Assembly (NCBI GenBank): GCA_017442785.1
Contig: JAFRZB010000046.1
Location: 1 to 54,558, forward strand
Length of the DNA: 54,558 nt
Direction of reading: 5' to 3'
Source of the DNA: Bacillota bacterium
GTDB taxonomy: Bacteria > Bacillota > Clostridia > Peptostreptococcales > Anaerovoracaceae
This document shows, one piece after another, positions 1 through 54,558 of the stretch (positions within the stretch are counted from its first letter, which is position 1; each line of letters opens with the position of its first letter). The notes below the pieces were generated by a model. It saw only the letters and a list, made by a program, of their open reading frames with translations, was not told the origin of the DNA and searched no databases. A program made the translations under genes and the position numbers.

Positions 1-552
1 ATCTTCCTCTCGGCTGACGCCTTCGGCGTACTTCCCCCGGTATCGATCCTGACTCCGGAACAGACCAAGTACTACTTCCTCTCCGGATTCACCGCGAAGC
101 TCGCCGGGACCGAGCGCGGGATAACCGAGCCCGTACCCACCTTCTCCGCATGCTTCGGCCAGGCATTCCTGGAGCTGCCGCCCACAAAGTACGGCGAAGA
201 GCTCGTCAAGAGGATGCAGAAGAGCGGCGCCAAGGCCTACCTCGTAAACACCGGCTGGAACGGAACAGGCAAGCGCATCTCCATCAAGGATACTCGCGGA
301 ATAATCGACGCCATCCTTAACGGAAACATCAACAGCGCTCCCACCAAGAAGATCCCGTACTTCAACCTTGAGGTGCCCACGCAGCTTGACGGCGTGGCAT
401 GGGGCATCCTGGATCCGCGCGACACCTATCAGAACCGCAGCGAGTGGGAAGAGAAGGCCAAGGATCTTGCCGGAAGGTTTATCAAGAACTTCAAGAAGTA
501 CGAGAACACCGAGAAGGGCAAGAGCCTCGTAAAGGCAGGCCCGCAGCTGTAA
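1..552 (+). CDS. pckA: Phosphoenolpyruvate carboxykinase (ATP), C-terminal part
   Basis: This is the last 183 codons of an ATP-dependent PEP carboxykinase, which interconverts oxaloacetate plus ATP with PEP, CO2 and ADP in the cytoplasm. The frame is open from base 1, so the gene starts outside the window. Recognisable family features are the cysteine-starting segment [18 protein letters not shown], the stretch [19 protein letters not shown], and a C-terminal tail with [15 protein letters not shown]. The nucleotide-binding P-loop lies upstream and is not visible. In fermentative anaerobes the enzyme often runs towards oxaloacetate, but direction cannot be read here. The gene is followed by a perfect GGGACGGTCC hairpin and then the FtsB-like gene. 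Confidence 0.95.
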
Positions 553-592
553 TTCAGCCCGAAAGACTGATAAGGCATAACAACTGAACTCA

Positions 593-618
593 GGGACGGT
601 CCTGTCCGGGACCGTCCC
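593..618. repeat. GGGACGGTCC inverted repeat (dispersed GGGACGGT element)
   Basis: A perfect 10-bp inverted repeat, GGGACGGTCC and GGACCGTCCC with a six-base loop, fills the gap before the next start codon. It has no T-run, so it is unlikely to be a simple terminator. Related GGGACGGTTCTC or GGGGACTGTCCC sequences lie just before the starts of rsmA, metG and lysS, which points to a dispersed repeat family. Confidence 0.6.
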
Positions 619-633
619 TCTTGGAAAGAAGAA

Positions 634-1050
634 TTGGCACAGGACTACTTTAAGGAAGACATACTGCAGAACGCGATATCCAACCGGCAGCGCGAACGCC
701 GCGAGGCCAGGGAGGCTCTGCGCGCTAAAAAGGAGCAGCAGGAGAAGAAGAGCGCGGAAGCGGCGCTCAGGGCAAAGAGGCGCAGAAGGATGCTGGCGCT
801 GACTATCCTGGTGCTTATTGTCGTGGCAGTCATCTTCGGGCAGTCCGTGTTCAGGATAATAGAGCTGAAGCGCCAGAAGGAGGCCGCTCAGAGGCAGCTG
901 GACAAGCTCCGCGAGCGCGTGGAGCAGCTGGAGGACGAGCTTGCCCGCGTCCAGACAGACGAATACATAGAGCAGCAGGCCAGGACCCATCTTCGGATGA
1001 TCTTCCCCGGCGAGACGGTCTACATACTCGTTCCCCCCCAGGAGGAGTAG
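634..1050 (+). CDS. FtsB/DivIC-family septum formation initiator protein
   Basis: The 138-residue protein has a basic N-terminal cytoplasmic stretch (about residues 1-50, rich in Arg, Lys and Ala), one membrane segment at about 52-70 (LALTILVLIVVAVIFGQSVF), and a coiled coil at about 75-115 with repeated Leu/Glu heptads. It ends with the TDEYIEQQARTHLRMIFPGE segment typical of DivIC/FtsB proteins. Such proteins bridge FtsL and FtsQ/DivIB in the division complex. The start is TTG at 634, chosen because a GGAAAGAAG ribosome binding site lies just upstream and the frame begins there. It is followed 18 bases later by rsmA. The assignment to the DivIC/FtsB superfamily is firm; which subfamily is uncertain. 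Confidence 0.85.
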   Translation: MAQDYFKEDILQNAISNRQRERREAREALRAKKEQQEKKSAEAALRAKRRRRMLALTILVLIVVAVIFGQSVFRIIELKRQKEAAQRQLDKLRERVEQLEDELARVQTDEYIEQQARTHLRMIFPGETVYILVPPQEE

Positions 1051-1054
1051 GATA

Positions 1055-1074
1055 GGGGACGGTTCTCCATGTCA
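1055..1074 (+). repeat. GGGGACGGTTCTC element at the rsmA start
   Basis: The sequence GGGGACGGTTCTC followed by ATGTCA overlaps the start codon of rsmA (ATG at 1069). The same 13-mer, inverted, lies between arms TGACATAG and CTATGTCA upstream of metG at 19326-19352. This looks like a degenerate half of that palindromic element. Confidence 0.5.
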
Positions 1075-1986
1075 GAATTTAAGGCAAAGAAGGCCTTCGG
1101 CCAGAACTTCATAAGCGACCCTCAGATAATAGAGGCGATAGCGGACGCCGGCCGGGTAGGTCCGGAGGATACCGTCGTTGAGATAGGCCCCGGAAAAGGG
1201 GCGCTCACCTGCACGCTTGCGGAAAGAGCCGCCCGCGTAATTGCCGTTGAACTGGACGCTGAGGTGATACCGCTCCTTAAGGGAAACCTCGCGGGAGCCC
1301 CCAACGTTGAGGTGGTAAACGAGGACATCCTTAAGTTCGACTGGAGCAGGGTCTTAGTGCAGGCAGAGGAAGCAAACCTTGCAACTGAAAAACAGTGCGG
1401 CGATCTGCAGGCCGACGCCAGAACAGGGCAAAACCCCGAAAACCCTTGCAATTCCGGCGTTCTTCGCATCGTCGGCAACCTGCCTTATTACATCACAACG
1501 CCCATACTCCTGGGCATCTTCGAAAAGAACGTCCCCGCAGAGAGCATAACCGTAATGGTCCAAAAGGAGGTGGCGGAGCGCATCTGTGCGTCCCCCGGCG
1601 GAAAGGACTACGGGGTCCTCTCCATAAGCCTTCAGTACTACGCAGACTGCAGCTACGTTCTGGACGTCCCCGCGGAGTATTTTACCCCGCGTCCCAAGGT
1701 GGATTCCGCCGTGGTCCATATGACCCTTAAAAAAGAAAGGCTTCTGGCTCCGGAAGAGGAGCAGCAGTTCTTTGCCTTAGTAAAAAAGGCCTTCTCCCAG
1801 AGGCGAAAGACCCTTATCAATTCTCTTGCGGGCTATTGCCCGGCGCCGGGCGCTGCTCCTCTGCAGAAGGAGGAGATCCTTAGAGCGCTGGCAGCCTGCG
1901 GCATCGACGAAAAGCGCCGTCCCGAGACCCTCTCCATAGAGGAGTTCGCGGCGCTGTCTAAAAAGGCATCTCAGCTGAACGCGTAA
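1069..1986 (+). CDS. rsmA: 16S rRNA dimethyladenosine transferase RsmA/KsgA
   Basis: This enzyme dimethylates the two adjacent adenines near the 3' end of 16S rRNA during small-subunit assembly. Visible signatures are GQNFISDPQI at 11-20, the SAM-binding VVEIGPGKGALT at 36-47, the acidic ELDAEV, and the catalytic NLPYYI at 137-142. Between the SAM domain and NLPYYI there is an insertion of about 30 residues (roughly 97-130) rich in Gln, Glu, Asn and Cys that I do not recognise from the family. At 305 residues the protein is slightly longer than the usual 270-290. The start ATG at 1069 overlaps a repeat element; the purine-rich GGAGGAG at the end of the upstream gene may serve as ribosome binding site. 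A terminator follows at 2035-2090. Confidence 0.95.
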   Translation: MSEFKAKKAFGQNFISDPQIIEAIADAGRVGPEDTVVEIGPGKGALTCTLAERAARVIAVELDAEVIPLLKGNLAGAPNVEVVNEDILKFDWSRVLVQAEEANLATEKQCGDLQADARTGQNPENPCNSGVLRIVGNLPYYITTPILLGIFEKNVPAESITVMVQKEVAERICASPGGKDYGVLSISLQYYADCSYVLDVPAEYFTPRPKVDSAVVHMTLKKERLLAPEEEQQFFALVKKAFSQRRKTLINSLAGYCPAPGAAPLQKEEILRALAACGIDEKRRPETLSIEEFAALSKKASQLNA

Positions 1987-2034
1987 CGCCCGAAATACGT
2001 AATGTTTTCGGATTTTCGGTCTATTACAGGAAAT

Positions 2035-2090
2035 AACACCACCCCAGACAACAGTATGCCGCCAAAACGAGGTGGTTGTTTTTATTTTTT
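2035..2090 (+). terminator. Intrinsic terminator of the rsmA transcript
   Basis: AACACCACC pairs with GGTGGTTGTT (one bulge) across a 27-base loop, and a T-rich tail follows at once. It sits 48 bases after the rsmA stop. The rest of the 1987-2317 gap holds no gene I can support, only the AATGGCCC hairpin listed next. Confidence 0.6.
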
Positions 2091-2183
2091 GTGTCGGGTC
2101 GCCATGGTTTTGTCGAAAACGGTACATTTTTTGCGTTGAAGATCAATGACGGCGCTTGTTCTTCCGGATTTTGGAAGACATAA

Positions 2184-2202
2184 AATGGCCCGGCGGGCCA
2201 TT
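2184..2202 (-). terminator. AATGGCCC hairpin downstream of the minus-strand membrane protein
   Basis: A perfect 8-bp stem AATGGCCC / GGGCCATT with a three-base loop. Read on the minus strand it lies about 115 bases after the stop of the 2318-2809 gene and is followed by a short T-containing tail. It may end that transcript; the weak tail keeps confidence low. Confidence 0.4.
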
Positions 2203-2317
2203 CTTGTTGTCTGAAATACTATAAAAACTGCAAAATGACCGAAAATCGTCAAACAAGAGCAGCTGCTGTAAGGAATAGAGATAAGTGGGCGCGTGAAGAA
2301 GCTTTGAGGAGAGCATT

Positions 2318-2809
2318 TTACGGTGTGGTATAGAACTCGTAATAGCACTCGCCTTTGCTCCACGATGCGTAAACGTGAACTATGTAGATGCCGTCCGAAG
2401 GGACGGTAAATTTATATCCGGACAGGTAGCCGGATGTTTCCCGGGACATCATCCTGCCGTAGTCCTGAGCGTCCGCGGCACTTTCCGGGTAGATGGCAAC
2501 GGCTACGGAATCCGGCTTTTTATCAAATTCAAGAATAAGACTGTAGTTGTCGTTCTCCGAGGGCTCTATGCGAGGCAGGACATGGGCCTTGTAGTGGAAC
2601 AGCGGCCCGGCGCTGTCGGACGACTCATCGGACGTCAACCCGGTCTTCCAGGTGTAGGTGCCCAGCCTTGCGGATATCTCGGTCCCCAGTTCGTTGGAGA
2701 CCGTAAGCTTTGGCGGGTCATCCTTCCTGCCGGCAATGAACACGATCACGGATGCCGCGATTATCACCGCGGCAAGACATATAATTATGATCTTCTGCTG
2801 TTTTTTCAC
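2318..2809 (-). CDS. Hypothetical membrane-anchored extracellular protein
   Basis: I do not recognise a named family. The GTG start at 2809 is chosen because AAAGGAGG lies seven bases upstream on the minus strand; a longer frame starting at 2905 has no such site. The 163-residue product begins with two lysines and a strong membrane segment (KIIIICLAAVIIAASVIVFI, residues 5-24), then an extracellular domain with a GTYTWKTG segment and a C-terminal beta-rich region ending YASWSKGECYYEFYTTP. Small anchored proteins with a TYTWxxG segment are common in clostridia and often bind or sense extracellular ligands, but no function can be assigned. It is divergent from serS. An extended -10 (TGGTATAAT) reads into it. 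Confidence 0.75.
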   Translation of the reverse strand: MKKQQKIIIICLAAVIIAASVIVFIAGRKDDPPKLTVSNELGTEISARLGTYTWKTGLTSDESSDSAGPLFHYKAHVLPRIEPSENDNYSLILEFDKKPDSVAVAIYPESAADAQDYGRMMSRETSGYLSGYKFTVPSDGIYIVHVYASWSKGECYYEFYTTP

Positions 2810-2849
2810 GGACAAGCCTCCTTTGTGCTGCGTGTCTATTATACCATAA

Positions 2850-2878
2850 TATAGACGCGGAGTGTTTTCTGTGATAAA
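2850..2878 (+). promoter_or_regulatory. Probable serS promoter
   Basis: TAGACG, 17 bases, TAAAAT, with a TG one base before the -10 (TGATAAAAT). It is 46 bases upstream of the serS ATG. No T-box or leader peptide fits in this short gap. Confidence 0.5.
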
Positions 2879-2923
2879 ATACCTCTTTAGATAGCACACG
2901 GGCAAGGCCCTTAAGGAGATAAA

Positions 2924-4213
2924 ATGTTAGACATCAAGTTTGTAAGAAGCAATCCGGAGCTGGTAAAGGAGAACATCCGCAAGAAGTTCCAGGACGAAAA
3001 GCTGCCTCTGGTGGACGAAGTAATAGCACTGGACGAGCAGCTGCGCGCTGCCAAGACACGCGGCGACGAGCTTAGGGCTCTTCGCAACACCGTAAGCCGC
3101 GAGATAGGCGGTTTCATGAAGCAGGGCCTTAAGGACAAGGCCGAGGAAGCCAAGAAGAAGGTGGCCGAGATAGCGGACGAGCTGGCCGCACTGGAAAAGC
3201 AGGAGGAGGACAGCCAGGCAGAGCTTACAAAGCGCATGATGGTGATCCCCAACATCATCGATCCTTCCGTTCCCATCGGTCCGGATGACAGCCACAACGT
3301 GGAGCTGGAGAAGTTCGGCGAGCCCGTGGTCCCGGACTACGAGGTCCCCTACCACGTGGACATTATGGAGAGCCTGGCCGGCATAGACATAGACGCCGCC
3401 CGCAGGACCTCCGGCAACGGCTTCTACTATCTTAAGGGAGACATCGCCCGCCTTCACAGCAGCATACTGTCCTACGCGCGCGATTTCATGATAAACAAGG
3501 GCTTCGAGTACTTCATCCCGCCGTTCATGATCCACGGCGACGTCGTTAAGGGCGTAATGAGCTTTGCCGAGATGGAGAACATGATGTACAAGATAGAGGG
3601 CGAGGACCTCTACCTTATCGGTACGTCGGAGCACTCCATGGTGGGACGTTTTATCGGACAAATGTTAAATAAAGAAGACCTGCCGCAGACTCTTACCAGC
3701 TACAGCCCGTGCTTTCGCAAGGAAGTGGGCGCCCATGGCATAGAGGAGCGCGGCGTCTACCGTATACACCAGTTCGAAAAGCAGGAGATGGTAGTCATCT
3801 GCGAGCCCGAGGATTCCCCGATGTGGTTCGACAAGCTGTGGAACAACACCGTAGAATTCTTCCGCACCCTGGACATTCCTGTACGCACTCTCGAGTGCTG
3901 CTCCGGAGACCTGGCGGACCTTAAGGTAAGGTCCCTGGACGTAGAGGCGTGGAGCCCGCGCCAGAAGAAGTACTTCGAGGTAGGATCCTGCTCCAACCTG
4001 GGCGACGCTCAGGCACGCAGGCTCGGAATACGCGTGCGCGACAAGGAGAAGGGCAACTACCTGCCGCACACCCTCAACAACACCGTGGTGGCTCCGCCCC
4101 GCATGCTGATAGCCTTCCTGGAGAACAACCTGCAGGCGGACGGAAGCGTGCTCATCCCCAAGGCTCTGCAGCCCTACATGGGCGGACAGGAGAAGCTGGT
4201 CCCCAAGAAGTAA
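2924..4213 (+). CDS. serS: Seryl-tRNA synthetase
   Basis: Charges tRNA-Ser, and tRNA-Sec where present, with serine. The 429-residue length fits the family. The N-terminal half (about 1-110) is the long helical tRNA-binding arm, starting MLDIKFVRSNPELVKENI and rich in Lys/Glu heptads. The class II catalytic core follows, with motif 2 around SPCFRKEVGAHG (about 263-274) and motif 3 near the end in NNTVVAPPRMLIAFLENN. AAGGAGATAAA immediately precedes the ATG at 2924, an ideal ribosome binding site. It has its own promoter and leads into the flavodoxin and glycosylase genes. Serine is also the end product of the serC-serA operon in this window. Confidence 0.97.
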   Translation: MLDIKFVRSNPELVKENIRKKFQDEKLPLVDEVIALDEQLRAAKTRGDELRALRNTVSREIGGFMKQGLKDKAEEAKKKVAEIADELAALEKQEEDSQAELTKRMMVIPNIIDPSVPIGPDDSHNVELEKFGEPVVPDYEVPYHVDIMESLAGIDIDAARRTSGNGFYYLKGDIARLHSSILSYARDFMINKGFEYFIPPFMIHGDVVKGVMSFAEMENMMYKIEGEDLYLIGTSEHSMVGRFIGQMLNKEDLPQTLTSYSPCFRKEVGAHGIEERGVYRIHQFEKQEMVVICEPEDSPMWFDKLWNNTVEFFRTLDIPVRTLECCSGDLADLKVRSLDVEAWSPRQKKYFEVGSCSNLGDAQARRLGIRVRDKEKGNYLPHTLNNTVVAPPRMLIAFLENNLQADGSVLIPKALQPYMGGQEKLVPKK

Positions 4214-4251
4214 GAGCTTCGCCGCAGAGCATGCACCGGAAAGGTCACAGA

Positions 4252-4947
4252 ATGAAGCATTTAAGAAAGACTGCAGCCGTATTACTGGCCCTGGCGCTGG
4301 TGCTGGCGCTCGCCGCCTGCGGAAAGGCGCCGAAGAATACCGCAAACAACAATAACAACACCGCCCCGCCGGAGAACGTCGCTCCGCTCCCGCCGGGAGG
4401 CAACGAGAACGATCCCACCATAGATCCGGACTTCGGCATTGAAGATCCCGACGATAAGAAGGACCCCGCCGCAAAGGACACCTTAGTGGTCTATTTCTCC
4501 GCTACGGGTAACACCAAAGCGCTTGCCGAGCGCATAGCAAAGATCCTCGGCGCGGACATCTACGAGATAGTGCCGCAGGAGCCCTACACCAAGGAAGACC
4601 TCAACTACAACGACAGGAGCACCCGCGCCACCGTGGAGCAGAACGACAGCGCTGCAAGGCCCGCCATAGCCGGTGAGGAGATATCGCTCAAGCCCTACAC
4701 CACCATATTCCTGGGCTATCCAATCTGGTGGGGAGAGGCGCCGCGCATATTGGACACCTTCGTTGAGCAGTACAGCTTCGGGGACATCATGATAGTCCCG
4801 TTCTGCACATCCTCAAGCAGCTCCATGGGAAGCAGCGCAAAGAACCTGGAGAAGCTTGCCAACGGCGGCCTTTGGACCGGGGGCGCAAGGCTGGACAGGA
4901 ACATCTCCGACGCGGATCTTGAGGCCTGGGTAAAGGGCGCTCTGTAG
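4252..4947 (+). CDS. Flavodoxin-domain lipoprotein
   Basis: The protein (231 residues) starts MKHLRKTAA and has a hydrophobic signal ending LALAACGK, a lipobox whose cysteine would be lipidated. A low-complexity Asn/Pro linker (NTANNNNNTAPP) follows to about residue 75. The rest is a flavodoxin fold: LVVYFSATGNTKALAERIA is the FMN phosphate loop, and FLGYPIWWGEAPRILDTF is the typical second segment. It is probably an extracytoplasmic FMN protein for electron transfer; the partner is unknown. The start at 4252 follows GGAAAGG; an in-frame ATG at 4231 has no binding site. It sits 38 bases after serS and six bases before the glycosylase gene. Confidence 0.88.
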   Translation: MKHLRKTAAVLLALALVLALAACGKAPKNTANNNNNTAPPENVAPLPPGGNENDPTIDPDFGIEDPDDKKDPAAKDTLVVYFSATGNTKALAERIAKILGADIYEIVPQEPYTKEDLNYNDRSTRATVEQNDSAARPAIAGEEISLKPYTTIFLGYPIWWGEAPRILDTFVEQYSFGDIMIVPFCTSSSSSMGSSAKNLEKLANGGLWTGGARLDRNISDADLEAWVKGAL

Positions 4948-4953
4948 CAGGAC

Positions 4954-5445
4954 ATGCCGCAGCATATAGTCCATCCCATCCCGCCGTTTTACGACGAAAC
5001 ATCAAAGATACTTGTATTAGGAAGCTTTCCCTCGGTAAAGTCGAGGGAAAGCGGTTTTTTCTACGGACATCCTCAGAACCGGTTCTGGAAGGTGATGGCC
5101 GCTCTTTTTTCCGAGGAGCTCCCGAAGACGGTCCCGGAAAAGGCGGCGTTTTTGAAAAAGCACCATATAGCGGCCTGGGACTCTATCTTTTCCTGCGACA
5201 TAGAGGGCTCCAGCGACAGCTCCATCACGAACGTCGTCCCCAGCGACCTTTCCGAGATCTTTCGGACCGCGGATATACGCGCGGTATTTACAAACGGGAA
5301 GAAGTCCCACGAGGTCTACGCCAGGTACTGCCTGCCGGATACCGGCCGCCCGGACATCTGCCTTCCATCCACGTCTCCGGCTAACGCCGCATGGAGCACG
5401 GAGCGGCTGCTTAAGGCATGGAGCGTGATCAAAGAATACCTGTAA
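4954..5445 (+). CDS. DNA-deoxyinosine glycosylase (uracil-DNA glycosylase superfamily, HDG type)
   Basis: The 163-residue protein matches the hypoxanthine-DNA glycosylase branch of the uracil-DNA glycosylase superfamily, which removes deaminated adenine from DNA. Signatures are the first active-site block ILVLGSFPSVKS (about 19-30), FFYGHPQNRFWKVM (36-49), the AAWDSIFSCDIEGSSDSSI region, and the last block LPSTSPANA (about 137-145), where other members of the superfamily carry a His-Pro motif. The start ATG at 4954 follows the lipoprotein stop by six bases, so translation is probably coupled. A hairpin follows the gene and overlaps the next promoter. Confidence 0.9.
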   Translation: MPQHIVHPIPPFYDETSKILVLGSFPSVKSRESGFFYGHPQNRFWKVMAALFSEELPKTVPEKAAFLKKHHIAAWDSIFSCDIEGSSDSSITNVVPSDLSEIFRTADIRAVFTNGKKSHEVYARYCLPDTGRPDICLPSTSPANAAWSTERLLKAWSVIKEYL

Positions 5446-5465
5446 GCCACCGAAAACACACGCAT

Positions 5466-5495
5466 GACCGCACTTGACAGTGCGGTCTATTTATG
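5466..5495 (+). terminator. Hairpin after the glycosylase gene, overlapping the blaI-like promoter
   Basis: GACCGCACT and AGTGCGGTC form a perfect 9-bp stem with a TGAC loop, followed by TATTTATGAT. It could terminate the serS-glycosylase transcript. The loop region contains the TTGACA of the next promoter, so the two functions overlap. Confidence 0.5.
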
Positions 5496-5528
5496 ATAGA
5501 CTCGACTTGAGGTCTACTGCGGATAGAC
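5474..5528 (+). promoter_or_regulatory. Promoter with two GTCTA-N7-TAGAC operator-like dyads
   Basis: TTGACA (5474-5479), 17 bases, TAGACT (5497-5502). Two dyads of identical geometry are present: GTCTA at 5485-5489 with TAGAC at 5497-5501, and GTCTA at 5512-5516 with TAGAC at 5524-5528, centres 27 bases apart. The first covers the -10 and the second lies just after the predicted start of transcription. This suits autorepression by the BlaI-like repressor encoded next. Confidence 0.65.
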
Positions 5529-5563
5529 CTGCGGCGTAAAGTATTTGAACGGCGGAGGTACGT

Positions 5564-5932
5564 ATGAAGGAAACAGCGTTGGGAGAAGTACAGACAAGAT
5601 TTGCGGAACTCATTTGGGAGCACCAGCCCATATCGTCCGGAGAGCTGGTGAAGCTTTGCGGGGACGCCTTCGGCTGGAAAAAGTCCACGACATATACAGT
5701 TCTTAAAAAGCTCTGCGAAAAAGGACTCTTTGCAAACGACGGCGGCAGCGTCCGCGCTCTGATCTCAAGAGATGAGTATTATTCCAGGAGGAGCGGTGAA
5801 TTTATCGCGGAGACCTTCGGCGGGTCTTTGCCGGCGTTTCTGGCCGCTTTTGCATCCGGAAGGAAGCTCAGCTCCGCCGAGGCGGATGAGCTGCGTCGTC
5901 TCATAGATGATTTCGAGGAGAAAAGCGTATGA
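5564..5932 (+). CDS. BlaI/MecI/CopY-family transcriptional repressor
   Basis: A 122-residue winged-helix repressor. The region RFAELIWEHQPISSGELVKLCGDAFGWKKSTTYTVLKKLCEKGLF is the family's DNA-binding domain, and the C-terminal part (LRRLIDDFEEK) is the dimerisation helix. Such proteins repress their own operon and resistance or cell-envelope genes and are inactivated through a membrane M56 protease. The ATG at 5564 follows CGGAGG. The stop overlaps the start of the M56 gene by four bases (ATGA), so the two are co-translated. Two identical dyads upstream are probable operators. No beta-lactamase gene is near, so the controlled targets outside this operon are unknown. Confidence 0.92.
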   Translation: MKETALGEVQTRFAELIWEHQPISSGELVKLCGDAFGWKKSTTYTVLKKLCEKGLFANDGGSVRALISRDEYYSRRSGEFIAETFGGSLPAFLAAFASGRKLSSAEADELRRLIDDFEEKSV

Positions 5933-7911
5933 GCGGCATCTTCGTAAAGCTCCTGAACATGAGCATTGCCGCAGGCTGGATAATCGCTGTGATAATCCTC
6001 CTGAGGATAGTGTTTAAAAAAGGCCCCAAGTGGGCAAGGTGCATTCTCTGGGCGGTAGCAGCGCTGAGGCTTCTGATCCCGTTCTCCCTGGAGAGCAGCC
6101 TGAGCGTGCTTCCGAGCGCCAGGACAGTCGTGGTAGACGAGTACTACGAGGAAGGGACCACGGAGAAGCAGGAAGGCGTCATCATACAGATAGAAAGCGG
6201 TATTCCGGCTGTTGACCGGAGCATAGAGCCGGTGATAGGGAGTCTGCGGTCCGGGGATCGGAGCAATGGCGGAAATAAGGCGGCGGAGCTTCTGGACATA
6301 TGCGCCTGTATATGGGCGGCAGGCGTCCTTCTGATGTCAGGATACGCTGCTTTCAGCTACGTAAGGCTCCTTCGGCTGACCCGATCCGGCATCAGAAGGC
6401 CCGACGGCGTCTATATCTGCGACAGGACGGATCAGCCCTTTATTCTGGGGATAGTACGTCCGCGGGTGATCCTCCCCTCGGGAAACATGCCCGGGGAACA
6501 GCACGTGATAGCGCACGAGAAGGCGCATCTTTCCCGCAGAGACTATCTCTGGAAGCCTCTCGGTTGGCTGCTGCTGACGGTCTACTGGTTCAACCCGCTG
6601 ATGTGGGCTGCGTATATCCTCTTCTGCAGGGACATAGAGCTTGCCTGCGACGAAAAGGCTGTAAAGGATATGACCGGCAGCGCCAGGGCAGATTACTCAA
6701 GGACGCTGCTTGCGCTCGGAAGCGTTCGCAGAGCAGTTTCGGCCTGCCCTCTGGCCTTCGGCGAGACGGCGGTAAAAGACAGGATAAAGACCGTCCTCAA
6801 TTACAAAAGGCCCGCGTTTTGGGTGGTAGCGGCGGCCATCATCGTCTGCATTGCTCTTGCGGTGTGCTTCCTTACGGACAGACCGGAAAAGATCCCGCAG
6901 CAGGGCAAAATTTCCGAGTGGTTCGACATGTACGACATGCTCCACGGCAAAGAGGAATTTAATTTCGAGTTCCCGGAGGACTATACAACGGACGCCTTCC
7001 CCGGGGCAAGGTTCGCTTTTAACGGAGAGCCCGGATGTCTGCACGTGGTTGAAAAGGACGGGAATATAAAGCGTCTCAACTATGGGATGCCGCTGAACGC
7101 GTGGCTTTGCGATCTTACGGGAGACGGAAAGCCGGAACTGTGCGTCACCTTTGAGAGCGGTTCCGGGCATACGATAGAGCACATCATAGTCTACGATTAT
7201 GCAGAAGATAAGCTATATAGGTTCATCGAGCCGGACTTCGATCTTGCACTTAAATACAGCAACGGAAAATTAGTTGCAGAGAAAAGGATACATATCGGGG
7301 CGCCCGGAAGAGGACCTCTGGTTGCAAGAGGGCTCATCATGATAAAGAACGGTGCCCTGGCCATGCAGAACGGCGAAAAGACTGAGGTAGAGGACTTCGT
7401 AACGGCCCAGGGATACGACTTCGGATATACCGGTTACGATCTTGAGATGCATCCCGGGGACTGCGTCCTTATAACTGACGGCCGCGGCGGAGAAAGGTAC
7501 ATCTCACTTTATGGCGGGTACATCTACATAGGGTATACCGGGGACGGAAGGACTGTATATAAAGAGTATGTGCAGTTCCGCCCAAACGATTCCGAAGGCA
7601 GGAACATGAGTCTGGATGATGTGCTTGAGCTTTCGAAGAAGGGTGAGGCGCTGAGCCTTGAAGACCTTAAGGGCTATGCCTTCAGCGAGATAGGCTCAGG
7701 GGTCAATGTGAGGCTCTATACGCTCGGTGTCCTCTATTATGTGCCTTATTATCTTACGGTGAGTGAGCTCAACGGCGTTCTCGGCACTTCCCTGGTGTAC
7801 GTCCCCACGGGGGACAGTATAGACATAAGAAAAGAGGATCCCTGGGCCTTCTGGGAAAGGCACAGAGAGCCTCAGATTGAGGATGTTTCGGAGGAAGGCC
7901 CCGCGGGTTAG
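5929..7911 (+). CDS. M56-family (BlaR1-like) membrane metallopeptidase with unrelated C-terminal domain
   Basis: The N-terminal part of this 660-residue protein is the BlaR1/MecR1 peptidase: membrane segments near 10-28 and 35-55, another near 123-145, the zinc motif HEKAH at 196-200, and the third-ligand region ELACDEKAV. A further membrane segment (WVVAAAIIVCIALAVCFL) lies near residue 300. In BlaR1 the C-terminal sensor is a penicillin-binding domain, but here the last 350 residues show no SxxK/KTG pattern. Instead there is LCDLTGDGKPELCVTFESGSGH, like an FG-GAP or calcium-binding repeat, and beta-rich sequence. The signal sensed is therefore unknown. The gene overlaps the repressor by four bases, and its stop overlaps the stop of the convergent DUF1015 gene. 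Confidence 0.88.
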   Translation: MSGIFVKLLNMSIAAGWIIAVIILLRIVFKKGPKWARCILWAVAALRLLIPFSLESSLSVLPSARTVVVDEYYEEGTTEKQEGVIIQIESGIPAVDRSIEPVIGSLRSGDRSNGGNKAAELLDICACIWAAGVLLMSGYAAFSYVRLLRLTRSGIRRPDGVYICDRTDQPFILGIVRPRVILPSGNMPGEQHVIAHEKAHLSRRDYLWKPLGWLLLTVYWFNPLMWAAYILFCRDIELACDEKAVKDMTGSARADYSRTLLALGSVRRAVSACPLAFGETAVKDRIKTVLNYKRPAFWVVAAAIIVCIALAVCFLTDRPEKIPQQGKISEWFDMYDMLHGKEEFNFEFPEDYTTDAFPGARFAFNGEPGCLHVVEKDGNIKRLNYGMPLNAWLCDLTGDGKPELCVTFESGSGHTIEHIIVYDYAEDKLYRFIEPDFDLALKYSNGKLVAEKRIHIGAPGRGPLVARGLIMIKNGALAMQNGEKTEVEDFVTAQGYDFGYTGYDLEMHPGDCVLITDGRGGERYISLYGGYIYIGYTGDGRTVYKEYVQFRPNDSEGRNMSLDDVLELSKKGEALSLEDLKGYAFSEIGSGVNVRLYTLGVLYYVPYYLTVSELNGVLGTSLVYVPTGDSIDIRKEDPWAFWERHREPQIEDVSEEGPAG

Positions 7912-8957
7912 AGCCTCCTGCACTCAAGATAATAGCGTTTATCGGACGCGCGCCCTATGGAGAAGGTCTTCTTCGGCAGGGCGCCGTTTTTTATTATGTC
8001 GGAAAACAGCTGTTCCCTGGGGTAGGGAAGGCGTATGTCCGCCGTGCAGCCCAGCTTTTCCGCAAGGGCACGGCACTCCTCTTCTCCGTGGATGTAATCG
8101 ATCACCTGTCCGTCCTTAACCAGGCGGTGTATGGGAAGGAACTGAAGGGCGGGGTCGTAGAGGTTAACAAGCTCAACTAGGGCAAAGCGCTTGTCGGAGC
8201 TTATGCCGCGGGCCTTCTCCTGCTCCCGGCAGAGCTTGGCAGCTGCCAGAGAATGGTTGCCGTCACCCACGGCAAAGAGCATGCCGTCCTCGGCTTTCGC
8301 AAGCAGTATGTTGAAAATATCTGCAACTACATTCCAGTCTCTGATGGTCTGCAGCAGCCAGCCGCATATCCTGCCGCCTCCCAGCATCAGCGGGAAGTCG
8401 TACAGGGGCCTGCGGTTTCTGGTAAGGACCTCAAGGCTTCCCATCAGCATGTCCTTGGGATCCCTGAACAGCAGCATGGCGTGGGGCATCTCAAGCGGCG
8501 CGGTCTTTCTTATCTCCACGCGCACCGGAAGGCGGCTCTCCACGGTCTCTTCGGAGGCTCGTATAAGGGCTTTGCTGCCCGGGCGGTAGTCGAAACGGTC
8601 CATGTCCGCAAGAGCCAGAAGCCCCCTGCGCGTTCCGGAGGAAGTCTCGCGCTTAATGAATACAAAACCCTCCGGGATCTCCCGGAGAGTTCCGTTTTCA
8701 AGATATTCCTTCATTTTGCGGGGTATGGCCGCCTCGTGTCCTTCGTGCCCTTTTCCGGCTTCGCCAAGCCAGGCCTCCGGCATCTGAAGGTCCAGAGTGG
8801 ACGGAGCGCCCCCGATCAGCTCTTCCGCCTTCTGCCAGTAGCCCGGATCCGACGTGTACTGGTCGCATGCTATGGTGGCCCACTTTTCAAGATCCGTGCC
8901 CTCTGCAGGAATAAGGATCTTAGGCGCGTATATACCAAAACCCCCGTTATCAGTCAT
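7908..8957 (-). CDS. DUF1015-family protein, third gene of the serine operon
   Basis: The 349-residue protein starts FGIYAPKILIPAEGTDLEKWATIACDQYTS and contains AVGDGNHSLAAAKLCRE, both typical of DUF1015 proteins, which are often encoded beside serC and serA. The biochemical role of the family is not established to my knowledge; the GDGNHS motif is its most conserved part. It is somewhat shorter than members of about 410 residues. It begins nine bases after the serA stop and is part of the same minus-strand operon, so it should be under the same Ser attenuator. Its stop overlaps that of the convergent M56 gene by four bases, with no room for a terminator. Confidence 0.85.
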   Translation of the reverse strand: MTDNGGFGIYAPKILIPAEGTDLEKWATIACDQYTSDPGYWQKAEELIGGAPSTLDLQMPEAWLGEAGKGHEGHEAAIPRKMKEYLENGTLREIPEGFVFIKRETSSGTRRGLLALADMDRFDYRPGSKALIRASEETVESRLPVRVEIRKTAPLEMPHAMLLFRDPKDMLMGSLEVLTRNRRPLYDFPLMLGGGRICGWLLQTIRDWNVVADIFNILLAKAEDGMLFAVGDGNHSLAAAKLCREQEKARGISSDKRFALVELVNLYDPALQFLPIHRLVKDGQVIDYIHGEEECRALAEKLGCTADIRLPYPREQLFSDIIKNGALPKKTFSIGRASDKRYYLECRRL

Positions 8958-8966
8958 CAGTACGCC

Positions 8967-10136
8967 TTACTTTATCACCCTTACGCGTATAACGCCGTCA
9001 ATGGCGGATATTGCGTCTGCAAGCTCCTTGGGAGTCTCGCCGTTGAAGTCCAGTATGGTGTAGGCTATGCCGGCCTTGGACTTGTTAACAAGGTTCTCTA
9101 TGTTAAGGCCGAGGGATACCACCTTTTCGGTCATGAGTCCCAGCATGCCTATCTTGTTCTCGTGGATGACGGTAATGCGGTCTCCGTCCGCGCGGGCAAA
9201 GCTTACGTCCGGCAGGTTGACGGAGTTGATGATGTTTCCGTTCTCAATGTATTCCACGGTCTGACGGGCGCCCATCACGGCGCAGTTGATCTCAGCCTCG
9301 GGTGTTCCGGACGCCAGGTGCGGAGTGCAGAACACGTGCTCATGCTTCATCTGCTCCGGGGTGGGGAAGTCCGTGGCGTAGCCCTTTATCTTGCCGCTCT
9401 CAAGCGCGGCGCAAAGATCCGCGTTGTTTACTATGCCGCCGCGGGCGTAGTTTATAAGGTAGACGCCGTCGTTCATTATCTCGATGGTGTCCTTATTTAT
9501 CATGTCCTTTGTCTCTTCGTTGAGAGGAACGTGCACCGTAACTATGTCGGCGCCCGTAAGGGCCTCCTCCAGGGTGGGCACGAAGCTCAGGTAGCTCCTC
9601 AGCTCCTCAACGCGCGCGTGGGAGAGGTAGGGGTCGTAGCCTATTACCTTCATGCCGAGGTCGTGGCAGGCCTTAGCCATGCGGGAACCTACGTTGCCCA
9701 CGCCCAGGATGGTTATCTGCCTTCCCATAATCTCCGGGCCGCGGAAGGCTTCCTTGCCGTTCTCGACCGTCTTGCTGCCGTACTTGGTGTCCTCGTCCGG
9801 AAGGTTCTTTACCCAGGTCATGGCCTCGTAGCCGTTGCGCATCAGCATTATCATGGCGGCTATGGTGAACTCCTTTACCGCGTTGGCGTTTCCGCCCGGG
9901 GCGTTGACTACGCAAATGCCTTCCTTAGTGCAGCGCTCGATGGGGATGTTGTTTACACCGGCTCCGGTCCTTGCGATTATCTTGAGGTTCTTTCCGAACT
10001 CCATGTCGTGTATGGGCTTGGAGCGCACCATTATGCCGTCCGGATCCTTGCAGTCCGTGCTGATATTGTACTTTTCCGGCTTAAATACCTTAAGTCCTTC
10101 GGGTGCTATGTTGTTTAATGTCTGGATATTATACAT
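8967..10136 (-). CDS. serA: D-3-phosphoglycerate dehydrogenase
   Basis: Catalyses the first step of serine synthesis, NAD-dependent oxidation of 3-phosphoglycerate. The 389-residue protein has the Rossmann motif ILGVGNVGSRMAKACHDLGMKVIGYDPYL, the substrate and catalytic segments RTGAGVNNIPI, NYARGGIVNNADL and CTPHLASGTPEAE (His-Glu relay), and a C-terminal ACT-type domain (RITVIHENKIGMLGLMT...ISAIDGVIRVRVIK) that usually carries serine feedback inhibition. It lacks the extra ASB domain of long-form enzymes. Its start overlaps the end of serC by eight bases, so the two are translationally coupled. Confidence 0.96.
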   Translation of the reverse strand: MYNIQTLNNIAPEGLKVFKPEKYNISTDCKDPDGIMVRSKPIHDMEFGKNLKIIARTGAGVNNIPIERCTKEGICVVNAPGGNANAVKEFTIAAMIMLMRNGYEAMTWVKNLPDEDTKYGSKTVENGKEAFRGPEIMGRQITILGVGNVGSRMAKACHDLGMKVIGYDPYLSHARVEELRSYLSFVPTLEEALTGADIVTVHVPLNEETKDMINKDTIEIMNDGVYLINYARGGIVNNADLCAALESGKIKGYATDFPTPEQMKHEHVFCTPHLASGTPEAEINCAVMGARQTVEYIENGNIINSVNLPDVSFARADGDRITVIHENKIGMLGLMTEKVVSLGLNIENLVNKSKAGIAYTILDFNGETPKELADAISAIDGVIRVRVIK

Positions 10137-11223
10137 GACGTTCGAACTCCTTCATCACTTCTGTCAGTTTCTTTACTCCTTCGAGCGGCATTCCGTTGTA
10201 GAGGCTTGCTCTGCAGCCGCCGGCCGCCCTGTGTCCCTTAAGGCTTATCAGGCCGTTGTCCGCGGCCTGCTTTACGAACGCTGCCGTCAGTTCCTCGCTC
10301 GGGAGCCTGAAGACAACGTTCATGATAGATCGGTCGCCCGGCCTTACGGGGCACTTGTATATCTTTGAGTTATCTATGAAATCGTAAAGAAGCGATGCCT
10401 TTTCACGGTTCCGTCTTTCCATCTCGGCCACGCCGCCCTGGCGCTCTATCCATTTGAACACCAGTCCGGCCGCGTATATCGCAAAGCACGGAGGCGTGTT
10501 GTACATGGAGCGCGCGTCCGCCGCCACCTTATAGCGCAGCATTATCGGCACCACCGGGTCTATATCCCTTTCAAGTATGTCTTTCTTAAGGATGACGACG
10601 GTAAGTCCGGCGGGTCCTATGTTCTTCTGCGCTCCCGCGTAGATGAGGTCGTGGGCTTTGACGTCTATGTCTATGCCAAGGATCGCCGAGGACCAGTCTC
10701 CTACGAGCCTTGCCCCGCATCCTTCGGGGACCTTGGGAAGCTCCCAAAAGGTGGTTCCGTAGACCGTGTTGTTTCCGGTAAAGTGCAGGAGCTTTGCGTC
10801 CTTTGGAACGTTTGCCGGATCCAGTTTAGGGATATAGGTGAACTTCTCATCCTCGGAGCTTGCGACGCAGACGGCGTTTCCCCAGCGGGCGCCCTCGTCC
10901 ATGGCCTTCTTTGAGAACTGGCCGGACTTTATGAACGCCATGGTCTCTCCCTGATGCGCCAGGTTCATGCACACCTCGGAGAACTGCATGGTGGCGCCGC
11001 CCTGAAGGAACAGCACCGCGTAGTCATCGGGGATGTTCATCAGGCGCCTTATGGCCTCCTCCGCGCCGTCAATTACGGCATCGAAGGGCTTGCTCCTGTG
11101 GCTTATCTCCATTACGGACGCGCCGGCGCCGGGAAGGCACAGGAGCTCCTTTTGGATCTGCTCCAGCACCTCCAGGGGCATCTGGCTGGGCCCCGCGGAG
11201 AAATTGTAGACTCTTTCTTCCAT
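10129..11223 (-). CDS. serC: Phosphoserine aminotransferase
   Basis: PLP enzyme converting 3-phosphohydroxypyruvate and glutamate to phosphoserine. The 364-residue length is normal. Signatures are YNFSAGPSQMPLEVLEQ at the N-terminus, FLQGGATMQFSEV, and DLIYAGAQKNIGPAGLTVV, where the lysine of AQKN is the PLP-binding residue. The C-terminal HRAAGGCRASLYNGMPLEGV also fits. AAGGAAAAG precedes the ATG at 11223. The transcript begins at the strong promoter at 11422-11450 and passes through a Ser-rich leader peptide and terminator before reaching this start. No phosphoserine phosphatase gene is seen here. Confidence 0.97.
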   Translation of the reverse strand: MEERVYNFSAGPSQMPLEVLEQIQKELLCLPGAGASVMEISHRSKPFDAVIDGAEEAIRRLMNIPDDYAVLFLQGGATMQFSEVCMNLAHQGETMAFIKSGQFSKKAMDEGARWGNAVCVASSEDEKFTYIPKLDPANVPKDAKLLHFTGNNTVYGTTFWELPKVPEGCGARLVGDWSSAILGIDIDVKAHDLIYAGAQKNIGPAGLTVVILKKDILERDIDPVVPIMLRYKVAADARSMYNTPPCFAIYAAGLVFKWIERQGGVAEMERRNREKASLLYDFIDNSKIYKCPVRPGDRSIMNVVFRLPSEELTAAFVKQAADNGLISLKGHRAAGGCRASLYNGMPLEGVKKLTEVMKEFERHV

Positions 11224-11263
11224 GGTATCTTTTCCTTCCGCCGCCCGAAAAGACCGGGGGCTA

Positions 11264-11293
11264 TAAAAAAACCGGAAAGCTTTGCCTTCCGGT
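11264..11293 (-). terminator. Attenuator terminator of the serC-serA operon
   Basis: On the minus strand ACCGGAAGGC (11293-11284) pairs with GCTTTCCGGT (11280-11271), a 10-bp stem with one G-U pair and an AAA loop, followed by a run of Ts. It lies between the leader peptide stop and the serC start. A copy of the 3' arm, GCTTTCCG at 11318-11311, can instead pair with CGGAAGGC at 11292-11285, giving a competing antiterminator. Confidence 0.88.
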
Positions 11294-11310
11294 CTGTTTA
11301 TCTAATTTAT

Positions 11311-11318
11311 CGGAAAGC
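11311..11318 (-). promoter_or_regulatory. Antiterminator arm of the serC attenuator
   Basis: GCTTTCCG begins 12 bases after the leader stop codon, within the footprint of a ribosome paused at that stop. It is complementary to the 5' arm of the terminator. A ribosome finishing the leader would mask it and allow termination; a ribosome stalled earlier on the Ser codons would leave it free. The leader's own AAAGGAAAG binding site can also pair with its CTTTCC. Confidence 0.75.
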
Positions 11319-11330
11319 TCGTATTCAAAC

Positions 11331-11393
11331 TTACAGCACCCAGCAGGAGCCGCAGCAGGAAGACGATGAAGATGAGCAGATTGTGTTTCTCAT
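11331..11393 (-). CDS. Ser/Cys-rich leader peptide of the serC-serA operon
   Basis: This 20-codon frame reads MRNTICSSSSSSCCGSCWVL and then TAA. It has an AAAGGAAAG ribosome binding site seven bases before the ATG and sits about 20 bases after the predicted transcription start. Seven of 20 codons are Ser, six of them consecutive and using four different Ser codons; four more are Cys, and Gly and Trp also occur. All four amino acids draw on serine in biosynthesis. The frame is followed by an antiterminator arm and an intrinsic terminator. The arrangement is that of a leader peptide whose ribosome measures Ser-tRNA (and perhaps Cys-tRNA) charging. It is inferred from sequence only. Confidence 0.85.
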   Translation of the reverse strand: MRNTICSSSSSSCCGSCWVL

Positions 11394-11421
11394 ACAACTT
11401 TCCTTTCAGAAATTTGTGTAT

Positions 11422-11450
11422 ATAATACGCCTGCGGAGAGGAATTGTCAA
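11422..11450 (-). promoter_or_regulatory. Promoter of the serC leader transcript
   Basis: On the minus strand TTGACA (11450-11445), a 17-base spacer and TATTAT (11427-11422). It begins just after the bactofilin stop codon. Transcription should start near 11415, giving a leader of about 190 bases before serC. Confidence 0.85.
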
Positions 11451-11453
11451 CTG

Positions 11454-11915
11454 TTATTCTATGGGCGTGGCGTCCGGAGCTGCGGGCGCGGGGGCCGGAG
11501 CGGGCTTTTTGGGAAGCATGCTGAGCCTTCCCTCAAATGTTGAGCCGTCCTCGGTCTCAAGGCTGGCCGTGGAGAGGTTGCCCTTGATGGAGCCGGTGGA
11601 GGCTATCACTGTCTCCGCGGAGCAGAGCACTGTGCCTTCTATCCTTCCTGCAAGCTTAAGGGAGCCCAGAGCCGCTTCGCCCACAAGAGATCCGGTCTTG
11701 GATATGGAGACGCTCTTTGTGGAGCGGATGTTGCCTCTTACGGTGCCGTTTATCTCTACGGGATCCTTGGTGTCGAAATTGCCTACCATTATTATCCCTG
11801 AGCCTATGACAGTCTTATCGGCAGGGACAAACACCTCGGGTGCCTTTTCTTCTATTATTTCCTTAACCTCTTCCTTTACTTCGGGAACGGGTTCTTCCTT
11901 TTTCTTTCCGAACAT
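11454..11915 (-). CDS. Bactofilin (polymer-forming cytoskeletal protein)
   Basis: The 153-residue protein has a charged N-terminal tail (MFGKKKEEPVPEVKEEVKEI), then a central beta-helix domain of about 100 residues: TVIGSGIIMVGNFDTKDPVEINGTVRGNIRSTKSVSI...GSLVGEAALGSLKLAGRIEGTVLCS. This is the bactofilin repeat that self-assembles into filaments, often at sites of cell-wall growth. The tail ends in a Pro/Ala-rich stretch. The start at 11915 is chosen because AAGGAG precedes it; a longer frame to 11969 has no binding site. It has its own divergent promoter, and its stop abuts the serC promoter. Confidence 0.9.
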   Translation of the reverse strand: MFGKKKEEPVPEVKEEVKEIIEEKAPEVFVPADKTVIGSGIIMVGNFDTKDPVEINGTVRGNIRSTKSVSISKTGSLVGEAALGSLKLAGRIEGTVLCSAETVIASTGSIKGNLSTASLETEDGSTFEGRLSMLPKKPAPAPAPAAPDATPIE

Positions 11916-11960
11916 TTTATTCTCCTTAACAGACGGCTGCTGTGATATTTCGTATACTTT

Positions 11961-11989
11961 ATAATACACTAAAAGAAAATTGCGGGCAA
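11961..11989 (-). promoter_or_regulatory. Bactofilin promoter
   Basis: On the minus strand TTGCCC (11989-11984), 17 bases, TATTAT (11966-11961). Its -35 overlaps the -35 of the divergent DUF554 promoter, so the two may compete for RNA polymerase. Confidence 0.6.
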
Positions 11990-12008
11990 GAGGAAAAGGT
12001 GTTATAAT
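11980..12008 (+). promoter_or_regulatory. DUF554 gene promoter, apparently leaderless
   Basis: TTGCGG (11980-11985), 17 bases, TATAAT (12003-12008). Only six bases separate the -10 from the ATG at 12015, so transcription should start at or next to the start codon, leaving no room for a ribosome binding site. Confidence 0.6.
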
Positions 12009-12014
12009 CTGCCC

Positions 12015-12716
12015 ATGGACATATTTATAGGAGTTCTTGCAAATACAGGCCTTGTGGTCTTAGGCACTGTCATAGGCTGCGTCCTGGGGGGCGAAAAGGT
12101 GCGCCGGATAGCGCAGCGCGTGTTCCAGCTGTTTGCCATATTCGTGATACTTCTCGGCATAGAGGGCGCCCTTGGGATAAAGGAGCCGCTCAAGGCCATG
12201 ATATTCATAGTGGTAGGCACTGTAATTGGAGAGCTCATAGACATAGACAAACAGCTCAATAGGCTCGGAGGCTTTATCCAGAGGAAGCTCTCCCGCGGAA
12301 AAGCAGGGGACAGCCGCTTTGCCGAGGGCTTCATACAGGCGGTGCTGCTCTTCTGCATCGGATCCATGACCTTCATAGGCGCGCTGGAGTCCGGCATCCA
12401 GCATGTCCACACCACATACATAACCAAGGGGACGCTGGACTGCATAAGCGCAATAACCCTTTCCGCGGCCAACGGTCCGGGTGTGGGGCTGTCGGCGCTC
12501 TTCGTCCTTGTATACCAGGGCCTTCTGGTGGCGCTGGCGGGGCTTCTGGAGCCCGTGCTTCTTCCGGAGGTGGTGGCCCTCTCCGCCCAGATAGGAAGCC
12601 TTATGCTTGTGGGCATAGGCCTTAACATGCTGGAGATAACAAAGATCAAGGTGGCCAACTTCCTTCCGGCCATGTTCCTGCCCATGATATGGCAGGCAGT
12701 CTCCTCTCTCTTCTGA
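12015..12716 (+). CDS. DUF554-family membrane protein
   Basis: A 233-residue integral membrane protein. MDIFIGVLANTGLVVLGTVIGCVLG at the N-terminus and the conserved FIQAVLLFCIGSMTFIGALESG segment in the middle mark the DUF554 family, which has about six to seven membrane segments. Members are thought to be transporters or channels, but the substrate is not known. No ribosome binding site precedes the ATG, and the -10 TATAAT ends six bases before it, which suggests a leaderless message. The EamA gene starts three bases after its stop, so the two form an operon. Confidence 0.85.
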   Translation: MDIFIGVLANTGLVVLGTVIGCVLGGEKVRRIAQRVFQLFAIFVILLGIEGALGIKEPLKAMIFIVVGTVIGELIDIDKQLNRLGGFIQRKLSRGKAGDSRFAEGFIQAVLLFCIGSMTFIGALESGIQHVHTTYITKGTLDCISAITLSAANGPGVGLSALFVLVYQGLLVALAGLLEPVLLPEVVALSAQIGSLMLVGIGLNMLEITKIKVANFLPAMFLPMIWQAVSSLF

Positions 12717-12719
12717 TCC

Positions 12720-13613
12720 ATGGCAGATAAAAACGGCAGGAGCGGAATAGCAGGAGGCCTTATGCTTCTCGGGGCGGCGTTCGTATGGGGCGTTGCCTTT
12801 GTCTTTCAGGTGGAGGGGATGGACCACATAACCCCCGTCACCTTCATGGCAGCCAGGTGCTTCCTGGCGGCTGTCTTCCTCGCCGTTCTTCTGATGATCA
12901 TCCGCGGGCCTAAGAACGCCTTCCGTTTCGACAGGGCAACTCTTAAGGGCGGCATAGGCTGCGGTCTTTGCATAACCGTCGCAAACAACCTCCAGCAGAT
13001 AGGCATACAGTACACCACGGCAGGCAAGGCAGGCTTTCTTACCGGGCTCTACATGCTGCTGGTGCCGATCTTTGCCGCACTGATTTTCAGGCGCAGGGCG
13101 GGGCTTAAGACCTGGATAGCCGTGCTTATAGGCGCTGTTGGCATGTACCTTCTCTGCATCAAGGAGGGCTTTACCATAGAAAGGGGCGACAGCTTCGTCA
13201 TCTGTTGCGCCGTGGTATTCTCTTTCCACATACTCTGCGCGGACCATTTCGCTCCGGAGGCGGACGCGGTAAAGATGAGCCTGATGCAGTTCTTCGTGGC
13301 CTTCGTGCTGTCCACAGTCTGGGCGCTCCTTGCAGAGGCCCCCACCTTTGAGGCCATATGGGAGGCGCGCGTCTCCATAGGCTACTGCGGCATAGTTTCC
13401 GCGGGCGTGGGCTACACCCTTCAGCTTTTGGGGCAGCAGCGCACCCGCTCCGAGGCTGCGGCGCTTATAATGAGCCTGGAGTCCGTATTCGCCGCGCTGG
13501 CGGGCTGGGTGATGCTCAATGAGATCATGACCGTAAAGGAGCTCATAGGCTGCGCACTTATATTCTTCGCCATAATACTCGTCCAGATAGACCCAAAATT
13601 ATACCGAAAGTAG
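12720..13613 (+). CDS. EamA/DMT-family transporter
   Basis: The 297-residue protein has about ten hydrophobic segments arranged as two EamA repeats (about 12-145 and 155-290). Typical features are LLGAAFVWGVAFVFQVEGMDHITPVTFMAARCF at the start and YTLQLLGQQRTRSEAAALIMSLESVFAALAGWVMLNEIMTVKELIGCALIFFAII near the end. The family exports or imports metabolites such as amino acids; the substrate here is not predictable. The ATG at 12720 lies three bases after the DUF554 stop. An intrinsic terminator follows at 13637-13665. Confidence 0.92.
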   Translation: MADKNGRSGIAGGLMLLGAAFVWGVAFVFQVEGMDHITPVTFMAARCFLAAVFLAVLLMIIRGPKNAFRFDRATLKGGIGCGLCITVANNLQQIGIQYTTAGKAGFLTGLYMLLVPIFAALIFRRRAGLKTWIAVLIGAVGMYLLCIKEGFTIERGDSFVICCAVVFSFHILCADHFAPEADAVKMSLMQFFVAFVLSTVWALLAEAPTFEAIWEARVSIGYCGIVSAGVGYTLQLLGQQRTRSEAAALIMSLESVFAALAGWVMLNEIMTVKELIGCALIFFAIILVQIDPKLYRK

Positions 13614-13636
13614 AAAATAAATTATTCTAACAGTAT

Positions 13637-13665
13637 CAGCAGTGTCTTCCATTGCTGTTTTTTTT
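13637..13665 (+). terminator. Intrinsic terminator after the EamA gene
   Basis: AGCAGTG and CATTGCT form a 7-bp stem with one G-U pair and a TCTTC loop, followed by GTTTTTTTT. It ends the DUF554-EamA transcript. Confidence 0.8.
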
Positions 13666-13708
13666 CTGTTATCATACTGACATCAGAAGAAAGCAGGAGG
13701 TAAAGACA

Positions 13709-13801
13709 ATGATGACATGGTTTGCCGATAAGATAAACGCCATAAGAAAGAGACAGGAGATACACATCTTCCTGTCGGAGAGAAAGTCCCTGAGGATGTA
13801 G
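13709..13801 (+). CDS. 30-residue basic peptide upstream of the XRE/TPR regulator
   Basis: This short frame encodes a peptide beginning MMTWFADKINAIRKRQEIHI and ending LSERKSLRM. The ribosome binding site AGGAGG lies eight bases before the ATG, as good as any in the window. It ends six bases before the start of the regulator, so the two are probably co-translated. The peptide is amphipathic and basic, with no signal sequence. It could be a signalling peptide, a leader controlling the regulator, or a small functional protein. I do not recognise it, and expression is not proven. Confidence 0.55.
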   Translation: MMTWFADKINAIRKRQEIHIFLSERKSLRM

Positions 13802-13807
13802 CAAGAC

Positions 13808-14878
13808 ATGAAGATAGATCTTCCGGAAAACATACGCGCTCTGAGAAAAGAGAGGAAGCTCACACAGGAGCAGCTGGCGGACGCCCTGGGCGTTACTACA
13901 GGCGCCGTCCACAAGTGGGAGGCCGGCCTTTCTGTGCCGGAGCTGGACATGATAATACGGATGGCGGGGCTCTTCGACACGTCCGTGGACGCACTTTTGG
14001 GCTACCACATAAAGGACGACAGCCGCAAGGCGATAATAGAAAGGATCGGCACCGGCTGCCGCATCATGGATCCTAAGACCCTGGCGGAGGCGGAGCTGGC
14101 GCTCACCAAGTATCCCAACTCCTTTGAGATAGTCCATACCTGCGCCTTCGCCTACCTGGTGTTCGGCATGGGCAGCCACGACAAGGCTCAGATCCGAAGA
14201 GGCCGGGACCTTCTGGAGAAGGCCCTGCTTCTGCTTCCGCAGAACAAGGATCCGGAGATCAGCGAGCATACGCTCTACGCAAACATCTCCGCCGCGAGCT
14301 TTGCCCTCGGTGAGCCCGACAAGTGCCTGGAGCTCCTTAAGGAGCACAATGTGGGAGGGCTGTTCAACTCCGACATAGCGTCGGTGCTGCTGTATTCAAA
14401 AAAGCCCGAAGAAGCCGCTCCCTACCTGTCCAAATCCCTGTATTCCGGCTATTTTGAGCTTTTGAGCGCTGCCTCCGGATTTGCTATGGTGTTCCTCGGA
14501 CGCAGGGACTACGTTTCCGCCGTCAGGATACTTGAGTGGGGACTCGATACGCTCGAGGGACTTAAGACCGGCGAGGGGACAGGCTACATAGACAAGGTGC
14601 ATGCGCAGCATCTGGTATTGCTTGCATGCGCAAGGCTTAAGACCGGGGAAAAGGAAAAGGCCCTTGAGATCTTAAGGACTGCCGCGGAGCTTGCCGCGCG
14701 TTTCGACGCAGCATCCGATTACGGCTTTTCGTCCCTCAAATATCTGGACAACATTGAATACGGAAGCGCCCACGATGCTCTGGGCGCTACAGCGGCGGAA
14801 GGCATCGAAAATATGCTGAAACAGCTGGAAGATCCGGAAATTACAAGCCTTTGGAAGAGTGCAACTGAAAATAAGTGA
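13808..14878 (+). CDS. XRE-family helix-turn-helix regulator with TPR-like repeats
   Basis: Residues 5-60 are a classic XRE domain (IRALRKERKLTQEQLADALGVTTGAVHKWEAGLSVPELDMIIRMAGLFDTSVDALLGY). The remaining 290 residues are helical and repeat-like, including ALLLLPQNKDPEISEHTLYANISAASFALGEPDKCLELLKEH, in the manner of TPR proteins. The layout recalls peptide-responsive RRNPP regulators, though I cannot prove membership. A 30-codon peptide gene immediately precedes it, and an MFS exporter gene starts one base after its stop. A peptide-sensing or drug-responsive circuit is possible. The last codons contain the recurrent GCAACTGAAA motif. Confidence 0.85.
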   Translation: MKIDLPENIRALRKERKLTQEQLADALGVTTGAVHKWEAGLSVPELDMIIRMAGLFDTSVDALLGYHIKDDSRKAIIERIGTGCRIMDPKTLAEAELALTKYPNSFEIVHTCAFAYLVFGMGSHDKAQIRRGRDLLEKALLLLPQNKDPEISEHTLYANISAASFALGEPDKCLELLKEHNVGGLFNSDIASVLLYSKKPEEAAPYLSKSLYSGYFELLSAASGFAMVFLGRRDYVSAVRILEWGLDTLEGLKTGEGTGYIDKVHAQHLVLLACARLKTGEKEKALEILRTAAELAARFDAASDYGFSSLKYLDNIEYGSAHDALGATAAEGIENMLKQLEDPEITSLWKSATENK

Positions 14879-14879
14879 C

Positions 14880-16175
14880 ATGGAAAACGGCTCAAAAAAC
14901 GTATTTACTAACAGGAATTTCTGCCTTGTCTTCCTCGGGGCGCTGGTCTCGGAGATAGGCGCAATACTCTTTAATTTTGCGGCGGGCTTCTACATACTTG
15001 AGATAAGCGGAAACAACGCCTTCCTGCAGGGGCTGATACTGGCCTTAAGCGGAGCGGTGATGCTGATAATGACTCCCATAGGAGGAGTCCTCGGAGACCG
15101 CATCAACAAGGCGACCATAATGTTCATCTGCGATTACATCAAGGGCGGCCTCATAATCCTTACCAACGTGCTGATGCTGCTCTTCAGGAGCCCCGGCGCG
15201 CACATTGCGCTGCTGTTCTTCGTGAGCGTCACCGGAAGCGCGGTAAGCGGCATATTCTCTCCGGCCGCGGGATCTCTCCTGCCCCACATAGTGGAGGAGG
15301 ACCAGCTGCAGCAGGGGAATTCATACTTTTCCATAAAGAACTCCCTGCAGGGCATAATAGGGATAGTGCTGGCGGGCGTTTTGTACGCGGCAATGTCCAT
15401 ATACGCGCTGTTCTTCCTTGTAGGTGCGTGCTACGTGGCCTCCGGCGTGTCGGAGATGTTCATACGCTACGAGCACAAAAGGCCGCAGGAGCGCCTTACG
15501 GTACGCGTGGCGCTGGGAGACATCAAAGGCGGAGTAAAGTACCTCGGGACCCAGAGGGCGATCGTGGCGCTTATGGCATCGATCCTGTTCATAAACTTCT
15601 TCCTGTCGCCCGTGACAGGCAATTTCATTCCTTTCTTTATCAAGACCGACGTGGCGGGCGCGCCGTCATATATCTTCAGCAGGCTGCTGACCCCTGAGCT
15701 GTGGGCGTCCGTGTTCAGCGTGCTTACGGGGATAAGCTCCCTGGTGGGCGCCGTTATCTTAAGCTCCAGGCCGCAGATAGAAAAGGTCGGCCGAAGGACT
15801 GCCCTGCTGCTCTGCTGGACCGCCGTCGTCATGATAGCGCTTGCGGTAAGCTACTGGCAGCTTGTGGCAAGAGGCGTATCTTTGAACGCGTTCCTTCTGC
15901 TGTTTTGCCTGGGCTGCGTCATCCTGGGCGCGCTGATCGTAAACATCAACATACCCTTAAACACCACCGTAATGCGTGTGATAGACAAGGACATGCTCAG
16001 CAAGGTGAGCAGCCTTATCAGCATAGCGTCCCAGGGGCTCATACCCATTGCTTCCGTTCTGGCCGGGGCGGTGCTGCAGTACATGGGGAGCACCGTGCTC
16101 CTTGCGGTCTGCGCCCTCGGCTTTACCACGGCGGCAGTAATGCTCCTTCTCAGTAAGTCCGCCAGGGAGATCTAG
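14880..16175 (+). CDS. MFS-family efflux transporter
   Basis: About 431 residues with twelve hydrophobic segments. It belongs to the MFS branch that includes macrolide-efflux-like proteins: NRNFCLVFLGALVSEIGAILFNFAAGFYILEISG at the N-terminus and GGVLGDRINKATIMFICDYIKGG between segments 2 and 4, the family's typical loop. The ATG at 14880 begins one base after the regulator stop; a GTG at 14859 in the same frame would give seven more residues, and neither has a clear binding site. Coupling to the regulator suggests that it is the regulator's target. The substrate is unknown. Confidence 0.85.
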   Translation: MENGSKNVFTNRNFCLVFLGALVSEIGAILFNFAAGFYILEISGNNAFLQGLILALSGAVMLIMTPIGGVLGDRINKATIMFICDYIKGGLIILTNVLMLLFRSPGAHIALLFFVSVTGSAVSGIFSPAAGSLLPHIVEEDQLQQGNSYFSIKNSLQGIIGIVLAGVLYAAMSIYALFFLVGACYVASGVSEMFIRYEHKRPQERLTVRVALGDIKGGVKYLGTQRAIVALMASILFINFFLSPVTGNFIPFFIKTDVAGAPSYIFSRLLTPELWASVFSVLTGISSLVGAVILSSRPQIEKVGRRTALLLCWTAVVMIALAVSYWQLVARGVSLNAFLLLFCLGCVILGALIVNINIPLNTTVMRVIDKDMLSKVSSLISIASQGLIPIASVLAGAVLQYMGSTVLLAVCALGFTTAAVMLLLSKSAREI

Positions 16176-16285
16176 GCGGGGCCGTATTTTGTCAAAGAAC
16201 ACGGATTAAGACGGCCTATTCCGCTGAGGCTGTCATTTATTGCTGCGCTCTCCTGCTGTATCATGGCAGCAGGAGGGAAAAAGAA

Positions 16286-16531
16286 ATGAAACTCAGTACG
16301 GCAAGAACAGCGGTCTATGCATGCATGGCTGCAGTCGTGGTGACCGGGCTGATAACAGCCCTGGTGCAGACGCCCATATGCTTTATCCTTTTGATACTGG
16401 CTCTTACAGCCGAATTGGTGTTCTTCTTCGGATGGATCCGCTGCCCGCACTGCGGGAGACACCTGGACCGTACGGGAATGAACAGCGAGATAACGCACTG
16501 CCCGTTCTGCGGAGAGCCGATAGATCCCTAA
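16286..16531 (+). CDS. Small membrane protein with C-terminal zinc ribbon
   Basis: The 81-residue protein has two membrane segments (about 8-25 and 30-50) and a C-terminal pair of CxxC knuckles, IRCPHCGRHLDRTGMNSEITHCPFCGEPID, that would bind one zinc ion. GGAGG lies nine bases before the ATG at 16286. I recognise no named family; such proteins are common in clostridia. It follows the MFS gene after 110 bases and precedes the AT-rich island. Confidence 0.8.
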   Translation: MKLSTARTAVYACMAAVVVTGLITALVQTPICFILLILALTAELVFFFGWIRCPHCGRHLDRTGMNSEITHCPFCGEPIDP

Positions 16532-16679
16532 AGACCTGCCGGCCGCCGGCCTCGCGGCTGCACAGGCTGCCATTAAAGACAATCAATAGGCAATAAAGAT
16601 CGTTGAGATTTCAACGGTTCTAAGCCACAAATACTGCACTTTTTTACGGTTTTTCAGGACTATAAGGGGTACATCTATA

Positions 16680-16720
16680 GACCGGCCTTTGCCAGATGGC
16701 AGAGGCCGGTCTTTGATGTC
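16680..16720 (+). terminator. GACCGGCCT hairpin in the 16532-16876 gap
   Basis: GACCGGCCT (16680-16688) and AGGCCGGTC (16703-16711) form a perfect 9-bp stem, with TTTGATG after it. It probably terminates the small zinc-ribbon gene. The rest of the 345-base gap turns strongly AT-rich after 16730 and contains the promoter of the next gene; no other gene is seen. Confidence 0.6.
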
Positions 16721-16800
16721 TTAGGGACGCAGGACTATATGATATATAGTTAAATAGATTTAATCTTTATATATGATTATTCCGAATATAATTGATACTC

Positions 16801-16829
16801 TTGTCTGTAGATTCTCAATATCATATAAT
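16801..16829 (+). promoter_or_regulatory. Promoter of the AT-rich island genes
   Basis: TTGTCT, 17 bases, TATAAT, 47 bases before the start codon at 16877, which has AAAGGAG as ribosome binding site. Confidence 0.65.
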
Positions 16830-16876
16830 ATATTCGTAATATATTAGTTATTTGTAGAAGAAAGGAGACTTCCAAT

Positions 16877-17905
16877 ATGAAGAAAACTGCACAACGTTTT
16901 TTTATTGTGATACTGTGCTGTTTGTTCTCTTTTTGTATAGCAACAGCACAAGGAATAGAAAATAAGACTTTATTATCAGAAGCGCCAGATAAGGAGCTTG
17001 AAACAATATTGTCAGAGAGCAATGTGGATATTTACAATGTACTTGGATTATCAAGACAGGAACTTCTCACTTCAGTGAGAGCATTTATAAAATATGTTGA
17101 GGATTATGGATTTTGTCCTCGATATGCAATAGAAGAAACTGATTTATTTGCACAACAAGTATATACTGCCATAAAGAATTACTATTCTAAAACTGGCTTT
17201 CCGACTAAAAATGATCCAAATGCATACTTTTTAACTGACAGTGAATTGTTTTCAACGCCGGAAAATGTTAATAATTTCAGATGCTATGCATATGCATTGA
17301 ATCGAACTGTTAATACTTATGTGGGTCAGTTTTCAGGAACTGCATTGACACAGACGCAGATAAATTCAATGACCATTTCCCAAATTGCAGACCGAGTCGT
17401 TCAGGATTTAAATAGTTCCACGCTTAAATATGACTGTGCATATACATTATCTACAATCCCTTCAGTTGCATCAATGAAGACTGGACAAACGCTAATTTGC
17501 GTAAGAAAGGGCAGTGGTTTTTTTGGAGCAGATTATCATTTTATGAGAAGGGTAGGGTCTAATTGGCTCCATAAACCAGGTCAATCATCGATTCTCAGAT
17601 ATAAATATACTCCTAGCAATAGTTTAGACTGGACAAACGAAGGTGTAGTAAATGGTGTCCCAACAGCACCAAATGCTATCTATTCTGGTAATATAATATA
17701 CATTGTGTTTTCTAAGCATCACTATGGATTAGCATATACGGGTTATAGTTATCATAGTGGAAATAAACACTACTATGAGTATTCCGGAACATGTACTTCA
17801 TGTGGGCAGTATTATTCATCCTACTATGTTGTAAAGGCTTGCTCCGGACCACCTTGTCCTTCAACAGATCCAGTCCTACGAATCGATCCGACATGCGCAG
17901 AGTAA
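16877..17905 (+). CDS. Secreted protein, possible cysteine peptidase or amidase-like
   Basis: The 342-residue protein begins with a signal peptide (MKKTAQRFFIVILCCLFSFCIATAQ). A middle domain holds NFRCYAYALNRT with Cys136 and, about 85 residues later, GADYHFMRRVGSNWLHKPGQ with His221. A Cys in a xCYAYA helix start and a later HFxRR-(x)n-WxHKPG block resemble papain-like secreted hydrolases; this is inference, and no family name is certain. The C-terminus is Tyr/Cys-rich (GTCTSCGQYY, CSGPPCPS). Base composition is much more AT-rich than the neighbours, with different codon use, so recent transfer is likely. The next gene overlaps its end by 13 bases. Confidence 0.7.
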   Translation: MKKTAQRFFIVILCCLFSFCIATAQGIENKTLLSEAPDKELETILSESNVDIYNVLGLSRQELLTSVRAFIKYVEDYGFCPRYAIEETDLFAQQVYTAIKNYYSKTGFPTKNDPNAYFLTDSELFSTPENVNNFRCYAYALNRTVNTYVGQFSGTALTQTQINSMTISQIADRVVQDLNSSTLKYDCAYTLSTIPSVASMKTGQTLICVRKGSGFFGADYHFMRRVGSNWLHKPGQSSILRYKYTPSNSLDWTNEGVVNGVPTAPNAIYSGNIIYIVFSKHHYGLAYTGYSYHSGNKHYYEYSGTCTSCGQYYSSYYVVKACSGPPCPSTDPVLRIDPTCAE

Positions 17906-18915
17906 GGCCTTTCATAATAGCCATTATTGCAGTACTTCTTACTGCGGCAATCGCATATTTGCTTTATAGACCAGCTGCAAAGCCGGTGGATTCATGCTTT
18001 GTCAGTATCAAGATAGAACCAACACCTGTTCTTGGCGGTAGCGCCTATGCGTTATCATTTTCCTGTGAAGGCGGAAGATCATTGATGGTGTCAGCATCAA
18101 ATGGCGTGTTCGACGTGGAGGAAGATGCAGAGACATGTAATGTAAAGGCAGAGGGGCAGATGCTCCGTTGGCTGCCGATTGGAGATGACGGGTCGCTTAT
18201 CAAAGACGATAATGTCTATGTGAAGATCATTCAGAAAGAAGACCGCCGCTATACCGGTTTTGCGGTCATTGTGTTGATAAGAGACGGTGGAACTGATGAC
18301 GCCTATTATTATCCTGTTCAATTAAAATGTGCCGAGTATTCAGGATCACTTGGAAAATATCCGTATATCACAGAGCAGATGCTTAATTCCGAGGCTGACC
18401 GATACGCAGTTCCTGTACAGCAGAACGACTATTACTGTCTTTATCCGATGGACAGCAACGCTATTAATCAGGGAAATTACGACCGCAATACTGTCGTGAT
18501 ATGCTCTTCGGAAAACAGTTCATATACTTACGTTGTTAGTGCAGAGGATGGGAAGCTGATCTCTGAGACAGCGTCGGATGATCCGCTCAGCGCAGGCGGG
18601 GCATACATTGAATGGTCAGATGTCAGAAAGGACGGGACCATTGTAGACAGTAGCTGTGTTATAACAAAGATCCTTGTAGAAAACAAAACAGGTAACTGCG
18701 TTGCCTGTGCTATCGTAGCTATGATACGAAAGCCTTGGGCAAAAGAGTCCATGAGTGGAAAGAGCTCTTATGCGTACTATCCTATGACCGTGTACTTTAA
18801 GCCCTTTAGTAGCCCTACGTCTTTAGAATACGGTGAAAAAGCTCTCGCCGAGGCTAAGCAGATATGGGGTTGTCTAAATTATCCTAAATGTAAGCAGATC
18901 ATCATTATTGACTGA
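17893..18915 (+). CDS. Membrane-anchored protein with a duplicated extracellular domain
   Basis: About 340 residues. The start at 17893 (MRRVRPFIIAIIAVLLTAAIAYLLYRP) gives a clean signal anchor; the open frame runs back to 17791 but that part overlaps the previous gene. The rest looks like two copies of a domain of about 100 residues. The first copy has SLMVSASNGVFDVE, LRWLPIGDDGSLIKDD, FAVIVLIRD and AYYYPVQLK. The second has TYVVSAEDGKLISE, IEWSDVRKDGTIVDSS, CAIVAMIRK and YAYYPMTVYFK in the same order. I recognise no family. It overlaps the upstream secreted protein by 13 bases, so the two are probably made together. Confidence 0.65.
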   Translation: MRRVRPFIIAIIAVLLTAAIAYLLYRPAAKPVDSCFVSIKIEPTPVLGGSAYALSFSCEGGRSLMVSASNGVFDVEEDAETCNVKAEGQMLRWLPIGDDGSLIKDDNVYVKIIQKEDRRYTGFAVIVLIRDGGTDDAYYYPVQLKCAEYSGSLGKYPYITEQMLNSEADRYAVPVQQNDYYCLYPMDSNAINQGNYDRNTVVICSSENSSYTYVVSAEDGKLISETASDDPLSAGGAYIEWSDVRKDGTIVDSSCVITKILVENKTGNCVACAIVAMIRKPWAKESMSGKSSYAYYPMTVYFKPFSSPTSLEYGEKALAEAKQIWGCLNYPKCKQIIIID

Positions 18916-19140
18916 TTGAAGATACATCTTATTATATGGCAATTTAAGCTGCTTCAGAAGCGCAACGGAATTAAACACCTGAATATTGTTGACGCCCTGT
19001 ATAATGGGGCATTATAGGTCGATAGCGCGTCTCGCAGCAGCAATGTCACAAGTATCCAATTATTTGCATTTTAAAATGAGCACAATTTCCGCGACGTTGT
19101 AATAATACCCCAAGCAGCGACGCGCCCCCTTTCCACTTTC
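18916..19140. other. Gap between the AT-rich island and the metG promoter
   Basis: No gene is supported here. The stretch contains complementary GCGCGTC (19025-19031) and GACGCGC (19119-19125), which could close a large loop, and a few -10-like TATAAT words. I see no clear terminator. Confidence 0.4.
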
Positions 19141-19142
19141 TG

Positions 19143-19171
19143 TTGACAAAACCCGAGTTTTCATACATAAT
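19143..19171 (+). promoter_or_regulatory. Promoter of the metG leader transcript
   Basis: TTGACA (19143-19148), 17 bases, CATAAT (19166-19171). The leader peptide ATG follows after nine bases, so the transcript would have almost no 5' untranslated sequence before it. Confidence 0.7.
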
Positions 19172-19180
19172 TGTAACGTT

Positions 19181-19249
19181 ATGAGGACTTACAGGATAAA
19201 CAACTCGATGATGGGCATGTGCATGCGCGGGGGAGCCGCGCCGCTTTAG
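19181..19249 (+). CDS. Met-rich leader peptide of metG
   Basis: A 22-codon frame beginning MRTYRINNS, with residues 10-15 reading MMGMCM, then RGGAAPL and TAG. Four of the six codons at 19208-19225 are Met. It lies directly after the promoter and is followed by an antiterminator arm and terminator before the gene for methionyl-tRNA synthetase, so the codon choice matches the regulated gene. No Shine-Dalgarno precedes the ATG; it may be translated from a leaderless message, or from the inner ATG at 19208 using a weak AGGA. Inferred from sequence only. Confidence 0.8.
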   Translation: MRTYRINNSMMGMCMRGGAAPL

Positions 19250-19256
19250 GATGCCC
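19249..19256 (+). promoter_or_regulatory. Antiterminator arm of the metG attenuator
   Basis: GGATGCCC overlaps the last base of the leader stop codon and is perfectly complementary to GGGCATCC at 19296-19303, which forms part of the terminator stem and loop. A ribosome sitting on the stop codon would cover it and favour termination. Confidence 0.75.
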
Positions 19257-19288
19257 GGACGAGCAGAGTTTTACTTGAGTTAAGTACA

Positions 19289-19319
19289 GACCGGAGGGCA
19301 TCCCTTCGGTCTTTGATTT
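19289..19319 (+). terminator. Attenuator terminator of metG
   Basis: GACCGGAGGG (19289-19298) pairs with CCCTTCGGTC (19302-19311), a 10-bp stem with one G-U pair and a CAT loop, followed by TTTGATTT. It lies 46 bases before the metG start, so its formation would block metG transcription. Confidence 0.85.
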
Positions 19320-19325
19320 AGAAAA

Positions 19326-19352
19326 TGACATAGAGAACCGTCCCCTATGTCA
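19326..19352. repeat. TGACATAG-(GGGGACGGTTCTC)-CTATGTCA palindromic element
   Basis: Arms TGACATAG and CTATGTCA flank 11 bases that complete the reverse complement of GGGGACGGTTCTC. The same 13-mer lies at the rsmA start. The element ends immediately before the metG ribosome binding site. Confidence 0.55.
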
Positions 19353-19364
19353 AAGGAGGATATA

Positions 19365-21296
19365 ATGGACAAAAAGACATTTTATATTACGACACCTATC
19401 TATTACCCCAGCGGGAACCTTCATATAGGGCACACCTACTGCACGGTAATGGCGGACGCCGTGGCTCGCTTTAAGCGTCTGCAGGGCTATGACGTTATGT
19501 TCCTTACCGGAACTGACGAGCACGGCCAGAAGATAGAGAAGAAGGCCGCGGAGGCAGGCGTCACGCCGCAGGAGTACGTGGACCACATAGTCGACGGCAT
19601 AAAGGAGCTGTGGAAGACCATGGAGATCTCCTACGACGACTTCATCCGCACCACCCAGCCGCGCCACATAAAGCGCGTGCAGGAGATCTTCATGAAGATG
19701 TACGAAAAGGGCGATATCTACAAGGGAGAGTACGAGGGCTGGTACTGCACGCCCTGCGAATCCTTCTGGACCGAGAGCCAGCTTAAGGACGGCAAGTGCC
19801 CTGACTGCGGGCGCCCCGTGGAAAAGGCCAAGGAGACCGCCTACTTCTTCCGCCTGTCCAAGTACGCGGACAGGCTGGTGGAGCTCTTAAAGGGCGGCGA
19901 GTTCCTGCAGCCGCAGACCCGCGTTAACGAGATGCTCGGCTTCATAGACCAGGGTCTTGAGGACCTTTGCATAAGCCGCGAGAGCGTCAAGTGGGGCATA
20001 CCCGTTCCTATCGACGAGACCAATACCATCTATGTCTGGCTGGACGCGCTCAGCAATTACGTTACCGCGCTGGGCTACCCGTCCGTGGACGGCGAGAGCG
20101 ACGAGAAGTATAAGAAGTACTGGCCCGCAGACATCCACCTGGTGGGCAAGGAGATAGTAAGGTTCCACTCCATAATCTGGCCTGCGATGCTGATGAGCCT
20201 GGACCAGCCCGTTCCAAAGCACGTGCTGGGCCACGGCTGGCTGCTGATTGACGGCGGAAAGATGGGTAAATCCTTCGGAAACGTGGTAGACCCGGTAGTG
20301 CTTATAAACCGCTACGGCGTGGATGCGCTCAAGTACTTCCTGCTCCGAGAGTACACCTTCGGAATGGACGGAAACTTCACCAACGAGGTGATGATAAACC
20401 GCATGAACTTCGACCTCGCCAACGACCTGGGCAACTTGGTCTCCCGCACGGTCACCATGATAGAGAAATACAACGGCGGAGTGGTCCCCGCGGCCAATAA
20501 GAGCGCTGCCGCCTCTCCCGACGACGAGCTCAGGGAGCTTGCCCTCGGAGTCCACAGGGACGTTGAGGCCCATATGGACAAGTTCGAGTTCAACTACGCG
20601 CTTGAGAGCATCTGGACCCTGGTGCGCCGCACCAACAAGTACATAGACGAGACCTCCCCCTGGGTCCTTGCAAAGGATCCTGAGAAGAAGGACAGGCTGC
20701 TTGAGGTGCTGCACAACCTTGCTGAATCCCTGCGCATAGTGTCCGTCCTGATCTATCCGTTCATGCACACAACTGCAACTGAAATGAGGTCGCAGCTTGG
20801 AATAAGCGGAGAACCGGCCTGGAGCGACGTCTACGACTTCGATGTCCTGGGCGGCCAGCAGGTAAAGAGGGGCGAGGTGCTCTTCCCCAGGCTGGATGTC
20901 GCCAAGGAACTGGAGGCCCTGGAGGAGCTGAAGAAGGCCGCCGCAGGCCCGCAGATAAAGTACGAGCCCTTTAAGGAAGACATAGAGTTCGAGGATTTCG
21001 AGAAGCTGGATCTTCGTGTGGGAACTATTCTTTCCGCCGAAAAGCACCCTAAGGCCGACAAGCTGCTGGTGTTCCAGGTAGATCTGGGCAGCGAGAAGCG
21101 CCAGATAATCTCCGGAGTTGCAGCTCACTACAAGCCGGAGGAGTGTGTAGGCAAGAAGGTAATGGCGGTAGTCAACCTTAAGCCCAGGAAGCTTCGCGGA
21201 CTGGACAGCTGCGGAATGCTGCTGTTCTCCGAGGATCCCGAGGGGCATCTGCACTTCGTTTCCCCGGACGACGCTCCCGGCATGACCATAAATTAG
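19365..21296 (+). CDS. metG: Methionyl-tRNA synthetase
   Basis: Charges initiator and elongator tRNA-Met. The 643-residue protein has the class I HIGH motif in [11 protein letters not shown] (about 15-25), zinc knuckles YCTPCESFW and CPDCGRPV (about 126-155), the KMSKS-equivalent [10 protein letters not shown] (about 300), and a C-terminal tRNA-binding OB domain ([27 protein letters not shown]). The start at 19365 is chosen because AAAGGAGG lies just before it; an upstream in-frame ATG at 19347 belongs to the repeat element. A Met-codon leader peptide, antiterminator and terminator precede it, so expression should rise when charged Met-tRNA is short. The hydrolase gene follows with almost no gap. 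Confidence 0.97.
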
Positions 21297-21305
21297 TTGC
21301 AAAAC

Positions 21306-22109
21306 ATGCTGCCTGTAAACGGAAAAGTAAAGACTGCCTCTGCCGAGGCGGACTACATAGCCTTCGGCAGCGGAGACCGCGACATGATAATACTCCCCGG
21401 CGCGGGCGACGGCTTTAAGACCGTAAAGGGCAGCGCCAGGCCGGCCTCGGTGATGTACAGGAGCTTCGGGAACGTGTTCCGCGTCTGGTCCTTCAGCCGA
21501 AGGGACGATATCCCGGAGGGCTTCGGGACCGACGGCATGGCGGACGACGTTGCGGACGCCATGGAGGTCCTGGGCATAGAAAAGGCCTGCGTGTACGGGG
21601 TCTCCCAGGGAGGCATGATAGCCCAGCAGCTTGCGATAAGGCACCCGGAGAAGGTGGAGCGCATGGTGCTCGCCGTTACGAGCCCGGGACCTTCGCCTGT
21701 AATGCAGCAGAGCCTTAAGGCGTGGCTTGCTATGGCGGACCGCGAGGACTACAAGGGTATAATGGAGGATACCGCGGAGCGCTCCTACACGGGGCCCGCC
21801 CGCGAAAGATACAAGAAGATCTACGCGCTTGCAGCGGGGCTCTCAAAGCCCAAAGGCTATGAGCGCTTTAAGGCCATGTGCCTTTCCTGCATCAGGCACG
21901 ACGTAAGGGATAAGCTGGACAGGATAAGCTGCCCGGTGCTGGTGATAGGCGCCTCAGAGGACGCCGTAGTGGGGCCGGAGGGCTCAAGAGAACTTGCTGA
22001 AGGCATAAAAGAAAGCACCCTCTACATGTACGAGGGCCTCAGCCACGGCGCTTACGACCAGGCCAGGGACTTCAACAAAAGGGTGCTGGAATTTCTGAAG
22101 GGGGAATAA
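21306..22109 (+). CDS. Alpha/beta-hydrolase family protein
   Basis: About 267 residues. The nucleophile elbow is VYGVSQGGMIAQQLAIRHP (GVSQGG, Ser about residue 99), the acid lies in CPVLVIGASEDAVVGPEGS, and the catalytic His in YEGLSHGAYDQ. This is the common alpha/beta-hydrolase arrangement for esterases and related enzymes; the substrate cannot be predicted. The ATG at 21306 is used; a TTG at 21297, directly after the metG stop, is in the same frame and possible. Co-transcription with metG places it behind the Met attenuator, without an obvious functional link. Confidence 0.85.
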   Translation: MLPVNGKVKTASAEADYIAFGSGDRDMIILPGAGDGFKTVKGSARPASVMYRSFGNVFRVWSFSRRDDIPEGFGTDGMADDVADAMEVLGIEKACVYGVSQGGMIAQQLAIRHPEKVERMVLAVTSPGPSPVMQQSLKAWLAMADREDYKGIMEDTAERSYTGPARERYKKIYALAAGLSKPKGYERFKAMCLSCIRHDVRDKLDRISCPVLVIGASEDAVVGPEGSRELAEGIKESTLYMYEGLSHGAYDQARDFNKRVLEFLKGE

Positions 22110-22111
22110 GT

Positions 22112-22273
22112 ATGGATATACTGCTTTACATAGGTGTCGCGCTGTTTACCGTGACGCTGATAGTGCACAGATTCGTGCGTCCGCTGCCCAACAAGCTTGC
22201 CTTCGGGCTCTACGTCCTGGCTGCCGTCCTTATAATCACCGGAATGGCATTCGGGAGCGGAGCGACGAGGTGA
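22112..22273 (+). CDS. Small 53-residue membrane protein
   Basis: A short gene with two membrane segments (ILLYIGVALFTVTLIVHRF and LAFGLYVLAAVLIITGMAF). Its ATG is preceded by AAGGGGGAATAAGT and follows the hydrolase stop by two bases. I recognise no family. It ends three bases before the convergent coiled-coil gene, with no terminator between. Confidence 0.7.
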   Translation: MDILLYIGVALFTVTLIVHRFVRPLPNKLAFGLYVLAAVLIITGMAFGSGATR

Positions 22274-22276
22274 GCG

Positions 22277-23440
22277 TCAGAAGAGGTGCCTGCTGTAGTA
22301 TTCCAGAGAGGCCATGCGGTCCAGATGCCTCAGCGAGCTTTCCGCGGACGCGGCGTAGAAATCCTTAAGCTGAGAGCTTTGCTGCAGCGCTGCCTGCCCC
22401 GATCCTATGGCTGCGGCCGCTGCGGTGTTCCTCTCCAGGCATTCGTCGACGGATCCCATTAAACTGTTTACGCGCTGGTTCATCCCGCTTATTGCGCTCT
22501 GTATGGAGGCGTTCTGAGCGGATATGTGAGCCAGCTGTTTTTGTATGGTATCCAGGCGGGCGTTTATCATGTTGAGGCGGTATTCGGACTCGTAGAGGTT
22601 GTACGCGCCCTCGTGTCCGGAAAGAGCGGAGCAGCGCCCGGTCTCGAAATACTCGAAGATCGTGGTCACGGGCACCAGCCCCTGATACTTGGGGTGCAGC
22701 ACTCCTGCGCCGTAGTAGTCCGCAAGGGCTTTTGAGGCAGCGCCGGATGCTTCGGTGTTTCTGCTGAGCTCCTCATTAAGATCCGGAAGGACGGCGGTCT
22801 CAAGCTCCCTGACCTTTGCCTCAAGCTCCGGGATCTGCTTTCTGTTATCGTCGATCTCCTTCTGCCAGCCCTGCTTTGCCGCTTCTTCCCGCTGCTTTTC
22901 TTTCTTAAGGAACCCGGCCTCCTCAGCGTCTTCCTTCCTGTTGTACCTTGCTCTGCGGAAGAGCTCCAGGAGCAGGTCAAGAAGAATGTATACTATTATC
23001 GGGAACGCCACGAAATGCGCCAGGACCCCGAAGAACTTTCCGAACATTCGGGCGAAGGACTGCTCCAGATACAGCGGCAGGAGCAGCGCCTTTATGCCCT
23101 TGCTCTCGCCTATCCATATGCAGACCGCGGTTATGATGCCCCAGATGAATATGCTTACAAGGCAGCCTGCCCCTGTTATCTCGGGGCTTATCTTATAGCT
23201 GCTGCGGGCGAAGCTTCCGGCCTTATAGCCGTCGATCTGTTCCTGAAGGAAGGCGTTCCTCTTTTTTATGCCGTCTATCCTGCCCTGAGCATCCCGGAGC
23301 TGTGCTGTGCAGTCCGAGATCTTTCTCCTGAGCCTTTCGCCCAGCTGATCTATGGTATAGCGGTCCCACTCCAGTTCCTTTGCGCCCCGGAGATAGTCGA
23401 GGATGATGGCTGCGTTGTCTGTGCGTTCTGTCCCGTTCAT
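22277..23440 (-). CDS. Hypothetical membrane protein with coiled coils
   Basis: I recognise no family in this 387-residue protein. It has an N-terminal coiled coil (about 25-75), two membrane segments (GAGCLVSIFIWGIITAVCIWI near 91-111 and VLAHFVAFPIIVYILLDLLLELF near 137-160), a second long coiled coil (EAGFLKKEKQREEAAKQGWQKEIDDNRKQIPELEAKVRELE) and a C-terminal helical part with a Met/Ser/Gln-rich stretch. The RYNRKEDAEEAGF linker is strongly charged. It is the last gene of the minus-strand alr-tilS operon. A structural or scaffold role is possible but unproven. Confidence 0.65.
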   Translation of the reverse strand: MNGTERTDNAAIILDYLRGAKELEWDRYTIDQLGERLRRKISDCTAQLRDAQGRIDGIKKRNAFLQEQIDGYKAGSFARSSYKISPEITGAGCLVSIFIWGIITAVCIWIGESKGIKALLLPLYLEQSFARMFGKFFGVLAHFVAFPIIVYILLDLLLELFRRARYNRKEDAEEAGFLKKEKQREEAAKQGWQKEIDDNRKQIPELEAKVRELETAVLPDLNEELSRNTEASGAASKALADYYGAGVLHPKYQGLVPVTTIFEYFETGRCSALSGHEGAYNLYESEYRLNMINARLDTIQKQLAHISAQNASIQSAISGMNQRVNSLMGSVDECLERNTAAAAAIGSGQAALQQSSQLKDFYAASAESSLRHLDRMASLEYYSRHLF

Positions 23441-23453
23441 GATGCCCGCGTGA

Positions 23454-24653
23454 TTATCTCAGAGTCAGCACCCCGCCGCGCAGCGACGCGCTGTGTCCGC
23501 CGGGGAATTCTATGGTCTTGCCGCCCACGTTCTTAAGGACGGCTCCGTGCAGGGCGTTAAGGTGCACAGAGGAGATGCCCTCCGTAAGCCCCAGTTTTTC
23601 GAATTCAAGGACTATGACGCGCTTAAAGACCGCAGGCTGAAGAGCCTTAAGGGAGGCGGCGTCCAGCCGGATCTCGGAAAGAAGCGGCTTTGGCTCCATG
23701 CTCGCGGGGAAGATCTTGTCCTCGGGCTTAGGTATGCGGGGCGCAAGGACCTTCTCCGCGCCAAGAGCTCTTGACGCAGCCTCCGCGCTTAAGGCGCCGT
23801 CGTCCTCCGCGGCGTTGGCCGCAAGGCGCACGAGGGTCTCCTTGAAGTTGGGATTGTAGTCCTTTTCTATCTGAGGTATCAGCTCCAGGCGTATGCGGTT
23901 TCTGGTATAGTCCGTTTCCGCGTTCGTGTGGTCTATCCTGGGCTGTAACTGATTTTCGGTGCAGTATTTTTCTATGGCCGTTCTGGGCACGTCCAGAAGC
24001 GGCCTTATTATTGAGATATCAAGGCTTTTGGCGTTTTTACGAAGCTCATCGTCATCAAGGCCGGCGGCGACTCTCATAAGGGCGTCCACCATGGGGCTCT
24101 TGTACTTTATCCCTGAGAGCCCGCGGGTGCCGGTGCCCCGGATGATCCTCATGAGCACGGTCTCGGCCTGGTCGTCCAGGTTGTGCGCAAGCGCCACGCG
24201 CACGCTGCCGCGCCCTGCGTCGAACCTCGGGAGCGGAGCCTTTGCAAGGAGCTCTCCCGCAGGGTGCTTTCCCATCTCTTTTCCGGTGGCAAGGCCGTAG
24301 GCAAGGTACGCGAAAACGTCCCTTCGCACCATGCGCCCCGCTTCTTCCTCGGTAAGGTGCCTTCTTTTGGCGTAATTGGGAACGTCAGCAGCGGATGCCA
24401 TGCAGGGAACGCCGTGAGCGGCGCTGTATTCCATGGCCCAGCGCATGTCCTCGTCCGCAGCCTCTCCGCGTATGCCGTGGTTTATGTGCGCCGCGGCCAG
24501 CTCAAAGCCCATGGAACCCTTAAGCTCCAGCAGGGCGTGGAAGAGGCACAGGGAATCCGGCCCTCCGGAAAAGCCCAGTATAACCAGGTCCCCGGGGGCT
24601 ATCAAAGCATGCTCCTTTATTGTATTTTGAACGGTCTTTACAAGATCGGTCAT
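23454..24653 (-). CDS. tilS: tRNA(Ile)-lysidine synthetase
   Basis: Adds lysine to the wobble cytidine of the tRNA that reads AUA, changing it from Met to Ile identity. The PP-loop SGGPDSLCL (about 29-37) and the segments HINHGIRGEAADEDM, HNLDDQAETVLMRIIRGTGTRGLSGI and IIRPLLDVPRTAI identify it. Two unusual stretches interrupt the core: LATGKEMGKHPAGELLAKAPLPRFDAGRG before the HNLDDQ motif, and KSPMVDALMRVAAGLDDDELRKNAKSLDI after it. The C-terminal domain ends with SLRGGVLTLR. AUA codons are frequent in this window, so the enzyme must be essential. It lies 32 bases after alr in the same operon. Confidence 0.93.
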   Translation of the reverse strand: MTDLVKTVQNTIKEHALIAPGDLVILGFSGGPDSLCLFHALLELKGSMGFELAAAHINHGIRGEAADEDMRWAMEYSAAHGVPCMASAADVPNYAKRRHLTEEEAGRMVRRDVFAYLAYGLATGKEMGKHPAGELLAKAPLPRFDAGRGSVRVALAHNLDDQAETVLMRIIRGTGTRGLSGIKYKSPMVDALMRVAAGLDDDELRKNAKSLDISIIRPLLDVPRTAIEKYCTENQLQPRIDHTNAETDYTRNRIRLELIPQIEKDYNPNFKETLVRLAANAAEDDGALSAEAASRALGAEKVLAPRIPKPEDKIFPASMEPKPLLSEIRLDAASLKALQPAVFKRVIVLEFEKLGLTEGISSVHLNALHGAVLKNVGGKTIEFPGGHSASLRGGVLTLR

Positions 24654-24685
24654 ACGTAAACTCTTTCAGTCTTCGGCAGTCCCGC

Positions 24686-25822
24686 CTATTTATAGCATCT
24701 TCCGACGCGTACTCCTATCGTGGAGAGCACCTCGTGCATGCAGGAGCCCTGGACCTCGGCTATGTCGTCTGCGGTCTGCACCAATTTGCCGCTGCGGCCT
24801 ATGATCACGGCCTCGGTGCCTATCTCAACAGGCCCCTCTATGTCCGTGATGTCCACCATCATCTGGTCCATGCAGATGTTGCCTATCATAGGAGCCTTCT
24901 GTCCGTTTATAAGCACGTGTCCTTTGCAGGACAGAGCCCTTGAGAGCCCGTCCGCGTAGCCTATGCCCAGAGTGGCGATGGTGCGCGGGCCTTCGGCTAT
25001 GAACTTTCTGGAGTAGGAGACCGCGTCTCCTTCGTCTATCTGTCTTATTACGGTGACGGCAGTCTTCCACTGCATCACAGGCTCTACCGGAAGCTTTGCG
25101 TCCATGGCTGTGTTGTAGCCGTAGAGGAGGGCGCCGCAGCGCACCGCGTCGAAGCGCGCCTCGGGGTACTTGCCTATTCCGCCAGAGTTGCTTATGTGCC
25201 TCAGGCCGGGGTCTATGCCGTGCTCCTTAAGGAAGTCCAGCACCGTCTCAAAGCGCGAGAGCTGCAGCCTGGTGTAGGGATCCGCGCCCTCGGAGGTGTC
25301 GTCCGAGCTTGAGAAGTGCGAGAATATGCCTGTTATCTGAAGCCCCGAGTTGTTGGGCTTGCCATATCTCATGTAGGCGGCCGCTATGGCGTTAAGCTCC
25401 TTCTGCGTGCGGCAGTCGTAGCCTATGCGGTTCATTCCGGTGTTTACGGCAAGGTGCACCTTAAGCTTCTTTCCGCTCCCCGCAAGGTAGCCGGCAAGCG
25501 CCTTGAGGTTGGCAGGGCCGGTGCAGGCCAGGGTTATGTCGTTTTCCGCTGCGGTGACGGCATCCGGACCTTCGGTGTTTCCGAGTATTATTATCTCCCC
25601 GTCAAGACCCGCGTTCCTTAAGATCAGGGCCTCGCTCATGCATGCAACTGCAAAACGGTGCACGCCGAATTCCCTCAGTTTTTTTGCTACGGCAACGTCT
25701 CCGTGGCCGTAGGCGTTGGCCTTTACCACCGCTATGATGTCGCAGCCCTCGGGAAGCACTCCCCTTACAACGTCGACGTTCTTCTTCATCCGGTCGAAGT
25801 CGACCTCAAGCCATGTGCGCAT
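24686..25822 (-). CDS. alr: Alanine racemase
   Basis: PLP-dependent racemase supplying D-alanine for peptidoglycan. The 378-residue length is typical. IIAVVKANAYGHG (about 29-41) holds the PLP lysine, and the second catalytic tyrosine is in the YSRKFIAEGPRTIATLGIGYADGLSRA region; MIGNICMDQMMVDIT is the conserved C-terminal block. It follows tatD by 15 bases. D-alanine also links it to the VanY-type carboxypeptidase at 50909-51820, though they are not adjacent. Confidence 0.96.
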   Translation of the reverse strand: MRTWLEVDFDRMKKNVDVVRGVLPEGCDIIAVVKANAYGHGDVAVAKKLREFGVHRFAVACMSEALILRNAGLDGEIIILGNTEGPDAVTAAENDITLACTGPANLKALAGYLAGSGKKLKVHLAVNTGMNRIGYDCRTQKELNAIAAAYMRYGKPNNSGLQITGIFSHFSSSDDTSEGADPYTRLQLSRFETVLDFLKEHGIDPGLRHISNSGGIGKYPEARFDAVRCGALLYGYNTAMDAKLPVEPVMQWKTAVTVIRQIDEGDAVSYSRKFIAEGPRTIATLGIGYADGLSRALSCKGHVLINGQKAPMIGNICMDQMMVDITDIEGPVEIGTEAVIIGRSGKLVQTADDIAEVQGSCMHEVLSTIGVRVGRCYK

Positions 25823-25837
25823 TCCACTCCTCCAGTT

Positions 25838-26614
25838 CTAATACGGCAGCCTGTAAAAATCGCAGGCGTTCCTGTAGGTGGCGTCCTCCGCCTCCGCAAG
25901 GCTTACGCCCTTTATCTCCGCTATCTTTTCCGCTACATACCTTACGTACAGCGGCAGGTTCTGCTTTCCGCGCATTGGCACGGGCGCAAGATACGGAGAA
26001 TCTGTCTCTATGAGAAGGTCCTTAAGGTCCACCGCATCCGCGGCTTCCACGTTCCTCCTCGCGTTCTTGTAGGTTATCGGTCCTGCAAAGCTGATCTTTG
26101 CGCCGATCTTTACGTACTGCCTTGCAAGCTCCGGCGAGCCTGAAAAGCAGTGCATGAGGACGGGCACCTTCCTCGGGAAGGCCTCTTCCTTTAATATGTC
26201 AAGTGTGTCCTGGTCCGCGTCGCGGCTGTGTATGCACACAGGCATCCCAAGGCGCGCCGCCTCCTGCAGCTGCCTTCTGAACCAATGCTGCTGGACGTCT
26301 CTGGGCGGGTTGTCCTCCCAGTGGTAGTCCAGGCCTATCTCGCCTATGGCAACCACGCGCTTGCGGGAGCACAGCGAGAGGCACTTCGCAAGCTCCTCCT
26401 CCGTAAGGCTTCCAACCTCCGCGGGGTGGTATCCGACGGCTGCCCAGCAGAAATCGTAGGTCTCGGACGCAAGGACAGCCTTAAGAGAGGTCTTAAGATC
26501 CGTTCCTATGTCCACTATGCGGGCAAGCTCCGAGCTTCTTATCTGCTCAGCAAGCTCCGGGCGGATACCATCGAATCCTTCGTCTGTAAAATGGCAGTGG
26601 GAATCGAACAGCAT
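25838..26614 (-). CDS. TatD-family metal-dependent hydrolase (DNase)
   Basis: A TIM-barrel hydrolase of 258 residues. Metal ligands are visible in LFDSHCHFTDEGFDG at the N-terminus, AIGEIGLDYHWED (about 92-104), VCIHSRDADQDT, VLMHCFSGSPELA and LLIETDSPYLAPVPMRG. Family members have 3'-5' exonuclease activity on DNA or D-Tyr-tRNA deacylase-like roles. In many Firmicutes tatD sits near metG and rsmA; here metG is within 5 kb on the other strand. It starts two bases after the upstream gene's stop. Confidence 0.93.
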   Translation of the reverse strand: MLFDSHCHFTDEGFDGIRPELAEQIRSSELARIVDIGTDLKTSLKAVLASETYDFCWAAVGYHPAEVGSLTEEELAKCLSLCSRKRVVAIGEIGLDYHWEDNPPRDVQQHWFRRQLQEAARLGMPVCIHSRDADQDTLDILKEEAFPRKVPVLMHCFSGSPELARQYVKIGAKISFAGPITYKNARRNVEAADAVDLKDLLIETDSPYLAPVPMRGKQNLPLYVRYVAEKIAEIKGVSLAEAEDATYRNACDFYRLPY

Positions 26615-26616
26615 GG

Positions 26617-27453
26617 CTACATGTCAAGCGGGAACTTCTTAATGAAGCCCCTTATCTGTTCTTCGCTGAGCTCGGTAAGGAAGTGCAGGGCGTCGTACTC
26701 TGCGAGCCTGGCGCAGCGCTTTGCGAGATCCTCGTAGGACACGTAGCCGTACTCATCGTCGGAGATGTAGAGGTACGCTGCCCATTTTTCTATGGGGCGC
26801 TCAAGGTAGAAGGGCGCCTGAGGCTTTTTGGGGAGTATGGTCTTAACGCCTGCCATAAGGGCAAATACTCCTACGAGCTCTCCGCTGTTTGGATCCTGGA
26901 ATATCTTGGGCACGGCGTACAGAGCCTTTACGGACTGCTTTTCGTGCAGGAACTTTTCCAGCCTTTCGGCGTCCGCTCCCAGCTTTCTTGCGTCGGAGAG
27001 GCCAATGGCTACAGGGTTTAACGCTCCGCAGAGCGTGGCGGCTTCCTGTCCGCTCTCAAGCTTCTTGAGCATCATGAACAGGGACTTCTCCGCGTTCTCT
27101 GTGTCTTCCTTTATATATTTATCCGCCTGCCCCGGGGATGCTATCTCGCCGTTGCGGCTGAATACGCTGGCACCGCATAGTTTGCAGATGCGCGCAGCAA
27201 GATCGTAGAAGGAGCGTATCTCCCGGGCGCCCGTGATGGTCCCAAGATCCAGTGTTACAGCCCCGTCCTTTTGCTCAAGGCATATGCCGCAGCCTATGCA
27301 TTCGGGGTCGAAAGCAATTACGGAGCTCTCGTCCTCCGCGTCCTGCAGCACGTAGCCCTCGCCGTAGGTGCCGTATTCCCAGCCCTCCGGCAGCAGATCC
27401 TTAAGTGCGAAGGTCCTTCCCTCCGCCGGTCTAATCTCAATACTTACCGACAT
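26617..27453 (-). CDS. DUF4299-like protein, first gene of the tatD-alr-tilS operon
   Basis: The 278-residue protein starts MSVSIEIRPAEGRTFALKDLLPEGWEYGTY and has ECIGCGICLEQKDGAVTLDL and CKLCGAS, so cysteine pairs are present but not in a clear ferredoxin pattern. The overall character fits the small Firmicutes family DUF4299 as I remember it, but I am not certain. No enzymatic motif is seen. AGGAGG precedes the ATG. Its own promoter at 27478-27506 starts the operon. Confidence 0.65.
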   Translation of the reverse strand: MSVSIEIRPAEGRTFALKDLLPEGWEYGTYGEGYVLQDAEDESSVIAFDPECIGCGICLEQKDGAVTLDLGTITGAREIRSFYDLAARICKLCGASVFSRNGEIASPGQADKYIKEDTENAEKSLFMMLKKLESGQEAATLCGALNPVAIGLSDARKLGADAERLEKFLHEKQSVKALYAVPKIFQDPNSGELVGVFALMAGVKTILPKKPQAPFYLERPIEKWAAYLYISDDEYGYVSYEDLAKRCARLAEYDALHFLTELSEEQIRGFIKKFPLDM

Positions 27454-27477
27454 GTCATCCTCCTGTGTATTTTATTT

Positions 27478-27506
27478 ATTTTACGTCATTTTTCTGTGCA
27501 AATCAA
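27478..27506 (-). promoter_or_regulatory. Promoter of the minus-strand tatD-alr-tilS operon
   Basis: On the minus strand TTGATT (27506-27501), 17 bases, TAAAAT (27483-27478), about 25 bases before the first start codon. Confidence 0.65.
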
Positions 27507-27551
27507 GTTGGACAGCCGCCAGGATTTTGTGCTTTCATCACAAAAAATTCA

Positions 27552-27580
27552 TTGAAGTTACCTCTTATATATGATAGAAT
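27552..27580 (+). promoter_or_regulatory. ftsH operon promoter
   Basis: TTGAAG (27552-27557), 17 bases, TAGAAT (27575-27580), in an AT-rich divergent gap. A TTTTGTG/CACAAAA inverted repeat lies just upstream at about 27525-27546. Confidence 0.6.
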
Positions 27581-27648
27581 AATATGCTAATATAAGAAAA
27601 TGTAGCTAAAGCACAAATAACTTTACCGATATAAGGGGGAATTTGTAA

Positions 27649-29766
27649 TTGAATAACAACGGAAAAAAGCCCGGATTACTTAAAGCACTTGTAATATATG
27701 TCCTGATCTTCGTAGTGGTGGCGGGGTTCATAACCCTCATCAGCGGAGGATCCATCTTCGGCCGCGACACGGACACCAAGGACATAGAGTTCTCGGAGCT
27801 CATAGGCTACCTGGATAAGAGCCAGGTGGAGGAGATAGAGATCAACGAGAACAACAGGAGCTACGTTGCCAAGCTCAGAACCGGACAGGTGGTAGTTGCC
27901 TACGCTCCCTCCATCAGCGAGATGGACGAGGTCAGCAGAGCATACATAGTTCCGCAGTCCGCGGCGGGCACGCTCACCGTAAAGAGCGTCAAGCCCTCCG
28001 GCTACGCAGGCATACTCTCCTGGATACCCACAATCATAATGATAGTCCTGATGGTGATACTCCTGCGCAGCATGATGGGCGGAGGCGGCAACGCCGGAGT
28101 TATGAACTTCGGAAAGTCCCGCGCGCGCATGGTTAAGGGCGATGACAAGAAGCGCATCACCTTCGCGGACGTAGCAGGCCTTGAGGAGGAGAAGCAGGAG
28201 CTCTCCGAGATAGTGGACTTCCTCAAGAACCCGAGGAAGTACCTGGAGCTGGGCGCCCGCATACCCAAGGGCGTGCTTCTGGTAGGCCCTCCGGGAACAG
28301 GTAAGACTTACATTTCCAAGGCAGTAGCCGGAGAAGCCGGTGTGCCTTTCTTCAGCATATCAGGTTCGGACTTCGTTGAGATGTTCGTAGGCGTAGGCGC
28401 AAGCCGCGTCCGCGATCTTTTCAGCGACGCCAAGAAGAACGCTCCCTGCATAGTCTTCATAGATGAGATAGACGCCGTCGGCCGCAGAAGAGGCGCTGGC
28501 ATAGGCGGAGGCAACGACGAGCGCGAGCAGACCTTAAACCAGCTGCTCGTTGAGATGGACGGCTTCGATGCCAACGAGGGAATAATCGTAATGGCAGCCA
28601 CCAACCGTCCGGACGTCCTGGATCCTGCCATCCTCAGGCCCGGCCGTTTCGACCGCCAGGTGACCATCTCCACACCGGACGTCAAGGGCCGCGAGGAGGT
28701 CTTTAAGATCTACGCAAAGAACAAGCCTCTTGACGAGAACGTGGACCTTAAGGTGCTTGCAAAGCGCACCCCGGGCTTTACCCCTGCCGACATAGAGAAC
28801 ATGATGAACGAGGCGGCTCTGCTTACGGCCCGCCGCAACGGCACCATAATACACATGGACGACCTTGAGGAGGCCATTACGAGAGTCATAGCAGGCCCCC
28901 AGAAGCGCAGCCGCGTAATGAGCGACAAGGAGCGCAGGCTCACTGCCTACCACGAGGCAGGCCACGCCATAGTGATGCGCGCAACTCCGGGCGCAGACCC
29001 CGTACACCAGGTGACTATAATGCCTCGCGGAACAGCCGGCGGATTTACCATGCAGCTTCCCGAGGAGGACCGCTACTACATAACCCGCACAGAGATGAGG
29101 CAGGACATAATGCATCTTCTCGGCGGACGCATAGCGGAAGCTCTGGTCCTGGGCGACATCTCCACCGGAGCCTCCAACGACCTTGAGCGCGCCACCAAGA
29201 CCGCTCACGACATGGTGACCAAGTACGGCATGAGCGAGGCCATAGGCCCCATCAACTATTCGGATTCCGACGAGGTGTTCCTGGGAAGGGACTTCACCTC
29301 TAAGCAGAACTACTCCGAGGCGCTGGCCTCCAAGATAGACGCCGAGGTCCGCAGCATAATCGACTCCGCCTACGCGGACGCAGAGCAGCTGCTTAAGGAC
29401 CACAGGGCCGAGCTTGACCGCGTCGCCAATGCCCTCCTTGAGATGGAGACCCTGGACGCGGAGCAGTTCGAGGCCGTCTACAGCGGCACCAAGACCGTTG
29501 AGGAGCTCCAGAGCGAAGACTCCGTAAAGAACAAGGCCCGCAAGGAAGTAGAGGACGCCGAGGCGGCAGCCAGGGCGGAAAGAGAGGCAGAGGAGGCGGC
29601 AAGGCTGCAGAGCGAGCTGCCCGGCCTTCAGGGCGGAATAAGGGTAAGCGCAACAAGGCCCACACCCCGCCGCATAGCAAGGATCGATAGAGACGGAAAG
29701 ATCTCTGTAATAGATGAAAAGGACGCAACTGAAGAGGATCAACCGCAGAAAGGTGACGAAAAATGA
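27649..29766 (+). CDS. ftsH: ATP-dependent zinc metalloprotease FtsH
   Basis: Membrane-bound AAA protease for quality control of membrane and short-lived proteins. Two membrane segments (about 9-30 and 118-138) flank an extracytoplasmic domain. The AAA module has GPPGTGKT (Walker A, about 209-216), [15 protein letters not shown] (Walker B) and the second region of homology [21 protein letters not shown]. The M41 zinc motif is HEAGH (about 438-442). The C-terminal tail after 600 is Glu/Ala-rich and low complexity. The start is TTG at 27649 with AAGGGGG upstream. The gene overlaps the next by four bases. Confidence 0.97.
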
Positions 29767-30941
29767 GTGAGACTTTCAGCAACAACCTTATCAACGGTAC
29801 CATCTACCATCTGCTGAACTTCGAGAAGTATCCGAGCTTTCAGCAGGCAGCCAAGCAGGCAGCCATCAACAATAACTTCCAGATAGTGCTCTTCTCCTCC
29901 GATTTCAACGTGGTGTTCTCCGTTGAGACCCGCCACACCGTAAGCATAGAGGACGCGGTGCGCACCCGTCTGGACAACGCGGACTTCGACAAGGAGCGCA
30001 AGGGCAGCAGGCTGGACGTGCGCGGTCTTGAGACCTACTGGGGCCCCATAGACCTGGCAGGAACGCGCTACTACCTGATGCTTGCGGACAACGACAAGTT
30101 CTACACTCAGGACGAGATGACCAAGCTGGCCGAGATAATAGAGCTGGCCATGGGCATGTGGAACTACGTTCCGGACAGGGATCCTGCGGCTGAGCTTATC
30201 AGGGCTCTTCGCCGCGGAAACAGAGGCCTTGCGCACACCTTGATGGACGAGCTTTCCATTAAGGAGACGGACTTCAGCGGAGTCTTCGTGATAGCGGGCG
30301 CCAGGAAGGACGAGGCCATGCAGCGCATAACAGCCTTTGAGGCTGATCACGGCCTTAAGGTGATAAAGATAGCGGACACGGACGAGATAGTAGGTGTGGT
30401 GCTCGGGACTTCCGGGATGAGGATCCCCGACCACGCGGCCTGGAGAAAGCTCGCCTGCGAGCTTACGGAGTTCGGGGCTAAAAAGACCTTCAATGTTATG
30501 ACAAATTCCGGCGTGGAGGGCATCTGCGGAGCCTTCCAGCTGATAAACAAGACAGAAGCCTTCGTGCAGTTCATCTTCCCGTACAGGCGTTCGTTCACCA
30601 AGTTCGAGCTGGCTCTTGCCGCCAACTGCGTGAGCATCTGCATGAACGAGAACGACGGCAGCATCAAGAGGAACTACCTGGACCTCATCCGTCCCTTCTC
30701 CGAAGGAAGCGACAACAAGTCCAGGCAGCTGATGGAGACTCTGGAGGTGTTCATTCTGGACGCCGGCCTGTCCTCCTCCAAGGCGGCCAAGCTCATGAAC
30801 GTGCACGTCAACACGGTGCAGTACAGGCTCAAGCGCATACGCGAGATCCTCGGCGCCGACATAACTGCTAATACCATAGTGCCGGGGCTTATGATGGCTC
30901 TTGCGGTACAGAGGATAGAGAAGGAGGCGGGACCGTTCTGA
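29763..30941 (+). CDS. PucR/CdaR-type helix-turn-helix regulator
   Basis: The 392-residue protein ends in a PucR-type helix-turn-helix (ETLEVFILDAGLSSSKAAKLMNVHVNTVQYRLKRIREILGADI, about 325-368), the mark of sugar-diacid and purine regulators. The N-terminal 320 residues include a possible sensor domain (FQIVLFSSDFNVVFSVETRHTVSIEDAVRTRLDN) and a GGDEF-like CdaR middle region. Because it sits between ftsH and coaX, with a four-base overlap with ftsH, it may sense something other than sugar acids. The ligand and targets are unknown. Confidence 0.8.
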   Translation: MSETFSNNLINGTIYHLLNFEKYPSFQQAAKQAAINNNFQIVLFSSDFNVVFSVETRHTVSIEDAVRTRLDNADFDKERKGSRLDVRGLETYWGPIDLAGTRYYLMLADNDKFYTQDEMTKLAEIIELAMGMWNYVPDRDPAAELIRALRRGNRGLAHTLMDELSIKETDFSGVFVIAGARKDEAMQRITAFEADHGLKVIKIADTDEIVGVVLGTSGMRIPDHAAWRKLACELTEFGAKKTFNVMTNSGVEGICGAFQLINKTEAFVQFIFPYRRSFTKFELALAANCVSICMNENDGSIKRNYLDLIRPFSEGSDNKSRQLMETLEVFILDAGLSSSKAAKLMNVHVNTVQYRLKRIREILGADITANTIVPGLMMALAVQRIEKEAGPF

Positions 30942-30960
30942 GGACGGGCTCATTAAACAG

Positions 30961-31752
30961 ATGTTTTTAGCTTTTGACGTAGGAAACACCAATATCGTAA
31001 TGGGTCTTTACGACGGAAAGGAGCTTAAGGGCTCCTGGCGCATGGAGACCAACCAGAAGAAGAGCGCAGACGAGTATGCGGTATTCATCCGCCAGCTCTT
31101 CGACACCCACGGCTTTACCTTCAGTCAGGTAAACGACGTTATAATCTCCACGGTAGTTCCGTCCATGACCTACACCCTGCAGCACATGTGCCGCTACTAT
31201 TTCCAGTGCGAGCCCATGATAGTAGGCCCCGGGATAAAGACCGGACTTATAATCAAGTACGACAATCCCAAGATGCTGGGCGCGGACCGTATAGTAAACA
31301 GCGTGGCTGCCCTGGCCAAGTACAAGGCCCCGCTGATAATAATAGACTTCGGTACTGCCACCACCTTCTGCGCGGTGTCGGATAAGAACGAATACCTGGG
31401 CGGCGCCATTGCCCCCGGACTTAAGATAAGCTCCGAGGCTCTGTTCGAAAAGACCGCCAAGCTGCCGCGCGTGGAGATAGAGACCCCCAAGAAGGCCATC
31501 TGCCACAACACCACCGAGGGCATGCAGGCCGGCCTTGTATTCGGGCATATAGGAATGACCGAATACATAGTAAGGCGCATGAAGGAAGAGATAAAGAAGA
31601 TCACCAAGGAAGACAAGCCGGTGACCGTAATAGGCACAGGCGGAATGGCTTACATAGTCAAGGACAATTCGGACTGCATAGACGTCCTGGACAAGATGCT
31701 GACGCTCGAGGGCCTGCAGATACTCTACGAGAAGAACAAGTCCGAAGCGTAG
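30961..31752 (+). CDS. coaX: Type III pantothenate kinase
   Basis: Catalyses the first step of coenzyme A synthesis. The 263-residue protein has the phosphate-binding FDVGNTNIVMGLYDG (about 4-18), the DRI motif in MLGADRIVNSVAAL, and IIIDFGTATTFCAVS (about 123-137). Type III enzymes are not feedback-inhibited by CoA and typically use K+ or NH4+. dusB follows directly, its ATG starting at the base after the coaX stop. Confidence 0.96.
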   Translation: MFLAFDVGNTNIVMGLYDGKELKGSWRMETNQKKSADEYAVFIRQLFDTHGFTFSQVNDVIISTVVPSMTYTLQHMCRYYFQCEPMIVGPGIKTGLIIKYDNPKMLGADRIVNSVAALAKYKAPLIIIDFGTATTFCAVSDKNEYLGGAIAPGLKISSEALFEKTAKLPRVEIETPKKAICHNTTEGMQAGLVFGHIGMTEYIVRRMKEEIKKITKEDKPVTVIGTGGMAYIVKDNSDCIDVLDKMLTLEGLQILYEKNKSEA

Positions 31753-32730
31753 ATGTACGGTTTTTTAGGGATGTCTTTCGAGTCCCCTATGGTGCTTGCG
31801 CCTCTGGCGGGGATATCGGACTCGGTGTTCAGAAGACTTGCAAGAGAACAGGGAGCGTCCCTCTCCTACACGGAGATGGTCTCCGCAAAGGGCCTTTACT
31901 ACAAAAGCCCGGGTACGGAGGACCTGCTGCGCATAGACGAATGCGAAGGCCCCGTGGGAGTGCAGCTCTTCGGAAGCGAGCCGGACATGATAGCCTTTGC
32001 AGCCGAAAAGCTTAAGGACAGGCCTAACGTGCTGATAGACATCAACATGGGCTGTCCCGTGCCGAAGGTGGTAAAGAACGGCGAGGGCTCGGCAATGCTG
32101 CTGGATCCGGACAACGCCGCAAGGTGCGTGGAGGCGGCGGCAGAGAAGGCCGGAAAGCCCGTTACCGTGAAGATGCGCATAGGCTTTGAGGGAAAGGACG
32201 GCGTGGACGCCGAGCACCCCTACGACTACGTGGGCTTTGCAAGGCTTATGGAAAGAGCCGGGGCCTCCGCGGTGGCAGTGCACGCCAGAACAAGGCAGCA
32301 GTACTACAGCGGAAAGGCGAACTGGAAAGCAGTTGCAGAAGTTTCGGACGCGCTCTCCGTACCCGTCATAGGAAACGGAGACGTAAAGTCCGCGGATGAT
32401 GCCCGAAGGATGCTCTCCGAGACAGGCTGCAGCCTGGTGATGACAGGCCGCGCTGCCCTGGGAGATCCGTGGATATTCGCGGAGTGGAAGGATCCGAAAG
32501 CCTCGAAAAAGCACCGCAGCGCGGCGGAAATTTCGCAGATGATGCGAAGACATTTCGAGCTCCTTGCGGAGCTTAAGGGGGACCGTACGGCCCTCATGGA
32601 GATGCGAAAGCATTTCGGATGGTACACTAAGGGCGTCCGCAAAGCGGCGGAGCTCAGACGACAGGTGAACACGGCGCAGAGCGCCGATGAACTCATAGAA
32701 TACATTAACGCGGCGGCAGAACTGTCATAA
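31753..32730 (+). CDS. dusB: tRNA-dihydrouridine synthase (DusB-type)
   Basis: FMN enzyme reducing specific uridines in the tRNA D-loop. Signatures in the 325 residues are MVLAPLAGISDSVFRRLAREQG at the start, the catalytic cysteine in DINMGCPVPKVVKNGEGSAMLL (about 96-117), VTVKMRIGF, VHARTRQQYYSG and VIGNGDVKSADDA. The C-terminal RRHFELLAELKGDRTALMEMRKHFGWYTKG is the helical tRNA-binding domain. DusB-greA-lysS adjacency is common in clostridia. No gap separates it from coaX. Confidence 0.94.
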   Translation: MYGFLGMSFESPMVLAPLAGISDSVFRRLAREQGASLSYTEMVSAKGLYYKSPGTEDLLRIDECEGPVGVQLFGSEPDMIAFAAEKLKDRPNVLIDINMGCPVPKVVKNGEGSAMLLDPDNAARCVEAAAEKAGKPVTVKMRIGFEGKDGVDAEHPYDYVGFARLMERAGASAVAVHARTRQQYYSGKANWKAVAEVSDALSVPVIGNGDVKSADDARRMLSETGCSLVMTGRAALGDPWIFAEWKDPKASKKHRSAAEISQMMRRHFELLAELKGDRTALMEMRKHFGWYTKGVRKAAELRRQVNTAQSADELIEYINAAAELS

Positions 32731-32759
32731 GCCGGCGCAGGATCAAAAGGAGCATAAAA

Positions 32760-33251
32760 ATGGCTGAAGAAATTCTTTTTACACAGGAAGGTTATGACAA
32801 AATAGTCGAGGAGCACGAATACCTTGTATCCGTAAGGCGCCTTGAGGTGACCGAGCAGCTGAAGACCGCAAGGTCCTTCGGAGACCTTTCCGAGAACGCT
32901 GAGTACGACGCCGCCAAGGAAGCTCAGGCAGAGCTCGAAGCGCGCATCCAGCGCCTTGAGAACATGATGCGCAACGCCAAGATCGTCTCCGAGGACGAGG
33001 TCACCGGCGACCGCGCAAATCTGGGAGTTACCGTAAAGATCAAGGATCTTGCCACCAAGGAAGAGCTTGAGTACAAGATCGTAGGTATTACGGACGCGGA
33101 CCCGATAATGGGCCTCATCTCCAACGAATCTCCGGTAGGCAAGGCGCTCATCGGCAAGAAGGTAGGAGACAAGGTAGAGGTAGTCATCGAGAGCAAGGAC
33201 GCTTCCGAAGGCACCGTCATCCGTTACCAGATCACAGGAATTCAGAAATAA
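32760..33251 (+). CDS. greA: Transcription elongation factor GreA
   Basis: Reactivates stalled RNA polymerase by stimulating transcript cleavage. The 163-residue protein begins [20 protein letters not shown]. The coiled-coil N-terminal domain carries the acidic tip ([31 protein letters not shown]-like, about 41-70). The C-terminal FKBP-like domain has [31 protein letters not shown]. The start follows AAAAGGAG. lysS follows after 27 bases containing a GGGGACTGTCCC element. Confidence 0.97.
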   Translation: [163 protein letters not shown]

Positions 33252-33255
33252 CACA

Positions 33256-33267
33256 GGGGACTGTCCC
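33256..33267. repeat. GGGGACTGTCCC element upstream of lysS
   Basis: A GGGGACTGTCCC near-palindrome lies 11 bases before the lysS ATG. It resembles the GGGACGGT elements before ftsB-like, rsmA and metG, all in the same position relative to a start codon. Confidence 0.45.
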
Positions 33268-33278
33268 AAGGAACTGAT

Positions 33279-34808
33279 ATGACAGACAACAACGATCAGG
33301 TCCGCGCCCAGAACGCGCAGGACCTTTCCGAGCAGACTCAGATAAGGATGCAGAAGCTGGCGGACCTTAAGGCGGCCGGCAGGGATCCCTACCTGATAAC
33401 AAAATTCGATCAGAACGCCTTCTCCGCGGATCTTAAGGAAGAGTTTGCGGAGCTTCCCAACGAGACCGATTCCGGAAAGAAGGTAAAGCTGGCCGGAAGG
33501 CTGATGAGCAAGCGAGTGATGGGCAAGGCCTCCTTTGCGCACCTTCGGGACGACAAGGGCGACATCCAGCTCTACGTCCGCAGGGACGAGCTTGGAGACG
33601 AGGAGTACGCGGCCTTCAAGAAGCTGGACATAGGCGACGTGATAGGTGTAGAGGGCGAGGTCTTCCGCACAAGGACAGGCGAGCTCTCCGTAAGGGCGGA
33701 CAGCCTTATACTCCTTTCCAAGTGCCTGCACCCGCTTCCGGAGAAGTTCCACGGTCTTACCGACATAGAGCTCCGCTACCGCCAGCGCTATGTAGACCTT
33801 ATGGTAAACCCCGAGGTAAAGGAGACCTTCAGGAAGCGCAGCGCCATTCTGCGCGGCATAAGGAACTACATGGACGGTCTGGGCTACCTGGAGGTGGAGA
33901 CCCCCATACTTACGCCCTTTGAGATAGGCGCGTCCGCAAGGCCCTTCACCACCCACCACAACACTCTGAACATGGACATGGTCCTTCGCATAGAGACCGA
34001 GCTCTACCTTAAGAGGCTGATAGTCGGCGGGATGGACCGCGTATACGAGATAGGCCGCATCTTCCGCAACGAAGGCATGGATCCTCGCCATAATCCGGAG
34101 TTTACGTCAATTGAAATGTACCAGGCGTACACTAATTTGGACGGAATGATGGATCTTACCGAAGGTCTGGTCAAATATCTTGCCGATACCGTCTGCGGAA
34201 CGAGGAAGATAAACTACCAGGGCACCGAGATAGACCTGGACAACTGGAGCCGCATGTCCATGAAGGAAGCTGTAAAAAAGTACAGCGGTGTGGATTTCGA
34301 CCTCGTAAAGACGGACGAGGAGGCCATAGAGCTTGCAAAGAAGCACCACGTGGAGCTGCCGGAGGTAAAGACCATAGGAAACATCCTGCCGGAGTTCTTC
34401 GACGCCTTCGTAGAGGACAAGCTGGTGCAGCCGACCTTCATCTACGATTACCCGGTGGAGATCTCCCCGCTCGCAAAGCGCAAGCCGGACGACCCCGCGT
34501 TTACGGAGCGCTTCGAGTTCTTCATCAACTGCATGGAGTTCGGCAACGCGTTCTCCGAGCTGAACGACCCGATAGACCAGCGCGGCCGTTTCGAAAGACA
34601 GGTAGCAGAGCGCAAGGCCGTTGAGCCGGACTGCAAGGCCCAGGTGGACTACGACTTTGTCAACGCCCTTGAGTACGGAATGCCCCCTACGGGCGGCCTC
34701 GGAATAGGCGTGGACCGCCTGGTGATGCTCCTTACAGACTCCGCGAGCATCCGCGACGTGCTGCTCTTCCCGACCATGGTCCCCGAGGACAGGCCGGAAA
34801 ACGCGTAA
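33279..34808 (+). CDS. lysS: Lysyl-tRNA synthetase (class II)
   Basis: Charges tRNA-Lys. The 509-residue enzyme has an N-terminal OB anticodon-binding domain (KVKLAGRLMSKRVMGKASFAHLRDDKGDIQLYVRRDE), motif 1 near YLEVETPILTPFEIGASARPF, motif 2 RIFRNEGMDPRHNPEFTSIEMY (about 266-287), and motif 3 GGLGIGVDRLVMLLT (about 474-488). It is the last gene of the ftsH operon. Confidence 0.97.
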   Translation: MTDNNDQVRAQNAQDLSEQTQIRMQKLADLKAAGRDPYLITKFDQNAFSADLKEEFAELPNETDSGKKVKLAGRLMSKRVMGKASFAHLRDDKGDIQLYVRRDELGDEEYAAFKKLDIGDVIGVEGEVFRTRTGELSVRADSLILLSKCLHPLPEKFHGLTDIELRYRQRYVDLMVNPEVKETFRKRSAILRGIRNYMDGLGYLEVETPILTPFEIGASARPFTTHHNTLNMDMVLRIETELYLKRLIVGGMDRVYEIGRIFRNEGMDPRHNPEFTSIEMYQAYTNLDGMMDLTEGLVKYLADTVCGTRKINYQGTEIDLDNWSRMSMKEAVKKYSGVDFDLVKTDEEAIELAKKHHVELPEVKTIGNILPEFFDAFVEDKLVQPTFIYDYPVEISPLAKRKPDDPAFTERFEFFINCMEFGNAFSELNDPIDQRGRFERQVAERKAVEPDCKAQVDYDFVNALEYGMPPTGGLGIGVDRLVMLLTDSASIRDVLLFPTMVPEDRPENA

Positions 34809-34910
34809 ATAGCGCAGAAAACACTAATATATTATATAAACGTAAATTGTATCAAACGAGCCTGCTGATCTTTCGGCAGGCTCGCGGCATAGACCGCGGA
34901 AAGAGCAGCC

Positions 34911-35387
34911 ATGAAGAAAGACGAAAAGACCAATGTAATGCGGCTCCTGCAGCAGCACGGCAAGCCCTATACCGCCCACTACTACGACGGCTCTGCCGGA
35001 GCGGTAAGCGGCGCGGACGTCGCCGCAGAGCTCGGGCAGGACCCCGCAAGGGTGTTCAAGACCCTCGTTGCCGCTGGCAGGAGCAGGGAGCACTATGTGT
35101 TTATGGTGCCGGTCTGCGCGGAGCTGGACCTTAAGAAGGCCGCCGCTGCCGCCGGAGAAAAGAGCGTGGAGATGATAAAGCAGAAGGAGCTGCTCCCTCT
35201 TACGGGCTACGTCCACGGGGGCTGCTCTCCCATAGGCATGAAAAAGCAGTTCGCAACCTTCGCGGACTCAAGCGCTCTGGGCTTTGAGACCATATTCTTC
35301 AGCGCCGGAAAGATAGGCGCGCAGGTGGAGGTGGCTCCGGAGGACCTTAAGGATCTTACAGGCTGCGCCTTTAAGGAGCTCGTTTAG
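34911..35387 (+). CDS. YbaK/EbsC-family aminoacyl-tRNA deacylase
   Basis: Proteins of this family remove wrongly attached amino acids, typically Cys from tRNA-Pro. The 158-residue protein has HYYDGSAGAVSGADVAAELGQDPARVFKTLVA, the conserved catalytic lysine region VCAELDLKKAAAAAGEKSVEMI, and GYVHGGCSPIGMKKQFATFADSSA near the C-terminus, which matches the Cys-tRNA(Pro) deacylase group. It lies 102 bases after lysS. That gap holds a GAGCCTGC/GCAGGCTC hairpin (34858-34883) with no T-run and no other recognisable feature. Confidence 0.92.
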   Translation: MKKDEKTNVMRLLQQHGKPYTAHYYDGSAGAVSGADVAAELGQDPARVFKTLVAAGRSREHYVFMVPVCAELDLKKAAAAAGEKSVEMIKQKELLPLTGYVHGGCSPIGMKKQFATFADSSALGFETIFFSAGKIGAQVEVAPEDLKDLTGCAFKELV

Positions 35388-35428
35388 CGTATTTTTCCGC
35401 CCGGACATCATTTCGGACGAAAAATGTT

Positions 35429-35457
35429 TTGACATTCTCATAACAAGCATATATCTT
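35429..35457 (+). promoter_or_regulatory. Promoter of the 35505 hypothetical gene
   Basis: TTGACA (35429-35434), 17 bases, TATCTT (35452-35457); a TATAAT at 35459-35464 is an alternative -10 with poor spacing. The transcript would also cover the RNA-like segment and reverse transcriptase downstream. Confidence 0.5.
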
Positions 35458-35504
35458 ATATAATAGATATATATCCCCCTGTTGACATATTAGGAGGCAA
35501 TGAA

Positions 35505-36062
35505 ATGGGTCTTTTCTCAAAACTGATCGAACAGGCCGGCAAGGAAATAGGGCTCGACAAGCTCACAAAGTCGGTATCGGAAGCTGCCGGAAAGCTCGCG
35601 GAAGGGCTTGAGGCCGCAGGGATAGACGTTAAGAAAGAAGTCGAAAAAGAGGCTCCGAGATATCAGGGCACGGTGATAGGCTCTTCCGAAAGCGCCGCTG
35701 CGCCTGCAGAAGGCGAGTCCGGCTTCTCCTGGGGTCCGGTAATGCCGGACGAGGAGAACCAGTACAACTTCCCCGGGACCTACCTGGAGTACTTCAGCAG
35801 CATCTTCAATAAGGACTTTGCGGAATATACTCCCGAATACTTCAAGGAGCCCAACTGGAAGTCGGAGCACTTCACCTTCTTCGACGGCGGAAAGAAGGCT
35901 CTTGTGGTGGAGCTTCTGTCCAGAAAGAGCAACGCAAAACGCATCAGGGCGCTCTGCAGGCAGCAGGGCATACCGTATCTGCGCTTCTACTATGACTACG
36001 ACGGCTGGTGGAACACCAGATCCTATGTCGTGGGGCGCGTAAACAAAGCCCTGGGCAAGTGA
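35505..36062 (+). CDS. Hypothetical protein upstream of the reverse transcriptase
   Basis: I do not recognise the 185-residue product. The N-terminal 60 residues are helical and charged (MGLFSKLIEQAGKEIGLDKL), then an Ala/Glu linker. The C-terminal domain reads SEHFTFFDGGKKALVVELLSRKSNAKRIRALCRQQGIPYLRFYYDYDGWWNTRSYV. A beta-strand with VVEL followed by a helix and then QGIPYLRFY resembles the end of PD-(D/E)XK nuclease-like folds, a weak similarity only. AGGAGG precedes the ATG by seven bases. It ends eight bases before the inverted repeat that bounds the putative ncRNA, so it could be part of the same system. Confidence 0.6.
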   Translation: MGLFSKLIEQAGKEIGLDKLTKSVSEAAGKLAEGLEAAGIDVKKEVEKEAPRYQGTVIGSSESAAAPAEGESGFSWGPVMPDEENQYNFPGTYLEYFSSIFNKDFAEYTPEYFKEPNWKSEHFTFFDGGKKALVVELLSRKSNAKRIRALCRQQGIPYLRFYYDYDGWWNTRSYVVGRVNKALGK

Positions 36063-36070
36063 TAACAGCT

Positions 36071-36212
36071 GAAAAACGCAGAAAGAGAACGCTTTGCGCC
36101 TGCGGCGGACCCGGCACGGCCTTAACTACGGCTTCGCAGGCAGCCGGCACGTGTACGGCCCGGTCCATAACAGAATTTTCTGTTATTTAATGATTTCTCT
36201 TTCTGCTTTTTC
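36071..36212 (+). ncRNA. Putative structured RNA bounded by an 18-bp inverted repeat, upstream of the reverse transcriptase
   Basis: GAAAAACGCAGAAAGAGAA (36071-36089) and TTCTCTTTCTGCTTTTTC (36195-36212) are complementary over 18 bp with a single bulged C. The 105 bases between contain GCCTGCG/CGCAGGC (36098-36104 and 36135-36141), GGACC/GGTCC, a direct repeat CCGGCACG (36111 and 36144), and a 9-bp hairpin ATAACAGAA-TT-TTCTGTTAT (36167-36186). It ends 12 bases before the reverse transcriptase ATG. This is the layout of retron msr-msd RNAs and of ncRNA templates of some defence reverse transcriptases. It is a sequence-only prediction. Confidence 0.5.
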
Positions 36213-36224
36213 TTAGGGAAAAAC

Positions 36225-37460
36225 ATGTCGATGCTGCAGCAGCTGGCAGACGATAAGTGCTGGCAGAGGTTTTGTGAATACAAGAGCTCCCTCATAAGCG
36301 GAAGCGAGGACGCAAAAGAGCTGAGGCGCTTTGCTGAGGAGCAGGCCTATCTCCCCGTGTGCGAAAAGATCTTCGCAGGGGAGCCTTTTCCCTGTCCCAA
36401 AAAGACCGTCATAAGCAAGATGAGCACTCAGAAGAAGCGCGTAGTCTACACTTATCCGCGCAACGAAAATTCAGTTGCAAAGCTTTTGACCTATCTTTTG
36501 CTGAGAAAATACGATCATTTCTTCTCTGGCGGGCTCTATTCCTTCCGTCCGGGGCGCACCGCAAAGGACGCGGTAAGAAAGCTGGCCGCATTTCCGGGGA
36601 TAAGCGGGATGCATGCCTACAAGGTGGACATCTCCAACTATTTCAACTCGGTCCCGGTGGACAGGCTCCTGCCAATGCTGCAAGAGATAACAGCGGACGA
36701 TCCGGAGCTGTTTGCCTTCCTTAAAAAGCTGCTCAAGGACCCGCGGGCATACGACCACGGGCAGATAATAGAGGAGGAGAAGGGCATAATGGCCGGAACG
36801 CCTCTGTCCGCCTTCTACGCCAACATCTATCTGACGGACCTGGACGCGTGTTTTGCGGAAAAAGGCGTGCCCTACGCGCGCTATTCAGATGATATAATAG
36901 TCTTCGGAATGGACGAAGCGGAGCGGGACGCCTTTGCGGATGAGATAAAGAGCTTCCTTGCGGCAAAGGGCCTTAGCGTAAACCCATCCAAGGAGGAGCG
37001 CTTCAGCCCGCAGACCGGCTGGAACTTCCTGGGCTTTTCCTGCAGGGGCGGGGTTATCGACATAGCGCCCGCAACGCTTAAGAAGCTCAAGCAGAAGATG
37101 CGCCGCAAGGCAAGGGCGCTGGCCCGCTGGAGGGACCGCAAGGGAGCCACGGGCGAGAACGCCGCGGTAGCCTTTGTAAGGGCCTTCAACAGAAAGCTGC
37201 TGGACAGCCCGGAGGGCACGGAGCTCTCCTGGAGCCACTGGTTCTTCTCGGTGATAAACACCGCGGATACGCTCAGGGAGATAGACCGCTACGCCCAGGA
37301 CTGCATAAGGTTCATAGTAAGCGGAACGCGCACCAAGCGCCGCTACGACATACGCTACGAGGACATGAAGGCCATAGGCTACCGGAGCCTGGTCCACGAA
37401 TATTACGCCTACGGCGGGGAGAAAAAGGATGAATTACCGCAAGGACAGATACGGAAATGA
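36225..37460 (+). CDS. Reverse transcriptase-domain protein, unclassified group
   Basis: A 411-residue RNA-directed DNA polymerase. Visible RT blocks are YSFRPGRT (105-112), the first catalytic aspartate in AYKVDISNYFNSVP (Asp135), GTPLSAFYANIYLTDLD (191-207), the active-site YSDDIIVF (220-227), NPSKEERF (253-260) and WNFLGF (266-271). The C-terminal 130 residues are basic and helical, possibly RNA-binding. I see no maturase or endonuclease domain, no group II intron RNA, no DGR template/variable repeat pair, and no retron-type NAxxH or VTG motifs. The gene has normal local composition. The upstream inverted-repeat segment may be its template. Its last 32 bases overlap the aldo-keto reductase gene. 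Confidence 0.85.
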   Translation: MSMLQQLADDKCWQRFCEYKSSLISGSEDAKELRRFAEEQAYLPVCEKIFAGEPFPCPKKTVISKMSTQKKRVVYTYPRNENSVAKLLTYLLLRKYDHFFSGGLYSFRPGRTAKDAVRKLAAFPGISGMHAYKVDISNYFNSVPVDRLLPMLQEITADDPELFAFLKKLLKDPRAYDHGQIIEEEKGIMAGTPLSAFYANIYLTDLDACFAEKGVPYARYSDDIIVFGMDEAERDAFADEIKSFLAAKGLSVNPSKEERFSPQTGWNFLGFSCRGGVIDIAPATLKKLKQKMRRKARALARWRDRKGATGENAAVAFVRAFNRKLLDSPEGTELSWSHWFFSVINTADTLREIDRYAQDCIRFIVSGTRTKRRYDIRYEDMKAIGYRSLVHEYYAYGGEKKDELPQGQIRK

Positions 37461-38607
37461 GTTGTCCATTCTGGGCTACGGCTGCATGCGCTTTACGCAG
37501 AAGGCAGGCCGCATAGATCTGGACAAGGCGCAGGAGGAGCTGCTGTTTGCCTACGGAAACGGCGTCAACTACTACGACACCGCCTATATCTACCCGGGGT
37601 CCGAGGCCGCATTGGGGGAGATCTTCGAGCGCACCGGGATAAGGGACAAGATATACATTGCCACCAAACTCCCACATTACCTCATAAAAAGCGTCGATTC
37701 CGCGGAGAAATACCTGCAGGAGCAGCTAAAGAGGCTGCGCACGGACCACATAGACTACTACCTGATGCACATGCTCTCCGACGACAGGACCTGGGAGAGG
37801 CTCGTGGAGATGGGCGTCGGCGACTGGCTCAGAAAGAAGCAGCAGGAGGGCAGCATAAGGCAGATAGGCTTTTCGTACCACGGAAACTCCGACACCTTCA
37901 TAAGGCTCGTGGATGCCTGGGACTGGGATTTCTGCCAGATACAGTACAACTACCTGGACGAGCACAGCCAGGCCGGCCGCACGGGCTTTGAGCACGCCGC
38001 CGCCAAGGGCATACCCGTTGTCATAATGGAGCCTCTCAGGGGAGGAAAGCTGGTTAGAGACCTTCCGGAAAAGGCCCTTAAGGCCTTTGCCTCCGCAAAG
38101 GTGCAGCGCACTCCTGCACAGTGGGGCCTCAAATGGCTGTGGGACCAGCCAGGGGTAACCTGCGTGCTCTCCGGCATGAACTCCCTTGAAATGGTAAAGG
38201 AGAACGTTCTCTGCGCATCGGGATCCTTTGCGGGTGAGTTTACGGAAGACGACAGGGCAGTCCTGAAAGAGGTGGTAAAGGCCCTTACGGAGGGCACCAA
38301 AGTGGGCTGCACGGGCTGCAGATACTGCATGCCCTGCCCCAAGGGTGTGGACATACCGGGGACCTTTGCGGCCTACAACACGCGCTACCGCGACGGGTGG
38401 TTCACCGCGACTAAGGAATACATCATGTGCACGCTTCTTAGGAAGGACCACACTTCGGCGGGCAACTGCGTAAAGTGCGGCCTCTGCGAAAAGCACTGCC
38501 CGCAGGGCATAGCCATAAGGCAGGAGCTCGCCAACGCCAGAAAGACGCTGGAGGGACCGGTCTACAAGGTGGCTAAAAAGGTGATACCCATATTCATGAA
38601 ATATTAA
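37429..38607 (+). CDS. Aldo/keto reductase with C-terminal 4Fe-4S domain
   Basis: The 392-residue protein joins an aldo-keto reductase barrel (MNYRKDRYGNELSILGYGCMRF, GVNYYDTAYIYPGSEAALGE with the catalytic Asp/Tyr region, DYYLMHMLSD with the His position) to a C-terminal segment with GCTGCRYCMPCPKGVDI and CVKCGLCEKHCPQGI, two cysteine clusters for iron-sulfur binding. Such fused reductases are frequent in strict anaerobes; the substrate is unknown. The ATG at 37429 has GGGGAGAAAAAGG upstream and lies inside the end of the reverse transcriptase gene, so they are co-expressed, although no functional link is obvious. Confidence 0.92.
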   Translation: MNYRKDRYGNELSILGYGCMRFTQKAGRIDLDKAQEELLFAYGNGVNYYDTAYIYPGSEAALGEIFERTGIRDKIYIATKLPHYLIKSVDSAEKYLQEQLKRLRTDHIDYYLMHMLSDDRTWERLVEMGVGDWLRKKQQEGSIRQIGFSYHGNSDTFIRLVDAWDWDFCQIQYNYLDEHSQAGRTGFEHAAAKGIPVVIMEPLRGGKLVRDLPEKALKAFASAKVQRTPAQWGLKWLWDQPGVTCVLSGMNSLEMVKENVLCASGSFAGEFTEDDRAVLKEVVKALTEGTKVGCTGCRYCMPCPKGVDIPGTFAAYNTRYRDGWFTATKEYIMCTLLRKDHTSAGNCVKCGLCEKHCPQGIAIRQELANARKTLEGPVYKVAKKVIPIFMKY

Positions 38608-38610
38608 AAG

Positions 38611-38648
38611 AAAAGGCCGGGCGCAAAGCTGCAAAGCCCGGCTCTTTT
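38611..38648. terminator. Bidirectional terminator between aldo/keto reductase and ABC-F
   Basis: AAAAG-GCCGGGC and GCCCGGC-TCTTTT form a 7-bp GC stem with A/T runs on both sides, ending the two convergent genes. Confidence 0.85.
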
Positions 38649-40530
38649 AATTCAGTTCCATCCACTGCCAGTAGGCGTCGTCCAGATCCGCCTTGGCCTT
38701 TTCCAGCGCCCTGCCGGTCTCGGCGGCCTTTTCGGGATCCGAATACACCTCCGGTCTGCAAAGCTCCGCTTCAAGGCGCGCCACCTCAGCCTCCGCGCGG
38801 CTTACTGCTTCTTCCGCCTGCGCAAGCTGCTTTGCCGCCTTCCTTGCTGCTGCGTCAGCCTCCTTCTTGGCCCTGTAGCCTTCAGTGCCGGTTGCCCTTG
38901 AGCCCTCAGAACGCGGCAACTCTTTTTCAGTTGCAGCGCCGGAAACATCTGAAGTTTCAGCGTTCTTGTCAGACGCAAGGCTCTCGCGCTTCTCCTCGTA
39001 GTAATCGTACTTTCCGGGGTACTTTACTATGCCGTTCTCGGTAAGCTCAAGTATCGCCGTGGGTATGTGCTGCAGCAGATAGCGGTCGTGGGATACTATT
39101 ATCACGGTCCCGGGGAAGGCGTTTATGGCATCCTCAAAGACCTCCTTGGCCGCTATGTCCAGGTGGTTTGTCGGCTCGTCGAATATAAGCAGGTTGGCGC
39201 CGGACATCATAAGCTTAAGAAGGGACAGACGGGCCTTTTCGCCGCCCGCAAGGTCTCCCACGCTCTTAAAGACGTCGTCGCCGCGGAAGAGGAAGCTTCC
39301 GAGTATCTTCCTCAGATCCGTAAGATCGTACTTGAAATACATGCTGTGGAGCTCCTCCAGCACGGTGTTTCCGGGTGAGAGGTCCTTCTGCTCCTGATCG
39401 TAGTATCCGGGTATGACGTTCTGCCCCAGGCGCACGTAGCCGGTGTCCGGGCGCAGCTGCCCCAGTATTATCTTAAGAAGAGTAGTCTTTCCTATGCCGT
39501 TGCTTCCCACCAGGCAGATGCGGTCCTTCTTTTTAATGTCCAGATCCGCGCCGGAGAACAGGGTCCTTCCTCCCGGATAGGAGAAGGACAGCCCCTCCGC
39601 AAAGACCACATCGTTTCCGGACGAGAGCTTCTCCGCGAAGTTCATCTTAAGGCTCTCGGAGAGCATCACAGGCTTTTCCGGGCGCTCCATGTGCGACAGC
39701 CTCATCTCTCTGGAATGCGCCCTCTTGGCCAGCTTTTCCGTGCCGCGCCCCTTGTAGCGTGCTATAAGCTCCTCCTGGCGCTTTATCTCCTCCATCTGCT
39801 GCTGGTAGTGCTTAAGCTCTATGTCGTACTGGAGCTGCTTTGTCTCCTTGTACTTGCTGTAGTTGCCCTCGTAGCAGCTTAAGCGGCAGTTTTCTATCTC
39901 GAATATCCTGTTTACGCACTTGTCCAGGAAGTAGCGGTCGTGGGATATTATCATGAGCGTTCCGCGGTAGCCCGCAAGGTAGCCCTCCAGCCACTTTAAG
40001 GTTTTTATGTCCAGGTGGTTCGTGGGCTCATCCAAAAGCATAAGATCCGGCTCTCTTAAAAGCATGGCGCCCAGGGCAAGGCGGGTCTTTTCTCCTCCGG
40101 AGAGCGCTCCCACCTGCTGCGAAAGGCTCTCCTTGGGAAAGCCCAGGGACGTAAGGATGCCGCGCACAGCCCTCTCGTAGGTGTAGCCGTGGAGCTCCTC
40201 AAAGCGCTCCGCAAGCGTTCTTCCAAGAAGCGCTCCGGACTTTGCCGCAGGCTCGTCCCCAAGGAGCATCATGGTGTCCAGGACAGTGTTGTCCTCCGGG
40301 AAGTGCTCGCGCTGCTTAAGGTAGCCCGCCGTAAGATCCCTTGCTATGGAAAGGTCTCCGCTGTCATAGCTCTCCTCGCCCACGATGATCTTAAAAAGGG
40401 TGGATTTTCCCGCGCCGTTGGCGCCCACCACTCCTATGCGGTCTCCCTTGTTTACGGTAAAACTGACGTCCGTAAGGACGGGCTCTATGCCGTAGCTCTT
40501 ATTCAGTTCCTGTGCCGAAAGTATGCTCAT
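38647..40530 (-). CDS. ABC-F family ATPase
   Basis: A soluble 627-residue protein with two ABC modules and no membrane segment. The first has GVVGANGAGKSTLFKII (about 33-49) and LSGGEKTRLALGAMLL, the second CLVGSNGIGKTTLLKII and LAGGEKARLSLLKLM; both have DEPTNHLD. ABC-F proteins act on the ribosome in translation control or antibiotic protection. The linker KRQEELIARYKGRGTEKLAKRAHSREMRL is short, which fits a housekeeping member such as Uup or YdiF/EttA-like, but subfamily is not certain. The C-terminal 100 residues form a charged coiled coil. No ribosome binding site precedes the ATG, and the -10 is nine bases away. Confidence 0.9.
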   Translation of the reverse strand: MSILSAQELNKSYGIEPVLTDVSFTVNKGDRIGVVGANGAGKSTLFKIIVGEESYDSGDLSIARDLTAGYLKQREHFPEDNTVLDTMMLLGDEPAAKSGALLGRTLAERFEELHGYTYERAVRGILTSLGFPKESLSQQVGALSGGEKTRLALGAMLLREPDLMLLDEPTNHLDIKTLKWLEGYLAGYRGTLMIISHDRYFLDKCVNRIFEIENCRLSCYEGNYSKYKETKQLQYDIELKHYQQQMEEIKRQEELIARYKGRGTEKLAKRAHSREMRLSHMERPEKPVMLSESLKMNFAEKLSSGNDVVFAEGLSFSYPGGRTLFSGADLDIKKKDRICLVGSNGIGKTTLLKIILGQLRPDTGYVRLGQNVIPGYYDQEQKDLSPGNTVLEELHSMYFKYDLTDLRKILGSFLFRGDDVFKSVGDLAGGEKARLSLLKLMMSGANLLIFDEPTNHLDIAAKEVFEDAINAFPGTVIIVSHDRYLLQHIPTAILELTENGIVKYPGKYDYYEEKRESLASDKNAETSDVSGAATEKELPRSEGSRATGTEGYRAKKEADAAARKAAKQLAQAEEAVSRAEAEVARLEAELCRPEVYSDPEKAAETGRALEKAKADLDDAYWQWMELN

Positions 40531-40539
40531 ATTGCATAT

Positions 40540-40568
40540 AATATACCATCGTTCGGGTATTGTAACAA
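40540..40568 (-). promoter_or_regulatory. ABC-F promoter, nearly leaderless
   Basis: On the minus strand TTGTTA (40568-40563), 17 bases, TATATT (40545-40540). The ATG follows nine bases after the -10, leaving only two or three untranslated bases. The -35 overlaps that of the divergent rex promoter within TTGTAACAA (40560-40568). Confidence 0.6.
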
Positions 40569-40588
40569 GCGCGGGCTCGTGTTAAAAT
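40560..40588 (+). promoter_or_regulatory. rex promoter with possible operator
   Basis: TTGTAA (40560-40565), 17 bases, TAAAAT (40583-40588). TGTGATA and TAACACA with a six-base gap (40592-40611) lie at the expected transcription start. They resemble Rex half-sites, but the usual spacing is shorter, so self-regulation is only possible. Confidence 0.5.
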
Positions 40589-40664
40589 ACATGTGATAAG
40601 AAAATAACACACAAAAAAGAAAAGGTATCGATAGCAAAAGGGTATAAAAAGCGAAAGGGTTGTT

Positions 40665-41285
40665 ATGGACAGTTACATTTCCGATGCAGTCATAAGAAGG
40701 CTGCCAAGGTACAGAAGGTACCTGAAAAAGCTGAGCGGTCAGGGCGTCCAGAGGATATCCTCCAAGGAGCTCGGCAGCATAATGGACGTTACCGCGTCCC
40801 AGATAAGGCAGGATCTTAACCATTTCGGAGGCTTCGGCCAGCAGGGCTACGGCTACGGGGTGGAGGATCTGTCGCAGAAGCTTGAAGAGATCATGGGCCT
40901 TGACAGGACCTACAACATAGGCGTCGTAGGCTGCGGAAGGCTCGGTCAGGCAATTATAAGCTACCTTGCCAACAACGAACCCTTCTACAAGCTCGCCGGC
41001 CTGTGCGATAACCGTGCGGACATGGTCGGAACAGAGATAAACGGGGTAAAGGTGGAGGATAAGGCCAGCTTTAAGGAGACCATGAAGAAGGGCATAGATA
41101 TCCTCATAATCACCGCTCCGGCAAGGATAGCCGAAGAGGTAGCCGCGGATATCGAAGGCACGGAGATCAAGGGCATATGGAACTTCGGAATGACAGAGTT
41201 CCATATCAAGGGCGTAAAGGTAATAAACGTCCATCTTTCGGACAGCCTGCACGCGCTCTGCTATTACATCAACCATCCGGACTGA
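40665..41285 (+). CDS. rex: Redox-sensing transcriptional repressor Rex
   Basis: Rex senses the NADH/NAD+ ratio and represses fermentation and redox genes. The 206-residue protein has the winged-helix DNA-binding N-terminus (IRRLPRYRRYLKKLSGQGVQRISSKELGSIMDVTASQIRQDLNHFGGFGQQGYGY) and the Rossmann NAD-binding C-terminus (IGVVGCGRLGQAIISYL). It follows a GAAAGGG binding site. A ferredoxin gene lies convergent to it. In clostridia Rex often governs butyrate, hydrogenase and alcohol dehydrogenase genes, none of which is in this window. Confidence 0.96.
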   Translation: MDSYISDAVIRRLPRYRRYLKKLSGQGVQRISSKELGSIMDVTASQIRQDLNHFGGFGQQGYGYGVEDLSQKLEEIMGLDRTYNIGVVGCGRLGQAIISYLANNEPFYKLAGLCDNRADMVGTEINGVKVEDKASFKETMKKGIDILIITAPARIAEEVAADIEGTEIKGIWNFGMTEFHIKGVKVINVHLSDSLHALCYYINHPD

Positions 41286-41308
41286 AGAACAAAGGGGCGC
41301 CGTCCCGT

Positions 41309-41348
41309 AAAAAAACAGGCGAGGCATTTCGCCTCGCCTGTTTGTTTC
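41309..41348. terminator. Bidirectional terminator between rex and ferredoxin
   Basis: ACAGGCGAGGC and GCCTCGCCTGT form a perfect 11-bp stem with an ATTTC loop. It has a run of seven As on one side and TTTGTTT on the other, so it works on both strands. Confidence 0.92.
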
Positions 41349-41353
41349 TCAGT

Positions 41354-41524
41354 TTACTCAGCGTGAGCTGCTTCCATCGGGCAAACGCCAGCGCAGGAAC
41401 CGCAGTCGACGCAAGAACCGGCATCGATCTGATACTTTCCGTCTCCCTCGGAGATGGCTCCTACGGGGCACTCACCGGCGCAAGCTCCACAGCTGATGCA
41501 CTTATCATCGATTACATAAGCCAT
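41354..41524 (-). CDS. 2[4Fe-4S] ferredoxin
   Basis: A 56-residue clostridial-type ferredoxin, MAYVIDDKCISCGACAGECP...SCVDCGSCAGVCPMEA, with two complete CxxCxxCxxxCP clusters. It is a low-potential electron carrier for hydrogenases, pyruvate:ferredoxin oxidoreductase and related enzymes. The start at 41524 is chosen because AAAGGAGG lies seven bases before it; a longer frame to 41560 exists but has no binding site. Confidence 0.96.
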   Translation of the reverse strand: MAYVIDDKCISCGACAGECPVGAISEGDGKYQIDAGSCVDCGSCAGVCPMEAAHAE

Positions 41525-41592
41525 AGTGAACCTCCTTTGAACAACCAATTCAAACAACACGTGTATTATAGCATAAAATTTGTGAAGAACAA

Positions 41593-42405
41593 GTGATTAT
41601 TTACGGATTATCTGGTAAAAGCGGCACAGGAAAGAGCTACAACGCCATAGAGCTCTGCGTAAGGATGCAGATAGAGGCTATCGTGGACGACGGTCTGTTC
41701 ATAGACCAGGGCACCATAATAGCCGGAGTCTCCGCAAAAAAACAGAAGAGCAAGATGCGTGCCATTAAGACTGCCATATTCGAGGACGAGGAGCAGGCCG
41801 CCGAGGTGCGCTCCGCCATAGAGCGCTGCGCCCCTAAGAGCATACTGGTCCTGGGCACCTCGGACCGCATGGTGGACATCATAGCGGGGCGGCTGGGTCT
41901 TCCTCCTGTTACGGAATACATACATATAGAAGACATCACTACCGAGGCCCAGCGCAGCAAGGCCATAGACGCCCGCGCAAGGGGAGGCATGCACGTCATC
42001 CCCGCGCCCACCATACAGGTGCGCAAGCAGTTCTCCGGCTACTTCCTGGATCCCAAGCGCAGCTTCCGCAAGACCCGCGCCGAGCTTGGAGACCAGGCCG
42101 GCGAAAAGACCGTCGTCCGCCCCAAGTACAGCTATTTCGGCAAGTTCGAGATCTCCGAAAAGGTGATAAACGACATAACCTCCCACATAGTCTCCGAGAC
42201 TCCCGGAGCCGCGCAGCTCCTGATGTCATCGTCTACTGCCGATTCCGACAACAACATGTACATACGCGCCGTGGTCACCGTTGAATGGGGCCGCAGGGTC
42301 CTGTCCGTCGCGAGGCAGCTCCAGAAGAGCCTCGTGGAGGCCGTCACCGCAATGACAGGCTTAAACATCCTTGGCGTGGAGATAGAGGTCCGCGGGTTTA
42401 AGTAG
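41593..42405 (+). CDS. P-loop ATPase fused to an Asp23/Gls24-like domain
   Basis: The 270-residue protein starts at a GTG. Residues 4-14 are GLSGKSGTGKS, a clear Walker A P-loop, and the first 160 residues look like a small kinase or ATPase domain (LVLGTSDRMVDIIAGRLGLPP, TPTIQVRKQFSGYFLDP-like). The C-terminal part, YFGKFEISEKVINDITSHIVSETPG...VTVEWGRRVLSVARQLQKSLVEAVTAMTGLNILGVEIEVRG, matches the Asp23/Gls24 fold linked to envelope stress. The combined role is unknown. It is divergent from ferredoxin by 68 bases. Confidence 0.8.
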   Translation: MIIYGLSGKSGTGKSYNAIELCVRMQIEAIVDDGLFIDQGTIIAGVSAKKQKSKMRAIKTAIFEDEEQAAEVRSAIERCAPKSILVLGTSDRMVDIIAGRLGLPPVTEYIHIEDITTEAQRSKAIDARARGGMHVIPAPTIQVRKQFSGYFLDPKRSFRKTRAELGDQAGEKTVVRPKYSYFGKFEISEKVINDITSHIVSETPGAAQLLMSSSTADSDNNMYIRAVVTVEWGRRVLSVARQLQKSLVEAVTAMTGLNILGVEIEVRGFK

Positions 42406-42859
42406 AGCAGAGGGGAAGAACCGCCCTGCCCGGATTATCATACGAACAAGACCGGAGAGGCAAGTATAGAGTAAACTGCCAGACTTCTTTAAAATCCGCG
42501 GATCTGTCATCTTTTATGCTCATTTCAGCAGGTTTACACGTAATTTTGATGCGTTTTGGGCCGTATGATGACAGATCGGCTTTTTAATTTGATTTTTGTC
42601 AGTATTATTTCGAAAAAACACTGACAGAATCTCGGTTTAGAGAAGGATCTGTCATTTTAGTGTCTTTCTGCACCGCCGAAACGGCTGAAGACGCGCAGAA
42701 ATGCCCAAAACACTGACAAAATCGCGTTTTGAAGAAGGATCTGTCATTTCAGACCGCTCCGGGCATTGCCGAAGCGGCTGAAAGGCTGCTCCGGGTACTG
42801 CCGAAACAGCTGAAACGCTCCATTTCTTTGAAGCTCCTGTGAATTCTTGCATTTTCCTG
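42406..42859. repeat. Repeat-rich intergenic region upstream of groES
   Basis: No gene is seen in this gap. GATCTGTCATC (42501-42511) and GATGACAGATC (42567-42577) form a perfect 11-bp stem followed by CTTTTTAATTTG. Two imperfect copies of a 92-base unit follow: CACTGACA at 42619 and 42711, and AGAAGGATCTGTCATTT at 42641 and 42733. A shorter TGCCGAAxCxGCTGAA motif occurs at about 42672, 42767 and 42799. Each CTGACA...TCTGTCA pair can fold. This may be a small RNA, a dispersed repeat or a regulatory region. Confidence 0.6.
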
Positions 42860-42887
42860 TTGACAAGCGCAGATTTCAAGCTATAAT
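42860..42887 (+). promoter_or_regulatory. groES-groEL promoter
   Basis: TTGACA (42860-42865), 16 bases, TATAAT (42882-42887). Transcription should start within the adjacent CIRCE element. Confidence 0.85.
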
Positions 42888-42891
42888 AGGT

Positions 42892-42918
42892 TTAGCACTC
42901 AAAAGAAAAGAGTGCTAA
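42892..42918 (+). promoter_or_regulatory. CIRCE operator for HrcA
   Basis: TTAGCACTC, nine bases, GAGTGCTAA: the exact CIRCE consensus. It places groES-groEL under HrcA heat-shock repression. HrcA itself is not in the window. Confidence 0.98.
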
Positions 42919-42964
42919 CAGACGATAAACAATTAAGTCAAATCAATACACGGAGGTATTTTTT

Positions 42965-43249
42965 ATGAAGCTCAGACCATTAGGAGACCGCGTAGTTCTC
43001 AAGCGCGGAGAGGTCGAGGAAAAGACCGCCAGCGGGCTTTTCATCGCAGGCGCAAACAAGGAGCAGCCCCAGTACGCTGAGGTAGTGGCAGTAGGCCCCG
43101 GAGCCTTAGTCGACGGCAAGCGCGTCCCCATGGACGTAAAGGTGGGCGACAAGGTCTTCTTCGCCAAGTACGGCGGCAGCGAGATCAAGCTCGACGGAGT
43201 AGAATACATAGTTATCGGACAGTCGGACATCATGGCTGTCATCGAGTAA
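42965..43249 (+). CDS. groS: Co-chaperonin GroES
   Basis: The heptameric lid of the GroEL chamber, 94 residues. MKLRPLGDRVVLKRGEVEEKTASGLFIAG contains the N-terminal strand and mobile loop, and VGDKVFFAKYGGSEIKLDGVEYIVIGQSDIMAVI the C-terminal barrel. It has a GGAGG site and CIRCE upstream. groL follows after 12 bases. Confidence 0.98.
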   Translation: MKLRPLGDRVVLKRGEVEEKTASGLFIAGANKEQPQYAEVVAVGPGALVDGKRVPMDVKVGDKVFFAKYGGSEIKLDGVEYIVIGQSDIMAVIE

Positions 43250-44902
<1,653 letters not shown>

Positions 44903-44924
44903 TTCCACAGAAAATTCACCCTAA

Positions 44925-44958
44925 AGGGCGGCTCCGCAAAGGGCCGCCCTCTTTTATT
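44925..44958 (+). terminator. Intrinsic terminator of groES-groEL
   Basis: AGGGCGGC and GCCGCCCT form a perfect 8-bp stem followed by CTTTTATT. Confidence 0.9.
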
Positions 44959-44971
44959 GCCTTCTATAATA

Positions 44972-45000
44972 TGGTATAATAACAAATCAATAATATTGAT
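44972..45000 (+). promoter_or_regulatory. Promoter of the lipoprotein-ABC operon with a start-site dyad
   Basis: An extended -10 TGGTATAAT (44972-44980) is followed directly by ATCAAT-AAT-ATTGAT (44986-45000), a perfect 6-bp dyad at the expected transcription start that may be a repressor site. The -35 is weak. Confidence 0.5.
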
Positions 45001-45068
45001 AAAATGGGTGAAAGTGCCCGGTTGCAATTTCAGTTACATATAAAAACACATTCAAAAGGAGAACTAAG

Positions 45069-46439
45069 ATGAAGAAAAAAGCCGCATTGATCCTCGCGCT
45101 CCTGCTGGTGCTCTCTCTCGGCCTTTCGGCCTGCGGAAAGACCGCTGGGAACACATCGAACGGTGCATCCAACACTAACAACGCTCAGCCGCCAGAACCG
45201 CCGGTAACGGCGGAGTCCCTGATAAAGGGCTTTGCCGACAAGACAGGCTCAGGCACAGGCGTCATCTACAACATGGAGCTTGCCATGAAGATGTCTGTCT
45301 CCGTCATGGGGCAGAACCAGTCCGTCAGCATGGAAGGCCAGCTTAAGACCGAATCCAGGGACGGCATCTCCCACGTCAGCGGGACCATGACCGCCGACGA
45401 AGGAGAGGGCAAGGAAGAGTCCGCAATGGAAAGCTGGACGGTAAAGGAAGGTGACAAGTTCATCTCCTATACCAAGGACGGCGACAACTGGTACAAGCAG
45501 GAGCTCGACATCAAGGTAAACCCCGACAGTCTCAAGTCTTTAATGTTCGCAAAGGATGTGTCCACGCTTGCGCTCAGCGAGGCCGACAATGAGTATCACG
45601 TAGACGGCACCGTAGACATAGCCACCATGATGGGCATGATCAATGAGGTCATGGGCAGCATGGATGACATGGGAGACCTCAACACGCTGGATCTTAGCGA
45701 CGTAGCGCCTGCCAAGGTGTCGTACCGCTTCGACAAGGCCACGAAGGACCTCATCTCCTGCGAGATCGACATGAAGGAAAGCTTCCAGGGCATAATGGAC
45801 AAGCTCATCAAGTCCATGGTAGAAGCTCTTGCCGAGCAGGGCGCAGAAGAGGGCGACAACACCGTAAACCCGCTCGCGGGAATGGACCTGTCCTCGTTCT
45901 TCAAGATCCAGGCCGATGAATTCAAGATCTGGCTCAAGGACGTAAAGGTGGACCCGGCTCTTAAGCTTGAGCTTCCCGAGGAAGCAAAGAACGCCTCCGT
46001 TCTGCCCGTGATCCCGGACGATTTCATAGGCTTTTACGTTGAAGAGATGACCATATATCTTCCCAGCAGCTTTAAGGACATTAACAGCGATGAGTACGGG
46101 CTCACCGCTCTGTACGGATCCGACGAGCACGGCTGCGCCGTTGCAATACGCAGGGAGGACAAGAAGGACGTAGGGGCCCTGGCAAAGGATCTTGCGACCT
46201 ACGCGGAGCTGCTCCTTAAGGCAAATGCCAAGTATTCACCGGGGCCGATAAAGCAGGTCAACGGCCGTCCCGTATTTGAATATTCCACGGAGATCAACGG
46301 AACGAACTACAGCTACTACACCACCGCATTCGAGTCCGAGAATGCCTTCTGGATGGTGCAGTTCTACTCGCTGACAGAGGATTACGAGGATCTGATCCCG
46401 CTCTTCAGGCAGTGCGTCGACTCTGTTGACTTCTTCTGA
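45069..46439 (+). CDS. Lipoprotein of unknown function, partner of the ABC transporter
   Basis: 456 residues starting MKKKAALILALLLVLSLGLSACGK, a lipoprotein signal with cysteine at about 22, followed by an Asn/Thr/Pro-rich linker. The body is a large extracytoplasmic domain, DUF-like, with beta-rich repeats and several Met/Glu-rich helices (MGMINEVMGSMDDMGDLNTLDLSD). No catalytic motif is recognised; the fold could resemble LolA/LolB-type or outer-layer binding proteins. It lies nine bases before the ABC transporter gene, so it may deliver or sense that transporter's substrate. Confidence 0.75.
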   Translation: MKKKAALILALLLVLSLGLSACGKTAGNTSNGASNTNNAQPPEPPVTAESLIKGFADKTGSGTGVIYNMELAMKMSVSVMGQNQSVSMEGQLKTESRDGISHVSGTMTADEGEGKEESAMESWTVKEGDKFISYTKDGDNWYKQELDIKVNPDSLKSLMFAKDVSTLALSEADNEYHVDGTVDIATMMGMINEVMGSMDDMGDLNTLDLSDVAPAKVSYRFDKATKDLISCEIDMKESFQGIMDKLIKSMVEALAEQGAEEGDNTVNPLAGMDLSSFFKIQADEFKIWLKDVKVDPALKLELPEEAKNASVLPVIPDDFIGFYVEEMTIYLPSSFKDINSDEYGLTALYGSDEHGCAVAIRREDKKDVGALAKDLATYAELLLKANAKYSPGPIKQVNGRPVFEYSTEINGTNYSYYTTAFESENAFWMVQFYSLTEDYEDLIPLFRQCVDSVDFF

Positions 46440-46448
46440 TCCTGCGGA

Positions 46449-49400
46449 ATGCTCCAGATAAAGGAAGTAAGAAAAGAATACCGCACAGGCAGCCTCGTCC
46501 AGACAGCTCTGGACGGGGTCAGCCTTGCGCTGCGCGAAAGTGAGTTCGTGGCCGTGCTGGGCCCCAGCGGTTCCGGCAAGACCACGCTTCTTAACGTTAT
46601 AGGAGGTCTTGACCGCTATGACAGCGGGGACCTTATTATAAACGGTGTCTCCACCAAAAAGTACACGGACCGCGACTGGGACTCCTACAGGAACCACACC
46701 ATAGGCTTCGTGTTCCAGAGCTATAATCTTATACCTCATCAGAGCGTGCTTGCCAATGTGGAGCTGGCACTAACCATATCCGGCGTACCGCGCTCCGAAA
46801 AGCGCAGAAGGGCTGCGGAAGCCCTGGAAAAGGTGGGCCTGGGGGACCAGCTCCATAAAAAGCCCAACCAGATGTCCGGCGGACAGATGCAGCGCGTTGC
46901 CATAGCCCGCGCCCTCGTAAACGATCCGGACATACTGCTTGCGGATGAGCCTACCGGCGCCCTTGACACCCACACCAGCATCCAGATAATGGAGCTTCTT
47001 AAGGAAGTAGCCAGGGACAGGCTGGTGGTAATGGTAACTCACAACCCCGAGCTTGCCAACGAGTACGCCACAAGGATAGTGCAGCTGAGAGACGGCCGCA
47101 TAATCAGCGATTCCGACCCGTTCGACCCTGAGGTGGAGACCGAGGCCGTCCACAAGAACCTGGGCCACGCCTCCATGTCCTTCTTTACCGCGCTGTCGCT
47201 GTCCTTCAACAACCTGTGGACCAAGCGCGGAAGGACCATTCTTACCGCCTTTGCCGGCTCCATAGGAATAATAGGCATAGCCCTCATACTGTCGCTCTCC
47301 AACGGAGTGGACGCTTACATAAAGAACATAGAGGAGGAGACTCTTTCCGAGTATCCTCTGATGATAGAGACCTCCGGCGTGGACTTCTCCGGCGTGTTTG
47401 CGCAGATGGAGGAGCAGAGAAACGCTGCTCCCAAGGAAGACGAAGAGGACGGTACCGAGAAGGAAAAGCCCGAGGCCAGAGAACGCCGCATAGCAAAGAA
47501 CATGTTCTCCGGGCTTAAGAGCAACGATCTCGCATCCTTCAAGAAATACCTGGACGAGCACGACGCCCAGGTGATGGCGGACGCAGTGGCTGTGGAATAC
47601 AGCTACCCGGTGTCTCCGCAGATATACCGTCTGGACGATAAGAAAGGCTACCGCCAGATTCACCCGGACCAGACGCTCAACCAGATGGGAGTCTCCTACG
47701 GAGGCTTTTCCAGCTACATAATGATGAACGGAGACTGCTTTTTTGCCCTTCCCGAAAAGGACGAGCTCTACAGGGGGCAGTACGATATAAAGGCCGGCCG
47801 ATGGCCGGAAAAGTACAACGAGCTGGTGATGGTGCTTCCGGGAAGCGGAGCCGTAAGCGACACCACCCTCTACGCTCTTGGGCTTAAGGACGCGTCCGAG
47901 CTGGACGACATGATAGACCGCTACATGCGCGGCGAGAGCGTGGAGCTTTCTTCCGCGCCCACCGCCACGTTCAAATTCGAGGATTTCATCGGCCTTGAGT
48001 TCAAGCTGGTGGACAGCTCCGCACTCTACGAATACGACTCCGCCTACGGGGTCTACGTGGACCGCAGCCAGAACCGGGATTACATGCTGCAGCTGGTAAA
48101 GAACAGCGAGCCGCTTACCATAGTAGGCGTAGTAAAGCCTGCGGAGGGCGCAAGGGCGTCCATGCTCAGCTTCGGGGTCTGCTACCATCACGACCTCGTA
48201 AACTACGTAATGGAAAAGGCCGCCGCCAGCGACATAGTAAAGGCCCAGAAGGCCAACAGCAGCATAAACGTATTTACAGGCAGGGAATTCGGCGAGGAGG
48301 ACAGGTCGGACTTCGACATGTCCAACCTCTTTACCATAGACCAGGAGGCCATGAGCAAGGCTTTCGGGATAAACACTAACGCCATAAAGATAGATCTTTC
48401 CGGGCTGAGCGATCTCGACTATTCCAGGATACAGATAGATCTCTCGCAGATAGACCTGTCGGGGCTCAGGGACATAGACATGAGCCCCGTGGTGCAGGAC
48501 TTCATGAACTCCGATGTGGGGAAGGCGATCGCCTCCGGCGACACCTCCGGCCTTACTCAGGAGGAGATACGGGAGCAGATAAGCAGCTCCATGAGCCTGG
48601 TATCGGACGATGTGCAGGCAGTGATGCAGCCTCAGATAAACAAGCTCATTTCTTCCGTGGCGGATCAGCTGGCGGATCAGATCCAGGCAAAGATGACAGA
48701 TGCCATGAGGAAGATGGCGGGTAGCATACGCAACGCCTTCTGGGTGGACACCGACGCGTTCGCAAAGGCCATACAGTTCAACATGAGCCCCGAGGAGCTG
48801 AGCGAGCTTATGATGTCCATGTCCGCGGACCGCAGGGAGAGCTATGACGGCAACCTCCGCAAGCTCAACAGCGCGTCCGAGGATACGCCCTCCTCCATAC
48901 TCATCTATCCTAAGGACTTCGAGAGCAAGGGCAGGCTGTCCGCGCTCATAGATACCTACAACAACGAGGCAAGAGAGGCCGGTCAGGACGACAAGGTGAT
49001 CACCTACACGGACTATGTGGCCACTTTAATGTCCTCTGTAACTACTATAGTGGACACAATCAGCTATGTGCTGGTGGCGTTCGTCGCCATTTCGCTCATA
49101 GTGTCGTCCATAATGATAGGGATCATCACCTACATCTCCGTGCTCGAACGCACCAAGGAGATAGGTATACTCAGAGCCATAGGCGCCTCCAAGAGGAACA
49201 TCGCTCAGGTATTCAACGCGGAGACCTTTATAGTAGGGCTTCTGGCTGGCGTCCTGGGCGTTGCGGTGGCGCTGCTGATACTAATACCGGGCAACGCGCT
49301 TATCCACTCGCTTACGGACAACCCGAACGTTAATGCCGTGCTTCCGGCCTTCGGAGGCATAGCCCTGGTGATAATAAGCGTGGTGCTTACGGTGATAGGC

Positions 49401-49463
49401 GGACTGATCCCGTCCGGCAAGGCCGCGAGGAAGGACCCCGTGGCCGCGCTGAGGTCGGAATAA
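46449..49463 (+). CDS. MacB/FtsX-type ABC transporter, ATPase fused to permease
   Basis: A single 1004-residue chain. Residues 1-230 are the ATPase: [24 protein letters not shown] (Walker A about 36-45), [32 protein letters not shown] (signature and Walker B). A membrane segment lies near 270-290, a long extracytoplasmic insertion from about 300 to 860 includes DLSGL repeats ([33 protein letters not shown]), and the FtsX-type permease with three membrane segments follows near 865-1000 ([48 protein letters not shown]). Such pumps export peptides, toxins or lipids, or act in cell-envelope stress. It pairs with the upstream lipoprotein. Confidence 0.92.
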
Positions 49464-49484
49464 CAAAAAAGGGGAAAAGGGATA

Positions 49485-50840
49485 ATGAAAGAAAAGATCA
49501 AGCCAGTGAGCCTCATAAAAAGACTCGTCGTATTCTGTATAGGGCAGCTGATACTGGCGCTGGGCGTGGTGGTGGCGGTAAAGTCCGCCCTGGGAGCAAG
49601 CCCCACCACGGGCATACCCAACGTCATCTACCAGATCCTTTTGGACAGGGGGAACACGTCCCTGGGCCTCGGGACGATAACCACGGCCATCTACTGCGTT
49701 TACATACTGGTGCAGCTGGTGATACTCCGAAAGGACTTTAAGCTGCACATGCTCCTTGAGATAGCGGTATCCTTCATCTTCGGATACTTCCTGTCGTTCG
49801 GACAGACTCTGCTGGCCTTCCTGCCGTCCCCCGGCACCTACTGGCTGAGACTGGTCTATCTGATCGTCAGCATACCGATAATGTCCCTGGGCATAGCGGT
49901 CTACGTTACCCCGCAGATCTCCCCGGCTCCGGCCGAAGGCGTCACCGCCGCCATGTCCCAGAAGACAGGCTGGCCGGTACCGAAATGCCTCCTCATCTTT
50001 GACATCGCGATAGTTGCAATTGCAGTTGCACTGTCTTTGATATACTTCCATACCCTTGTAGGCGTCCGCGAGGGCACAATAATCTGTGCTCTTACGCTGG
50101 GACCGGTGATGAAGCCCATCATGGGCGTCATCCAGAAGCCTCTCATGGAATTCTGCGGCACTCAGACCAAGCGTCAGGCCGCCATGGCTCAGGCGGAGGC
50201 TGCCGCTTTCGACCCCGGCAAGCTGATAATAACCGTGGACTGGGAGTTCGGCTCCGGCGGAGACATCATGGCAAGGGATCTTGCGGAGAAGCTCGGCGCC
50301 AAGGTCTACTCCAACGACGAGCTCGTGGAGATGGAGATAGAGGAGTCCGGACTTCCGGCGCGCTTCGTAACGGAGCACGAGAAGCTCATGAGGCACAGCG
50401 CTGTCTACGACTACGCCACCTACGCCTACATGATACAGCAGACCCTGGACCCGCTGGACGAGCTCTACGCAGCCCAGGTAAGGGTGCTGAGGAAGATCGC
50501 AAAGGAGGAGAAGTGCGCCGTCATATTCGGGCACTGCGGAAACTACATCCTAAGGGACGACCCCAACTGCTTCAGTCTCTTCATCCACGCGGATCCGAGC
50601 GTCCGCCTTACCCGCTCCGAGCAGCGCCACAACATAGACGCGGAGGGCGCTCAGCAGGCCATCGCGGCCACGGACCATTCCCGCGCCAAGTATCATCAGG
50701 ACTTTACCGGCGAGATGTGGGGCCAGGCCAGGTACTACGACCTTACCCTCAGCACCACGGGCTTTACAAAGCCCAACAGCCTGCCTCTGGTGCTGGACGC
50801 CGTGGAGCTCTGGAAGGCCAGCAGAAAAGCGGCTCAGTAA
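49485..50840 (+). CDS. YczE/YitT-like membrane domain fused to a cytidylate-kinase-like domain
   Basis: The first 220 residues are a membrane protein of five or six segments (KRLVVFCIGQLILALGVVVAVKSALGASPTTGIPNVIYQILLDRG) of the YczE/DUF6198 type. From about 240 the sequence becomes a cytidylate-kinase-like domain: LIITVDWEFGSGGDIMARDLAEKLGAKVYSNDELVEM, with a degenerate GSGG nucleotide loop, then CAVIFGHCGNYILRDDPNCFSLFIHADPSVRLTRSEQRH. Cytidylate-kinase-like fusions to membrane domains exist in clostridia; enzymatic activity is not certain. Two adjacent genes on the plus strand flank it without clear functional link. Confidence 0.83.
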   Translation: MKEKIKPVSLIKRLVVFCIGQLILALGVVVAVKSALGASPTTGIPNVIYQILLDRGNTSLGLGTITTAIYCVYILVQLVILRKDFKLHMLLEIAVSFIFGYFLSFGQTLLAFLPSPGTYWLRLVYLIVSIPIMSLGIAVYVTPQISPAPAEGVTAAMSQKTGWPVPKCLLIFDIAIVAIAVALSLIYFHTLVGVREGTIICALTLGPVMKPIMGVIQKPLMEFCGTQTKRQAAMAQAEAAAFDPGKLIITVDWEFGSGGDIMARDLAEKLGAKVYSNDELVEMEIEESGLPARFVTEHEKLMRHSAVYDYATYAYMIQQTLDPLDELYAAQVRVLRKIAKEEKCAVIFGHCGNYILRDDPNCFSLFIHADPSVRLTRSEQRHNIDAEGAQQAIAATDHSRAKYHQDFTGEMWGQARYYDLTLSTTGFTKPNSLPLVLDAVELWKASRKAAQ

Positions 50841-50908
50841 GCAATTTTTATCTGTAAAACAGGCCGGGATTATAGTATAATATGTAATAATATTTTTGGT
50901 CAGGTGAC

Positions 50909-51820
50909 ATGGCAAGATATAATCCAAGAAAAAAGAACATACTCGGATACGCGGGGCTGGTAGTGATACTTTCCATGGCTCTCTCCGCCGGCATTGGCAT
51001 AGCCTTCGGCAACAGCGAGACCGGAAAGACTCCCGTCCCCACACCTTCCAATACAGCGAATAACACCGCAGACCCGTCGGATCCCAACACCAACACTGAT
51101 CCGAACAAAGAGCCCACCGCCAGGGATAAGGCTCTTTCGGGGCAGGACTTTACCATAGACCCGGCCACGGGCATGGCTAAGGAGATCAAGGTAGTCGACG
51201 ACAACTACATGATACTCGTAAACCGCACCCATCCGCTGGCGCAGACGTATAAGCCGGACGACATGGTAACCGTTAAATACGTCGTGTCCGGAGTAGGCAA
51301 AAAGGGCGAGACGGACCAGCTCAGAAAGGTGGCCGCCGAGGCCTTCGAGCAGATGGTGGAGGCCGCCGCGGAGGACGGCATCAACATCAAGATGCGCACC
51401 GGCTTCAGGTCCTACGAATACCAGAGAGACAGGCTCTACGACGTAGAGGTTAAGAACAACAAGGGCAAGGGGATGAGCGAGGAGAAGGCCATAGCCGAAG
51501 CAGACAAGGCAACGGCAAGGCCGGGCCATTCCGAGCATCAGACAGGGCTTGCCCTGGACGTAGGAGGAGAGTCGGAGAAGTACGCTCTCTCGTACAGTTT
51601 CGGAGAGACCAAGGAAGGCAAGTGGGTAGCGGAGCACTGCCACGAGTACGGTTTCATAATCCGCTATGTAGACGGCACCAAGAAAGAGCCGGGCAAGCTT
51701 ACCGGCTACGTTTTCGAGCCGTGGCACATTCGTTATCTGGGTGTTGAGGCCGCCACGGAGATGTATCAGCAGGGCGGCGGCAAACTCACCTACGAGGAGT
51801 ACCTCGGAATATTGGATTGA
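50909..51820 (+). CDS. M15-family D-alanyl-D-alanine carboxypeptidase (VanY-like)
   Basis: The 303-residue protein has an N-terminal signal anchor ([23 protein letters not shown]), a Thr/Asn/Pro-rich linker, and a C-terminal M15 domain with the zinc motif [14 protein letters not shown] (about 209-222) and [11 protein letters not shown] (about 272-282). It trims the terminal D-Ala from peptidoglycan stem peptides. An AT-rich promoter region with TATAAT lies 30-40 bases upstream. No vancomycin-resistance genes are adjacent. Confidence 0.92.
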
Positions 51821-51848
51821 TCAGGGAAAAACAAGGATCGGAGGAGCA

Positions 51849-53336
51849 ATGGCACAGTATTTCAACGAACCGTCAAGGACATTCAGCGAGTATCTTCTGG
51901 TTCCGGGCTATACGGGTCCGGACTGCATACCGGCAAACGTGGACCTGTCCACGCCGCTCGTCAAGTTCAAAAAGGGCGAAGAGCCCGAGCTTAAGCTCAA
52001 CATCCCAATGACCTCTGCCATAATGCAGTCCGTCTCCGGCGTAAAGCTGGCGGTGGCGCTTGCTCAGGAGGGAGGCATCTCGTTCATATTCGGTTCGCAG
52101 ACAGCCGAGAACGAGGCGGCCATGGTGGCAAGGGTAAAGGCTACCAAGGCGGGGTTCGTTCCTTCGGATTCCAACGTCCGTCCGGATCAGACCCTTGCGG
52201 ACATAGTCTTCCTTAAGGAGAAGACAGGCCACTCCACCGTCGCCGTAACAGAGGACGGCACCCCGGAGGGCAGGCTGCTTGGAATAGTAACCAGCCGCGA
52301 CTACCGCGTAAGCCGCATGGACCCTGCAACTAAAGTTGCAACTTTCATGACACCGGTCGAAAAGCTCATATGCGCCAGGGAGGGCGTAAGCCTTGCCGAG
52401 GCCAACGACATACTCTGGGACAACAAGCTCAACCAGCTGCCTGTCCTGGCGGAGGACGGAAGGCTTCTGTACTTCGTGTTCCGCAAGGACTACGACGCTC
52501 ACAAGAGCAACCCCATGGAGCTTTTGGACAGCAAGAAGCGCTACATAGTAGGCGCAGGAATAAACACACGCGATTACGAGACACGCGTTCCTCTTCTGGT
52601 AGAGGCAGGCGTGGACGTGCTCTGCATAGACTCCTCCGAGGGCTACACCGCCTGGCAGCAGAGGACCCTGGACTGGATCCATCAGAATTATCCGGGCGTC
52701 AGGGTAGGCGCAGGCAATGTTGTGGACGCAGAAGGCTTCCGCTTTCTTGCAGACGCAGGCGCGGACTTCATTAAGGTAGGCATAGGCGGAGGCTCCATCT
52801 GCATAACCCGCGAGACCAAGGGCATAGGCCGCGGCCAGGCGACAGCCGTTATAGAGGTCGCGGAGGCACGCAATAAGTACTTTGAGGAGACAGGAGTGTA
52901 CATCCCCATCTGTTCCGACGGCGGCATAGTATACGACTACCACATGGCGCTGGCGCTGGCGATGGGCGCGGACTTCCTGATGCTCGGCCGCTATTTCTCC
53001 AGGTTCGATGAATCCCCCACGGATAAGCTCCTGGTAAACGGCACCTACGTCAAGGAGTACTGGGGCGAGGGCAGCAACAGAGCCCGCAACTGGCAGCGCT
53101 ACGATCTCGGCGGAGACAAGAAGCTCTCCTTCGAGGAAGGCGTGGACTCCTACGTTCCTTACGCAGGCCCGCTCTCCGACGGCGTACGCCAGAGCCTTGC
53201 AAAGGTGCGCTCTACCATGTGCAACGTAGGCGCGCTCACCATCAAGGAGCTTCAGGACAAGGCAAAGCTGACGCTGGTATCCGCCACATCCATAGTGGAA
53301 GGCGGAGCTCACGACGTCATCCTTAAGAACAAATAG
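51849..53336 (+). CDS. guaB: IMP dehydrogenase, Tritrichomonas-like type
   Basis: Oxidises IMP to XMP with NAD, the first committed step of GMP synthesis. The 495-residue protein starts [20 protein letters not shown], has two CBS domains (about 95-220) and the catalytic cysteine in [19 protein letters not shown] (about 310-328). That segment, and the later [22 protein letters not shown]-like block, match the parasite Tritrichomonas foetus enzyme as I remember it, rather than the usual bacterial GPGSICTTRIVAGVG. The start at 51849 has GGAGGAGC upstream. A frame extending to 51741 overlaps the previous gene. guaA follows after 41 bases. Confidence 0.95.
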
Positions 53337-53377
53337 TAAGCAACTGTTATTCAGTTATATCGAACAGGAGACAAAAA

Positions 53378-54364
53378 ATGTCAGATGTAAGACCGGAAAG
53401 CATGAAAAGGATCACTACTCCCGAGCTTGCCAACGCCTTCATAGACGAGCAGCTCGCGGAGATCAACAGGCAGGTGGGCCCGGACGGCAAGGTGCTGCTG
53501 GCGCTCTCCGGAGGTGTGGATTCCTCCGTCTGCGCTGCGCTTATAGCCAAGGCCATAGGCAAGCGCCTCACCTGCGTGCACGTAAACCACGGACTTCTGC
53601 GCAAGGGCGAGCCCGAGCAGGTCTGCAAGGTGTTCGGCGAGCAGTTCGATCTCAACCTCATCTACGTTGACGCCGTGGACCGCTTCCTGGACGCTCTTGC
53701 CGGCGTTTCCGATCCCGAGACCAAGCGCAAGATAATAGGCCGCATCTTCATAGAGGTGTTCGGCGAGGAAGCCAGAAAGCTCAAGGGCATAAAGTTCCTG
53801 GGCCAGGGCACCATCTACCCGGACATTCTGGAATCCAAGGACGGCATTAAGGCTCACCACAACGTGGGCGGCCTTCCGGAGGACATGCAGAGCTTTGAGC
53901 TCGTAGAGCCGGTAAAGCTGCTCTACAAGGACGAGGTCCGCGTGGTAGGAAAGGCCCTCGGCCTTCCTGACAACATGGTATACAGGCAGCCGTTCCCCGG
54001 TCCCGGATTGGGCGTGCGCTGCGTAGGCGCCATAACCCGCGACAGGCTGGAGGCCGTCCGCGAGTCCGACGCGATCCTGCGCGAGGAGTTCGCCAAGGCA
54101 GGCCTTGAGGGCAAGGTATGGCAGTACTTTACCGTAGTCCCGGACTTCAAGTCCACCGGCATCAAGAACGGCAAGCGCACCTTCGACTGGCCCTGCATAA
54201 TCCGCGCCATCAACACCACGGACGTTGTGGAAGTAACTGTCGAGCACCTGGATCCGAAGCTGATCGACCGCCTTGTGCAGCGCATCACCACCGAGGTCCC
54301 CGGCATCAACCGCGTCCTCTTCGACTACACGCCTAAGCCCCCGGCCACTGTGGAATACGAGTAG
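53378..54364 (+). CDS. guaA: GMP synthase ATP-pyrophosphatase subunit without glutaminase domain
   Basis: Converts XMP to GMP using ATP. The 328-residue protein has the PP-loop LLALSGGVDSSVCAALIAKAIG (about 41-61), GRIFIEVFGEEARKLKGIKFLGQGTIYPDILES, and the conserved dimer domain ending RVLFDYTPKPPATVEYE. Nearly all bacterial GuaA are about 510-525 residues with an N-terminal class I glutaminase domain; that domain is absent, and the frame starts directly with SMKRITTPELANAFIDEQL. It is therefore either ammonia-dependent or works with a separately encoded glutaminase, as in archaea. No such gene is in the window. AACAGGAG precedes the ATG; it forms an operon with guaB. Confidence 0.94.
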   Translation: MSDVRPESMKRITTPELANAFIDEQLAEINRQVGPDGKVLLALSGGVDSSVCAALIAKAIGKRLTCVHVNHGLLRKGEPEQVCKVFGEQFDLNLIYVDAVDRFLDALAGVSDPETKRKIIGRIFIEVFGEEARKLKGIKFLGQGTIYPDILESKDGIKAHHNVGGLPEDMQSFELVEPVKLLYKDEVRVVGKALGLPDNMVYRQPFPGPGLGVRCVGAITRDRLEAVRESDAILREEFAKAGLEGKVWQYFTVVPDFKSTGIKNGKRTFDWPCIIRAINTTDVVEVTVEHLDPKLIDRLVQRITTEVPGINRVLFDYTPKPPATVEYE

Positions 54365-54371
54365 CCTAAAC

Positions 54372-54411
54372 CCCCGAAAGCCTTGAAATTTCAAGCCTTT
54401 CGGGGTTTTTT
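54372..54411 (+). terminator. Intrinsic terminator of guaB-guaA
   Basis: CCCCGAAAG and CTTTCGGGG form a 9-bp stem, with an inner CTTGAAATTTCAAG palindrome, followed by TTTTTT. Confidence 0.9.
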
Positions 54412-54521
54412 ATGCGCATATAGCCCTTCAGAATAAAATGTACCCTGTAAATCGGACACTTAAGGTTTTTAAAAACCCTAGAGATTGGACACATTATCTT
54501 TTTCAAAAAACAGAGATGTAG

Positions 54522-54558
54522 TATAATGTCCGAAATGGAGGGTTTGTATGGCAGCATC
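54522..54558 (+). other. Promoter and first codons of a gene running off the window, possibly an insertion-sequence end
   Basis: TATAAT (54522-54527) precedes GGAGGGTTTGT and an ATG at 54548 starting MAA. The upstream stretch 54425-54500 contains repeated GGACAC and TGTCC words (ATCGGACACTT, ATTGGACACAT, ATGTCCG), which recall the terminal repeats of some insertion sequences. The gene itself is not visible. Confidence 0.4.

Follow-up and report, generated by a model that had tools for sequence, protein, structure and literature searches.

Ribosome-mediated transcription attenuators are known for the trp, his, leu, thr, ilv and pheA operons (PMC1183508), and further examples have been described in Corynebacterium (PMC6892785). 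Attenuator theory expects such leaders to use the isoacceptors which are most sensitive to starvation (PMC1183508). Attenuators based on upstream ORFs have also been predicted for cysS in Rhodobacterales (uORFC-8-2) and for aroF in Acholeplasma (uORFC-13-1) (PMC8632094). The serC RNA motif of alpha-proteobacteria, as presented in the accessible parts of its descriptions, is distinct from the leader analyzed here (PMC1273637; PMC7266159). In Bacillus subtilis subjected to serine starvation, the ribosome density was reported to increase on UCN and Cys codons, and not on AGC or AGU codons (PMC3862929).

Here, we analyzed a leader unit upstream of serC in contig JAFRZB010000046.1 (GCA_017442785.1) of a Bacillota bacterium from the Anaerovoracaceae; the whole stretch of 54,558 nt is further referred to as the window. 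The comparison of sequences indicates that this unit is very probably a ribosome-mediated transcription attenuator, which would sense the charging of Ser-tRNA, principally of the isoacceptors that read UCN, and control serC, serA and a DUF1015 gene. The support for this switch is comparative.

Organization of the serC leader unit

The leader unit of the window (locus L001) is located on the minus strand, between a bactofilin gene and serC. The following features were distinguished:

11454-11969, minus strand, bactofilin gene, which ends just 5′ of the leader unit
11422..11450, minus strand, sigma-70 type promoter TTGACA-N17-TATTAT, 11 of 12 consensus matches
11394..11407, minus strand, leader ribosome-binding site GAAAGGAAAGTTGT, read from the sequence
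11396-11403, minus strand, region 1 GGAAAGTT, inside the leader ribosome-binding site and complementary to the antiterminator arm; the pairing is present in the MFE fold
11331..11393, minus strand, leader peptide ORF MRNTICSSSSSSCCGSCWVL, 20 codons, ATG to TAA, with a Ser-rich counterpart in each of the nine same-genus loci that include upstream DNA
11358..11375, minus strand, run of six UCN serine codons, leader codons 7 to 12, proposed to act as the sensor
11311..11318, minus strand, candidate antiterminator arm (region 2) GCTTTCCG, starting 12 bases 3′ of the leader stop
11265..11293, minus strand, intrinsic terminator ACCGGAAGGC-AAA-GCTTTCCGGT with a T-run, 10-bp hairpin
10129..11223, minus strand, serC, phosphoserine aminotransferase, TIGR01364 above cut-off
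8967..10136, minus strand, serA-like phosphoglycerate dehydrogenase gene with 2-Hacid_dh domains
7908..8957, minus strand, DUF1015 gene (PF06245)

The promoter, the ribosome-binding site, the 20-codon Ser-rich ORF, the candidate antiterminator arm and the terminator had been proposed in an initial annotation, and their positions and description were borne out by the sequence. The promoter at 11450-11422 ranked top among six promoter-like sites in a scan of positions 7000-14000, and a TTGACA-like box was recognized, by reading of the loci, upstream of most other leaders. When extended in the terminator scan, the terminator stem contained 12 pairs. The serA-like gene matched TIGR01327 with an E value of 6.6e-72 and 243 bits, which is below the cut-off of 454, and a serA relative was found downstream of serC in every locus with enough readable DNA. 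The DUF1015 gene is likely the last gene of the operon. The order of serA followed by DUF1015 was also seen in L246 and L067, so that DUF1015 lies beside serine synthesis genes there as well as here, and in L005 and L007 a DUF1015 gene starts past serA, at the locus edge. Elsewhere in the window, an RT-5 RNA (RF03026, 89.5 bits) at 36094-36198 was the sole Rfam family above its cut-off.

In the proposed mechanism, the ribosome translating the leader under plentiful serine would reach the stop codon and cover the arm. Alternatively, the ribosome would depart and the arm would pair with the leader ribosome-binding site. With the arm either masked or paired in this way the terminator would form. 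When charged Ser-tRNA is scarce, the ribosome would stall on the UCN run, the arm would capture the 5′ half of the terminator, and RNA polymerase would enter serC.

Serine codons and distribution of the leader

To evaluate the serine run, the leader region was compared with its dinucleotide shuffles. The Ser density of the window ATG ORF, expressed as Ser per eight codons, was matched in 1 of 5000 shuffles, and the same test in six relatives gave 0, 0, 0, 0, 0 and 1 per 5000. Of 80 regions upstream of serC, nine contained an ATG ORF in which Ser filled five or more of eight codons, and the same density of Leu, Ala and Lys was reached in a single region each; of the nine Ser loci, L138 was set aside as unrelated, while L063, L064 and L065 duplicate L002, L006 and L007. 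In the 23 leader-bearing loci the Ser frame was always preceded by a start codon, with a Shine–Dalgarno-like site in 19 of them. An upstream start codon was present for the +2 frame in 12 and for the +1 frame in 4 of the 23 loci. The serine codons of the nine genus leaders comprised 79 UCN versus 3 AGY, counts which are not independent because these leaders share ancestry; the numbers over all 23 leader loci were 167 UCN versus 17 AGY, and those in 41 long ORFs of the window, some of them possibly spurious, were 639 versus 388. The near-exclusive use of UCN in the genus leaders matches the codons that slow B. subtilis ribosomes under serine starvation (PMC3862929). The Ser codons were kept while the RNA around them diverged. 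On the other hand, Ser codons 8-11 were invariant, including their third positions, in the seven closest genus leaders, which counts against the model, because coding for serine needs no fixed third base.

A Ser-rich frame and a terminator, which had been checked for absence upstream of serC in close relatives, were both present in all nine same-genus loci; the genus sample contained 11 genomes, of which ten had serC and nine had DNA 5′ of its start. In the family, serC was found in 318 of 349 genomes, and upstream DNA was read for a subset of loci. The SerC clade of the window, defined as the 22 best-scoring places with at least 59% identity and more than 439 bits, gave 21 testable loci, as L011 lacked its 5′ end, and 19 of these 21 carried a Ser or Ser/Thr leader. 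The remaining two, L198 and L200 from the sister genus g93, had no leader upstream of serC, and another gene ends there shortly before serC, which suggests that the leader is dispensable in some relatives. Four more leader-bearing loci came from MAGs (L066, L067, L072 and L074; SerC identity 59-63%). Loci L067, L069 (the same as L195), L074 and L193 were added after reading of the sequences, having failed the first Ser filter, as did L067 and L074, or having been absent from it; hence, Ser/Thr content is itself a selection criterion of the set.

No clear leader was found outside of the clade among the 29 non-window class-wide loci, L204-L209 and L012-L030; the class-wide sample matched 229 of 391 genomes, and the terminators in all of these sets were checked unsystematically. 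Weak matches to a looser filter were seen in L215, L231 and L236 of the class-wide set and in L206, L208 and L209, and these were read as chance or as antisense to a neighboring gene. A Ser-rich ORF in L015, read by eye, was also interpreted as antisense to a neighboring gene. In a SerC tree of 39 rows, a supported branch (99/98) set apart a group that included the leader-bearing SerCs; this group contained 18 rows with Ser leaders, five with Ser/Thr leaders and five leaderless ones, from the family of the window and from MAGs named Oscillospiraceae. This arrangement fits, and does not prove, a single origin of the leader followed by losses, with either transfer between families or deep inheritance.

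In g93, five of seven clade loci (L193, L195, L196, L201 and L202) had leaders with Thr-Ser runs, not counting the eighth genome, G296, whose SerC is more distant. The mixed runs included STSTST, TTSSST and TTTRSTTTTKGG, and the p values for antiterminator pairing of these leaders ranged from 0.001 to 0.081, which suggests that the switch may be retained with a change in the amino acids it senses. No threonine gene was recognized beside serC in a reading of two short contigs of g93. In L201 and L202 the start codons had no clear ribosome-binding site; they seem to coincide, or nearly so, with the transcription start, and the leader peptide there is possibly leaderless itself. Tentatively, and with somewhat more doubt than confidence, we propose that a UCN-tuned serine attenuator follows one SerC lineage across Bacillota families and has been re-aimed in evolution, such that serC-serA of g93 would answer to threonine, perhaps glycine, and serine as a linked Thr-Gly-Ser pool.

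BLASTN detected one copy of the leader, at serC, in each of 7 of the 11 genus genomes (E below 1e-30), all other matches in the 11 genomes were weaker than E 0.001, and G007 and G008 have leaders too diverged to be detected in this way. The possibility of more Ser leaders in the genus was rejected: the other UCN6 runs were read as antisense to acidic stretches, and no terminator was found within 220 nt of any of 20 such runs chosen among the matches listed (9 from G000, and 11 from G001, G004, G005 and G007). A scan of the window for short ORFs which are preceded by a Shine–Dalgarno site and contain a residue run before a terminator-like site returned five ORFs, among which the run of the serC leader was the densest.

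Alternative pairings and the position of the ribosome

To compare the pairing potential of the leaders, duplex energies between the spacer and the terminator 5′ arm were calculated for the native spacers and their shuffled versions; neither this test nor the spacer-shuffle test described below uses Ser/Thr content. The terminators of L010 and L203, which had escaped detection because of a stem mismatch or an uneven loop, were placed by hand. The data showed that, across the 23 leader-bearing loci, sequence complementary to the terminator 5′ arm lies close to the stop codon of the leader, with a combined p value of 4.9e-10, and of 1.6e-6 when one locus per lineage was used (14 lineages). An earlier version of the test, in which the whole leader was searched, gave a combined p of 2.5e-9; the best partner in L001, L005 and L008 was then inside the coding region, away from the conserved arm. 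In the same test, 87 control terminators showed no excess of complementarity (mean p 0.52, with 11% below 0.1), while 16 of 23 leaders had p below 0.1 (rank test against controls p 1e-7, or 1e-4 for the 14 lineages). Single-locus p values were below 0.05 in 10 of the 23 loci and above 0.15 in seven (L001, L007, L009, L010, L067, L072 and L074), and for the window locus the pairing was no stronger than expected by chance (p 0.24). The motif GAGCTTTCC within the arm was kept in seven of nine same-genus loci, and other lineages have complementary arms of their own. The alternative antiterminator pairing appears to be conserved, in that it holds across lineages, the window locus alone being not significant.

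The arm could also pair with the leader ribosome-binding site, with p 3e-8 for all 23 loci and 6e-4 for the 14 lineages. This pairing reached p below 0.05 only in 11 of 23 loci, which were six of the seven closest genus members together with L009, L067, L072, L195 and L196, and it also appears in the minimum free energy structure predicted for the window leader. The whole window leader folded better than its shuffles (z −3.0), while the same RNA without the terminator did not (z −1.1; 30 of 200 shuffles equally stable).

To estimate the effect of the ribosome, its position was modeled on RNAs ending at the terminator loop, and the fraction of the terminator 5′ arm paired upstream was used as a measure. 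On average, this fraction was 0.79 when the ribosome stalled at the first Ser/Thr codons, compared with 0.39 for a ribosome at the stop codon and 0.66 for RNA without a ribosome. The pairing was higher in the stalled than in the stop state in 21 of 23 loci, with the opposite order in L009 and no change in L001. Because masking of any kind reduces pairing, spacers were shuffled as a control; the stall–stop difference was 0.39 for native and 0.14 (sd 0.05) for shuffled spacers, and it was matched by none of 60 shuffled sets. Hence, in the model, stalled ribosomes would leave the arm free and ribosomes at the stop codon would usually mask it. For the window locus a 16-nt footprint gave a pairing of 0.73 in each of the three ribosome states, and the pairing decreased to 0.50 at 20 nt and to 0 at 24 nt. 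The return of the effect with a longer footprint suggests that the switch in this locus may lean more on ribosome release and on the pairing of the arm with the ribosome-binding site. The window locus is thus weak in both the pairing and the ribosome-model tests, and the case for it would rest on the comparison with its relatives. The cross-lineage complementarity of the arm, the control with 87 terminators and the ribosome-position model together lend support to the reading of the initial annotation, which had proposed a ribosome-mediated attenuator. Beyond that proposal, the comparison identified the second partner of the arm in the leader ribosome-binding site, the near-exclusive use of UCN in the genus and the Ser/Thr variant.

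Other explanations and comparison with known systems

The leader might sense cysteine besides or in place of serine, which we consider rather unlikely. The window peptide has four Cys codons, cysteine is made from serine, the nine genus leaders contain 17 Cys codons in total, several are also found in the leaders of L067 and L072, and B. subtilis ribosomes slow at Cys codons too under serine starvation (PMC3862929). However, the number of Cys codons varies (one in L003; one, outside of the run, in L009) while the Ser run persists, and a serA relative is next to serC wherever the DNA is readable. It is very unlikely that the true product is a hydrophobic peptide of the +2 frame (LYEKHNLLIFIVFLLRLLLGAVSLNTSFPIN), which would start from the TTG at 11397 and act by nascent-chain stalling or as a branched-chain leader. 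Even though this TTG is present in the seven closest genus members and the frame was picked up by the window leader scan, the TTG is only about 3 nt from the Shine–Dalgarno core, and the hydrophobic character is automatic, as UCN repeats give NUC codons (Ile, Leu, Phe or Val). The frame was rejected on the basis of its start codons, which are missing in 11 of 23 loci (L007, L009, L010, L066, L074, L193, L194, L196, L197, L201 and L203).

Firmicutes mostly use T-boxes for their amino-acid genes, and the counts in the genus and the order agree with this, with 0-3 T-boxes per genome in the genus versus 7-26 in a sample of 16 genomes that belong to other families of this order, all of them lower bounds given the strict search filters and the incompleteness of most genus genomes. 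In this genome two T-boxes were found elsewhere than at the leader, both under the gathering score. One of these two (L062, G000:C45:7479-7734) precedes a gene read as tryptophan synthase beta-like, so that T-boxes and a leader peptide seem to be in use side by side in this genome. A T-box has also been reported for the serine genes of Paenibacillus polymyxa (PMC8002221). Still, it is highly improbable that the serC terminator is controlled by a metabolite- or tRNA-binding RNA, such as a T-box or riboswitch, or by an RNA-binding protein, with the ORF being incidental, as the Ser codons persist while the neighboring RNA diverges. A T-box or known riboswitch was rejected by Rfam searches, in which no family reached the gathering score over the leader, and T-box (RF00230) and the serC motif (RF00517) were unmatched at the window locus. 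The sole match at the leader up to E 1 was His_leader, with 21.1 bits against a cut-off of 49, and the loci of 15 relatives gave three matches (tmRNA, cobalamin and tRNA), none of them at the leader, with RF00517 again unmatched. The hairpin could also be a plain terminator of the bactofilin gene, which ends just 5′ on the same strand, with the Ser ORF arising by chance. This is extremely unlikely, and it was rejected based on gene context and control terminators: the unit stays with serC, a different upstream gene was read in L193, L195 and L202, the Ser runs beat their shuffles, and ordinary terminators have no antiterminator excess. The attenuator sensing serine through UCN codons is the preferred explanation; that related gut bacteria have kept the unit suggests that the serine-making genes are switched on when a lack of serine slows ribosomes.

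The statement in the initial annotation that no serine attenuator of this kind was known was not contradicted, as searches of an open-access collection of papers, with most subscription papers lying outside of this scope, revealed no description of a Ser leader-peptide attenuator. The alpha-proteobacterial serC motif RF00517 also precedes serC-serA, but it consists of two stems hiding the serC ribosome-binding site, and the accessible text of its description mentions neither a Ser leader ORF nor a terminator (PMC1273637). The B. subtilis sinR sensor likewise uses the slow decoding of UCN codons under serine limitation, which spares AGC and AGU, but in the available part of its description it is placed inside a coding gene, without a leader peptide or a terminator (PMC3862929). 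The predicted attenuators uORFC-8-2 and uORFC-13-1 share with the serC leader the terminator and the discovery by comparison, while they differ in amino acids, genes and lineages. The resemblance to Rfam His_leader covers the full length and is weak, below the cut-off of this family. Natural Ser and Ser/Thr variants of the serC leader could serve to test the choice of synonymous codons in attenuators, as well as specificity change in a translation-based sensor. Similarly to the classical attenuators, the serC leader combines a short ORF enriched in the amino acid that the pathway produces, a terminator, a competing antiterminator and a biosynthetic operon. Unlike them, it is proposed to sense serine and it occurs in Bacillota, in most loci its arm coincides with or follows the stop codon, and the ribosome-binding site doubles as region 1 in a part of the set. 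The serC leader is most likely a known kind of mechanism that is new for serine. Leader-peptide attenuation would in this way extend to serine as a further sensed amino acid, here in a T-box-poor genus of Bacillota.
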